Below are positions 1 to 64,000 of a stretch of DNA of 64,000 bases, in pieces. Below the pieces are notes generated by a model. It ran no database searches and was not told where the DNA came from. It worked only from the letters and a program-made list of their open reading frames with translations. The position numbers and the translations under genes were made by a program. The stretch's first letter is position 1, and each line of letters begins with the position of its first letter. The stretch spans positions 1-64,000 of the forward strand of contig RWJK01000154.1 of the NCBI GenBank assembly GCA_004335835.1, read 5' to 3'. The DNA is from Scenedesmus sp. ARA3 (Eukaryota; Chlorophyta; Chlorophyceae; Sphaeropleales; Scenedesmaceae).

Positions 1-2558
<2,558 letters not shown>

Positions 2559-4530
2559 GTGTCCTTTGTACTTCGTTTGTAGTATATGGCGAGCAGCTGG
2601 GGCTGATGTTGTTGAGCGTGGCTTGGCACTGAGAAAAACCCAGCCCGCCAATACGGGAGGCGCGCGGTTCTCACTAGAGAACGCTTTCTGCGTGGCCAGC
2701 TGCTAAATACGGTGTCGGTCAGGAGGGTGTCGTAGAGCTGCGGGATAAACATCCGTGCACGCTGTGCCTCGGGATGTACGAAGCATGACAACCCACGACA
2801 ACGTGCACGTCCGACGAGTCCAGCTGGTCATCATGCACTCTGGTGAGCAGACACAGATTCAACATTTTCCCTTACAAACAAAATAGTACTTCCAAAACCA
2901 ACTCCAACGCGGCGGAGCATCAGTGGGTTGAGCACAGCATTTGCATGCGCACAGGCTGTGCGGCACAGCAACAGCAACGCAGCACATAACCAGGCAAATC
3001 ACCATATCACCAAGAAGACATGGCCGACGTGCCAGTCGAACCCTATCCTCGTTCAACCAAAAGCTACCAACAGCAAAACAACAGGCCGATGCCTGGCAGA
3101 TGCCTGCAATCATTGCCTGCGGCAGGCATCTGCGATGGACGACGCATGGGTAGGTAGCAGCCTGTCAGGACTTGTGCATGCATGTGCCCCAACATTTTGC
3201 ACAAGATTGCCTTGAGCCTATTTGAAATTCATCACGTGCTTAATAAACCACACGCTCGCAAGAGTGACACCGTTCAGCCTGGAACACATTAGAGCAGCAC
3301 GAGGACAATACGCATGCCCCATGGCCAGCAGCAAAAGGTAGCAGGGCAGCAGCTAGAGATACAACCAGCACAGCCGACGCAGAAGTCATGCTGCGCAACA
3401 CCTAGGAAAGTACACACGTGCCACAACGTATGACATCATATGTACTACATGCATGCCATGTATCCAACACATCACCATGCTATGTACCCCTGAACACCTG
3501 CGCTCATCAGCATCACAACAGTACAATGCTCTCACCACCTGAGACAACTCAACCCACATGCAACATGCCCCTATCCACAAACTATACCAATACATACTCA
3601 CAACACGTGTACACCATACTCACTAGGCGAAACTGATGCAGACAGCCCGCCGCACAGGGCAGCTTGCTGCTGCCAGCAGGCTGTGACAGGGCGTATTGCC
3701 AACCCCTTGATGAAGGTGCCTGCCGTGTCTGCATTCTGCAACGTAACGGTGGCTGCCAGGTACTACTGTGATATGGCAGCAGATAAGTGCTGCAACGACA
3801 CATATGTACTGATGCACATGCGTTGCCTCAAAAGATGCTAAGGAGTGCAGCCACACCATCTTGACTATGGCTGCATCGCGGCAGCGCATACTATGTATAC
3901 AACCACAAACACACACATGCTGTTCAAGCACCTGTGCTCACCGCATCATCTGCACACCTACTGCACACCTGCACAACAAAGCCAAGTCTAGCAACTTGGC
4001 CTGCCCCTAAACACTAGATTGCCTGCCAGCAGCAGCCAGGTTTGGCATGCTTTGCTCAACAGGCCCAAACAACCTCGCGCGTCCGTGCAACACAATCCAT
4101 TCAACAGATACAGGGGCCATGCCGGTGGCTGCATTATATGTGGCTGCATTATATGCGCAGCTGGTGAACACCAAACTAATGCCCCTCTGCCGAGGTGGCA
4201 CACATCGCACTGCGTGCACGCTCACCACCAATGAATCCTGGCCAGGTCAACTGTGAAAATGGATGTACACGTTTGATAATGGATGCACAGACGCTGATGT
4301 GCAATGGCCTGTCCGCTGCCGCCTGTATATACATGTAACGTCAACAACGGCAAGGGCAAGGGCAACAAACCCGCCCAAACAGCATGCAATCAACAGGGGC
4401 AGCAGCTGTCCTGCAACCTGCAACACTCTGACAGCACAAGGATGCTGCATCCTTGTGCTGTAGCAGAACGTCCCAGCTTCAGCAGCTGGTCACACAACAA
4501 GCAGCACACCAAGCACCAGCAGTAGCAAAA
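2559..4530. other. Intergenic region, no gene recognised
   Basis: Lies between the 5' end of the GT49 gene and the 3' flank of the DnaJ gene. Open frames are short and show no recognisable family, signal or splice-linked extension. It holds a short tandem duplication at about 4131-4155 (GGCTGCATTATATGT repeated) and the palindrome at 4431-4461. Confidence 0.6.
4431..4461. repeat. Perfect 15-bp inverted repeat with a 1-base centre
   Basis: Left arm ACAGCACAAGGATGC (4431-4445) and right arm GCATCCTTGTGCTGT (4447-4461) are exact reverse complements around a single T. It lies about 145 bp beyond the DnaJ stop codon and about 70 bp past the TGTAA candidate. Confidence 0.9.
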
Positions 4531-4537
4531 CACCAAC

Positions 4538-4542
4538 TTACA
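4538..4542 (-). terminator. TGTAA polyadenylation signal candidate for the DnaJ gene
   Basis: Minus-strand TGTAA about 65 bp past the stop codon at 4607. TGTAA is the usual poly(A) signal in Chlamydomonas and its relatives. Confidence 0.5.
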
Positions 4543-4606
4543 CACCCTTGCCTAGCCACCACTCACAAATCCACGCTGTGCCAGCCGCATAACACACATG
4601 CCTGCC

Positions 4607-5506
4607 CTACTGCGCTGGCAGGATGTGCCGCAGCTGCTCCTTCTGCTGCTGACTCAGCTGCCGAGGAAACTCCACCTCAAACTTCACATGCAGGTCACCC
4701 TTCCCGCCAGGCGCCTTACTAATCGGCATGCCCTCCCCATGCACCACCCGCACGCTGCCATGGCTCACAGGCTGCACCGCACTAATCGGCAGCTGCAGGG
4801 TGCGACCATCCGGCATGCGCAGCGCCGCAGTACCGCCTGTTAGCGCTGTTACAAGCGGCAGCTTGAGTGTTGCATGCAGGTCGTTGCCGCTGCGGGTGAA
4901 GGTAGCGTGGGGCTGCTGCCTCACAATGAGCACCAGGTCTGCAGAGGGGCCGCCGGGTGACAGCTCGTCGCCCTTGTTACAAAATGTTATTTTTGTGCCC
5001 TCCTTCCAGCCTGGCCTGACGTTGACCTCCAGCACCTGCAGGAGTGAGGAGTGAGGAGTGAGGAGTGAGGAGTGACGAGTGAGGGGGGCGCAGGGAGAGG
5101 CAAGGCGGGTGGGACAGCAGCGCAGGGATGCAAAGAGAGCTTGGCAGACAGCAGCGCAGGGCGCAGCGCAACGTTCGCTAGCGCAGAGCAACAGTTTCGC
5201 CAGCTGCAACCAAGCACCAGCGCAAGCACAGCTCTGAAGCACATGCTACCTCCAGCTCATGCACAAACCACACACCCTAGCTGGTTGCTGCCTGAACAAC
5301 GCCTTTTTCTGCTGCCGTCGCAGGCAGTGCGACCATCTGACAACAGCATCACTGCTGGAAGCACACTTCATTTTAGCTCACCTCCTGTACAGGCAGCGAC
5401 TTGCCGCTGGCAGCGTCCAGCACATGCCGCGTCACCCTCAGCCGCTTCACCGCCCCACAGTACAGCTCCTCCAGACTCAGCACCAGCGGCACACTCTGCA
5501 CCGCAG

Positions 5507-5540
<34 letters not shown>

Positions 5541-6361
5541 GTAGCGCGGACTGCCCCAGGCGTCCGCACTGCCCGGCCGCCCCTGTTGCCGCTGCTGCGC
5601 AGAATGCTGGAAGAATGACGACGGGCCGGCGCCTGCATCGTTGCTGCCGCCAGCCATGCCAAATCCAGCAAAGGGGTTTGTGCGCATGTCGCCTGCCTCA
5701 AATGCATCCTCATCTGCACCACCCATGCCACCAAACAAGTCAGCCATGCCACCATAACCTCCGCCCCTTCCCCTGCCGCGCTGTCCGCCGCTGCTGCTGC
5801 CGAACATGCTGCTGCTGCCGCTGCCAAACGGCCCTCCAGATGCCGAGGAGGAAAACATGCCGCTACCTCCAGGGCCACTTGACATGAACTGGAACTGAGC
5901 AGGGCCGCTGCTGCCGCCCATGCTGCCGAAAGGCCCTCCGCCCATACCTCCCATGCCGCCCAGCCCACCACCCAGCCCACCACCAAACAGCGATTCAAAC
6001 AGGCGGCGTGCTGTGTCTGGGTCCACGCCAGAGTAGCTGAAGTGGCTGCCTCCCGGTGCTGCTGCTGCACCATCAAAGCCGGCTGCTCCTGGGGCAGGCG
6101 CGCCGCCCTTCAGGCCCTCTGCAAGCACCCGCATATATGTTATATAACAGAGTGAACGGTCAAGTAACACAGTTGACGCATGCACATGGTGGAAGCAGCA
6201 CACGCGCCAGGAAGCAAGGAGGCACAAGCAAGTTCTGTCAACAAGGTGGGAACATTAGGCCAGGTGCTGAATGGGTGCTAGGAGGCTGCACCACGAAAAG
6301 CAGGGGGCACGCTGCTCTGCAACAATCCCAACATATAGATGCCTTGAGAACGCAACCACTG

Positions 6362-6400
<39 letters not shown>

Positions 6401-7065
6401 GTTGTGCTGTGCGGTGTTTGCTTCCCCTGCTCACCTTCACCATAGCAGTCGTACACTGCTCGCTTTTGAGGATCGCTGAGCACATCGTAGGCCTCTGCAA
6501 GCATGCACAGCAGCGCGTTTGCGGGCACAGAAAACACGGTCGGCCTTACACCATGCAATGTGCTGAACAGCAGGCCAGCATGCAATGCTGGACAGCACGG
6601 GTCTCACAACATGTCCTTGGTGTCAACTCTTGCAACAAGCAACTACTGGCTTCAGGTGCATGTGAAGTTGGTCAAGCAGGTACAAGCATGCATGATGGAA
6701 GCGGGCTCAGCTGCAATCTGTTGATGTGGTGCAAGCCGGCATTCGCCATTGCTGCTGCTGCTGACCCGTGCGCGCAACAGCTTGCATGAATGTGCCATGA
6801 GTTCAGCATACATCTAAATGCATCCACTCACCTGCAACCTCCTTGAATCGCTCCTCAGCGTACTCTGCAGGACAGCCAAGGCATGGTCAGGAACTCTGGA
6901 CTCAGGCATGTTCAGAAGTTCAGGCCAGGCCTGGTAGAGCGCACCTTTGTTGTTGAGGTTCTTGTCTGGATGATATTTCACTGCCTTCTTTCTGTAAGCT
7001 GCTTTGATCTCCTCGTCGCTGGCAGTTCGCCCAACACCTAGCAGCTTGTAATAGTCCAAGCCCAT
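4607..7065 (-). CDS. Class B (DNAJB-type) DnaJ/Hsp40 co-chaperone
   Basis: Five exons join in phase: 7065-6945, 6864-6832, 6494-6435, 6118-5382 and 5035-4607, giving 459 residues. The J domain opens the protein ([20 protein letters not shown], with HPDK about residue 32, then [12 protein letters not shown]). It is followed by a long Gly/Phe/Met-rich region and two C-terminal substrate-binding domains ([44 protein letters not shown]). No zinc-finger cysteines are present, so it is class B. Such proteins stimulate Hsp70 ATPase through HPD and deliver unfolded clients, usually in the cytosol or nucleus; no targeting peptide is seen. It is longer than the usual 340 residues because the G/F region is expanded and a poly-Gln tract sits before the first C-terminal domain. 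Confidence 0.93.
5036..5083. repeat. Seven-base minisatellite (GGAGTGA) at a DnaJ 3' splice site
   Basis: GGAGTGA is repeated five to six times directly next to the acceptor of the last DnaJ exon. On the minus strand it reads as CTCACTC repeats running into TGCAG, so it forms the pyrimidine-rich part of the intron end. Confidence 0.8.
6364..6399. repeat. (CTG)12 microsatellite in a DnaJ intron
   Basis: Twelve uninterrupted CTG units lie in the intron between DnaJ exons 3 and 4. Confidence 0.95.
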
Positions 7066-8658
7066 CGTGCTGCACTGCTGTAAGAAGGTGTAATCACGTC
7101 ACTTGTTCTCCTCGTGTCAAGAGCTGTGTGTAGCCAGGGCGCACACAAGCAGTTGCGGAAATTTGCGATCGCGCAGGAGTGTTTCACAGCGATCCAAGGA
7201 TAGTTAGGCACAAAACTCAGTTACGTTTGGTGTTGTGTCGGGTGGGGTGTCGCACGTTTGAGCCCGTCGGGTTCCTGGGGTCGGGCATGTTATGTTCGGG
7301 ATAGTTCTGGGCAGTTCTACCACCACGTAGCACGTGTGCCTTATTGTGGCCAATCTGACGATCAACAAACAGTATACACTCAAGCAACCTCGCCTGAAAG
7401 TGTTGATGTGTGAATGTGCTGCATCACATGATGGTCAAGCACGCTGTTTGGGCTTGCACAACTGTTGCAGGCATGGCACCAGTTTGCCAGGGCAGTGCAC
7501 GTAGGCCACAGGTGACAGTCTGGTTTCATGCAGATGTTGACCCAGAACGCAGACAAGCAATTTAATTTGCTGGACCAGCACCCAATGACGCTGCTGGCAA
7601 TGCCTTGTTGTCGCATGCTTGGCGGAGCCGGGTACAACCTTGGACTGTGGCGACCTGTAGGCGACTGCCAACCGCATGTATGGGCCATCCTCTTGCTCAG
7701 CTAGACATTGCTCAGCTAGACATTGACAAGAACTGCAGTTTGATACACCACAGTTCAGGCTGCCATGCTCAAAGTGCAATGGGACATGTATGTGCCCCAT
7801 CACGCGCTTGGACATCCGCAAGCTGCCAACAGGGCCCGGCCAGTGGTTTGCAGACGTCTTTTCTCACACTCAGGTTCGTCTGGTGCTAGCGCTGATGACA
7901 CCTGCGCAACCATATGTTTTGTGAGCGGATACTATATGTCAGTAGTGTGTTGCTGATGCGAGCTAATGTTGCCCTGCAACGTCCTGCAGGCGCCCAAGAT
8001 GCCCTTGGTGCTGCAGGCCACTGCTGGTGACCCTACGCTTCCCCTTGCCGTAGGTGATTCAAGTGCAGACACCGAGTTTTCATACGTTCAGCGCGAAGGC
8101 CAGAATGAAAATATTTGTGCCGCCCTTGAAGCACTGGTGACCTCTGCTTGCATGTCAGCCGAATGTGGCGGCGCTGGGCGCCCAGCCGGCTGGTTGTGTG
8201 AGGCTCATACAATTGAGCGGCAGGTCTGCTGCATCCAGAGTATAGCATTTGCAGCCCCCTCACTCGGTGGCCCTGTAAATCAAGAGTTGTCAAAGACTGT
8301 ATAAACCTAGGTGTGGTGGTTGTTTGTTCCTGTTGCTTCACGACTTTGACAACCTGCAGGCTGGCCAAACCCTGCTGCTTCAGCATTTCTTTATGACGGT
8401 CTGCGCCACTCAGCCTGCTGATTGTCGATGAAACTCATCATATACATCTAGTTTGGCAGTAATTGGCTTTGTTCAACAGATCTGCGCGAGTGCTCCACTT
8501 GTCGGTTGGAATCGGAGTGCAAGGCTCTCTGGCCAACTGACTCGGAAAACGCAAGAAATGCTGTTTTCAAAACTCTGAGGATGCGGGCTGGGCACAGCTG
8601 CCATCACGGCAAATTCGGCGGGAGCTTGCTGCTGCTTGGTTAGCAGGCAGAAGACCAG
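7066..8658. other. Intergenic region between divergent genes
   Basis: Upstream of both the DnaJ gene (-) and the poly-Gln gene (+), so it should hold both promoters. I see no convincing TATA box and no clear run of heat-shock elements. A 112-codon frame at 7966-8304 has no family match and no splice-linked partner. A direct duplication ATTGCTCAGCTAGAC lies at about 7705-7735. Confidence 0.5.
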
Positions 8659-10023
8659 ATGAGCCTGGAGGATTGGATGATGTCTCTGCCCCCCTGCATG
8701 GGGGGCAAGCGGCCACGCAGCCCCGTTGAAAAGCTGGCTGACTTGCAAGGCCAGGCCGATGCAGAAGATGAAGACAACTGGCGCAACAGCAAGCGGTACC
8801 TCAGTGAGGTGTGTGCCTGCTATCATTGCAGCCCAGGACAACCACAGCAGGAGGAACGTTCAATGCTTGCACAACTGCAAGATGGCTGGAGGCTACGTTG
8901 CAGCTGCATCCCTCTGTAGGATCACAGCAGTGCGGTCTGCATGCTGCCCAAGCGCCACATGGCATGCACCCTTCCACACAAAGCATGCTGCTTGCACGTC
9001 CAGTGCTCGTGCATACCTATGCACTGCAGTTTCGTGGCTCACCACATCACACTTGACATTATGCCCCGCAACTGTGCGGCTGTCGTGCAGGTGATTGCCA
9101 ACGGCTTCAGCCGCCTCAACTTTGGCATGCAGCAGCAGCAGCTCAGCCCTCAAGTGCTGAGCCTCACCAGCCCCAGGGCCACTGGCGGCTCAGGTGGCTG
9201 CTATGTTCAGCTGCCAGGGGGTATGCTATCACCACGGGATGGTGGCGAGTGGGATATGGAGATGGATTCACCGCCCGGGTGCCCAGGTAGCGGCAGCAGC
9301 GCAGGACAAGCAGCAGCAGCAGCAGCAGGCCAACGCACCTCGCGCTCACCGAGCGGCAAGGGCAATCGACCTATCATAGTCACAGAGGCGCTTGCAGGAC
9401 AGCAGGCATCCCCCACGGGCAGTCCTGGCGGCGGCGCCAGCGGCCACAGCCCAGTGCAGTACCCGTTCGGCAGCTATGTGAGCCCAGGGGCCAAGCCGCT
9501 GCCACCGCCAGCCTGGCAGATAGCAACTGGTGTTGCAGGAGTGGCTGCAGGCACTTTGGGTGCAGCAGGAGCGGTTGGAGCAGCACCAGCAGCAGGGGTG
9601 ACCGCTCCTGCAGTGCCGAAAGCGCTGAAGGCAACAGAGAAGGCACCCAACTCTCCTTCTGACCTGCCGGCATCCGGCAGCAACCTACGCAAAGTAGCTT
9701 TGCTGCGCTCGCTGCTTGCACGCACAGAACAGCACCTGCAACAGCAGCAACAGCAGCAGCAACAGCATGGGCAGCAGACACTAGAGCAGCTGCCACCTGG
9801 ACAGCAACACCTCCAGGAGCAACAAGCACACGCTGTGCACCAGCATGTACCAAGCAGCTGTCAGCTTCGGCAGCAGCAGCAGCCCTTTGGGTCTGCAGCG
9901 CCTGAGCACTTGCCAGAGCATGGTGGCACAGCAATGGCAGCAACAGGGGTTTTGCACGCTGTGGGTGCACAGACACATTCTGCGCAGTTTGGCGAGCCTC
10001 ATGGGCAAGGAGAACATCAAGGG

Positions 10024-10054
<31 letters not shown>

Positions 10055-10773
10055 GTCCTGCTGCCAGGGGCGTGGCTGGTGCAAACAGCGCAGCGGCCGC
10101 TGTTCATCACCAGGCTGCCTGCTCAACCCATTCAGATGACATGGAGTGCAGCAGCAGCAGCCTGTGTGACAGCGACAGCGAGGCGCATCAGCAGCGCGGC
10201 CGGGCAGCGGCAGTAGCATCAGACGCAGACCTAGCAACAAGTGCGCTGCTATGCACAGAGGTGCTGCCGCTGAGCAATGCTGAGATGCTCAGCGGCCACC
10301 ACCAGCAGCAGCAGCAGCGTCAGAATGTTGCATGGCCAAGACACCACCTGGCAGCACCGAAGCAGCAGCAGCAACAGGGCTACCTGGCCGGCTGTCCTCC
10401 TCTGCCATTTGGCCCGCAGCTACCAAGCCAGCTGGGCCAGCATGGCCCCTGGGTGGCCCAGCAGCATAACACGTTGCAGCAAGCGCAGCAGCAGCAGCCG
10501 ATGCGGCAGCAGGTGCTGCAGCCGCCAGCGCAGCACCAGCAGGACCAGCAGCCGACGTCCTTGGAGCTGACTGCGGAGCGGCTGCAGCAGCTGCGTGCCA
10601 AGGCACTGGCCAGCACCAGCAGGCTGACTGAGCTGGAGCCGGAGGACCTGGCGAGCCTGCAGCTGAGCATCACTGCCAGCCAAGCACGGCGCGGCTCCGC
10701 AGACCACACCCCTAGCCACCTGCACAGTGCGCGCGCGGCAGCAGAGGCACGGCGCCACTCCAGCCACATCTAG
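8659..10773 (+). CDS. Poly-Gln/Ala low-complexity protein, unknown function
   Basis: Two exons: 8659-8808 and 9091-10773. The junction keeps phase (KRYLSE joined to VIANGFSRLNFG), giving 610 residues. The N-terminal 70 residues look folded or conserved: MSLEDWMMSLPP, a KRPRSPVEKL basic stretch that could be a nuclear signal, then an acidic EDEDNW segment. The rest is mostly Gln, Ala, Ser and Pro, with several CAG-encoded Gln runs around residues 260-500. A more regular, possibly helical tail follows (AERLQQLRAKALASTSRL; LEPEDLASLQLSITASQARR). I do not recognise the family. A nuclear regulatory or scaffold protein is an inference from composition only. The large minus-strand frame opposite it at 9380-10240 is the antisense of this repeat-rich exon. 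Confidence 0.65.
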
Positions 10774-12602
10774 ACGTGCAGCGGCAGCAGCGTGCCTTGC
10801 TCTGGGGTCCAGATGCTTAGGGTAGTGAAGTGCCAGCCAATAGCACGGGACTCTGTGGTTGCTGCTGTGGGGCTGTCGGGCCTGGCCTTTTTGGTGGCAT
10901 CGACTGGTGCGCGGCATTGACTGGTGCGCAGCAACCGCTGCTCACATGTCTTGTTTTGCAGGTCCAGTTTTGCTGCTTTGTAGTGGCGAGCTGTGTGCTG
11001 CGCTTGATGTTTTGGCAGCTGTGATTGGGCGCATTCCTTTGCTGCTGCACTTTTGCAAGCGTGCTGCAACGGCTGTTTTGAGCGTCCAAGTCATTATTGT
11101 TACTTACTGACCGGGAACTATCAAGTGGACTGACTTGTGGCAGGCTTGCCCGTGTAGGGCACCCGAGTCTGAGTCTGAATGAAGCAGCAGCAAGCTGAAC
11201 TCGCCATTGATTAATGCTGGGGCTGGAGCCACTGCGTCTCTCTTGGCTCCTGGGCGGCCGTGCACTGCCATGTTGAAAGTCAAATGCAATACTATGTTGC
11301 GTTTCTCTGGGTGCCCGCTGCCTAGTGGGGTTGTGCTGCCATTTGTATTTGAGCTGGCAGCCACCCCATGCAGCGGAGCTTCCTTGCAATGAAGCAGTAA
11401 CGTTTATGTGTCGACATAATGAGGATAGGTGAGGCTTAGGAGTGCCACAAGCTGAGCGCTGGACATGCGCTTTGCCGACACTCTCCAGCATGTGCTGGTG
11501 CACCACATGCAACATGACATGTTGACGGAGAGATCGGGTCGGTTAGGATGACCAATACCTGGTGTTTTGGCAGGGCATGCCAAGACGTGGGTTGACCGTA
11601 GCGGGTGGTGTGATGGAGCAGCCATGATTTGGGGCGGTGGAGCCACCAGGAAACTGTGTGGCTGTGACAGAGTGTGTATATGTGCGTGTGACTGCGACAC
11701 ATGAGTCTTGGCTTGGCAGCAGTGGAAGAGCTGCAACAGTGCTCTGCGCTGCTGCGTATGACCGCAAAGGCATACATTTTTGGCTGGCACCTGTTCACCA
11801 TGCATGGAGCTGCAGCCAATACAGGCACCTGATGCTGGCCGGCCGGTTGCACCGACTGATGTTACAGCGCAGCCAGCTGGTGCGACTCTAGGACACCTCT
11901 AATGGCATGTTAGACTGCAGCTGAAAGACGCCTGCTACTCATGTCTTCTGCCATGTAGGCACAGCTGCACACCAACAGTGCACCCAGCAGGCCGCAGGCT
12001 GCACACGTATGCTGCGGCAGCAGCAGCAGGCAGCCTGCTTAGAACTTGCCAAGTGCGTACAATGTATGCTATGATGCCATTTGGTGTGCTGGAAGCCCTC
12101 GGAGTCGCGCGCGTGGCGCACGGGGTGCGTTACTTGTCGGCTTTACTTGTACTGAGTTTTGACTACCTTGTACTTGTGGCGGGGGTCTCCTGGTCCAGCA
12201 TTGCTTGAAGGTGCGTGAATGTGCATTCTAGATACGCCCTTTTTCTTGTATTCATGGCTTGCAAGCCGCAGTAAAGGTTTGTGTTGCCTGCTTGTGACAC
12301 CCAGGCTCTGCGATTCTGCATTGCAATGATCGCTCGGGGCTTGATATCACCTGCTTGCAGCTGGAGCTGGGTTGCCAGCTCATGCGTGTTGCGGTGGGTT
12401 GGCACTGCCACATGGCCTGTGGCACACGTCCTGCACTGTGCTGGTGCACGCGCTGCTGATATTGTTGCTCCGCTGCAACCATCATGTGTTGCTTGGTGTG
12501 ATCAACTTGTGGCTGATGACGTCTGCTGCTCACGACACTGCTGTTGCAATACTACGTGAATGCGTGCGCGGCACGTAGTGTTGCCACCCAGCTGCCGCCA
12601 CA

Positions 12603-12680
12603 GGAATTTTATTTTTCGTCTCAGCCGTCTTGCTTATTATTATATTTAAGGGTCCTTATTGAGAGACGAAAATAAAATTC
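12603..12680. repeat. AT-rich inverted repeat, hairpin or MITE-like
   Basis: Left arm GGAATTTTATTTTTCGTCTC (12603-12622) pairs with GAGACGAAAATAAAATTC (12663-12680), about 18 bp with one bulged base, around a 40-base AT-rich loop. Its composition is unlike the CAG-rich surroundings. No clear target-site duplication was seen. Confidence 0.7.
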
Positions 12681-12774
12681 ATAACGCTGTACAATAAATC
12701 AAATGACCTATATGTGCATGCAGAACCATAATCTGGCACCATGGCTTTGAGCCCGCCCTGAGCCTAAGGCGGTG

Positions 12775-12775
<1 letters not shown>

Positions 12776-12805
<30 letters not shown>
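12776..12805. repeat. (CTG)10 microsatellite, intergenic
   Basis: Ten uninterrupted CTG units about 100 bp from the AT-rich inverted repeat. Confidence 0.95.
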
Positions 12806-12806
<1 letters not shown>

Positions 12807-15800
12807 AAAAAGTGGAGTGCCTCAGATGAATCCATATTAGCGTGCAATGCTTCGTTTTTGATAGCTGTCATGGAAAGACTGCGCTTGTGTGCTGTGCTGC
12901 GACTTGGCGCTCCTCGCGACCAGACACCCATGTGCATCGTATCCTGCTGCAGCTACTGGGCGCGCCGCAGGCCACATTGACTGTGAAACGCAAGCTACAA
13001 GTTTGTATCGCCCTCAATGCATAATTTCCGTCAACTGGCGCCCAATATGGCTGGTCAGACGGGTTCCCGTGGCTGCTGCTACCATCGCCCTCCTACGTTA
13101 ACGTCTTGATGCAAAAGTAAGCACTCTATCAACTCAAACGAACTCGTGGTCTCCATAACGCAATGGAGCTCACGAACCTGTGCAGCCAGGACGGACCAGG
13201 ACGAATCGTCGTCATGACGACGGACGGATCTGTGAGAAATTGCTGAGCACAAACTGCATGTGGTTTTTAGTACATTCTGCATTAAGCATGTTTGCAGCGG
13301 ACGACGGCGCTGGCGAGCTGGCATGCACCGCATAGCCACCGCGACAGTAGGACTGGCTGTCCACACCAGGCTTGGTTGATTTGAGTTTCCAGGAGCACTC
13401 GCGAACTGTGAGACAGCTTCTTTGCTGGTTACTTGACTTGCGTGGAGCTGCGGTGCATGACAGCAGCAGACCAACCAGTCAGCACTGCTCACCACACTGC
13501 GCTTGTGCAGCACTGCTGCAGGCTGCATTGGCGCTGGACAGTGCAGTGGTGTACTAGTGGTGTCTCCTGCACGATCTGCTACGATGACCTTCACAGCCCA
13601 AAAGCTGCAAAGGCTGCTTGCCAGTGGTGCGCACCTGCCATAGCCTGAGTTGCGCCTTCAAACCTTAGGGCGGGGGCAGGCACTTTTATGGGTTGTGTTG
13701 CTGCAGGGCTTGGGACCTGCGCCAAAGCGGTGAGATCCTTTACCCGGCCGGAATAATGTGCCCCGCTAACAAAAGCGGTTGATTGTTTGATTGAGACGGC
13801 GTTGATGCTATGGCTTGATGAGTAACATGATGATGATGATGTTTGATTGAGACTGGCACCCAGGTATTTTTATTTCCTCCGTGCCCGCCATGCTTATTGC
13901 GCTGCGCAACTGCTGGAAGCGGCTCATCTGAGAGCCACTCTCACAGCAATAAATATGCCTGAACACTTGTGGTGTGTTTGTGCTTGGTTTGAACCAGCTG
14001 TGCGCTGCTGTGCTGGAGGCTGGTGCTACCAACTAGTAGTTGTTGAATGAAACAAGGCACCTGTTTGTTACACAGCTTGCATGAGGCGGGTGGTGTGCAT
14101 GATGTTTCTGGGTAGTCTGCTTTCTGGCGCTGTGTCATCGCATAAACGGCCCGCGGCATGCCCTGCCACGCACATCCAGCTGCATAATTGGGTGATTTGG
14201 CAACCCATATGGGTTGCATGTCACCCAAGTTACACATGCATGTCACCCAAGTTACACCGTAGTTATGGTACGCTCAGGACTGCATGTAGCAATCAGGCAA
14301 GCTGCTGCAGTGGACGTTTACATTGGAACGCGTAGCTGAAGTTTAGGCGACTCCGCTTTTGCTTGCTTTCCTCCTGCGGGGCTGCAGCTGTGCTTCTCAC
14401 TTGCTTCTTGTGTCCACCTGCATGCAGCAGGGTGATGCTGTTGGGATGCTTCAGCTGCTTATTACATCGTTGCTAGAGAGAGTTGTTTTGATGTTTTTTA
14501 GACATCATGCATGTTTTCGCCAGCCTCACAGTGCTCTTGGCCAAGTAACGTTCTTTCAATGGGTTAGGGCACGACCTGGCTGCTTTTGGCTGTGTTCGTG
14601 CTCAAAATATGCGTTCAAACTGGTAATACAAACCATCTTCGTACGCCGCCGGGGCGGATACAGCTCTCATACACTGGTGAAGCCCCACGCCTGCAAGTGT
14701 AATTCGACTACCATGCTACACGGCGAAGCTAAGCCTGGGGCTAACGGATATTGAATTTAAACTTGATTGCAGTCTTAAATGTGTCCTAGGTAGGAGTAGG
14801 GCGTGCATCCACGCTGCATGATATGCCACATTCGAATGAACAGCACGCGAAGCTACAGTCAGCTCATCGTTGTCAAAACAAAATCTGCTTACCAGATTGT
14901 TTCTGTGGCTGTCAAAGTTGCCGCGATTGCCATCCTTGCTACCAAATCAGCGAGGTCTAAGTCCGGGGGTTTGGTGGTGACGTCCCCTGCCCCGCCATTG
15001 GCATGCGTAGTGCCACCCGCTAGCGAGGAGCTGTCGATAGTCGTATCTAAACATTGATTGCAGCCGTGAGAGCCGACCAGCTTGCAAGCAGTATCCTTCC
15101 TTATAAACTTGAGGGCAATAAAGCAGGAGGTAAGCAGCGAACTATGCTTTTGCTTATGTTACAGTGTGCTCAGGTGGCAGCCTAAAATGCTCGATCGCTA
15201 GATATTTCGGCCTGTCAGCGCGTCTTGCGATTTCTGAAAAGAGGGCTGCTCTTGCCGCATCACGGCACTTTCCTATGAATTTTTTGCTTAGATCGGCTTG
15301 TTCATGCCATGGTCGACCTGCCAGCTGACCTGGGGTGGCCGGTGAAAGATAAATGGAAGCGGGCAGCCCACCACAGCAAGCGCCCATAACAGCAGTTCAT
15401 CGTATGCTCTGTGCATCACTTGAGCTGACATACCCTGTGCTTTGCGTTCTTGGCCCAACTGCAGGCAACCGAGAGATAAAGTAGGCGCTGGGCAGCAATC
15501 GGCCCAAAGCAGCATCAGCAGGAGCCAAAGCAGCTGAAACGGAGCTGGCGAGTCAGGAAGGTCAGTGGAGGTCGTTGATGTGGGCAGTTGCAGCAGCTGC
15601 CCTGCTATGAGCTGCTGTGGCAGACCAGCAACCTTGATGATGGCAGTGGTACCACCACAGCTTCACAACAGCCAGCCACGCGCCTGTGACTGGCACCTAA
15701 AGTCAACTGACGGATATGCAATTGCAGGCTATGTGCCAACTGGCGTTGGCTTGCATTTGTCGTGCAAACATGCCGTCCAGCAGCATGGCAAGATTACACA

Positions 15801-15873
15801 CTTGTTGCCCTGCAACCACAACCTGACGTCATGGCGCTTTGTGCTGCTGCTGCTGCTGCTGCTGCTGCTGCAG

Positions 15874-17787
15874 ATGACTGTGGAGAGCGTAGCTGAGTTC
15901 AGCTTATGGCCTTCTTTCGCAGCAGTGGACTCATTCGAGGCTGACACGGGCGCAGCAGCAGCAGCAGCTGTTGGCCTGTTGGGCGGCAGTTTTGCTCCGA
16001 TGCGCACAAATGACGTGTCCCCATTCAGCAGCATGTCAGACCAGGCACCCCAGTTCGGTCTGGATGCTGCAGGAAGCATGGGCAACGACCAGCTGTTCCA
16101 CTCTGCAGAGGCAGCAAACACAGCCGAGCTCTTTGCACTCCTGCAGCAGCAGCAGCAACAGCAGCCGCAAAGCAGTTCGGACGAGCAATGCATTGATGCA
16201 GAGATCAGCCGCCTGCTGCAGATGAAACAGGCGCTGCACAGGCAGCGGCAGCAGCCGCCTGGGCAGGGGCAGGCCACAGCAGCACCAATCCTGGAAGACG
16301 AGCCATTTGTGGTGCAGCAGTCGCATTTGTCGCAGACGATGCAGTCAACCCCTTCGGGGTCATCATGCGGCGGCATCATCCCTGCAGTGTCCCTGTCACT
16401 GGACCAGTCGCTGCCAATGGACTGGTGAGCCAAACAGCAGCAGCAGCAGCAGCAAGGGAATTCTGAGCAGATGTCAGCATCAGCGGCCAGCTGCAGGTTG
16501 CTAGCCATGTACCTGTGCACACATGCGCGGTGGCGACTTCCCAGCAACATGTAAGCTGCATGCAGCAAGCTCGCGCAAGCATACTGTGCTGCAGGTATCC
16601 AGCCATATCACAGTAACGCAGCAACCTCTGCACACGCGCCCACACTGCGAAATCTTCATTGCTGACGTCTGCTGTGCTCTTTGTGTTGTTTCTCGTGCAT
16701 GTGGTGGCGCGTCACGCGCAGCCTGCTGACCCCCGCACAGTCGGCAACGCTGGACATCAGCCAAGACTGGGCCTGGGCCGCTGGAGCAGCACGTGCAGCA
16801 CAGCAGCAGCCCATGAGGCACAGCATCGACCTGGGAGGCCTGGCACAGCGCATGGCAGCTTTCGACATCGGCAGCAGCAACAGCTTCACCACCGGGCACC
16901 AGAGCTGCAACTTCACAGGGGCACAGCAGCTGCCTATGGGCTCCCACTTTGCGGCGCAGCAGTCCATGGCAGCAGCAGTGGCAGCAGCTGCGGCATCAGC
17001 CGCCGCAGCAGCAGCGGCACTGTCGGCAGCCACTGGGCCGTTCTGCGGAGGAGGCTTGGCTGGTTCATCTGGCCTGCCGCCAGCCGGCGCTGGCCTTGCA
17101 GGAAACCAGCTTGCAGGAAACCAGCTTGCAGGAAACCAGCTGGCGCTGCAGTCCGCGCTGTACATGCCTGCAGCCAACAGCAGCAGGCTGAGCATGGAGC
17201 AGCCAGCGCTGCCGCATATGCAGCAGCCGGCAGCATACGGCCTGCGTGCTGCGCCTGTGAACCGCATTCCTACTGGGCGCATGTCACTGGACGTAACTGC
17301 CTGTAGCAGCCTGTACAGCAGCAGTGCAGCGCCTATGGGCGTTAATGCAGGCATGCAGCAGCAGATTGGCCTCACAGGTGCACATGCTGCGTGGCTGAGC
17401 AGTGCTGCTGTTGGCGCCGCGAACCGAGTCGTCTCCAGCATCAACACCAACCAGCGCGCGTCGATGGACATCCCGCTCTCACGCACGCCGGACGGCCGCT
17501 GCCCTCCCCGCAAGTCAGCGTCGATCGTGAGCACCGGCAGTGCGCGTGACTCACCCACGCAGGCTGCAGCAGGCCGCAAATCTGCCACATTTGGTGCAGA
17601 GGACAGGCCGGGCGGTGCGTCTGGTGCTGGCCGCAACAATGGAGGCAGGTCTGGTCCGGTGCATCAGGCCCTTAAGTGGGCGGGCTCCCACTGGCACCCC
17701 ATGGCCGATGTTGTGAAGAGTGGGCAGATCGCTAACAAGGGCACTGGCGTGTTCATCCCTGGAGGTGTGAAGGCAACTGCCTCATGA
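15874..17787 (+). CDS. Low-complexity protein with C-terminal GTGVFIP motif
   Basis: Two exons, 15874-16424 and 16722-17787, join in phase (LPMD to LLTPAQSATLDISQDW) and give 538 residues. The start at 15874 is the first ATG after a (CTG)9CAG acceptor-like sequence; an upstream exon is possible, with a frame open back to 15565. Exon 1 has SVAEFSLWPSF, Ala and Gln runs and an EISRLLQMKQAL helix. Exon 2 has short motifs spaced like MRHSIDLGGL, GRMSLDV and RASMDIPLSRTP, three tandem LAGNQ repeats, and ends HWHPMADVVKSGQ, GTGVFIPGG. From memory, a GTGVF-[IL]-P tail occurs in a group of plant nuclear proteins of unknown role; that link is not proven. The RxSxD/RTP-like motifs resemble phosphorylation sites but this is inference. 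Confidence 0.7.
17097..17141 (+). repeat. Three tandem 15-bp coding repeats (LAGNQ)
   Basis: CTTGCAGGAAACCAG is repeated three times with no mismatch inside the GTGVFIP gene. A 15-base unit preserves the frame. Each unit also contains a CTTGCAG|G acceptor-like sequence. Confidence 0.9.
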
Positions 17788-17853
17788 GCTGCCGGCTGCG
17801 GGGCATGTTCATCCCAAGCGGGCATCCCTGTGTGAAGGCAACTGCCTCATGAG
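17767..17853 (+). repeat. Duplicated C-terminal end and stop codon
   Basis: The 22 bases around the stop codon, GTGAAGGCAACTGCCTCATG then AG (17767-17788), recur at about 17831-17852. Each copy follows a TTCATCCC segment. The second copy is downstream of the stop codon. Confidence 0.85.
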
Positions 17854-20800
17854 TTTTTTGGCTGCTTGAGTGCAGCTGGGGTGATTTCGGGGTGGCGCTG
17901 CAGTGGCTTGTTGTCTGGTGGTTCAGAAAGGTGGGAGGTGAAGACGGAAGATGGAAAGTGGAGACAAGCCGCTGAGCTGCGGTGAAGTGCAGCCGGCGGG
18001 TGCTTGTGCAGATGCCATGCCAGAAGGGTGCTGGTAGGGTTTGGTGGGGTTTCTGAGCAGGTGGGCGGGTTTGCAGGTGTGGTTGATGAGAGGCAGGGGT
18101 CCTGGGCGGGGCACTGTGTGGATATGTGTGGTGGCATTGTGAGAGCGGCATCGTACAATACAGAGCGAGTACCAAACTACTACTACTGCCAAGGGCTGTC
18201 ACGCAAGGGTGTGGCCGGTGCAGAGCGCGGCAGCAGCAGCAAGGAATAACCAGCATGCGACGCTGATGCTGTGCTTGCGTTGGTGCAAGTGATGTGGCGC
18301 CTGTGTTTGGTCTGCTGTGTATGGTGGCGTTTTTGGGGTCCATGTTGGAGGGCGGCACGTTGTGCCTAGGGGGTGGTAGCATCTTGCCAGATGAATGCAG
18401 GAAGCCTTGCCTGCCAGCGGTTGGAGCTGGTAGGGTATGGGCTGCTTGCATGAGACGCGTATGCCTCAACTGCGTGCGTTTTTGTGTGTGTGGGCCTTTT
18501 GACGTCCTGAGCTGCTGCTGATGAGCCATGCATAGGTCATGAGCCAGATCACCAGGCAGCTCAAAACAGGGCTTGTGAATACAATAAGCAGGCCTGTGCC
18601 AGAAAGCGCTGCAAGGCCTTGGTTAGTAAGAGTGCAGCAGCTGCAGCATGCATGTAGACCCGCGGGGTTCGGTGGCTCAGGTGTTGCTGGTACTCCTGCG
18701 TGTGCGCATCGCAGCTGTCAACAAAGGACTACGCATTGCTTGTTTGTCAATCACATGTTAAGGTTTGTGGCCTGGCGCTGGTGTAGCACTGGGTGCTTCA
18801 GCGCCGGCTGTAGCACTGGCATGCCTTTTCTCTGGCGTGCATGGCAAGGACTGCCTTTCACTGCGCTGCACTGATTGCAGATGGGTGGCAGAGTTGGGCG
18901 CAGCCTCATGCACGCTGCTCAAGTGTACATTGCTCTGTGCAACGCTGTGTGAGGCGCTTGTGCTCTAAAGCCATGTATCTGCAGTAACCTTGAATTTGCA
19001 ACATTCTACATTACTTGCCTTGCTTTGTTTTGTTGCCCATGTCGGCGCCATGCAAGCAGCCAATGACACTGCTTGCACATGGCATCACGAATTGAAACAG
19101 TCTGCGCAGCGTGGTTTAAGCGCGCACAATGCGCACGGCTGCATGTGTGATGTATATTGTGCTATTAATGTCAGGCTTGTTTACAGACGTGGCCGGCAGA
19201 GCTCTTCCACCGTTTGCAGTGCTTGTTGCCGCTCTCTTGCGCAACGCGGGGATAGTCTGAACCAACCACCAGAGACGCTGGGTGGGCTCTCAAGTCTGCA
19301 GCAGATACCTGCAGTGCATTGTTTGTGTGTGAATGCTGTTGCTGCTGCACTCCTGCATGGCAAGTGTGCCAGCATGCATTCTGTGTGTATCTAGAGGCAG
19401 ATGCCTCATTGTTGCTGCCACTCCACGGCCGTTTGGCAGTCATCGCCCCAACTCACAGACGTGCTGTGGCTGATTCTCTCTGTTTTGGTTGCCGCTTTCT
19501 TGCCTGCCCACAGCTCTAAGGATATGATCGCTCCCTCAAGGTGCACAATAATCCACACACAAAGCAGGACTTGCGTTGCAATGGCATGTTTCAGCATGCT
19601 GGGCAATTATTTCAGCATGGTGCTTGGACATATCTCGGCTCTGCAGGTGGGATGTCCAAGCAGGTTGTGTCCAAGCAGCAAGTCTGCAGTGCAGCGTACC
19701 TTGAAATTTTGCTGCGTGAAGTTGTATCCCAGTGTGCAGGGCAGCTGGTATGCATGAGTGCAGCAGCGGTCAATGCCCGCAGCTGTACGTGCTTTGCTGG
19801 GGGTGTGCAGTCCATGTGCTTGCTGATACAGCCACATGGAGTAGAGGTGGCTCGTGGGGTGGGGTGCCATGGCTGCCGTTTTGGTCCCTGCCGTGTACCC
19901 TCTAAGCCAGGGTGTTTTGGACTGGCAGCATCAGGCGGCGTATCGTGCAGCCTGACATTACGTGGCATGTGCCTCGGTTGCATGTCATTCGCGGCTTTTG
20001 AGATGGCAGTATCGCCTGCTATCTGTGAGGCTTGGGGTGAAGCAACTCAGGCATGCACAACAGTGCTGCACAGTGAGGGCATTGAAAGGACGATTTGGGT
20101 GTGTGGTACATGTCAACTAGGAGAGAAAGACAGTGATGGACTCTTGTGGCTCGTGTTGCAGCTGTGCTATCACAGCCTGTAGTGCTGCCGCGCATTTGTT
20201 GCTGGCTGATGATGCCCTGTGCGGCGTACAGGATTGTTGTTCTAGCTTTGTAGTCGTGTACAAATCAGCACTGCGTCTCAACAAAAGTGCCGGTGGCTAT
20301 GCCGACATGTTCATGTGTGCGTGAGTGTGGATTGCTTAGTAGCTATCATAGCCCTGCTAAGACCTTTCGACGGAGGAGAGGATCGGTATGTAGCAGGTGG
20401 CATGGCTTGCGTGTGCAGTTGCTAGCGCATTGGCCAGCGGGGTGTGTTTGGCGTTGCCTTGCCATCGCACACACCATCAAGATTGCGAGCGGCCAACCAG
20501 AGTACGGATTTTGTGCTATGTGCTGTTGGTATGCTGCCTGCTTCATGATGCGCTCTCACTGGCTGGTTCCTGCTGCTGGCCAAAAATCCCCTCACATTGA
20601 GAGCACCACGCACTGGTCCTGTCACCTGCGTATGCTGATACCCACAGAATCAGCATTCTGTGTGCTTCGTGCATGGGTGCATCCGTACGAGTTGTGAAAT
20701 TATAGTTTGCACGTTTCTTGAGCAAACAGCGCCAGTCTGTGTGCAGGGTATACATGCATGTTGTGAGAGCTTGGCAGGGCCATGCTTCAATGCATGCTTC

Positions 20801-21234
20801 AACAGTTCAGGCGCGGCAGTCATATTGTCACTGCTGCGCGCATATTAGGCTGCGAGTTGGGGTAGGGGTTGCTCCACATTGTGGATGCTGATTCGTGAAT
20901 AAAGGCTTGCAGTTATGCAACCACTAAGTGTAATTCTTGCCACAACTGTGCCGTAGCCTCCCACTGAAGTAGCTCAGCACCTCCGAAGTATGCGGAGGTT
21001 CCTGAAAGTTCTTGCAACTTCTTACACGCCAGCCATCCTGTGCATGCTGCAAAACCCAGCAGGTAAGAACCTCCACGTGACAACCAAATCCAACCATATC
21101 GTGACATGGTCAGCCTGCTGACAACTTAATGTTATGCTTACTTCGAGCCTAGTGATATTATATTTTTGGAATAATCTTATGGCTCTTGAGGCATGCCCCG
21201 CAGAGCACAATGTAGTCCTTTCGTCAATGCCACC
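17788..21234. other. 3.4-kb intergenic region, no gene recognised
   Basis: Short frames only. The 258-codon minus-strand frame at 17753-18529 is Pro/His/Thr-rich, lacks any motif and is probably chance. Just before the LRR cyclase gene there is an AT-rich patch (GATATTATATTTTTGG, about 21154-21169), a possible core promoter about 70 bp before its start codon. Confidence 0.55.
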
Positions 21235-24200
21235 ATGCCATCTGTCGGACGGGTCTTACTGCTTGTTACGGCAGCCGCGTGGCTGCAATTTGTTGCAGTG
21301 GATGGCTTACGTCAGCAGTGTGCGTGTGCACAGGGCCAGCCAGGTGAGCAGGCATCACAAGTCGGCAGTCTTTGTAGTGCAGCAATACTGTTATGATCAC
21401 ATGTTGCACTGAAAGTGCAATGCCTAAGCATATGTTGGCCTCCTCTGGCCTAAGCTGTTTGGGCATACCTTAAAACATGCCCCTGGGCGTGCCTCCTGCT
21501 TTACGCAGCAACGGCTGCTTTGAAGGTTGCACAGAAAGCGGAGCTGCAGCTGCTGTTTCAGGCATGGCAGGGTGACCAATGGCTTCAGGCAGATGGATGG
21601 TTGGGTGGCACAGACCACTGCAAATGGGCTGGCGTCAGCTGCTGTAGCAATATGTCAGGCAGCCCCCAGCCACCTGTATGGCAGGATGACAACAGATGGA
21701 GGCTGGCAGACCTGCCCTGCTGCTGTTGTTGCAATAGCCCAGGCACCGTCGTGGCCCTGCAGCTTCCTGCGAACAATGTTGCTGGCAACTTCAGCGTGCT
21801 GACTGAGCAGGGCAATAGCAGCCTGGCCAGCAGTCTACTGTACGTCAACCTTGCAGGGAACAAGCAGCTTGCAGGAAGCATCGGCACTGGCATCGGCTCT
21901 TTCCAGCAGTTGCAAAGCCTTCTTGCATCGTCATGCAGTCTCAATGGCCAACTCCATGGCACCTTGGCTAGCTTACCCAGCTTAACGACACTGGATTTGT
22001 CAAACAACACCCTCACAGGCAGCATTCCGCCTGGTCTCCTGCAAGCACAGCGGCTACGCATCCTGCAGCTTGACAACAACCAATTGAGCGGCAGCATTGC
22101 CTTGCAGGAGCTGCTGCTGGCACCAGCACTTCAGACCGTCAGCCTGCGTGCCAACCGCCTGTCTGGCCCCCTGGTGTTGCCCAACACAAGCATGCTGCAG
22201 CCGCTGCAGCCGGATGGGGACGCCACTCAAGCACTTGGAACCATCACCACGAGATGGCACTCTTCACTGGATGATATTGATCTCAGCAAGAATGAGGTGA
22301 GAGAAATGACGTTGCCTCAGCTGTCCTACTGTGTTTGTCAGTTTTGGCCGGCAAGCAGTATTGAATGTATGCCGTGAGCAGTACCATGATTGCTACCTGC
22401 AACAGCGCCCATGGTGGCCACTTAAAGGTCGCTGTGTGCACCTGCCTGCCGCACCCCCTGCTGCTGCAGCTGACTGGTAGCATCCCTGCAGAGCTGCTGC
22501 TGGTGGACCTCAGGGAGCTGGACCTCAGCTTTAATATATTAGATGGCCCTCTGCCGCCATTTGGTGGCACATTGCGTGTGCTGAGGCTAGGCAACAACAG
22601 CCTGAGTGGGCAGCTGCCGGATCAGCTGGGCAGCTGGGCAATGTCAGAACTTGATTTCAGCAACAACAGGTGAGCAGGGTTTGGTGAGGGGCTCCTGCAG
22701 CATTAGTAGTGTTTCCTGCAAGTAACTTGAAAAACACGTGCATAACAAGCCAGGCACTGGCTCTGGTGATGTGCAATGGTGCTGGATGGCTTTTCAGTTG
22801 CTGTTCACGCATGCTTGCTGCCATGCATATTCAGGTTTGAGGGCACACTGCCCTGCAGTCTCGGCAGTGCAGACAACCTGGCAGTGATGCGGCTGAATGG
22901 CAACAGCAGGCTGCTGGGCACGCTGCCAGAGCAGCTGGTGCTAATGCCCCATCTGGCATTGCTTGATGCCAGGGGAACCAGCATGCAGGAACCTAAACGT
23001 CTGGCAGCCAGCAGCAGCGCAGGCAACAGCGCGCTCACAGCTGTGCCGCGCTGGATGGAAATAAGCAGGTGTGCCAGGTCTATGGACTGTTGGTGGGCTC
23101 CTTGTACATGCTGCATGGAATGCTGTTGTTGCCACTAGCTTAGTGAGCTATGCGCCGCCCCTCTGACAGCTGACAAGGTATGTCAAGTCAAAACCATTGC
23201 TCATGTGCACCCCAGGTCGCTGCAGCACGCTGCTACGCCAGCTGCATCAATGCAGTGATGTACATGAGTTGACATTTCCTGCTCTGCTTGTTGTGCCGTG
23301 CTTGCAGTTTGTCTGCTGAGCACCTGCAGCATCTGGAGGTGCCTGGCGGAGGAGCTGAGCAGCACATACCTGCCACCTGCCCAGTAGTTGGTATCACAGG
23401 AAAGGACACCACGCTGTTGCTGGTGGACCCATACTACTATCAGTTTGTGGGCTGTGTGTGCCAGGATGGATATACGTCAGCAATCACGGAGACAAACAAC
23501 TCAGCAGTTGCAATGGTGTGCAAGAAGCAGCCCTCGGCAAAGGTGGGCATTCCACACCAACATCAACAAGCTCCAGTGTTGGTGCAATGGTTGCAGGATG
23601 TACATGTAACAGCAGGATCTGATGCATACAGTAGTCATGTGTGGCAGCATGGCGTTAGTCATACCGTTGTGATGCTCTTGCTGTACATCACACCAACACA
23701 AAGAACTTTGCACCACAGTAACACGCAGCAGCAAAACTTTGCCATGCCGCCCTGTCTCATTGCCTGCAGGGCCCTAGGGTGGACCCGCGCCTGGTGGCAT
23801 TTCTGGTCGGTGCAGTTGTGGTGGTGGGTGCAGCTGCCCTGGGGACAGCTGTTGCCTTTGTCTGGGTGCGCAAGCAGGTGGTCGAGGTGCTGAGGGCGCG
23901 CAGGCGGCGCGCGCTGCCGCCGCAGGTCAGGATGCCTGTCACGCTCGTGAGCACTGACATTGCAGGCAGCACCGAGCTGTGGGAGTGGGACACACAGCAG
24001 GCAGCTGAGGTGGGTTGTGTTCTGCAGGGATTGGGGAGCTGCTACTTGCCTCCTTGTCTGCTGGCATGCACGGATGCCCTTTCATGACAATCCTCCCTCT
24101 GTGACCTGCGTATCATCCTGCAGTGTAGCAGAAGCAGCTGCCATGAATGTCCTTGCCGGGCAACCAAGGTGACATAAAGCTGCCTGTGCTGTGCCTGATG

Positions 24201-27200
24201 TGTGCTGTGGTGCTGCTTACTGCCCTCGGCTCAGGCTGTTGACCTGCATGACAAGGTGCTGCGGCAGTACCTGTCCGACTTCGGTGGTTATGAGGTTACT
24301 ACGGAGGGCGATGCTTTCCTGGTGGCATTCCACGACCCAGCAGAGGCTGTGGGTTACTGCCTAACAGTGCAACTGGCGTTGCAAGGTGAGTTAATGCGTC
24401 ATGTAGTGCTGTGATGGCAGGTCACATGCATACACACGCTGGCAGCTCTGTACCGACAGCAGCACATGCCAAATGCATGAATTGGTGCATGCGCTTAGGT
24501 AGCAGCACACGCCCGCAATGTGGCTTGCTGTACCTGCCCAAATGTTTTGCGCTCACTGCAAAAATGCAAACTCCCGCACTGGCCGCCCGCAGATGCGAGC
24601 TGGAGCGAGCAAGTCTTGTGCTGGGCGGCAAAGCACCTGCCCAAGCCACAGCATGTGCCATTGCAGCGCAGCATCAGCCAGCCTGGCATCCCAAGCGGAT
24701 GCACGCTTTGTGCAGAGCAGAAGCTTGCGTTATCAGGTGCAGGCAGCAGAGGGGTAGTGCCACACCTAGCCCTGCCCGGCCAGGCAGAGCTCAGCTGTCA
24801 CCATCAGCAACAACAGCAGCAGCATTTGCTGGGCGCACAGCAGGGTCTGCCTGCAGAGCTGCAGCTGCCACAGCTGTTCAGGGGCTTGCGAGTGCGGATG
24901 GCAGTTGCCAGCGGCATTGCAGACGGGGTGAAGCTGCACAAAGTGACGAGGCGCGTGGAGTACAACGGCACAACCATGCGGCGGGTGCAGGCTGTAGCAG
25001 ACGCGCCAGAAGGTGGCCAGGTAAGCTGCAGCACCTATGAATCGCAGCCGTTAGCAAGCGCTGCCTTGTTTATATATGCTGCGGCTTGACCAGTTGCCGG
25101 CAGTTTCGTGCAGCTTAGCAAGCCAGGATACACTGGTGCACCTGGTGCATGTGTAGTGCGTGCGGCTGGCGACAAATATGCATGTTGATGCATGGCACAG
25201 CAGCAGATCAAAAGCTGCACATGTGGCTGTTTCTGCTGCTGCCGCAGGTTGTCATTGATGGGGAGACATTCAAGGGCATCAACACCAACTTGCCCCAGCT
25301 TGGCGAGCGCGTAGCAGAGGTACTGCGCAAGCACACAGGCAAGGCGCCCGACCAGGTTAAGCTAGGTGGCTTGGCTGGGCAGCTGACACGGTCCGCGTCA
25401 CTCTGTGGCTCTGTTGACGGGAAGTCAGCAGCTGCAGGCTTCATGGTAGCAGGCGGCAGCAGTGACAGCGCTTGCAAGGCATGTATGGCTGACACCAGGT
25501 TTGGCAGCGAGGTATCCATAGCATCTAGTCAGCTGGCGCTGCAGCACCGTAAGCAGCACCAGCCGAGCACCAGCCTTGCAGTGTATGTGCAGGCCGGACA
25601 CAGCAATGAGGCTCTCAACTGCTCAGCGACACACCATAGTCACCCAAGACAGGACTGCTGCACATCATATCAAGGGTCAGTGTCTGGTGGTTGCAGTTGC
25701 AGCTCCAGCCGAGCCACTAGCCCAGAGCTGTTGCATCAAGCTGCTGCAGGAAGATCACCTGCAGCATGTCAAGCTGACAGTTGGCCAGAGTCTGTGGCAG
25801 GATCAGACCCCTCATTTTGCAGCAGTCCTTCTATGGTTGCAGCAGCAGGCATGTCATTCACTACCATGCTGGCAGCATCAGGCGCATCCTTCTACAGCCC
25901 AATTATTGAAAGGCACCCGCCAATAGCAGGATTGGCAGCTTCAGAGACAAATGGTTCACTTGCAGCTGCCAGCAGCCCAGAAGCTGGTGTCAGGTACAAG
26001 CATGGTGGCAGCAGCACTCCTGGCGGTAGTGACAACGCCCTGATGGCTGGCAGTCCACACTTGAGGGTGAGGCTGTCACCCTTGAGCATTGGTGCAAGGG
26101 CCCAACAACAGCTTTCACCAGGCAGATCAGGGCAGCAGCAGCACCAGCAGCAACACCTGTGGCAGGAGCGCACTGCAGCTGATACCTGGCATCACAGCAA
26201 AAGCCCAGCGAATTCAGCTTCAGAGCAGCACGGCGCTGCAGCAGAGATCTCAGAGCAATGTGCACCCATATCCTACACAGGCTTGTTGCTGCAAGGGATT
26301 GCAGAGCACCAGCTGTTGGACAACGCAGAAACTGAAGATGACAGCAGCCAGGTGCCTAGGGCACAGCTGGACAGGCCTTGGGTTGACTGCAGCGGTGCGA
26401 GCGTCATGCTGCTGGGCGATGCTGATGATGATAATGAGGGTGAGGAGGAGTGTGGTGAGGCAGTGCGGCTGGCTATGCTCAAGGGCAAATCGATGCGGCG
26501 GCTGACACCAAGTGCTACTGGAGCACTGCCAGCAGGAGAAGCGGAGTTGCCAGTCAGTCCCTCTGCGGAAAGCGTGCAGCAACAGCAGCAGCAGCAGCAG
26601 CAGCAGCATCAGGGCCATACGCAGCCTCGGCAGCACCTGCAGCCTCACCAACATCAGCATGTGGTCTTTTCGGACTGCATGATCAACTCCGCAGCCCTGC
26701 CCATGCACACACCGCCAGCCGCCAGAACTTCCGCTGCTGCTGCAGCAGCAGTTGCAGCCAGCCTGCCTGTACTCGCGGCGTCGGCTCGTGCTAGCAGCGC
26801 ACCCACGCAGGTACTGCTCACAGCAGCAGCAACAGCAGCAGCTGCACCTGCAAGCCGCCCGCATTTCAGGCATACTGCGTCTGGTGTTGGGGCGACATTG
26901 AGGGCCAAGCCATACGTTCGCAAGCCCTCTGCATCTTTGTCTGGCACCATCACAGACCACCTGAGGTCAGCAGTCAGCTCAATCAGCAGCTTGCTGCACC
27001 CTTTCAGCAGGTCAGTCAGCTCAACAGGCACCAGCAGCAGGGGGCACAGCAAGCAGCACGCGCAGCAGCGCAGCGAGCACCATGCGGCTAGTGGCAATGA
27101 CGCTGCTGCCAGCCGCAAGGCGCGGCGGCAGGCTGACAGGCAGTTGTGTGGCAGTGTGCTGGTGCTGGACATGGGCTTGCACAAGCTGCCTGGTGTTGCA

Positions 27201-30200
27201 GAGGCAGTGCAGCTGGTGTCGGTGCTGCCGCCGGTGCTGGAGGGCCGTGCGCATTGCTTCCCAGCACTGAACACGCTGCAGCAGCATACGCCGGGCTACC
27301 TGGTGAGCAAGTGCTGTTTTGAAATGTTTGAAGGTGTCCCGTGCTGTCATTGTTGCCTGAGTAACAGTGGGATGCATTGTGTTGCTTGGATCTGTAGCCT
27401 TGCCTCTCACCTGATCCTCGCTTGAAATCTGGGGCCGAAGCTGATGCGCAATTTTGTGCATTGTGAGTGGAGTGATTTGGGAGGGTACAACATGCGGTTC
27501 GTGCACTCTATGCATGTGTGCACTGCAGGATGCTCCAGCAACCCAGGCATCCCCGCTACATGTGGAGGTGTCGCATCAGCGCTCCGGCAGAAGCAGCGCA
27601 TCACGCCTGGCACGCAGCGTGTGCCCGCTGCCGCCCGTGGTGATGGTGTTCTGTGCAGTGGACGGCTACAGGCAGATGTCCCTGGCTGACAGGCAAGTGT
27701 TGCAGCACAGCGGTGCACTGGCCAGAAAGTGCAGTCGGTATGTATGTGTTGTGCTGGGGGTGCTCGGCTGGCTTTGCTGACAGCGTGGCTGGCACTGCCC
27801 AAGTAGCTTACAGGGGCGGACAGAGCATGCAGTGCCAGGCATGAGCTGTTCATGTTGTTATGCAGAAAGCTGCTGCTGTGAAACGCATGCGTGACTGCAC
27901 CTCGCCTCCACGGCTGACATGCTGCTGTTCCTGTTCGCACCTGTCAACACCGCTCCACCAGGCCTGCTGCGCAAGAGATGCTGCAGCACTACTCTGATGT
28001 GGTGCGCTGGACGCTGCTGGTGGCTGGCGGCTACGAGTGCCAGGAGCAGGAGGGCAACTACATGATTGCCTTCCACTCGGCTGCGGCTGCACTGGAGTGG
28101 GCGCTGCTGCTGCAGGAGGCTCTGAATGGAAGTCAACTGGAGCAATGAGGTGGGAAGCGGCAGCAGTGCTGGTCAACAGCAAATCAGCTGTTTTGTGGAT
28201 ACAATTAAATTTGTGACTGTAAATGGTTTGAAAAGTATATGCTCAAGCCGCACATCAAAGCCAAATCCAAGTAGCAACTTGTGTCAGCTTGCTGACAGGG
28301 CTCCTGCCATGTGACACATGTGCCACCAGGCCAACCCATGTCTCCTGTGTGGTGATACCTGTTGTGCTACGTGCAGGTGCTGGCACTGCCAGGTGCTGAG
28401 GAGGTTGTCACCTACGAGCACGGCTGCAGCACCCTGCACTTCAGGGGTCCCCGTGTGCGCATAGGGCTGTACAGAGGAGTCCCCACGCGTGTGGTGCCGC
28501 ACACCACCACTGGTCGCGCTGACTACTTTGGCTGCCTGGTGAACCGCGCAGCGCGCTACTGCCACACTGCAGCACATGGTGGCCAGGCGGTGGCACCAAG
28601 GGAGCTGGTGGAGGAGCTGGTGAGCGCTGGGCCCACCATGTGCCTGTGACAGGCTATTTAGCCTGCAGCTGCATCAAGACATATGGCATGCGTGGACTAT
28701 GTTGCCGCTGTTAGCAGCTGGTTACTTGAGCAAGCCACTGGTGATGGTGGTACGCAGCTCAGATCACAGTGGCAGGATGTACCGTCAGCTGTGCAAGGAA
28801 AGCATGCAGTAGATTCAAAACCCAGACGACGACAAGTAACCTGCCACTGCTCCCTGCAGATCACCAGCTGGTGTGGCGTGTGCCCTGCACACCTGCCAGA
28901 GGAGCAGGGCCCTCCCTGGGTGCTGCTGGCAGAGCCGCGGCACGACGAGCAGGGCACAGCATGCTGGGCGCGTGCACCAGGCGCATTTGTGCCGTCATCT
29001 GTGAACTGCAGCATGGCAGGCAGGGCCAGCGACTGCGCTGCCGGTGGGGTTGGAGATGACCCGGTGTGGGGTCCTGTAGGGGGGCGTTACCTGAGGAGGT
29101 CGAGCAGCGGCAATGCTGGGCGCAGGTGGGCAGTCATTGGGCAACTGAGGCAGTGACCTTGAGCCTGTGTGGCCTTCTTTTTTGGGAAAGCTGTACAACG
29201 TGCGCGCACCACAGCTGTGCAGCTTTGCATGGCATGGTCTTGCAATGCTCGAGTGGGATGCTTTTGCAGTTACAGCAGCTACATTACTGCCAACACCTGT
29301 GCTCGCGCTGCCAATCTTTTCAAGCATTGAGTGTTGTTTTTGCGCTTGCAGGGTCAGCAATACAGCAGCAGACCCAGGCACCCGCCGGCAAAGCAGCTGC
29401 AGCAGTGTACACACCTGCCCATGTACGCCTTCAGCAGCGGCGGCAGCAGCAGCAGCCTGCGGCACCCCAACAGGCAGGATCGGCAGCAACAGCAGCATGT
29501 CAGGTGCGCCCATGGCCAGCGGCAAGTCGTTCACTGGCAAGAAGCTTGGCCGCAGCAGCTTGCACGCATCGAACGCAGTGCCAGACATGTCAGCGCTGTA
29601 CACAATGCGCAGAGTTGCAGCCGAGCAGGCGGCGGACTTTGAGGGCGACACCAGCAACAGCAGCAGCAGTGGCCGGACAAGTGTGCGGCACTGCGGCGTT
29701 GGCCCTGCGGCTGCTGCCGGCCCCACAGCCAGCCCTGCTGGTGGGACAGGTGCAGCAGGCAACACTTCCAGAGGCGGTGGATCAGGCGGTGCTGTGGGCA
29801 GGTCCAGCAAGAAAGACAGAGGCAGCAGAAACGCCAGCAGCTCCGTGCATGGTATGCGGCGCTTCAGTGCTGGCTGGGACATTGACTGCGGCCTTGCTGC
29901 TGCGCTGTATGCGCGGCTGGTGCTGCACAAGTGGAGCTGGGCTGACACGCTGATGGTGCATGTGAGGAGCCATTTGTGAATTGCTGGAGATGCTGCAGCA
30001 CAATGGGCTCACGTCGCAGTCTCTGGGCACTAGTAATGTTGCTGGTTGATGTTGCTGGTCAGGCACAGCATTGCTGGCATTGACTGTGCATGCTGGCCTG
30101 CCACCTCCAGCATCTCTGCCTGCCCTGCAAAGACTGGGCAGCCCAATTATGTTTACAATATTTATTGACTCTGCACAACACCAACCGCCGTGTTATTAAG

Positions 30201-31002
30201 TGACGCCTGCGGTGGTCTGCCTGCTGTACATGCCTGCTTGCAGGACCTTGGAGAGTTCACCTTCAAAGGCATCAGCGGCTCCCACAGCCTGGTGTCAGTC
30301 TGCACCAAGGCGCTGGCAGGCCGCAGCTTCCCTCATGCGCTGCGCAAGGCCAAAGGCACGCAGCTCACACGCGGCCAGGGCCTGCTGTATCAGCTGCACA
30401 TGCAGGCAGCTGCAGTTGAGCGCGCATCCAGCTTGCCCAGCCCCAGATTCAGCAGCAGACACCAGCATCAGCAAGCTGACTTCCAGCTGGCAGAGTGTGA
30501 GGCTGCTGCAGCTGCTTTTGCGGCTGAGCGCGCATCTAGCTTGCCTTGCAGCCCCAGCTATGGCAGGCAGCAGCAACAGCTAGGGTTTGAGTTTCTTCCA
30601 ACATGGACAGAAAACAACATGGCTCAAGCAGTGAATGGCGCCGCAGCTGGCGTTAGCCTGGATGGCTGCGGTGGCTGCTTGCATGAGCTGCAGCTGGACA
30701 GCATGGCTGCGGTGGACAGGCAGGCCGTGCTGCCGGCAGGCAGGCAGTCATCGCTGGGGCTTGCTGAAGCAACACCTGCAGCAGCAGCAAGCTGTTGCTG
30801 TGGCAGCAGCAGCTGTTCAGCAAGTACAGCAGCTGCAGGATGTGACACCAGCCCAACCAGCCGCCCCGTCACAGACGAGGCTATGGGATGCTGTTCCAGG
30901 GCTGTGGGATGCTGCTCCAGAGCAGGAGCACAGCTGCAGCTGAGTGCGGCGCCGTCCCTCACAGCGCCAGCAGGGCACATCGCAGATCTGCAGCAGTCTT
31001 GA
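21235..31002 (+). CDS. LRR receptor-like protein with two class III nucleotide cyclase domains
   Basis: Fifteen exons: 21235-21343, 21509-22296, 22470-22669, 22835-23068, 23308-23542, 23770-24009, 24235-24385, 24593-25020, 25248-27302, 27529-27737, 27962-about 28145, 28377-28619, 28860-29125, 29352-29961, 30244-31002; about 2,236 residues. All joints keep phase except that after exon 11, where an in-frame TGA (28146) precedes the first good donor. Order: signal peptide (1-24); LRR cap (WAGVSCC) and plant-type repeats (LTTLDLSNNTLTGSIPPGLL) to about 450; Cys-rich CVCQDGY; transmembrane helix about 530-552; cyclase 1 (VTLVSTDIAGSTELW; EVTTEGDAFLVAF); 680-residue low-complexity linker; cyclase 2 (GGYECQEQEGNYMIAF; DYFGCLVNRAARY); then LGEFTFKGISG and a Ser/Gln-rich tail. 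It should make cAMP or cGMP at a membrane; the adenine-selecting Lys is Thr in domain 1, so the product is uncertain. Confidence 0.85.
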
Positions 31003-32592
31003 CATACAGAGCAGCAACAACATCTTGAGACAACGCTTTCTGGTCTCTGGTATCTGGAATGACCATTTTTGTTTGTGTGGAGCTACACATTGATATTTTG
31101 GTGAAACGCACCGCAGCAACCAACTCAATCAGTGGCAGACACACGACCAAGGGTGGCAGGGCGGGCTGGTTGGTGCAGCGTGGTAGTGATGGAAAGGTGC
31201 AGTGTGTGGCGTATGAGGGTGGATGAGCAATGTACATTTGTGACGAAGGAGTGTGCCTGCTGGTGCTGTATGGCTGCATTTGACCGCGGTGGTTGAAAGG
31301 ACACCTGCATACTGCTTATATGTACTGCTACTTTGCAGGTGTGTTTCAAGAGTCAAAGTTTGAGCTGATGCTGATAATAGCCGGCCCACAAACTGGTGTG
31401 GGGGAGCTGCAGCTGCCATTCATGTGCCAGGTGCAACGTTGCAACTGCAGATAAAGCAAGACTTGCACACCAGCACCTGCACCATTGCCTGGCTTCCACA
31501 GACATACCCTGTTTTCGTGTGATGGCTGCTAAGTGTGGATCTGTTCATTTTTTGTGCTGCTGGAACGTGTTTGCGGTCTGTCTGTCGTTCTGGGGGCTAA
31601 ACTGGTGTCGGCGCTGTGCAGTGCATACAAACTGGCCATCTTAGCTTCCACTTGTGTGTTGGGTGTCATCGCACCAGCAGGCGACTCTGCTGAAAAGGTG
31701 CGAATTTTGTTGACTGCTGAAAAGTGACACTGGTTTGGCTCTGCATACCCTTTACACACTGCTGGTAGGATTCTTAGCTTACTGAACTGATTGCAGCCCA
31801 ACCTGAAGCTGCTAGCTGAATTGTTGTGGCAGCAGCACAAAAACTGAATGTTTGTCACGTGCAGCAAATGTGGGTGCTTGGCATTGTTGCCTCTGCAGCT
31901 GCCTGCTGTGGTGTTGGTGTGCAGAGGCAGCCGCCAGCAATTCTATTCTTTGCAGACAGGATTGCACAACATTGACAAACTGGGCGTGACCTGTATGCTC
32001 AATTTTATCAGGTGTGCAAGCATCACTGCAGTCGCAGTGATATATCACTGCAGCCGCAGTGATACCAGTATGATGATCGTTGCGGCATTGACAGCTTGTG
32101 CGTGTGAGAGGCTGGTCACATTGGTCTGGTGCACTGCACCAAATGGGCATCAGTGCATGTCCAATGAAACAGTTGCAGCACTGCTGTTCATGTGATTCAG
32201 CAGAGTGCAGACGAAACCGTCTCGCTCAAGCGTTTGCAAACACTAGTTTCGGCTACGCCTTGCGTTGTTGCGCTGGACTTGTTGCTGTTGTGACACGGCA
32301 CCCTAACCCCTCATGTCACCAGCCAGCTCAGCTTGAACTTTGCTCGACGTCTGCTTCAGCAGCTTCAAGCATGTATGGCTGCGATCGGTTCCCCATCCTT
32401 AGCCTGCTCATCCTTAGCCAACACGAGCAAGTGCAAAGTACGGTGTTGAGCACAGGCCACCTAGGCACACGAACGGCACTCGCCTAGCACACATCGCTTG
32501 CTCCGAGCTGTGCGACTCTGTCACAACTGCAAAAAACAACCTGATGGAGTGCTAGCAACCACCCATACCACACTCCACAAAGGCGGTCCGGC
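31003..32592. other. Intergenic region between LRR cyclase and MFS genes
   Basis: No recognisable coding frame. It contains the paired hairpins at 32022-32063, the 3' flank of the cyclase gene and the promoter region of the transporter gene. No clear TGTAA was found close behind the cyclase stop codon. Confidence 0.55.
32022..32063. repeat. Two tandem near-identical palindromes
   Basis: ATCACTGCAGTCGCAGTGAT (32022-32041) and ATCACTGCAGCCGCAGTGAT (32044-32063) each have 8-bp arms (ATCACTGC/GCAGTGAT) around four bases, and differ at one position. Outer arms of the two units can also pair with each other. Confidence 0.88.
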
Positions 32593-34464
32593 ATGGGCAG
32601 CAGCAGCAGTTCAGCACCATGGGCAGCACCACTGCCAGCGCCAGTGAAGAAGACACACAAGGCTCTGCTGCCCTTGTTCGTCAGCCTGGTAGTTGTTACG
32701 TACCTGGACAGGACCAGCTTGGCGTTTGCTGCCCTGCAACTGTGCAACACTGACTGGTTCAATGCAAAGGTGTATGGCCTGGTGAGTGTGCAGCGCCATC
32801 AAACAGTACCAATGCAGCTGCCTGCTGCTGCCACCTACTCACAAACAGCTTACCATTATCATCATCAGCAGTGTATGGGTTTTATGCACCCAGAGTCATT
32901 CGCAAGCTATGCACCACCAACTTGCCTGTGAGTGGCACGGCAGCAGCAGCATGGCAGTGCAGAGCAGTGCATCGCCTTTGCACACCACAGCTGCACTTAA
33001 CAAGCCAATCCTGACTGCAAAAAACAACCAGCAGACCACACCACTTGCCCATCACCTGCGCAGGGCTCCGGCGTCTTCTATGCTGGCTATGTGCTGTTCC
33101 AGATCCCAAGCAACCTGCTGCTGTGCCGCTTGGGGGCCAGGCTGTGGCTACCGCTCATCACCGCTGCTTTCGGCATGGTGGCAGTCTGCTCTGCGCTGTT
33201 CATACGCGGCCCTGCCAGCTTCTATGCCCTGCGACTGGCCCTGGGTATAACAGAGGCAGGTGGGTGGGATGGGCTGCAGCAAAGTACACTGCAACTGCCA
33301 TCTGTCTTTGCAAACAGGGCTGGCAGCAGACGGCGCAACAGCAAGTGGGGTATCACCTGGTCAATGCAGGAGGCATTTGGCTTTTGAGCGGCACTTGTTG
33401 CAGCATATTCCTGTTTCTGCGCACAACCTGCCAATCACAGCGCACATTCCATACAAAGTTCTGGCTCGGCGCACCATTCCTACGTAGCTTGCTCCTGCTG
33501 CATCCTCTGATTGCCCTGCACAGGCGTGTTCCCAGGCATGTGGCACATATGCGGGCAGTTCTACCCTAACACCTACATAACAGTGCCCTACTCCGTCATC
33601 GAAGCCAGCATAGCAGTCAGCCAGATCCTGGCAGCGCCAGCAGCAGCAGCACTGCTGCAGCTTGCAGGGCTAGCAGGCTTGGCAGGCTGGCAGATCCTGT
33701 TTCTGGCAGAAGGATTGCTGACTTTGGCAGTTGCAGCAGTGCTGCGCTGGCGGCTGCCGGCAAGTGTGGCCACAGCGTCATTTCTGACAGCTGCTGACAA
33801 GGTCTGGCTCGTGGAGCAGCTGTCAGGCTTCCATAGCGGCACAGCAGATGCTGCTGCGGCTGCTGCTGCTGCTGACGCATCGGCAGCGGAAGTGGATGTG
33901 GGGCTATCTGCTGGACAGCAGCAGCAGCACCAGCATAGCAGCAAGCAACATCATCAGCAGCATATGACACAGTCGGGGTGGCAGGAAAGTGACGATGCAG
34001 TGCTACTGGTAGGCAGCAACGGGAAAGACACATGCAGTTGCACCGTATGGAAGAGCATTGAGCTGGGGAGCAACGTCAGCAGCAGCAACAGCAGCAGCAG
34101 CAGCAAGCAGTTGTCAGACAGCACAACTGTCAGTGCAGCAGTGCCGCAAGGGCATGGCAGTTCAGCAGGCAGCGGCAGCAGCAGCTCTGGCGAGCCTGTT
34201 TTGAGCAGCTGGCAGCAAGTAACTGCCACGTTCCGCAACAAGTTGATTCTGTACCTAATGCTGCTGAAGGCGCTGAAGGTGAGACAGGCAGGCGCTTCAG
34301 AAAGTTACATGTGCAAGCACAACATGCCGTGGCGCACGGACAGTCTGTACATGTTCTCAGCAGCACTACTATTCCTGTTGTGTCACCGCGTACGACTGCG
34401 ATTGCTCTTGGGTGTAGGGCATAATGGGTACCCTGCCATGCTCTGCTGCATGACGGCAGCTCAT

Positions 34465-34500
<36 letters not shown>

Positions 34501-35480
34501 GCCATTGTACCATGCAGGATGTTGCACTGGATGGGCTGGTGTACTGGGTGCCTATGCTGGTCCATGCGCTGTTAGACGGCAGCGCCGTGTCACTCTCAGT
34601 ACACGACAGCAGCAGCAGCAGCAGCAGCGGTGAGCAGAGGCACTGTGGTGGCAAGCAGTCGCAGCTCCAAGCAGTACTGCTGTCCTCCATTCCCTTCGGC
34701 ACTGCTGCAGTAGCAGCGTTGCTGCTAGGGCACAGCAGCGAGCGGCGGCAGGAGCGGCGGATGCATGTAGGCCTGCCACTACTGCTGGGTGGCTGTGCAT
34801 TCATGCTGCTGCCACTGATGCTGGCGCTGCACAGCCATGTGCCGGCCTTCCTGATGGTGACGGCGGCTGTAGTGGCTGCAGATGCCACTACAGGTCCTTT
34901 CTGGGTGGGTGGCTGGGCCTTTTTGCAGGCAAATGAAGCCAGTTTTGATTGCACAGCGTGCACTGTGCTGCGTGTCCAGGTTTCCATCTGGCGTGACCGT
35001 TGGCTAGCTGAGGCATGCAGCTTTCGACATACATGCTGCAGCATACAGATAGCTCCTTAGTGATGCATGCTGCTAGCTTTGTTTGTTCTGTTGCACGCTG
35101 CGCTGCTGTGTTGCGCCTGTGTGACCCTCAACGTTGCTGCCTGCCTCAACCAACTCCCTTACCAAATGCAGGGTTGGGTGCACATGGCCGCAGCCCCCGG
35201 CACAGGTGCCGTGTCACTTGCAGCTGTCAATTCAGTAGGCAAGGCAGGGGGCTTCCTAGGGCCCCTCAGCTTTGGGCTCATCCTGCATGCCACAGGCAGC
35301 TACGTGCCATCCATCCTGCTGGTTGGTGCAGTGATGCTGTGCGGGGCAGCCATGGCACTGCTGTATACAGGGGAGCGGTCGGGGCAGCGGTACCAGCAGC
35401 TAGTGGATGAGGGTTTGTTGAAGAAGACCAGGAGCCTGCGGCCGCTGCGGCAGCAGCAGCAGGAGCTAGCACAGCTGTAG
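32593..35480 (+). CDS. MFS transporter, anion:cation symporter (ACS) type
   Basis: Five exons, 32593-32781, 33064-33259, 33524-34278, 34518-34904 and 35172-35480, all phase-consistent, giving 611 residues. Helix 1 carries the family hallmark YLDRTSLAFAAL. Exon 2 has GVFYAGYVLFQIPSNLLLCR (helix 2 and the loop 2-3 turn) and ALRLALGITEAG; exon 3 has VFPGMWHICGQFYP and the following membrane segments; the C-terminal half has TTGPFW, GTGAVSLAAVNSVGKAGGFL and a final helix. This matches the phthalate/tartrate/allantoate permease-like branch of the major facilitator superfamily, which moves organic anions with a cation; the substrate cannot be read from sequence. The central cytosolic loop (about residues 215-350) is greatly enlarged by Ala, Gln and Ser runs. 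The N-terminus has no clear signal peptide. Confidence 0.88.
34468..34497 (+). repeat. (CTG)10 tract just before an MFS exon
   Basis: Ten CTG units end 20 bases before the acceptor AG at 34516-34517 of MFS exon 4. Confidence 0.92.
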
Positions 35481-35522
35481 GGAAGCTTGCTGGGGCAGAC
35501 ACTTAAATCCGAGTGGGGTTCC

Positions 35523-35527
35523 TGTAA
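35523..35527 (+). terminator. TGTAA polyadenylation signal for the MFS gene
   Basis: TGTAA 43 bases past the MFS stop codon, the expected place for a chlorophycean poly(A) signal. Confidence 0.6.
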
Positions 35528-35899
35528 AGGAGCAGATCAACTGGTGTGAACAGGTGCTGTGTGTTTGAGGAGCTCCCACGGACAGCAAGCAGTGCGTGTC
35601 TTTCAACAGCTGTTGGAGGGCGGCGTGCCGTTTGAATACGATGTTCTGACTGTAACGTCGTTTGAGGTTCACAGCCAGTGGATATACTGGCTCCTCAACT
35701 TTAACATTCCAATCTGTGCACCACGGATGTTGAGTTCACACACCAAAAACATTACAGTGCCCTGTTGTCGAGCGACTGTCATAGGCTCCACACCAACAAG
35801 CATCAACCAGCCCCACATTGCATGTTCAGGCCAATGCTGTGCAACATGCTGTGCAACATGCTGATGGATCAGATGTCTTTTCTGCAAATCCTCATAAGG

Positions 35900-38156
35900 C
35901 TACAATACCTCAATCGATCTGACCATCCAGCAGCCATCTGCCTGCATACCTAGCCGCCACAAGAACCGCGCCTCACTACTGCTGCCACCAGCCCCGCCTC
36001 TACTGCCTAAGCCGCCGCCACTACTACTGCTGCTGCTGCTGCTGCTTCCATCATCCTGCAGGACAACCTCTTGCAGGAAATGCCGCTGACTTGGCAGTGC
36101 ACTGCTGCCCAGCTCTGCGCTGCTGTGATTACACAACATGCTGTACTGCGGCTGACTCAGCAAATGCCTGAATGCAGCTAGATGTGCATCCCAGCCACTG
36201 CCAGATGCATGCCGCCCCAGCATGTTAAAAGCAGCTGCTGCAACCACATCCTGCTGCTGCAGCGCCTGCAGCTGCCCCAGCACAGCAAGCTCTGGCGAGT
36301 TGCGCGGGTGTGCGCCCTTGGGCAGTGCTTCACTGTCAGCTGACCTGTCACGCTCACAGGAAACTAACTGCCAGCAGGACGCTGGCGTGCTGCTGCTGCT
36401 GCTGCTGCTGCTATCAGTGCTGCTACTGTTGATACTACTGTTTGCACCATCGAGCGTGCACTGCTGCTTCTGCTGCTGTTGTGGCGGGTCAACATGCTGT
36501 ACTGCTGCTGGCATTGCTGCTGGTGCTGCTGCTGCTGCCTCTTGCGTCATGCCAGGCAGTTGAGTCAGGCCCAGCCGCCAAGCCAGCACCAGCTCCTCGC
36601 CTGTGCACGCTGTCAGCGACACCCGCAGCAAGCAGCTGCCTGCAAACAAAGCAGGCAGGCACGGCAGACCCAGTGCATCAGCAAGTGGCAGTGGAGGGGG
36701 CGCTGCGGCTGCCGTCGTGCATGTTATCGCTTTTGCAGCACTGCACATGATATACAGCTGCTTTAGCTAGCGCAGTGCATTCCACTGTGTGCGCAGCGTG
36801 TTATGTTCTGCAGCTCACCTCCCAACTGCAGGCTGCTGAGGATGCTTGAAGTCATGCACAGCTACTGTAGCTGCCCCAGTGCACGCTGCCCTCCATTACA
36901 CGCGCAGCGTGTTATTATCAAAATATAACAGCTCACCTCCCAGCTGCAGGCTGCTGAGGATGCGTGCTCGTCTCAGGAGGTGGCCAGGCAGCACGCGCCG
37001 CGCAGCCGTGTCCATGAAAGGCGCGCAGCGCGCTAGCGGGCCTTGCTCATGCACCGGCACGCCAGCCAGCTGCACTGGGGCCTCGGGTGCTGCCAGCAGG
37101 TGCTGCGGGATGTATGGGGACAGCTGGGAGAGCTCGCCCTTGCGCATCAAAGTGAGGCACCTGCGCACCAAGCACATGTATCAGACCATCTGCAAGTATT
37201 GGACTGTATGAGTCCTTCCTTTTGCTGACAGTTTGTTTGCTGGGATGCAGCCATCAGTTTGGCAGGGCTGAAAGAATACAAAGTGCAAAGCTGGCAATGT
37301 CAGGCACAGCATGCGCATTATGCTGATAGCCTGCTGCTGCTGCTGCTGTTGCTGCTCCTGCTGCTTGCTACTGGAGAGGGTTGTCAGGCAACTCTTGCAG
37401 GACTAGCTGCAACACTCACTCGATGACGATGTCTGTTGGGGGTGGCGGCCAGATGCGTCGGCAATAGGCCACAAGACACGACAGCGATACAAGTGCACCA
37501 GTGTCAGGGGTGGAAAGCAGAACACAGAAGGAACAGCAGCTGGCAGGGCAGGTGCTGCACCTGGCTCTCTGCACAGATTTGAAGCAGCTGTTGCTGCATT
37601 CATGCTCCAGCCAAGGTATGCCAGTGCTGCCACCGCATATTCCGGAAGCCACAGCATGGTGCTTGCAGCACCGAGAGGATTGGCAGTGGCACACCAGCAG
37701 TCCGCATCTGTAGCTGCTGATGTCAAGTGGTCCTATAATGTGCATTTACAACCAGCACACACCTTCTGGTGTGGCAAGCAGCACATTACTAGGAGGCTTG
37801 TCTTTCAGGCCTCCTTTGCTGTACTCCTTGTGGATTGCTGTCGCCCGCAGCTGCACTCTGCTGATGTGTGCGTTGAGCCTGCTGCCATGCAACATGCGCA
37901 TGTGCCCCGGCTGCTGTGCACGGGCCAGCAGCGGCATCCTGCTGCAGCCTTGAAGACGTAGCTGTGGCAGGAAAGACTTGGTGTACGAGCAAGTGTGGAA
38001 TTCGGGCACCACGAAGTGGGGTAAGGGAGTGCCAGAAGTAGTATCAGCAGCAGTACGATGCAAGTGGCGTACCAGGCTTGTTGATGCGCTAACAGCATTG
38101 TTAACCAAAATTTTCACTGTTCGGGAATCAGAGGCAGCAATGAGCGTTCCTCCCAA
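35900..38156 (-). CDS. DUF4864-like protein, probably organelle-targeted
   Basis: The last exon (36708 or 36702 to 35900) and the one before it (37160-36937) join in phase. Upstream exons are less sure: one ends near 37424 (PPPTDIVIE, donor GTGAGT) and a first exon may start at 38156 or at an internal Met and end at 37763. Exon 37160-36937 reads LTLMRKGELSQLSPYIPQ and ARILSSLQL. The last exon has PLPLADALGLPCLPALF, a Ser/Gln-rich insert, then NSPELAVLGQLQALQQQD, FRHLLSQPQYSML and a C-terminal DGCWMVRSIEV. The pattern of an ALQ..D helix, an F..LL..P.Y segment and a terminal W strand resembles DUF4864 (a SnoaL-like fold found in algae and bacteria); I state this from memory. The basic, acid-free start suggests plastid or mitochondrial import. 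It is divergent from the RidA gene. Confidence 0.6.
36780..36968 (-). repeat. Duplicated exon end and donor site in the DUF4864-like gene
   Basis: CAGCTCACCTCCCA(A/G)CTGCAGG and following bases occur at about 36811-36845 and 36929-36963, each preceded by GCAGCGTGTTAT. On the minus strand both are the exon end CTGCAGCTGGGAG followed by the GTGAGC donor. The copy at 36929-36963 is used in my model; the other lies in the next intron. Confidence 0.75.
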
Positions 38157-38316
38157 GAACCCCAGTGTGGTGACACGCCCACCAATACGTTAATCGTCTC
38201 GATCCGTTGATCCGCGCCTATCAGTTTGCCCAAATTGCATCAAAGCCGCGCTTCTGCATCAGCTCGGGTAGTAAATTAGACGTAGTCCCCTGCAGCACTG
38301 CAGCCACTGCTCTGCC
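38157..38316. promoter_or_regulatory. Short shared promoter between divergent genes
   Basis: Only 160 bp separate the presumed start of the DUF4864-like gene (-) from the RidA start (+), so the promoters must be close or overlapping. No clear TATA box is visible. Confidence 0.4.
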
Positions 38317-39425
38317 ATGGCTCTGTGCACCAAGGCATTCTGCACACGCAGCTCAGTTGCATTCACCAAGTCCGTCGTGAGGCCAGCGGTTGTGAACCGT
38401 GTGCAGCGTGCCAGGATGAGCGTGTCAGCGAAGCAGGTGGTATCAACAGAGGATGCTCCTGCTGCTCTAGGGCCTTACTCACAGGTGAGTCCTGTGTCTG
38501 AGGCTGGCCAAATGCTACTTTGCCTTGTTCTGTTGCAATGTTTTTTTTATGGGTTTGTTTCGCGACAATGGTGGGATGTGCAAGCGATTGGTGTTCAGCA
38601 GGTGTCCACACCAGGGCAGTTGCGCCAACCAGTGGTCACACAATTACCAGCAGACGCTAAACCAGCTGCCAAAGCAATGGTGCTGAAATCTTGCGGCAAT
38701 GCAGCTCCTGCTGCACCCACCCAACCATGCTGCTGCTGCTGCTGCTGCTGCCAGGCCATCAAGGCTGGCAACACGCTGTACGTGTCTGGCCAGATCGGCA
38801 TCGTGCCTGGCACCAAGGACTTCGCCTCAGAGGGCGTGGAGGGGCAGACGGAGCAGGTGATGGGCAACCAGGTTCAATAAAGCAGTGATGTGCCGCAGTA
38901 CCGTGATCACCGCAGCGTGCCTGATGTTGGCTCACAGTAGCAGGGAAGGCAGCAGATGGTGGCATGCTGTGTGCAGAGAGGTGTGCGTGCCTACGCGTTA
39001 TCACTGAGCTAGCAGCTGCATGTTGTGTGAACGCTTGCACACCATGCAGCATATCTCAACAACTAAGCAGCAATGTATCAGCAGGCAGCAGCGCTGTGTC
39101 CTGCTGGTTGCTGACCCTCAGTGCAGCGGCCAGCGTACACTATGGGAAACTGACAATTGCCAGGTGGGTACTGTTCCTGTGTTGATCTAAACGTCCCCTG
39201 CCGCAGGTCATGAAGAACATGGGTGCCATCCTCAAGGCAGCAGGCGCAGACTACTCCGATGTTGTCAAGACCACCATCCTGCTGGCAGACATGGGCGACT
39301 TTGCAACTGTCAACGGCATCTACGGCAGGTTCTTCCCTGAGAACCCGCCAGCACGCGCCACCTTTGCAGTGAAGACGCTGCCGCTGAATGCCAGGGTGGA
39401 AATCGAGTGCATTGCAGCGCTGTAA
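38317..39425 (+). CDS. RIDA: RidA (YjgF/YER057c/UK114) enamine/imine deaminase, plastid-type
   Basis: Three exons, 38317-38484, 38755-38856 and 39207-39425, join in phase to give 162 residues. The first 40 residues are rich in Ala, Arg, Ser and Val and lack acid residues, as in plastid transit peptides. The mature part reads [65 protein letters not shown] and [20 protein letters not shown]. These match the trimeric RidA family, including the Arg in PPARAT that binds the substrate carboxylate. RidA hydrolyses reactive 2-aminoacrylate and related enamines released by PLP enzymes such as threonine dehydratase; plant versions act in the plastid. The whole protein is intact. A TGTAA follows at 39578. 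Confidence 0.95.
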
Positions 39426-39577
39426 AGCAGCGGTGCTGGCTGCAGCAGCAGCAGCAGTAGCAGCAGGGAGAGACGCATGGATGGCAACAGCAGCAGCAGC
39501 GGGATGCATCTTGACACTGCTTCTGCTGAGCAGTTGCCAGGCAGTTCTGGCACTAGACTTTGGCTGTAGGTTATGAG

Positions 39578-39582
39578 TGTAA
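39578..39582 (+). terminator. TGTAA polyadenylation signal for the RidA gene
   Basis: TGTAA about 150 bases past the stop codon. A second TGTAA overlaps the stop codon itself and is too early to serve. Confidence 0.5.
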
Positions 39583-39830
39583 CAGGAGACCTGAGTAAGA
39601 CGGCGGCGTACTGTGTGACAGCAAAGTCCTCTCAAATTGTAGAGAGTTGCTGCGCAGTGTCAAGCTTTTGTTCTCTGCAGGTTTCAGTTTTCCCGTGGGT
39701 TGGTGGTGTTGAAAAACACCGTTTTGGTTCGCTCGGTTGTTCGTTGCAGACCTTGATTCAGGTGGTTCGTTCAGGCTTCTGGAGGCTTCTGAGGGCTTCT
39801 GAAGGCTTGTGCTGCTGGCAGCTGGTAGCG

Positions 39831-40250
39831 CTACCAGATGAGGCCGCGGCGTGCCATCTCCCAGTTGAAGTTTGCCACAGTACGCTCAGTCTCCAGCAGC
39901 CAGACGTTCAACTGCTTGGGGGTCATCACGTGCTCCTCCTGGCAGTTGCTGGGGCGGGCCGCGGGCTCAGCAGGCAGGGTCTGTGCAGTCTGCTGGGCAG
40001 GGGCACTGCCCCCTGCCGGGCAGGGGGCTGCAGCTGCTGCAGTGTCCTGCAGGGCCTGCCTGTCATTGCTGTGGGTGGGGGCAGCACGGGTGGCCTTAGG
40101 CCCTGCCTTGCTGCGGACTCGGCTGCTGTTGTCAGTGGTGGTGGTGGCGAATGCATCGAACTCAGCGTCGAGATGCTGCTGCGGGCCTGCTGGGAGGCAG
40201 GCAGGCTTGGAGAAAGCAGCAGGGGAGGCCATTGCCAATGATGATGCCAT
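39831..40250 (-). CDS. Small plastid-type protein, unknown function
   Basis: Single-exon gene; 139 residues from the Met at 40250. The start MASSLAMASPAAFSKPACLP looks like a plastid transit peptide. The frame is open to a Met at 40370, but a minus-strand TATA box at about 40390 puts transcription start near 40360, so the inner Met is preferred. The middle is Ala/Thr/Pro-rich and probably disordered. The last 30 residues look conserved: TPKQLNVWLLETERTVANF then NWEMARRGLIW at the terminus. I do not know the family. The aromatic C-terminal helix may bind a partner or a membrane surface, which is inference. Confidence 0.65.
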   Translation of the reverse strand: MASSLAMASPAAFSKPACLPAGPQQHLDAEFDAFATTTTDNSSRVRSKAGPKATRAAPTHSNDRQALQDTAAAAAPCPAGGSAPAQQTAQTLPAEPAARPSNCQEEHVMTPKQLNVWLLETERTVANFNWEMARRGLIW

Positions 40251-40385
40251 CTTGGTGTGAGTCAGGTTGCTTGAGGGCATTCCTTGAAGGCGACCTCCGT
40301 GATGTTTTCCGTTCAAAGTAGTTCGATGGGTTTGAAAGCTATAAAAGCAGACACAACTTGGTGAGCTCATGGTGCACTGCCAGTG

Positions 40386-40393
40386 CTTATATA
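40386..40393 (-). promoter_or_regulatory. TATA box of the small plastid-type gene
   Basis: Minus-strand TATATAAG lies about 136 bp before the ATG at 40250, with a suitable 5' UTR between them. Confidence 0.55.
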
Positions 40394-41183
40394 CGCTACA
40401 AGGCGCATTTCAAATTGTGCTGCTCGCGCCCGCTCAGCTTCGACGAGCTGAGCCGAACTGAGTGAGTTGCGACCGCTGTATAATACACCAAGCAAACCTG
40501 CGTCAGGCAATCCACGTGAGTAGCCTGTAAGCAGCTCGTGTCACCCGAGACGTGTTTTTGGCGCCAACAGGCTTCGCGCCCAAACTGTTGTCGAGACGTG
40601 CAGGTTGGGGTCGCAACAAATCACTTTTAGTTATTTTTATATGCTTATGTCTGTTTTCACACAACTGTAAGGTCTTAGAAATATATTCTGTGGAGCAACG
40701 TTCAAAAATCCGAGTTGGGCTCCACTAGGGCGCAGCCTCAGTGGCATCGAGGGTCCCACAGCAGCACGATCATTGCGAGGTTTATCTTAATGAGATTATA
40801 TAAACAAGTGGAACACAACGTGCTGCCACACTTCCGGCGTGGTCGAGAACAGCAATCCACTCCATCGAGCTCAGGCTGTCAACAGTAGTTGACCACAGGC
40901 ATAACATTCAGGCGCAGCTAAGTGTGCACTGCACTGCACTTCAAAACGAGGCATTCGCTATGATATGAACCCGTTCTGTTACCAGAACTCAGTATCTGTG
41001 ACACACATCGACACCAACAGGACGCAGAGTCGCAAAGGCACCACAGGTCCGGCACAGGACCTGGTGAACTCAAGGCCGTAGCTCCATCATCCGGTGCATT
41101 GCAGGTCCTACAAGACATGCAGCAGCAGTGCACTTCCCACAAACTATGGGCAGATGTCACCCCGAGCGGAGATGAGTGCCCTG
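40394..41183. other. Intergenic region, no gene recognised
   Basis: Lies between the TATA box of the small gene and the MYND gene stop. It has an AT-richer centre (40620-40800). No coding frame of note. Confidence 0.55.
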
Positions 41184-43917
41184 CTACTGTTGCGGCTGCT
41201 GCTGCAGGCGTGCTGCTGCTATGCGCTTGCACACCGGCCTGTGCTGGTCCTTTGTCCAGCACTGCTGCAGGCAGGCCCTGCTGCAGAACCTGGCAGCCCT
41301 GCAGCCATTACACACACAGCCCTTGCCACCCACCAGCTGCTGCTCGCTCTGCATGCCCAGGTTGGTGCAGGCGGGGTTGCAGCAGCACAGGCTGCTGGGC
41401 AGCTGTGAGGCCAGCGCCACTCCTAGCTGCTGCATCTGCTGGCACGCCTCGCTGCTGAACGCTTGCAGGAAGCGATGGTACAGCAATCCAGCTTCATCAG
41501 CAGCGCGCTGCAAGTGCTGAACCCCTGCTGGACCATGCTCTGCCAGCTCCTGCTCCTCCTGCTGCCTCTGTTGTGACGCAAACTGTGAAAGCGGCGGTGC
41601 CAGCAGCTGCTGCAGCTGCTCAACCTGCTGCTGCAGCTGCTGCACGGCTGCTGGCGCTGCTGCTGCTGCTGCTGCAGATGCGGGTTCACCAGGCAGTGCC
41701 AGCTGAGCAACCCTAGGGCCCAGGCTGTCCAGCAGCAGCACACAGCTCTCCGCTGCCCTGGCAAGGCGCCGCCGCCGTGCAGCATAATTGTTGGCTGGCC
41801 ATTGCACTGCCTCAGCATGACTTACCGGCTGCTGCTGCTGCTGCTGCTGCTCCAAGACGCCGTGCAGTTGCTGCACCTGGCGACCTAGCAGTGCCAGGCT
41901 GCGCGCCTGCAGCAGCAGCTGCTGCTGCTCCTGCAACGCATCTAGCTGCATACTGAAAGGCAAAATGGTAGCAGCTGCTTCCATCAGGTGTACTGCTGGT
42001 GTGGCGGCTGCTTTGGCGGCGGCGGCTGCTGCTGCTGCTGCTGCTGCTGCACTGCTCTGTTCGCTCGATGCAGCAGCCACTGCCTTATGCACACTGACAA
42101 GCAGGCCAACCAGCTCGCGCTGGCAGCCTGCAAAAAGTGCTGCTGTGTCTGCTGCTGATAACTGCTGCTCAGAACCCAGGTCGATCAGCGCTGCTGCTGC
42201 AAGGAAGCTGACGTTCTGCAGCACCTCCCGCTGGCGTTGTGCTGCCGCGCCCCTGATGCATGCCTCCAGCGTGCTGCACACTGTGCGGGGCTGCTGGCGC
42301 ACTGCATCTCTAATGGCATGGAAGGCAGCTGCTTCTGAACAGACACATGACAGCAGCAGCAGCAGCAAGACAATGTTGGATGCATGAGCAGCAAGGGACT
42401 GCGCGATACCGCCGCCTACGCCTCAAACCTGATGAAGCACCAAACCATGACAGCTCAAGCCATGTGGGTTGCAGCATCATGCTCAATGCGTGCCGGGTTG
42501 TGCATGCTGCGACGGCAGTTCATGTACACCATGTTCAACTAGGAGCGGCCAAGCTTGCCGCTACTGGCAGTCTGGCCAAGAAGCATCGGGAAGCAAAGGG
42601 CGTCGAGCCACAACAATAGTGCACAGTCCCAACAGGTTTGTGAGCAGCTACGCATACCAGTTGTGCAGTCACAGAGGGACCATGATGGCATTCAATAAGC
42701 CAAGCATGCTTGCTGCACACCAGGCCAGCCTCATGACAGATGCGCCTGGTCAGAGGCTGAACACAACGGGCAGGCTGCACTGACACAGTGAAAGGGCTCG
42801 TGATGCGTTGGGTGCTGCTGAACACGCTGGTGTGCAGCAGGCAGCGCTGTAGCCCTGGCACCAGCAGTCCTCACTTTCAAGAAGCAGATATGATACCAAG
42901 CGCGACAGCGAATCGACTGCTGTCGTGTGGTTGGCGCTGCTGCTGCTGCTGCTGCTGGCGTCTGCTGCTGCTGCTGCTGCTGCCTCTTGCAGCACGGCTG
43001 GGCCCAGCTGCAGCAGCAAGGCTGGCAGCAGGTTCTGGCACGCCATATCACCATCAATCAGTTGTCTTGTGGGGTGCAGAACACCGCGCAACATGACACA
43101 AGCAAAGCTCATGGTTTGAAGCCAGCGGCCATAGGCAAGCAGCAGGAGCAGCACCTGCACCACCACCCGAAGCAGCTGGCTGCTCACTGCTTGCCACAGC
43201 TGTTCCTCCTCGGCAGGCCGCTGGGATGCTCTGAAACCGCCGCCGCCGCCGCTGCTGCTGCTGCTGGCTTGCTGCAGTGTCAGCAGCTTGTGACGTGCTT
43301 CCACGCACAGCATGATGAGCAGCAGCATCTGAGCTGCTCTGACATCCCACTCTGTTAACTGCACGTCTGTCTGCAGCGCATGTGGCACACGCAGCAGCTG
43401 CAGCAGCGGCTGGTGCTGCGGCTGCGGTGGCTGCGCTAACCGGCGCCTGCCCGTTGCTGATGCCTGCTGGGCTTGAAGGTTGTCGGCTGCAACAGCCAGC
43501 CCTACCATCAGCAGATTAAGCAGCTCAGGCATAGCCAGCAGCTGCAGCTCCTGCAAGCCCAGGGCATCATCTCTCAGAGGCACCTCCACATTATCTAGCT
43601 GGCCCAGCACGTGGCCTGCTACGTCGACCGCAGCAGCAACAAGGCTGCCAGTGCTGAAGACAGCACGCCGGCCGCTGGCGCTGCTGCTGCTGCTGCTGCT
43701 TGTCTCTGGGTTGGTGGCTGTGGGCGTCAGCAGCAGCAGCTGCCAGTTCAGCCGCACCACAGGCTGGAAGCAGGCAGCTAGCGTGGAGCCAGCCAGCAGC
43801 TTGCCTGGCCAGTCCAACACCAAGTTGTGATACAGCGTCACCAGCAAAGAGCCAAACCCGTACAGCGCTGGCGCGTCTGCGACACCAACACTGGCGCTGC
43901 TGTGCGCCTGGTGGCTG

Positions 43918-43952
<35 letters not shown>

Positions 43953-44466
43953 CGCGTTGTGCAGCTGCGCCAGCTCTGCTGCTGTTGCAGCTGCAGCTCC
44001 AGCCAGCGATGTCACCAGCCCTGTGGTGAAAGTGCAGGAACACGTAGGGAGTCCATGTATGCGTTGCCAGACGTTGTGTATGGTGTCTGCTGTTGCACAG
44101 CCGTTCTCCGGCATGCGACGGCACCAGCAAGCACACAGCGCATGCATATGGGTCTTTCGCACCTGACTCGACAAATTTCCTTGCCACCATCAGTTTGCGC
44201 TTGTCGGTTGCGCCCTGGTGTGCAGCACCATCCTGGAGCCACCTCTGAATGACTAGCAGCAGGGACATGGTGAAGGCTTGCGCAGTGTCCAGCAGAGGGC
44301 CATGCACACTCTGCTCGCTGCCTTTGAGCTGACCAAGATGCTGGACGTAAACCTTGAAGGCTTGAGCTAGTGCTTTGCCAAGTTTCGTAAGTAGGTCATG
44401 CTGCTCTACCAGTTCCAGCATCAGCAGGTCGCTGTCCGGCTCGTCTGAAGACGTTGTGGCCTGCAC
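41184..44466 (-). CDS. MYND zinc-finger protein (start unresolved)
   Basis: Three exons join in phase: 44466-44163, 44020-42875 and 42334-41184, 866 residues from the first codon I can place. That codon is GTG, not ATG; the frame continues upstream as DAISAFVQATTSSDEPDSDL, so at least one 5' exon is missing. Most of the protein is helical and rich in Leu, Ala and Gln, with CAG-encoded tracts. The C-terminus is a MYND finger: NPACTNL, GCVCNGCRAARFCSRAC, then WTKDQHRPVC. The NPAC-NL--SE--L spacing is the subtype abundant in Chlamydomonas and Volvox. MYND fingers bind proline-rich partners; function beyond that is unknown. Two neighbouring residues, CC before NPAC, make the first ligand ambiguous. 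Confidence 0.83.
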
Positions 44467-44650
44467 AAAAGCTGATATAGCATCGAGGCATGCTGCGCTC
44501 GCGCTATCTCCATATCTCCAGGTCGCTGGCAGAGCAGAAGCGGCGCAGTAGGCTCACAGTTTGCTGTAGTGACAGTTGAACGCTTGCCTGCGCGTGGCCC
44601 TCCATGATTGCAGAAGGGTGACCCTCCAAACATCAATGCGCTGTTGCTTT

Positions 44651-44797
44651 GTTGAAAGTCAGAGTACGATCGGCAGACAGAGCAGCGCCATTAGCATTGT
44701 CATGAAGACAGTCGCAAGCCCTGCAGCTCCGTTGAAAGTCAGAGTACGATCGGCAGACAGAGCAGCGCCATTAGCATTGTCATGAAGACAGTCGCAA
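44651..44797 (-). repeat. Perfect 67-bp direct duplication, 80-bp period
   Basis: Positions 44651-44717 and 44731-44797 are identical over 67 bases, beginning GTTGAAAGTCAGAGTACGAT. On the minus strand each copy encodes FATVFMTMLMALLCLPIVL and a stop codon. Confidence 0.95.
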
Positions 44798-45077
44798 ACC
44801 CCTTGTTATCCAGTTTACTGCTGCGGGCTTTATATTTATATCGCATTATTAAGCTGCAGACATCTGATCCAATATTAAAGCCGTAGCCGTGCTCGGGGGT
44901 AGTTGCGTCTGCGCCATTGTGAAATATCTCATACTGCTGGGCTAGCAGCATGCAGCGCGGTGATGGCCCAGCCTGGGCAGGCAACTCGGTGAACGGGTTG
45001 TGCTGCTGCCCCAAACGTTTCTGCATACATGTTACAAAATATATCGCCTCACTACAGAGGAACGTGACGGCAACCAC
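44739..45077 (-). CDS. Possible tail-anchored small protein
   Basis: A 112-residue frame from Met 45077 (MVAVTFLCSEAIYFVTCMQK). It is not low-complexity, in contrast to chance frames here. The body contains GQQHNPFTELPAQAG and EHGYGFNIGSDVCSLIMRYK; the last 20 residues are a hydrophobic helix, FATVFMTMLMALLCLPIVL, placed as a tail anchor. I do not recognise the family. An upstream exon is possible. The hydrophobic tail and stop codon are duplicated exactly 80 bp downstream, so the present 3' end lies within a recent duplication. It could also be a fragment or pseudogene. Confidence 0.35.
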   Translation of the reverse strand: MVAVTFLCSEAIYFVTCMQKRLGQQHNPFTELPAQAGPSPRCMLLAQQYEIFHNGADATTPEHGYGFNIGSDVCSLIMRYKYKARSSKLDNKGFATVFMTMLMALLCLPIVL

Positions 45078-45230
45078 CTCTGCATCTGCAACAGCTTGTC
45101 CAATGATTCGCGGTGTTCAACAGCCTGCTTCTGGCAGTGCTGCAGCTGCTGTGCAGCGCTGTTTGCGCATAATTAAGGGGTTGCGCATATAGCGCTAAAA
45201 CTTGCGGCTTTCAACCTGCTTGAAAACTTG

Positions 45231-45235
45231 TTACA
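45231..45235 (-). terminator. TGTAA polyadenylation signal for the DUF4399 gene
   Basis: Minus-strand TGTAA 72 bases past the stop codon at 45307. Confidence 0.6.
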
Positions 45236-45306
45236 CCACAGCCAATTCTTCTGCAACAGACTGCAGCCCTGTTATCAGCCCAAGAGAGCTGTTCCTCCAT
45301 CCCAGA

Positions 45307-47145
45307 TCACTTGACATTGACCTCGATGCTCTGCGTGTAAGTTGGCCCGTATGACTCATGCAGCGCATTGGCAAATGCCAGCGTCAGCGTGTGCTTGCCC
45401 TACACAGCAGCAGCAGCAGCAGCAGGGTTGCAGCCTGTCAGTGGCAGCAGCAGGACAGTCGCCCGCAAAAGAGATCATGCGTTCAAACGTGGGATGCTGC
45501 ACAACCTGAGCAGGAGCCAGTGGTTGCATGGCTGAATAGAAGTAATTAAACTTTATTTGCTCCCTTCCTTTGGAAACCAGATGTACACAGGCTTTGCATG
45601 GCCGTCGGCTGCTGAACCCAGCACCAAATTTGCTGCAGGGCAATGAAAGGTAGCTGCGCAGCACAGCCACCACCCAGAAACTTCTAGGGCAACATGTCTG
45701 GCTGCTTTGCCGTCTATGCCATGCTTGTGCGCCACATGTGCCAGACAAAGTTGTGTGCTGAATGTGCAGCTGCCCCTGGCATGCATCATGGTCGCCAAGC
45801 AATGGCAGCAGCTCCAAGTGAAGTGTGACATGCAGCAGATCAGCTCACCGGCTGCAGCTCCAGGTCTGCTTGTACAAGCAAAATGTGCATTCTCAGTGCT
45901 AACAAGTGCTGACACCTACATAAAAGCTCAGTGCTAACAAGTGCTGGCAATGTACATAGAAGCCCGTTGCTAACAAGTGCTGACAATGTACAAGCTGACA
46001 AGCGCTGACCATGTACATCACTCGGTGGGTGTCTAAGCTCATTCTTACACATCAAAGCTCACCGGCTGCAGCTCCAGGTCTGCTGCTGTCTGGCCCTTGC
46101 CAAAGTGCTTGTGTGCATTGTCAAAGGGAATGGCCTCGCCCTCGCCAGGCTGCTGCGCTGCCGGCACATCCACGTACACGTGGAAGTGGCCCGTGCCTGG
46201 GATGAGCCCGTCAGCTGCAGCAGCGGGTGCAGCGGGGTGGGGTGCAATGGGGTTCAGCAGGAGTCTGCGCTTAGTTGCAACTAGCAATTGCTGCTACTGC
46301 GGATGCATGCTGCCAACAAGCCGCCTGAGTGATATAGTCAAGGCCCCCTCCCTGCAACCATCACTTAGGCTGACACCATGTGTGCGTGGCATGCCGTGCA
46401 GCGCTGTAGGTCACCACACACATGACACAATGAAGGCCTTAATCATCAGACCCCTCATCAGCTGCCTAATTGCATTGGCAGTCATCCTCGTGGTGTTCCG
46501 TAACCTGGGTCCGTCTGCTGCTGGCTGTGGCTCCACTGCTGCCTACAGCAGGCGACACCCACTTGCACCATGTGCCTGTTCCATGCCTGCTAACATCAAC
46601 ATTCGCATGCTCCTGCTGCTATGATGAGTTCAACCAAGCCAAACATCCTCTAGATTCCTGGCACATCCAACAAGCAGCTGCTGGCGCACCTGCAGGCCGC
46701 ACAGTGAGGCCATCCACTGCGAACTCTACGTGCACTGGCGAGGCCACTGCCTTGCCGTTGCCGGGAGCCACAAAGCTCACACCCTCTGCAAAAGCAGGCG
46801 CTGCTGCCAGCAGGCCTGCACAGCAGTGGTTGCAGCCAACCGCAGCAGGTGACGGTCATGCTAGTTCAAGCGAGGCACGCATACTGCTACTAGCTTCACT
46901 CAAACCTGCGAGATGCACAGTAGGTGTCTGTCTATGCTGCTACACACACCATTGAAATAGATTCCAGCATATGTGGCCATAGAGCAGCAGCAGTTGTTTC
47001 ACACCAGCCACTCACTTGCTGACACAACTGCAGCAGCTGCAAACTGTTGGATACCGGACGCCTTCTGCGCTGTGCATGTAACAGAGCGGCTCCTGTTGGC
47101 CAATGCGGGCCTAGAAGCAGCGTTCTGCAAGGTTACAATCGGCAT
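45307..47145 (-). CDS. DUF4399 protein with plastid and lumen targeting
   Basis: Four exons, 47145-47016, 46815-46690, 46214-46063 and 45399-45307, join in phase; 166 residues. Residues 1-35 are a plastid transit peptide (NAASRPALANRSRSVTC). A second hydrophobic Ala-rich segment ends LLAAAPAFA just before EGVSFVAPGNG, the typical site for thylakoid-lumen peptidase. The mature domain reads VHVEFAVDGLTVRPA, GTGHFHVYVD, GEGEAIPFDNAHKHFGKGQT, GKHTLTLAFANALHESYGP and a terminal strand IEVNVK. This is the bacterial and cyanobacterial DUF4399 domain with its GTGH.H and HFGKGQT motifs; the His residues suggest metal or ligand binding, but its biochemistry is unknown. Lumen location is inference from the two-part targeting sequence. 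Confidence 0.9.
45843..46083 (-). repeat. Duplicated exon end and donor in the DUF4399 gene
   Basis: AGCTCACCGGCTGCAGCTCC and AGGTCTGCT after it occur at about 45842-45870 and 46056-46084. On the minus strand this is GACCTGGAGCTGCAGCCG followed by a GTGAGC donor. The copy at 46063 is the real exon end; the other lies inside the next intron. Confidence 0.8.
45894..46020. repeat. Intronic minisatellite, about 35-bp unit
   Basis: Three full and one partial diverged copies of a unit beginning (CA)GTGCTAACAAGTGCTG and including ATGTACA, at about 45894, 45929, 45966 and 45996. They fill the intron between the two copies of the duplicated exon end. Confidence 0.8.
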
Positions 47146-47725
47146 CGTGTAGGGTGTCCGTGCAGGTAGTGGCAGCGAGCTGAACGAGTGGGTGAACAGG
47201 AAGATCACTGGAGTGTATAACTTTTTGCTGAACAGAAGCGGGCGTTGCTTGCTTGGGAGAGTGCGGGTCACGTCAGCCTGCAACCTACCACCCTGCCAGT
47301 TTGACCAAGTGACAGCAATCGTGGAGCAACGCCATGTTGTCGTAATCGTTGACCAGAATGAGCCCAAACTTGCGACGTAGGGTTCAAGACAGCTGGACCA
47401 CCGATGATTGCGCAGAGCTCAACACAGTATGCAGCACTGGTGCTGAGCAGCCAGCAGCGCCACCGCCACAACCTGCCGCAGGTGTCCCTAAACGTTGAAA
47501 CCAACCCACTGCCTACACGTGCGCTTTGGCAATCACGCCACAAACATGACAATCGTTGCATCCTTGTATTAAGTTACCAGACTGATGACAAACAGTTACT
47601 TTGTGCAGGAACTCTTTCACCTCTTCGACATCACGCCAGAAGCTGGCCAGTCATCGGCTCCAGACCCTACACTACGAACAAGGCCACAGCCACATCCAAC
47701 CCTCCTGCAGCTGCGTCCACACAGC

Positions 47726-50240
47726 CTAACTGCGAGACGGATCAGCGCCAAAGATCGCCCCCAGGTGCCGCGCATCTGTCGCTGAGCTCGGCTGCGCAGC
47801 TGTTGCTGCCGCAATGCCACGCTGCTGCAGCTGCCCGGCCCCAACCTGCAGCAGCAGCACCGGCCCGGACCCCTCAATGCCTGTGCCCCCTGCCACCCTG
47901 CCTACCTCAGCTACTGCTGCTGCACCTTCACCCTGTCCTCCTGCAGCAGCTGCTGTACCACCGCCACTAATACCCGCTGCAGCATCCTCACCACCTGCTG
48001 CTGCCTTGCCCAACCCCCCAGACCCCACCATCTCCTCATCTGCTGCATCTGCGCCTGTTTCCTGCAAGTCCACATCCACCTCCGCTGCATACTTTGGCTC
48101 ATCTGTGTACTCCAGGCCCCTCACAGCAGCAGCATCTGCCCCAAAAGCAGGCACAGCCACAGTACCCATTGCAAAGTCCCCTGCACGGTCCACAGGGTGT
48201 GCAGTGCTGCCGCCTTCCAGCCCTAAACCCCGCTTAGGGTTTGGGTCTGGGCGCTGGCGGGGGTCGGGGTCTATGCCGGTGTGGCCTGCAGACCTGTGGC
48301 GGACGTAGGGCTGGGACACAAAGTCGCCGCCTGCTGCAATGGCACCTGCGCGAAGCCAGGCAGCAGCAGCAGCAGCAGCAGAAGCAGACGCACGCAGTAG
48401 ACAAACAATTGCTTCAACGTCTGGTGAGCGCAGCTTTCTCGAATGCGTTCAGTGAGCATCTGCGACGTTTTAGGCACATGGTGCACCAGCTGCTGCGCTT
48501 ATAATCCCGCTTTGATGCAGCGGCATGCATCTCATGTGTATCGACACCAACAGCACCAAACCCACCCCTGCGGACTAGCTGCAGACTAGCTGTACCATAT
48601 GTTGTCACGCAGCAACTACATGCTTGTAGATGCCATCCACGTGTTCCGTAGCCCATCCCTCTATGCCGGGCCTGCAGCAGGGTTGTGGCATGACCCCTTT
48701 TTCTAACCGCTACATGCCTGCCATGTTGTATCATGACCAGCAGCCAGCCCCCACCTGCATCAAGCACATCCAGGCCCTCAGGACTGTACTCCTCAGCAGC
48801 AGCAGCCAGCCCACCACCCTCGCCGCCAGCCAGCCCACCAGCCAGCCCACCGCTGCCGCCAGATCCTCCAGCCGTACCAGCCGCCGGCCGCAGTGGCAGC
48901 TCTGCATCTTCAGCCACTGCCCTCACATGCCTGCCACGCACGTCTGCATCTCCCTCACTCAAGCCCCTGCCGCTGCTGCTGCCTACATGCGTGCCAGCCT
49001 GATCTCGGCCGCCGTGCAGCAGCTGCTGCTGCAGCTGGGCTCCAAGGCCTCCAAGGTTTTGCGTGGGGTCGCCCGCCACTGTGCCGTAGGTGGGTCCCAC
49101 ACCCAGGATGTCGCCGCCCACTGCTGCCACGTCATCATCATACTCGTAGTCGTCAGGCTGCAGCAGGTGCAGATGAACACATGACAGCGCAAAGAGGATG
49201 GCACAGATATGGTTGAGTATCCCCACCCACCAACATTGCCACGTCATCTTCATATTTGTAGTCATCAGGCTGCAAATATGCAGCAGGTGGTGGGGTGGGG
49301 TGAGACGATGCTGACCCCGGCAGGCAAAGGTTTGCAGCCGGCTATCCGCTTGCAGTCTCACCAGCCACAGCTGCTGATTGGCTGCAGTACAAATATGCAC
49401 ACTGGCAGTCTGGTGAATCATCAGGCGCTGTTTGCCAACGCACTTTCTGTTTGTCGCCTCTGATTTGAAGGACGTGCATTTTTATAACACCTTTTTTGCC
49501 ACGCACCTGCAGCTGGTCCACATCATCCTCGCCAGGGTCATCTGCATCAGCCATAGCCGCAACAGCAGGCGTGAGCGTGACAATGCCATCCGGCTGTGGC
49601 TGCCATGCCAGCGAGGCAGCAGCAGCAGGGGCGCGCACATCCAGGCGCTCTGCATTGTCTGCTGCTGCTCCAATTGATTTCAGCAGGGCGTCACTGCTGC
49701 TGGGGAGAGTGGAGGCAGGTGCTGTTTCCGTGCTGCCTGGGCCTGCTGGAGCTTGTGCAGTGTCCCTGGCAGGCACTGTGTCGCTGTCAATGTCCATTGC
49801 TGCTGCGCCATCTGCCTGCAGCTGCAGGTGAGAGCGGCAGAATCGCAGGTGCGGGCGTATATGAATGGCTGATTTGATACAACAGCGCACTGGTGGCTTT
49901 GCATTCAACTGTCAGTGGAGCACTGCTGACCTCTGTTCCTGCGGTGGTGTGTAAAACTGCTGCACTGATGGCAATGCAGGTTGCTTCCAGCAGCGCTACC
50001 CATGCGCCTCTCTAAGCCGCATCCAACTGTCTGCTTAACCTTACACAGTTGGCTGTGGTTTTGCACCTCACTATCAAGCCCTTGCCTTGCAGAAGAGGTG
50101 CAGAAACATGTATGGGTTGCCGGGCCTCGCCCACTTACGTCTTTCAGGTGCTGCCCCTGCAGGCCACTCGAGACATTGCTGTCAACAGCAGTGTGCACTC
50201 CCGCCCAGAGAGCGTCCCTGGTCGTTGCCGCGGTGTTCAT
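47726..50240 (-). CDS. Acidic Gly/Ala-rich protein, unknown function
   Basis: Four exons, 50240-50139, 49821-49507, 49157-48755 and 48333-47726, join in phase; 475 residues. The start MNTAATTRDALWAGVHTAVD and SSGLQGQHLKD looks structured. Exon 2 has an acidic MDIDSD segment and DDPGEDDVDQLQ; exon 3 begins PDDYEYDDDVAAVGGDILGV and continues Gly/Ala-rich to EEYSPEGLDVL; exon 4 has GGDFVSQPYVRHRSAGH, TDEPKYAAEVDVDLQETG and a Gly/Ala tail. The acidic, disordered composition suggests a nuclear or chromatin-linked protein, but I recognise no domain. Exon 2 has tandem acceptors (49822 or 49816) that would add or drop two residues, Leu-Gln. The start of exon 3 is duplicated in the preceding intron. 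Confidence 0.6.
49130..49285 (-). repeat. Duplicated exon start and 3' splice site (PDDYxYxDDVA)
   Basis: The start of exon 3 of the acidic-protein gene, with its TGCAG acceptor (about 49130-49165), is repeated about 105 bp upstream in transcription (about 49235-49275). The real copy reads PDDYEYDDDVA; the intronic copy reads PDDYKYEDDVA before its frame degrades. Confidence 0.8.
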
Positions 50241-50543
50241 TAAGTTTTTACACGGAGATTCAGGATCAGCTGAGGCTCGAGGCGTTTGGGGGTAGCTATT
50301 GACGTCAAGTTGTTTAGCACGCGACGTCTGCTCCGGCTGATTCGTCAACAGTAAATTAATTGGCAAATAAGACTACTGGATCACGCTGCAGCGGCTCGAT
50401 CAAGGGCTGCTGCATCCTGCTGACGCAAGCATGTCACGGAAACCATGGACAAGTAGTTCACCAGCAACACTCCTGCTTGGAACGACTACGCTGATGTCTT
50501 TTTTGAAACAACCTCTCCGACCTCAATTCAAAAGCCATATGCG
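50241..50543. promoter_or_regulatory. Promoter region of the acidic-protein gene
   Basis: About 300 bp between its start codon and the TGTAA of the upstream FTA gene. No clear TATA box. The gap is short, so all 5' control elements should lie here. Confidence 0.35.
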
Positions 50544-50548
50544 TTACA
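50544..50548 (-). terminator. TGTAA polyadenylation signal for the prenyltransferase alpha gene
   Basis: Minus-strand TGTAA 91 bases past the stop codon at 50639. Confidence 0.55.
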
Positions 50549-50638
50549 TCAGCAATGCACTAAACTTGATAAACCAACCCCATCCTGCACTGCGCTGGCA
50601 GTGACAGCCAGCTCAAAGGGCCATGCTGCTAGTCACTG

Positions 50639-52829
50639 CTAGCTGGCCGGCGCAGGCAGTCGCCCCAGCAGCTGCTGCAGCTGTTGCCGCCTGTGCCTCC
50701 AGTAGTTGCTGCGCATAGGGTCTGCTATCTCCGCTGCTGCCAGCGCCTTCAGGCCATGGCCTGCTGCTGCTGCTGCCTTGGCGTGCTGCTGCTGCTGCTC
50801 TGCCAGCTGTGCCAGGCAGCAGTAGTACTGGGCCAGTGTCGCTAGAGCTGGCTTGCAGGAAGGGCAGTCAGACAGCGCCTCTCTGCAGATGATGAACACC
50901 TGCACAATGCAATCCACGCAACACACCAGTTGCAGGTGTTATATGTTGCATGCTGATGGATGAATGGAATTAGGGCACACAGAATCAGAGCGTGCACACA
51001 AGCCTCGAGAGGGCGAGCATATGTTAGGCCAGCACATTGGGTTCTAACATGCTTTGGCAGCAGCAAGCCAAGCAGCAGAGCGAGCATCACATAAAGCGCG
51101 GCCCACCTTAGACTGCCTGCCCATGTCAGCGGGCGTGCAGCCTGGCAGCGTGAACAGCCCCCACAGGTAGTTCCAAGCTGACTCGTTGTCTGGTGCGCGC
51201 GCAATCTGCTCTGCCAGGTACCCAAGCTCTGAATCCAGCACCTTGGCTAAGCCGTCATACTGCGCCAAAGTGTGCTGTTGTACAGATAACGGCAGTCATA
51301 TGATAGTAACATGCAGTGGGTGAGCAGCAAGCACCACACCAGAGTGAGGCCGCAGCTATGTTTGAGCAGACAGCGATATAAGGCACAAGCTGTTGTGATG
51401 TAGTTCGGTGTGCATTGCGCAGACAACCAACGCACGGATGCAGCGGCAGTCTACCCCAGCTCCTGCTTGCGTTGGAGCCAGGCCAGGCACAAGATGAGCG
51501 ACGGCACTGTGCGACAACACCATGTCCATGCATTTGTGGCGAATGCATTTGCGGCGAAACATGGTTGACAAGAAGCCCCACCTGCAGGATGAAGAAGCGC
51601 TGGTTCCACGCGCTGTTGTTGCGCACGTCTTCAGCCAGCAGTCGTGCCACATACTGCTGCTCCTGGCGCCACGCTGCGCTTGAGGCCACCACCACCTGCC
51701 GGTGCGCCCAGGCGTGGTAGTTCTTGGCGTCGGTGTCAAGCGCACCTGCAGCAGCAGCAGCAGCTAGATCAGTGGCACCAGCTTGGAGTTGCGCCGCACT
51801 TGCTTCTGGTGCTGCTGCTGAGCTGCATACACCAAGGCATGTGATGCATGGCGTGCTGGTTAGCTGCCGCAAGCATTGTAGGGAAGGCTGATGCACAGCT
51901 CAGAGCAAGCCGGCCGAGCAACAGCAGGACACTGCACATCTGCAGAGCCACACTATCCAGTGCAAGAACCAATACAAAAAATCAATTCCACCCACTCGTG
52001 CAGAAGTCCAGCTCCCGCTGTGTAGCTGCAAGGCCCAGGGCTTTGGAGAGCTTGCGCTGGTGGTTCCACAGCTGGTAGTTCTTGGCTGAGTCATCAGCAA
52101 TACGCCTGGCAGCAGGGTCAGGTGTTGTGCAGCAGCAGCAACATTGGCAGCGCAGGCACAGTTGAGAAGCAACAGGCAGTCAAGCATGCAGGCAGCAGTT
52201 CAACCTGTTGCAACACAGAACGTAATACTGCTGTGCTTGGTTGCTGCCCCTGCATACTCTTGTAAATATGCGTGTGCAGGCAAAGCCTGAAACAGCCTGC
52301 ATGACGGTATATTGGTGCTTCAATTGCTGTGCCCACCCTGTTCCTGCAGCGCCCACAAGGCACAGCGCCGCAACCGCAAAGGCTGGCTGGAGATGCTGCT
52401 GCTGTAACAAGCAGCTGCTGCTGTAGCGAGGGCTGTAGACCCAGGGGCCTACAAAAGTTAGTGGCCCGCAGGTGGATAACCCTGCTTGCATGGCTGCTGC
52501 TACTGCTGCTGCTGTTTTGCAGACAGAGCTTCCTTTTGAGCGCATAATGATGCCTTGCAAACGCAACACACCGCACTCACTGTGTGAAGTTGTACTCTGC
52601 TGTCAGGTCAGCGCCTAGCTCCTGCAGTACCTCCCATCTGTACCGCCAGGCGCTGTAGTGGGCCTGGTTGGAGGCAATGACGTCAGCAGTCAGCTGCAGC
52701 ACGCGCGCACTCTTCTCGCCCTGCAGAGCCCCAACAGCAGCAGCAGCAGCAGGTGGCACAAACCTCATGAGAAATAGCCATACTAAAGCGCTCTTCTCGC
52801 CCTGCAAGGCCCCAGCAGCAGCCGCAGCC

Positions 52830-52880
<51 letters not shown>

Positions 52881-53535
52881 GAGCACAGGGCTGGCAACCT
52901 TGGGGCACAAAGTTGATGTGGCAGGAGGTGATGAGGTGCAGCCCTTTTGGCAAACCAGGCCAGTCAAGGGGCAAGCAAGTCAACACCCAGCGTGACCCTC
53001 CCAGGCTGTCCCCTGGATGTTTGTCTTAGCAAGCATGCTATAACAGATACTCAGGGTACCGCCTAGGATGGTCACGCTAGGTGTGACTTGCTTGCAGGAA
53101 ACAGCAGCCAAATAGACTTGCCCATACATACATCAGCTACGCGCACCAGACAAGCAGCTGACTGCCATCTTTGCAGGATGGCCCAGCTGGCTGCCATGCT
53201 TGTAGGAAAGCAGGCACATGCGCGCAGCCATGCGGCTCAGCGCAGCTGCCTCTGCCCCCCNNNCCAAAAAGGGTGCACAAGTAGCTTCCACTCCTTGCGA
53301 TGTTCGCAGGAGCATGCAGGAGCAACTGCCCCAAGCAATGCAAACTTTCATCCAAAGCCGCCCCACACCCCACCTTTGCCACACATGCATTGAAGTACCC
53401 TAGCAGCTCCCTGTCATGCTTGTCGTACTTGACAGCCACCACGCTGCCATCATCGCCAGGGGAGGCCTCTGCAGGCACGACATCGCTCCACTCTGGCCGC
53501 TGCGAGTAGGGCACAAAGTCCGGATCTGCGTCCAT
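50639..53535 (-). CDS. FTA: Protein farnesyltransferase/geranylgeranyltransferase type I alpha subunit
   Basis: Six exons, 53535-53374, 52720-52581, 52105-51996, 51745-51582, 51259-51107 and 50899-50639, join in phase; 329 residues, near the family length. The N-terminus reads [15 protein letters not shown], the usual start of the alpha subunit. Prenyltransferase alpha repeats follow: [48 protein letters not shown] and [12 protein letters not shown]. The subunit pairs with FTase or GGTase-I beta subunits in the cytosol to attach prenyl groups to CaaX proteins. The C-terminal exon is helical with a short poly-Gln run. Three N bases interrupt intron 1 (53261-53263) but do not touch coding sequence. 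The start of exon 2 is duplicated in intron 1. Confidence 0.94.
52708..52812 (-). repeat. Duplicated exon start and 3' splice site in the FTA gene
   Basis: CTCTTCTCGCCCTGCA with flanks occurs at about 52709-52735 and 52790-52815. On the minus strand each is a TTGCAG or CTGCAG acceptor followed by GGCGAGAAGAG (GEKSA). The nearer copy continues as real exon 2; the farther copy reads [14 protein letters not shown], which is unrelated to the family. Confidence 0.85.
52831..52875. repeat. (CAG)15 microsatellite in FTA intron 1
   Basis: Fifteen uninterrupted CAG units directly upstream (in transcription) of the duplicated acceptor. On the transcribed strand it reads CTG. Confidence 0.95.
53261..53263. 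other. Three undetermined bases
   Basis: NNN inside FTA intron 1. Real gap size unknown. Confidence 1.
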
Positions 53536-53646
53536 GCTGCTGCTGCTGCCGCTGCTGCTGTGTAGGTCCTGTTATGTCCTGTGCAGGGCGACTAATGATG
53601 CCGCAGCAGCCTGTGGTGTGGCTGCTGTGGTGCAATCGCTGCTGCT

Positions 53647-54495
53647 TCAGTGGTAGGTGTGCCGTGGCACTTCAAACATCCAGCTGTCGGTGTGCAGGCT
53701 GTCCACTACCTCCTGCAGCTTTGCAAGGCTCTGAGCAAGCACCTCTGCAGTGCATGCACACACAGCATCATGAAGAGCAGCAGCAGTGAGGCAGGTCGCG
53801 GCAGCAACATCGACACAACTGTGATGCAGTGACAGCCGTGAGTGTGAAATGCATGAGCCACCAGCTAGACAGCAGACGCAGCTGCAAGGGTGCTCATACA
53901 CGCCTACCGCCACTCTGAGTGCTGCACAAGTGCATGTACATAGAATTCAATGGTTCTGCATGGCCCTACAACAGGCACCACTGTTGCTACGGTGCCTTGT
54001 TGGGCTGGCAGGCCATCCGAGACACTGCTGCTGCTGTTGTGAACTGCCAGTTGGTGCCCACCTTTCCTGCTGTTTGGGTCAGTTGGGGTGACTAGGTCGC
54101 CTGCGGCAGGCAGCATCAAGTCATCTCAGTGCGTACCTATACCTCTGGTTCCACGGAACAGTTGATGCTCAACTACAACAACACTCTGGTCACACATAAT
54201 GAACCCAGGCAGTGCATCCCTTGCCTTGACTTCTTGGGGTGTTCAGTGTGAACATGCGCAGTATCCAGTTCGTTTGTTCAATCTAGGTATCTAGGAACAT
54301 GTCAAGCCAGTTCAGCTGCAAAAACGAACGTTCAAGGAATGACGGAGGCTGGGCAGGGGCAAGCAGATGTGCAGGGCTACCTGTGTTGGGCGTGCTGCTG
54401 TCAGGCGTGCTGTATGCCTGCGAGTCTCCACTGCTGGGCGTGTACTGCAGGTTGGGAAACTGGGAGACTGGAGGAGTGTTGTATTGAGAGCTCAT
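53647..54495 (-). CDS. 70-residue protein, unknown function
   Basis: Two exons, 54495-54381 and 53744-53647, join in phase. The N-terminal half is Ser/Thr/Pro/Gln-rich (MSSQYNTPPVSQFPNLQYTP, then STPDSSTPNT). The C-terminal half is a predicted helix, LAQSLAKLQEVVDSLHTDSW, followed by MFEVPRHTYH. The short, well-formed amphipathic helix and phase-consistent splice favour a real gene, perhaps a small subunit of a larger complex; I do not recognise the family. A further small exon inside the 640-bp intron cannot be excluded. The frame at 53904-54119 in that intron shows no matching phase. Confidence 0.55.
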
Positions 54496-55265
54496 TTACT
54501 GCATCTGCTGGCGAGTTTCGGAAGATTGAAAGCTGGTCTCTGAACAGCCAGTGATGCTGTCGCGGTTTGCTGTTGCTGTCGCTGGTGCTGACGATGGCAG
54601 CCGATCGGCTTGCAGCCGTGCGTATTACTTTTGTCAATCGGCGCAGTTGACTGTCTAGTCGAGCGGAACCAGCGCGTAAGCCTGAGGAACGCAACAGCCT
54701 GGCCTTGGATGTTATGCCATGTTACCTTCCTGTGTTGTTTGAACAAAACCAGGCATGCCTACAAGAGCTGTAGAAGCTTGCTGTGTTCAAAGTCTAGCGG
54801 CTGGACAAGTTGCGCGCAGGGCAGACTTTCGTTTGGGGTTGCAATCCCGCGTAGAGCTGTCGTTTGGGGTCGCAGCGGAGAACACGCTTGAGCGCTTTAT
54901 CAAGGTGTGTTGAGATGAACTACCGTCATCAGAAGGGACAGCGTGCGCGTCAACAGACGCCTCGGCCGGCCGTATGCAGCAGTGCACGCAGCATAATTGC
55001 CTGCTTGCAGCTGCCTCGTAGTTCATCACGTTCGTGAGATCGTCGCTTTACTCAGTTTAATGGAGGTGCAGCCCCGCAGCGACACATATGTGGTGCAGGG
55101 AATTATGCTGCTGGGTTGGCTGCAGCAGCTCCTTTGCAGTTAGCATGCTGGCTGGTAGTATGCTTCCTGCAGGCCATAGCAGCATCAGAAGTCGTTGCCT
55201 AAACTGTTTGTTCACGATTTTCTCCTGCGGCACCGCCACTGTTGCTGACAGGCCAACTTAGCACC
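54496..55265. promoter_or_regulatory. Intergenic region between two divergent small genes
   Basis: 770 bp upstream of both the 70-residue gene (-) and the 4F5-type gene (+). No coding frame of note and no clear TATA box. Confidence 0.4.
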
Positions 55266-56604
55266 ATGGGAGGCGGAAACGGTCAGAAGTCTGCAACCAA
55301 GCGCGAGCGCAACGCAGCAAAGCTCGCTGCACCCAAGGGTACGTGCAGCAGCATTCAAAGGCCCAGTGGCTCGGTGCTGCAGGCCAAGTGCAGCAATAGC
55401 TGCTGCATGCTGCAGTACCAGCTGATTAGTCAGGCTGCTCCCTGCAGCTGTAAGGAGCAGCAGCACTGGGACCTGGCAAGGAAGCCATTACGAGTCTTGA
55501 GAGTTACTAGAGTCATGAGAGTTTCTGACTTGCTGCATAATGAGCTGTGTATGCCAGCAGCAGCAGTCTTGTCACTATGTAATACGTGTGGATGCTTTGC
55601 TGCAGGTGTCGGGTGTACCTGACTCTATTACACACGTGCTGCTGCTTGCCTGCTTTGTGTTGCAGGCAGCCAGCTCAAGCAAAACCAGGCAGCCATGACC
55701 CTCAAGGTAAGCTGTTACATGGTCATTGCATGTAGCTCCCTGGCATGCCAGTTACACGAAGTTGTAAGGAAGGTTATCATTTGCAAGTTGTACAGTGTAG
55801 CTGACTGGTTGAGGCAGTATCACCTTGCAGGAAACCATCTGCTCTTTTCCCAGGTTCATGTCCTGATGCTGGTCATTCACCTTGGACAGCAGCCACTGGT
55901 TGAAGATGTGCAGGCAATATACTTGCCATTGCATACTGCATCATGTTGCTGACAGCTTCATTGCTGCTGCTGTTTCCTTGCTGCAGTGCAACGTGTGCCT
56001 GACTACGTTTGTCTGCACGGTAAGAGCATGAGAGGCATCATGCATGCAAGTTGCGTGGCAGCAGCTATTTGATGCGCCATGCATGTGCCATACGTATGCT
56101 TGCCGCCATCTGTCAGCCGCGCCACGCCAGCAACCTGGTGACAAAGTTGCGAAAGCTGTCAGCAGGGTGCTTATTTCATGCTGGCAGCACTGCGGCCTGA
56201 CGCGGACGAGCTTATTGTAACGCTGTTTCTGCCATGTGCCATGGCTGTGCAGAGCAAAGAGCAGCAACTCAAGGACCACCAGGAGAACAAGCACCCCAAG
56301 GCAACCTTTGAGGTGAGTTGCTGGCTACCGGCTGTCTTCAATGCTCTACTATGTCAAGTGTGCGTCACATGCGCAGCGATTCTGCTTGTTGGCCATGCGC
56401 GTGTATTGACGTAGTTCTCGTAGCGGTGTTGGTGGCAACGGCACAAACATCAAAATCGTGTGGCGCGTGTCATGAAGTCTGCCAAGCTGCTCACATTTGC
56501 AATCCCTTTACAATCTTTTTGCGACTTCCGTGACCTTGCGGCTCCTGTTGTGTGCTTGCGCCGTCCTGCTGCAGCAATGCTTCCCTGACTACCAGAAGGC
56601 ATGA
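55266..56604 (+). CDS. 4F5/At2g23090-type small zinc-finger protein
   Basis: Five tiny exons, 55266-55338, 55666-55706, 55987-56019, 56253-56312 and 56575-56604, join in phase to give 78 residues; every single exon is below usual ORF-finding limits. The start MGGGNGQKSATKRERNAAKL is the conserved 4F5 N-terminus, then GSQLKQNQAAMTLK, a zinc-finger half CNVCLTTFVC, a second half DHQENKHPKATFEQCFP, and a stop. Plant homologues share the GGGNGQK start, C-x2-C and H-x4-H pattern and the CFP end. Length and order agree with the family. Function is unsettled: the human 4F5 relative SERF modifies protein aggregation, and the finger suggests nucleic-acid binding. The ATG has a good context (CACCATGG). 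Confidence 0.92.
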
Positions 56605-57371
56605 TGATGCAGCGTGGCAGCAGGTGGTTATTTGCTGCAGATGCCAGGAGGAGCAGCTCATACTGCAGTTGCTTCAGCAGTTGCTGAAGTGGTGCTGCCA
56701 CTGTGGCGACAAACGCTGTGACCAGGCACGATTGTGATGCTTCTGGAGGGGCTTGTGCACTGGACCGCAGACTGTGGCAGCCTGCACACTGGCTGTACTT
56801 GAGAGAGATAATCCAGCTGCCCATCTGGTGCTGGTTTGGCTGTAGGCAGCTGATATGTTCATACTCAAAGAGAGGGGTGACCAGCGCTCGCAGCTTGCTG
56901 TCATGCAGCATTGTGCTGCAGTGACTGCATGACTCATGTTGCGCCAAGCACTGAAATGTGCCGAGAGAGGTTAGAGTTACAAACGGGTGTCGGCTCGGCA
57001 TACCCGTTTGCTGTAAGGACTTTACACATTGGTAACAGCTCTTACGCTCTCCTGAGATAGCGAGCAAAATGACTGGGGTTTGGCTGTGCAACCGTTACAG
57101 TGCTGCAGGAACTTCCTGCATCGGATGCAGCATGACCAAGGGCAAGTGGTGTCAATAGTTACACAGACGAGATTTCGCAACGCGCTGCACACATATCTAG
57201 AAGAAACGCCGGCCGCGGCGCTGCCTATACTCAGCGTCGCTGCAACACAATACCCTGCGTCGCATGACGTTGCCAGACAACACTGTCTCGCAAGTGCCAC
57301 TTTTGTCCGCAAGCACCACTTGCAGTGCATCCACTGCTCCCAAGTGTCCACAAGCCACCAGCTGCCAGGGC
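56605..57371. other. Region between convergent genes
   Basis: 3' flanks of the 4F5-type gene (+) and coiled-coil gene (-). TGTAA on the plus strand at 57012-57016 and on the minus strand at about 57159-57163 are poly(A) candidates for the two genes. The 213-codon minus-strand frame over 56450-57091 has no recognisable feature and overlaps the last 4F5 exon, so I did not call it. Confidence 0.5.
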
Positions 57372-60175
57372 TCAGCCGCACAGCGCATCCCACAGCGAGT
57401 CGCTGGCAAGGATGTACGCAGGCAGGTCCACGCTCGCCGCAGTGCTGGCGCCAGCAGTGGCCGGCAGCTCGCAGCTGCTGCGCAGCGAGGGCCGGCAGCT
57501 GCGCGGCGGGCTGCCGCAGCTGCTGCGGTGCTGCTGCTGGTTGTGCTGTTGGTGAGCTAGCACAGCGTAGCGGTCGGAGGATGGCGCAGACAGCGGCCTG
57601 CTGATGCCTTCACCGCCTGCATAAGCAAAGATAGCAGGTGCAACGCCGTCCTGCTCAGCATAGTATTCAACAAGTCTGCAGAACTTGCAGGTTTATAATC
57701 TCGAGTGTGAAGCTGCATATTCACTAAGCCGCTACCCTACTGCAGTCCAGCACATTGCTTGTGTCATGGTAGCTGGTGGTCCACGACTGCTGCCTGCCTG
57801 CAACTCTGAAGGTCTGCTATGCTGCCAGTGTTGCTTTTGAAGGTCTGATATGCTGCCTGTAGTGCTTTTAAGAAGACAGGCAAGAGCATCCCCAGCTGCT
57901 GTGCCATAGCTACCACAGCACGCACAGCCAGCCTTCTTACTGGCCAGCAATTAGTAGCTACGTTACTACCTTACTAACCCCAACATCGCTCACCCGTCAC
58001 GAAATGCTGAGCTAGCTGCGCTGCGGCCTCAGGCACTGGCTGCTCCCTGCAGCGTTGACGCTGCAGCACAGACGGCGTGGCAGTAGGCGGCCGCACCGTG
58101 CCCTCTCCACCTGCAGCACATTACGGCATGAACAGCAGCAGCTGCCTGGTCAGCTTAGCACCGCAGACAGGCAGTGGCCTAGATCCAATTTATACTGCTG
58201 CACTCTGAGCTACTAGATTGACGTGCATGGGACCGCACAAGCGTGGAGCGCAACCATTTAACAAGCTTGAAGCAGTGTGTGGTGCTGCATGAACGCTGAC
58301 AGCAACTCTTTGAAGCCCTGCCCAACCCACCGTGCTGGTAGCGCTCTGCATACTCCAGCACGTCTGCTGGCACGTTTAGGTCCTGGCATCCACCGCTATG
58401 CTGCTGCCGCTCTTGCTGCTGCTGGTAGTGCTGCTGCTGCTGCTGCTGCTGGTGTGTGGGCGCACGCACTGGGCTGCTACCCCTGCTCACAGGCTGCTCG
58501 TTGTGCTGCATGAGCCTAGGCCTGGGGCTGCAGCTGGGAGAGGACATGTCCTGTCCAGCAGCCCCTGCAGCAGCAATGGCAGCAGCTGCCGCTGCGGCTG
58601 CATTGCTGGCCCTGAGGCCGCCACTCTTCCTGCTGTATGCCAGGTGGTGCTGGATCTGTGCCAGCTCCTGTGCATATGCAGCAGTAGTGGCCTGCAGCTG
58701 CACCTCATACTGCTGCTGCAGCTGCTGCCTCAGCTGCTGCATCTTGCGCTTGTGCAGCTCCTTCATCTGCAGCAGCTGCTGCCGTACGCAGCTGAGCTCG
58801 TGCTGCTGCATCTGTGCCTCTTGCTGCTGCTGGAGCAGCTGCATGTGCAGGGCAGCTGCCGCTGCAGCTGACTCCTGCTCCCGCCTGTGGAAAGGCACAT
58901 AAGCGAGATAGTGGGCAGGAAGGCATAGAGATCAGTGGATGCATGACAATACACTGTGCATCAACCAGCAGTGTGTTCGTGCATTCAGCCAAACCAACAT
59001 AGCATGCACCCATGGTATTAACATGGAGTCTCAGTTTTTTTTTTAGCATGTGAAGCAGATGGTGTGTGTTTTCTTTTCTATGATGCGTGATATGTTCAGC
59101 ATGGACGTGTACCGCCAGGTGAACGAGTTATCTCAATTGGGCTCACCTGCATGCATCCTCTCGTGCTGCATCTGCTGCTGCTGCCTGCAGCCGTGCCTCC
59201 TGCAGGTGCTGCAGCAGCACCTTCTGCACCTTTGCAAAACGCTTTTTCAGCTGGTGCTGCTCTGCCGGCAGCGCGTCATACTGCTGGTGCTGCGCGGCAG
59301 CTGCAGGGCATGTAACTGCAGGAGCAGCCAGCACACCCGCATCTGCCACACCTGCTGCTGCCCTGGCTGCCTGCTGCTGTTGCTGCTGCTGTTGGTCATA
59401 GCGCGAGGAGCGCTCAGCTTGCACCTTAGCAGTGCTTGCCATGGTCTGCATCAGATCTAGCAGCTTGCTGTGCTGCTGTAGCAGCTCCTGCACTAGCTCT
59501 GCGGGCATCTGGCTTGCTGCAGCGTCTGCTGCAGGCACTGCTGCTGGCGCTGCTGACTTGACGATAACCATGCTTGCCCCTGCTGCTGTGGCTGATGATG
59601 CATGAGGTGCAAATGGCTGCAGGGCTGGAGGTGTCACGCCAGCAGGGGCCTGTCGATGCTGTTTTGACTTCTTGCCACCGGGTGCATGCTGAGTAGGAGC
59701 AGGTATGCTAGCTCCAGGTGCATCCGCAGCTACTTGTGCAGCACCATCACGCGGTGCTGCCTGGGCACCTCTGCTGCCTTTGCCCTGAACAGCAGCTGCT
59801 GCTTCATGGCTGTTAGGTTTGTGTGGCTGCGGTTCCAAGACTCGTGGGCTGGCCTGCTGGCTGCTCAACGGCGCTGGCACGGAACTCCTGCTGCACCCAG
59901 TGGTTTGCGCTACAGCAACATTCTGCACCGAATCCGCACAGGCTGGCGCTATCGGTCTGTTTGCACGCTCAGGAAGAGCAATGCGCTCTGCAAGTATAGG
60001 CAACGAAAGTAAGAAGTGCTGCTTCTGCAACATCTATATGTAGAGAGCAGGATGCCGTGTTGTTGCACGGCAACGTGGCACAACTCAGCAGTGCGTGCTC
60101 ACCTTCAGCTGCAAGCAGTGCGAGCTGTTGCTCCAATCTCTTCAGCTCTGCGCATATCTCTGCCTGATCCTCCAT
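57372..60175 (-). CDS. Coiled-coil poly-Gln protein, unknown function
   Basis: Five exons, 60175-60103, 59987-59147, 58884-58331, 58110-57994 and 57616-57372, join in phase; 609 residues. The start MEDQAEICAELKRLEQQLAL is a short coiled coil. A disordered Ala/Pro/Gln region follows to about residue 190, then helical segments (AELVQELLQQHSKLLDLMQT; KKRFAKVQKVLLQHLQEARL) and a long coiled coil about 305-390 (MQLLQQQQEAQMQQHELS; QLLQMKELHKRKMQQLRQQL). A Ser/Arg/Pro-rich region and LNVPADVLEYAERYQ come next. Exons 4 and 5 start with matching GGEGTVRPPTATPS and GGEGISRPLSAPSS, as if one exon had been copied. The C-terminus ILASDSLWDALCG looks conserved. A cytoskeletal or ciliary scaffold role is a guess from coiled-coil content. 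Confidence 0.65.
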
Positions 60176-60669
60176 GGCACAAAGTTGACTTGACAGTTTT
60201 ACCCTAACTGCCCTTATTCTTGTTCAAGTATGTGCTGCTGAAGGATAGACATCTGTTGTGCAACAGCACACAACCCTACAGCATTTGCCGTTGCTTCACT
60301 GCAGTTTCAGTGTTGAGCTAGTTACTACAAGCACCTGTTACAGAGGATGCAGCGAGCCAAAAGTGACCCGTGAGCATTCCACTGCAAGCCTGTTTCGTTC
60401 GCAGCAGCTGGTTCTTTCAAGTCATCCATCGACACGAGGTTAGAAATCACAATTCATGCTGCTTTTGCGCGACAGAGCTCATACGACACGTTCAAACAAA
60501 GAACCTAAACAGCTGTCACTTCATCAGGAAACAGTGTAGTGCACTGAAGACAATTCCTGTTGTTTACGTGTTGATCAACACTCTTGATCGTTTTCAGGCT
60601 TCTTACGCTGAGAGGTGTGACTCGTCCTACGTACCGTACTTACCCGGCCCCGGCCCCTCAACCACCTGC

Positions 60670-62427
60670 ATGGACATCAAAACGCTTCACATTAGACCCA
60701 TCACAACTACTCATGCATGCTACGCACACCCCAAGCTTGCACAGGCCCGCCACAGGGCGCTAGGCTCTGTACAAAGGCAGCCCAGGAGGCATGTCCTGGT
60801 CAGCAGGTGCAGTGCAGGGGAGACCAATGATGCTGCACCGCTGCGCCGTGATGTTGGGCGCATGTTCCAGCAGCACAAACTGCTCATGGACTCTGGATTC
60901 AGCTATGACCAGGCATCATTGATCTTAGAGATCACAGAGCGCAGGGCGGCACCCCAGCCTGCAGATGCAGGTGCGTTACTTGAGTGCAGCTTGGCAACAG
61001 CAGCAGCAGCAGCATGTTGCAGGCGATTATCTGGAGCACCAGTGGTGTGGAGATGCATAGTGCAGCATAATGTGCTCCTTGAGGGGGCTATAGAATCGTG
61101 TGGGCACTTGCATGCATATGCAGCACAACTTGTGCGAATGATTCGCATCAGTTGAACCTGGCCAAGTTAGCTGCTCAACCGTGGGGTTAGCACAGCTCCC
61201 TTTACACTTGAGCAAGTTCGCAATCATTACAATCAAGTGCGTTCTCTACGGTGACATTTATGGCACATCAGCATTTCGCCTCCAACGTGTACTTGAGATA
61301 ATGCAGGCATCAGGAGCGAAAACACCAGCAGTGACACACTGCCTCCTGCACCTACTGCGGCTGATAGCAGCACATCCATCGCCACCAGCAGCGTTTCTGC
61401 AGAGTCCACACCCACTGACAAGAGCCAGCTGCAGCAGCAGCAGCAGCCAGCCCTGAAAGGAGTTGAGGACCGGCTGTCCTTCCTGGAGCTGGAGCTCCTG
61501 AAGCTCACCCTGCAGCCAGCAGATGCACAGCAGCAGCTGCTGCAGGCTACTGCATCTGGCACAGCACCGCAGCCATCACTGCCATCATCACCCTCACCAA
61601 CAGCAGCAACACCACCAGGCTTCGATCCACGAGCAGCAGCAGCAGCAGGATATGGTAGTCTTGAGCCATGGGGCTGGCCAGACTACAATGCTGCTGCTGC
61701 TGCTGCTGCTGCTGCTGACGTGAGCAGGCCTGACAGCCAGCCAGGCCTAGGGCTTATCAGCCAGCCTGAGCTGCTAGACCCCGAGGTTTTAGCCATCGCC
61801 GAAGCCCTGCTGATCAGGAAAGGCCTGCCATACTCCGCAGCAGCGTTTGCTGCACCGCCAGGTGCTGTCGGCATGCAGGGCCAGCAGCAGCAGCAGCAGG
61901 GCAGGGTGCGGACGCCGAGCAGCATTTGGGGCAGGCGGCATGCTGCCCAGCAGCTGCGGGCCAAGCCTTGGAGGTATGCCGACGACCCTGCAGCAGCAGC
62001 AGCAGCTAGCACCCAGGGCCTGATGCCATATGGCTACCAGCCCAATGCTGATGCCAGCCTGCTGCGCGGCAGACGCCCCAGCAGCAGCAGCACTGGCAGG
62101 GCAGTGCCAGGCGCTATACCGGGACCTGACGGGTTTTACGGCAACTACACAGCTGGCTATGGTCCAGGGTTAGGGTTTGATCCGAGGTTTGGCCCAGGCT
62201 ACACTGCCGGCTTTGAACAGGGCTATGAGCAGGGCCTGATGGGGCCTGAGGGTGGTCAGGCTGGCAATGATGATGATTTGGCGCCGTATGAGCCCTCTGG
62301 GTGGGCTGTGGCTGGCACTTTGCTGGTGGTGTATGCTGGCGTGCTGCTGACGTTCTTTGCGCTGCTGGCTAGCGCGGGGGACGTGGGGGCTGCTGTTGAC
62401 CCTGCAGATGTGATGCTGTGGTGGTGA
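60670..62427 (+). CDS. Organelle-targeted protein with C-terminal membrane helix
   Basis: Two exons, 60670-60970 and 61307-62427, join in phase (PADAG to IRSENTSSD); 473 residues. The first 60 residues are basic, with His, Arg and Ser and almost no acid residues (ARHRALGSVQRQPRRHVLV), typical of plastid or mitochondrial import. A helical module follows, DVGRMFQQHKLLMDSGFSYD then QASLILEITERR, which faintly recalls the CCDC90/MCUR1 (DUF1640) head domain. Exon 2 has a helix EDRLSFLELELLKLTLQ, long Ala/Gln tracts, a helix PEVLAIAEALLIRKGLPYSA, a Gly/Tyr/Pro-rich stretch (FGPGYTAGFEQGYEQG) and one transmembrane segment, WAVAGTLLVVYAGVLLTFFA, close to the C-terminus. Function unknown; the DUF1640 resemblance is weak and from memory. 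Confidence 0.62.
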
Positions 62428-63343
62428 GGGAAGTGGTGAGGCATGCGGCTGGCTGTGCAATTTGGCGTGCAGGCTGTGTGCCGTTGCAAGTGTACGATTA
62501 AGCGTTTACTTCGAAGTGACGTTCATGCATGTTGTCTCTGCTGTACTGTACCCTACAAAAGTGAACATGGGATGTACATCATTGTGCTGTATAGCAGTTT
62601 TGTGGGCGAACAGCACGACTTGGTCACATGACAATTGGTTGCGCGTGTGCATCTGAGGGTTTGTGAGCAGTGTTGTTGGCTGTACACGTCGTTGCACCAT
62701 AGGGTGTGCAGCGACAACAAGTGTGTTTGTGTGGTTTGCAAGCCAAGTGCTTCTGTGGAGTTCTGCCAGAGGTTTGGTTGCTGAGGTTGTTATTGGTCCA
62801 GTAGTGACCCAAATTGCCCTGGCAACACAACTCAATATGTCCTCAGTCGGGGTGTTTGGTGCAGTAAATGTGTCTGCTCCACTCAAATAAGTGCATGTTG
62901 CCACAGCAGGGCTGCTGCTTTGCGGGACACAGAATGCCAAGCACCAACTGTACACTCATGTTGGCTAAAAGCTACTCAGTCGATGCTACTGCTGCCAATC
63001 AGTACCACTCCGAAAGCCCCATTACCTCACAATTCGCACAACAGCGTCGCTGCAGCCGCCATCAACACATGTGTACACTGTGCAGCCGAGTCGCTTGTTG
63101 TAGGCTGCAACACAGCATTCTGCAAATGCTACGAGTGCTGCAGCTTCTGCCGTCCATCAGGCAATGCGGCTGCTCAGCCACATGCGCGGCAGCAGTCGCC
63201 CATGCAACTGACCCAGCTAACTAACAGCTGCAGCACATCCCTGCCCCCACTTCGTTCAACTACTTCCATCTGCTTCACATGCTAAAACAACTCTGCAAAC
63301 TCCATGTTAACATCCCAGGGCAGCAGTAGCCATGCTTCCACCC
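62428..63343. other. Convergent intergenic region
   Basis: 3' flanks of the membrane protein gene (+) and the polymerase gene (-). Frames are short and unrecognised. No clear TGTAA is placed close to either stop codon. Confidence 0.55.
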
Positions 63344-64000
63344 CTAGCAGTTGCGCTGGTTGGGCTGCAGGAAGGGCAGGCCCAGCAGCTCAAACAGGTG
63401 CTGCTCTTGCAGGATGCGCCTGCTGCTGCCAAGGCCTGACTCAACTAGCGCAGCCAGCCGTGCCCTGTCACAGCTGTCACTGAAAGTGCCCAAGATGTTA
63501 CTACTAGTAGTGCTTACGCCTTGACCAGCCTCTTTGCCTGCAGCCGCATCTAGTGCAGATGCTGCGCCACCATGCCCAGCAGCAACAGCAGCATCGAAAA
63601 CGTCTGCGTCAGCAGTAGCAGCAGCAGCAGCAGCAGCAGCAGCAGGCTGCCACCCCTGTGGCCACCACTCCCTGCCGTTGCGGTCAGTGGGCGGGGCCTC
63701 ATCCGGCACTGACAGCACCACCCTGAGCGACCCAGAGGCAGCAGCAGCTGCTGCATACTCCACAGCCTCAGCTAGCGCACCGCTGCTGCTGCTGCTGCCG
63801 CCGCCAGCTGCTACTGCTTCCTCTGTTGGCAGCTTGGGCTGTGCAGCAGCAGCAGCAGCAGCAGGAGGTAAGGCGGCTGCGGTCTTCGTTGCGCCTTGCT
63901 TCAGGTTGACTGCGCGCATGAGGTAGTGGCTGTTGAGGTTCATGCCGCAGTTGCCTGCATGCTGCCGCATGAAGCGGAGGTACTGCTTGCTGCCACTCCT
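63344..64000 (-). CDS. Family X DNA polymerase (Pol lambda/beta type), C-terminal part
   Basis: The frame is open from the right edge (64000) to the stop at 63344; the gene runs off the window. It starts SGSKQYLRFMRQHAGN then CGMNLNSHYLMR, matching the family X palm/thumb motif in which TGS..FNR..R..A...G..L..H is usual. It ends HLFELLGLPFLQPNQRNC, matching the I/VF..LGLPY.EP..R terminus of Pol lambda, Pol mu and Pol beta relatives. Such enzymes fill gaps in base-excision and end-joining repair. Between the two motifs the usual 30-40 residues are replaced by about 160, rich in Ala, Gly and Ser, plus SLRVVLSVPDEAPPTDRNG. The polymerase active site would lie outside the window. Confidence 0.75.
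   Translation of the reverse strand, partial: RSGSKQYLRFMRQHAGNCGMNLNSHYLMRAVNLKQGATKTAAALPPAAAAAAAQPKLPTEEAVAAGGGSSSSSGALAEAVEYAAAAAASGSLRVVLSVPDEAPPTDRNGREWWPQGWQPAAAAAAAAATADADVFDAAVAAGHGGAASALDAAAGKEAGQGVSTTSSNILGTFSDSCDRARLAALVESGLGSSRRILQEQHLFELLGLPFLQPNQRNC

Follow-up and report, generated by a model that had tools for sequence, protein, structure and literature searches.

The question raised by this locus is whether a leucine-rich repeat (LRR) ectodomain of the land-plant receptor type is joined, within one gene of a green alga, to a two-domain class III nucleotide cyclase. The window analysed, a stretch of 64,000 nucleotides from Scenedesmus sp. ARA3 (contig C87 in the following), had initially been annotated as encoding such a receptor. 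Rebuilding of the gene from the + strand gave 15 exons between 21235 and 31002, with the ATG at 21235 and a stop codon ending at 31002. The encoded order is signal peptide, plant-type LRRs, Cys-containing stalk, a single transmembrane (TM) helix and two cyclase domains (C1, then C2) that are separated by a long linker of low complexity, distributed over the exons as follows:

21235..21343, + strand: exon 1, start codon and signal peptide with the core VGRVLLLVTAAAWLQFVAV (hydropathy 1.6-1.9)
21509..22296, + strand: exon 2, N-terminal cap motif DHCKWAGVSCC and first LRRs (own-genome match to C1536; PDB matches to plant LRR receptor kinases)
22470..22669, + strand: exon 3, LRRs (LTGSIPAELL...; PDB matches to plant LRR receptor kinases)
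22835..23068, + strand: exon 4, final LRRs (PDB matches to plant LRR receptor kinases)
23308..23542, + strand: exon 5, stalk with the family motif DPxYYxFxGCxC (exon reading and paralogs)
23770..24009, + strand: exon 6, TM helix LVAFLVGAVVVVGAAALGT, basic juxtamembrane stretch and start of C1 with the first metal Asp (TDIAGST)
24235..24385, + strand: exon 7, C1 with the second metal Asp (EGDAF)
24593..25020, + strand: exon 8, second half of C1, transition-state Asn/Arg replaced (YNGTTMRRVQAV)
25248..27302, + strand: exon 9 (2,055 bases, open), end of C1, Q/A/S-rich linker and, as its last ~55 residues, VLVLDMGLHKL...TPGYL
27529..27692, + strand: exon 10, start of C2 with Ala at the first Asp position (FCAVDGY), followed by a GC-AG intron
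27962..28149, + strand: exon 11, middle of C2, second Asp replaced (EGNYM), with the frame shifted by a net one base close to the 3' end
28377..28619, + strand: exon 12, second half of C2, VNRAAR kept
28860-29125, 29352-29961 and 30244-31002, + strand: exons 13-15, low-complexity tail up to the TGA

Thirteen of the 14 introns have GT-AG borders and intron 10 has GC-AG. Exons 1-10, which span the LRRs, the stalk, the TM helix, C1 and the start of C2, are consistent in phase; the phase consistency claimed initially for the linked exons thus holds up to this point and breaks down at exon 11, where the frame slips within C2. Likewise, the 2,236-residue model proposed before was not reproduced, and the in-frame model that we obtained comprises 2,211 residues. 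The parts themselves were recovered as annotated: gene rebuilding, hydropathy and Pfam together revealed the signal peptide, the LRRs, the C-W-x-G-V-x-C cap motif, the stalk, one TM helix, C1 and C2.

A Pfam search of the gene model identified both halves of the protein above the cut-offs of the database (LRR_1, 3.6e-15; LRR_4, 3.2e-10; Guanylate_cyc, 4.5e-6). For PF00211, C1 scored 26.8 bits against a cut-off of 21.9, the second half of C2 fell below it with 13.1 bits, and the first half of C2 gave no Pfam match. The best PDB matches of the ectodomain were plant LRR receptor kinases, namely GSO1 (1.7e-60) followed by PEPR1 and FLS2. Judged by name, the best 60 of 147 PDB matches (E <=0.001) were plant receptor kinases and co-receptors, receptor-like proteins, LRR extensins and polygalacturonase inhibitors, apart from a few generic kinases and one antifreeze polypeptide. 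The LRRNT_2 cap (PF08263) is visible as a motif in the window gene without a Pfam match; C1536 reached 20.7 bits, just at the cut-off, and the member C56b gave none. The closest PDB relatives of C1 were the trypanosome cyclases GRESAG 4.3 (6e-15) and GRESAG 4.1 (2e-14), which C2 matched weakly (0.0008 and 0.002, respectively). Pfam scans of the gene-model pieces found neither a cytosolic kinase family nor a PP2C domain, and no Pfam domain in the low-complexity linker of exon 9 or in the tail encoded by exons 13-15. In NCBIfam, residues 1-806 matched XopAC and XopAE far below the cut-offs (scores of 48 against 450 and 33 against 600), and these hits were dismissed as LRR look-alikes. An AlphaFold2 prediction of exon 2 alone had a mean pLDDT of 36 and was not used. 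Elsewhere in the 64-kb window, ten other long open reading frames had no Pfam match, Rfam and tRNA scans were empty, and an 80-bp unit occurs in about two tandem copies (98% identical) at 44651-44801, outside the gene.

Signal peptide and TM helix were called from hydropathy alone. The helix comprises residues 530-548 with a hydropathy maximum of 2.45, and the first metal Asp of C1 lies about 35 residues further on. Among seven members measured (the window gene, C1536, C1265, C1557, C1061, C56a and C56b), all have a TM segment (19-residue hydropathy 2.2-2.9) followed by a net positive stretch, and in all the distance from TM to metal Asp is 28-39 residues. The TM helix, its basic inner flank and this narrow spacing fit an LRR domain on the outside and a fixed coupling distance to the cyclase.

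Paralogs were searched with C1 as query (E up to 0.1) in the same genome assembly (87.3 Mb, 1,567 contigs), which gave 20 C1 places on 19 contigs:

C1 places: C87 (window), C1536, C810, C648, C1303, C1392, C1548, C56 (two), C1557, C903, C1265, C1061, C1435, C830, C288, C755, C1264, C3 and C983
LRR upstream of C1 by search (E up to 0.1): C87, C1536, C1061, C1557, C1392, C1265 and C3
LRR upstream of C1 by reading: C810, C56b, C1435 and C648

Hence 11 of the 20 places have LRRs ahead of C1 on its own strand (seven by search, four by reading), a count that for C830, C288, C755, C1264 and C983 relies on the search. At C1548 and C903, the 4.5-5 kb read upstream held no clear LRR, with one regular-expression match in C903; at C56a and C1303 the contig ends about 1.4-1.5 kb upstream of C1. 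With the window excluded, the search found an upstream LRR at 6 of 19 places, compared with 0.08 that would be expected within 8 kb if placement were random, a value that ignores LRR clustering. C2 was found downstream of C1 on the same strand at 15 of the 20 places (search, E up to 0.1), including weak matches (0.002-0.04) at C1061, C1557, C1548 and C56b; the same search found none for C1435, C903, C830, C288 and C3. The stretch VLVLDMGLHKL...TPGYL at the end of exon 9 also precedes C2 in C1536, and exon 2 matched C1536 in the own-genome search with 40% identity (3.5e-21). C1061 and C1557 each have the last LRR and the stalk in a single open frame, and likewise the stalk end, TM and C1. This recurrence within the same genome is, at the level of sequence, the strongest support for one gene, and it supports a multi-gene family of LRR receptor cyclases rather than one odd gene model. 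The central statement of the initial annotation, that a green alga has a class III cyclase with one TM helix and an LRR ectodomain of the plant type, thereby stands as a reading of the sequence, the same order being present at other loci.

On C56, two members lie in tandem on the - strand near 30.6 kb and 14.4 kb, which suggests a local duplication. Tandem copies of single exons occur inside members (L072:4190-5314 in C1557; L074:3105-3468 and 3953-4380 in C1061; C1265:113305-114072; C56:29846-30738; L039 in C1303), among them, in C1557, 4.7 copies of a 241-bp unit with TM, juxtamembrane and C1 start and, in C1061, a stalk unit of 138 bp. Alternative exons, decaying duplicates and assembly effects are conceivable explanations; the repeat search reported no tandem exon array in the window gene. 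Codon differences between the window gene and C1536 at positions 1/2/3 were 12/7/26 and 17/14/25 in C1, 8/4/19 and 5/5/13 in the second half of C2, 15/16/15 in exon 11, 25/22/25 in the stalk and 105/90/121 in LRR exon 2. An excess at the third position is thus clear only in C1 and the second half of C2, absent in exon 11 and slight or absent in the LRR and stalk exons.

The distribution of catalytic residues over C1 and C2 was read across the family. The first metal Asp of C1 (TD[IV]) is present at 13 of 14 places examined, the exon not having been identified in C1548, and the second at all 14; in C1265, one of the additional copies of the C1 exon has EGGSF. All six second halves of C1 that were read (C87, C1536, C648, C1303, C810 and C1435) lack the Asn of the Asn/Arg motif, a tally that uses the ungapped register of the GRESAG alignment and assigns C810 by position; C1435 still shows the Arg if another register is taken. 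C2 has retained N-x-A-A-R in all nine members in which one exon carries both residues (C87, C1536, C755, C56, C1303, C810, C1392, C1265 and C648), a count that leaves out C1264 and C983, where the residues are not within one exon match. All four members read for the first Asp of C2 have lost it (Ala in C87 and C1303, Thr in C1536, Arg in C1392). The second-Asp loop of C2, read in nine members, has the residue replaced in C87, C1536, C1303, C810, C1392 and C1264; C1265 and C56 read QEGDL and C983 reads QEADL in a longer loop, so this loss is not uniform. With both metal Asp in C1 and Asn/Arg in C2, the full set is found in the C1:C2 pair and in neither domain alone. As these losses are complementary, each pair should form one active site, as a tethered heterodimer. 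The receptor reading given initially therefore stands for the architecture, as judged by sequence, and is amended in two points: the two cyclase domains should share one active site instead of having two, and the window copy has a frame slip in C2. A prediction of the substrate from the specifying positions of C2 was dropped, since their alignment is ambiguous, the second-Asp loop aligning with or without a one-residue gap.

Three other explanations of the locus have to be weighed against a single receptor gene. Two adjacent genes could be present, one for a secreted LRR protein with its end near exon 5, the other for a cyclase, soluble or membrane-bound, that starts from exon 6. The pentanucleotide TGTAA, the poly(A) signal of green algae, occurs on the + strand between 21235 and 35500 only at 23605-23609 in intron 5 and at 28218-28222 in intron 11, just past the TGA of exon 11, and none follows the stop codon of the gene up to 35500. 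The copy in intron 5, an ATG after the TM helix (MPVTLV) that could begin a soluble cyclase and the fact that the one-gene model was built from genomic sequence and no cDNA all speak for two genes. However, the frame of exon 5 stays open through intron 5 (23543-23769) to a stop at 23893, so that an LRR gene ending near the TGTAA at 23605 would lack a stop codon. Moreover, the TM exon lacks an ATG in the stretch from the upstream in-frame stop to the TM helix, which is therefore most simply read from an upstream exon. Taken together with the 11 of 20 C1 places preceded by LRRs and the open frames of C1061 and C1557 that bridge LRR to stalk and stalk to TM and C1, this renders separate genes highly improbable. 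Transcript forms of the one gene are a related matter: retention of intron 5 would yield an LRR-stalk protein without TM ending at 23893, and early polyadenylation in intron 5 or 11, giving a TM-less LRR protein or a C2-truncated receptor, deserves a look. A cyclase pair that is catalytically dead and acts as a binding or scaffold module would agree with the incomplete catalytic set of each domain and with the weak Pfam score of C2. We regard it as improbable, though somewhat less so than separate genes, because the two domains have lost mostly complementary residues and the paralogs read have kept the rest of the set, as expected for a shared site.

More weight has to be given to the possibility that the architecture of the family is real and the window copy itself is a pseudogene, or a truncated receptor with C1 and half of C2 that ends at the TGA of exon 11. 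In this exon, the C2 frame LLVAGGYECQEQEGNYMIAFHSAAAALEWALLLQEALN (...LLQEALN) reaches the TGA, and the stretch NWSNE-VLALPGAEE, which adjoins a donor and resembles both C1 (ASWSEQVL) and C1536 (DMSWPARYELVL), sits in another frame. The slip could stem from an error of sequencing or assembly, from a recent mutation or from unusual splicing; the window copy may accordingly be misassembled or damaged, and its activity is in doubt as the slip lies in C2. The net one-base slip with its in-frame TGA, the TGTAA ~70 bases past this TGA and the missing third-position excess of exon 11 favour decay or truncation. Nevertheless, exons 12-15 are still open with mutually consistent phases, and the second half of C2 shares 74% and 67% identity with C1536 in two stretches with a third-position excess. 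A single-base assembly error accounts for the slip equally well, and an in-frame splice is available from a weak-looking donor at 28131 (gtcaac) to an inner acceptor at 28393, which gives the 2,211 residues. Paralogs hold C2 stretches with the motif kept. On balance, we consider a defective window copy rather unlikely, yet the most serious of the three alternatives.

Quite probably, then, the locus is one gene for a type I, single-pass LRR receptor with a split C1:C2 cyclase in which the LRR domain controls cyclic nucleotide synthesis. The LRR ectodomain and the stalk would be exposed at the cell surface, followed by the TM helix and the basic juxtamembrane stretch, with the first catalytic Asp of C1 about 35 residues on. 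C1 would provide the two metal-binding Asp and C2, brought back by the long linker to the C1 of the same molecule, the Asn/Arg side of one common site. Binding of a ligand to the LRR domain, or its pairing with a co-receptor, would alter the geometry of TM helix and juxtamembrane stretch and thereby the fit of C1 and C2, and synthesis of cAMP or cGMP would be switched. We infer from this arrangement that a cyclic nucleotide may be made upon ligand binding, as had been proposed. Exon structure, domain order, the TM helix, the complementary residue losses and the recurrence in the family support the predicted architecture well, and it appears as a new combination of known parts among receptor-type class III cyclases.

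The wider meaning of such a family depends on what green algae otherwise possess. LRR kinases were absent from chlorophytes except for two in Chlorella NC64A, and among 101 eukaryotes surveyed, chlorophytes included, LRRs and PF00211 occurred in one gene only in fungi, according to the accessible part of PMC2939053. Similarly, the available text of PMC5296948 gives no LRR receptor-like kinase for five green algal genomes. In the present assembly, an inspection by eye of 135 PF07714 and 93 LRR places (129 of 453 kinase and 88 of 172 LRR candidates scored) revealed no linkage of LRR and kinase within 8 kb; among the candidates scored, places of both kinds share one contig, C1086, about 19 kb apart. 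On C1435, where the LRRs were found by reading, a PF07714 place lies about 63 kb away. The one rbcL of this assembly (308 residues) had its best PDB matches at 689-694 bits, in a group that includes 1gk8 of Chlamydomonas reinhardtii, and the next match scored 658 bits, so that the host is most likely a chlorophyte. Matches to the chlorophyll-binding protein family PF00504 numbered 47; since this family also gave matches in the control, Synechococcus, the kinship is taken from rbcL. One can speculate, at a confidence slightly short of even, that chlorophytes, largely devoid of LRR receptor kinases, expanded LRR receptor cyclases into a family (11 to 20 genes here) which does the job of LRR kinases in land plants; its many different ectodomains would converge on a single output, a cyclic nucleotide made at the split C1:C2 site of a single-pass receptor. 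This would mean that green algae joined a plant-type LRR sensor to a second-messenger enzyme independently of its coupling to kinases in land plants, and it would supply candidate cell-surface inputs for algal cyclic nucleotides. The coupling of signal to catalysis by a split site on a single-pass receptor would be testable with few constructs.

Each part of the putative receptor has a counterpart in known systems. As in the land-plant LRR receptor kinases GSO1, PEPR1, FLS2 and BRI1, a signal peptide, an LxGxIP solenoid, a C-W-x-G-V-x-C cap and a single TM helix are present, whereas the algal gene has a cyclase pair where the kinase sits. The metal Asp in C1 and Asn/Arg in C2 are shared with the transmembrane and soluble adenylyl cyclases of animals, in which each C1:C2 pair forms one active site from these residues; the animal enzymes have two six-helix bundles or are soluble, in contrast to one TM helix and an LRR ectodomain in the alga. 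The receptor adenylate cyclases of trypanosomatids (GRESAG4/ESAG4), the closest solved relatives of C1, are also single-pass proteins with a cytosolic class III domain. Their ectodomain is periplasmic-binding-like and not of the LRR type, and their one catalytic domain homodimerises, whereas the algal protein has C1 and C2 with complementary losses and an LRR ectodomain. A description of the order LRR, TM and cyclase was not found in the literature searched, a scope that left most subscription journals and all preprints outside, nor was the pairing of LRR and cyclase found described outside fungi, where the repeats are intracellular; the word cyclase is absent from the main text of PMC13091385. 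Fungal adenylate cyclases (Cyr1/MAC1) likewise combine LRRs and a class III cyclase in one protein. They have no TM helix and contain PP2C and often RA domains, and Cyr1 of C. albicans senses muramyl peptides via its LRRs, as stated in the accessible sections of PMC2939053; the algal receptor, unlike them, has a TM helix and no PP2C or RA domain was found in it. Ion-channel cyclases are described for oomycetes in the available portion of PMC12223298. In Acanthamoeba, 67 receptor nucleotidyl cyclases with an extracellular domain, one TM helix and a cyclase flanked by two kinase domains are described (PMC4053784, as far as its text is available). The flanking kinases set these proteins apart from the algal family, which resembles them in being large and in combining an extracellular domain, one TM helix and a cyclase.
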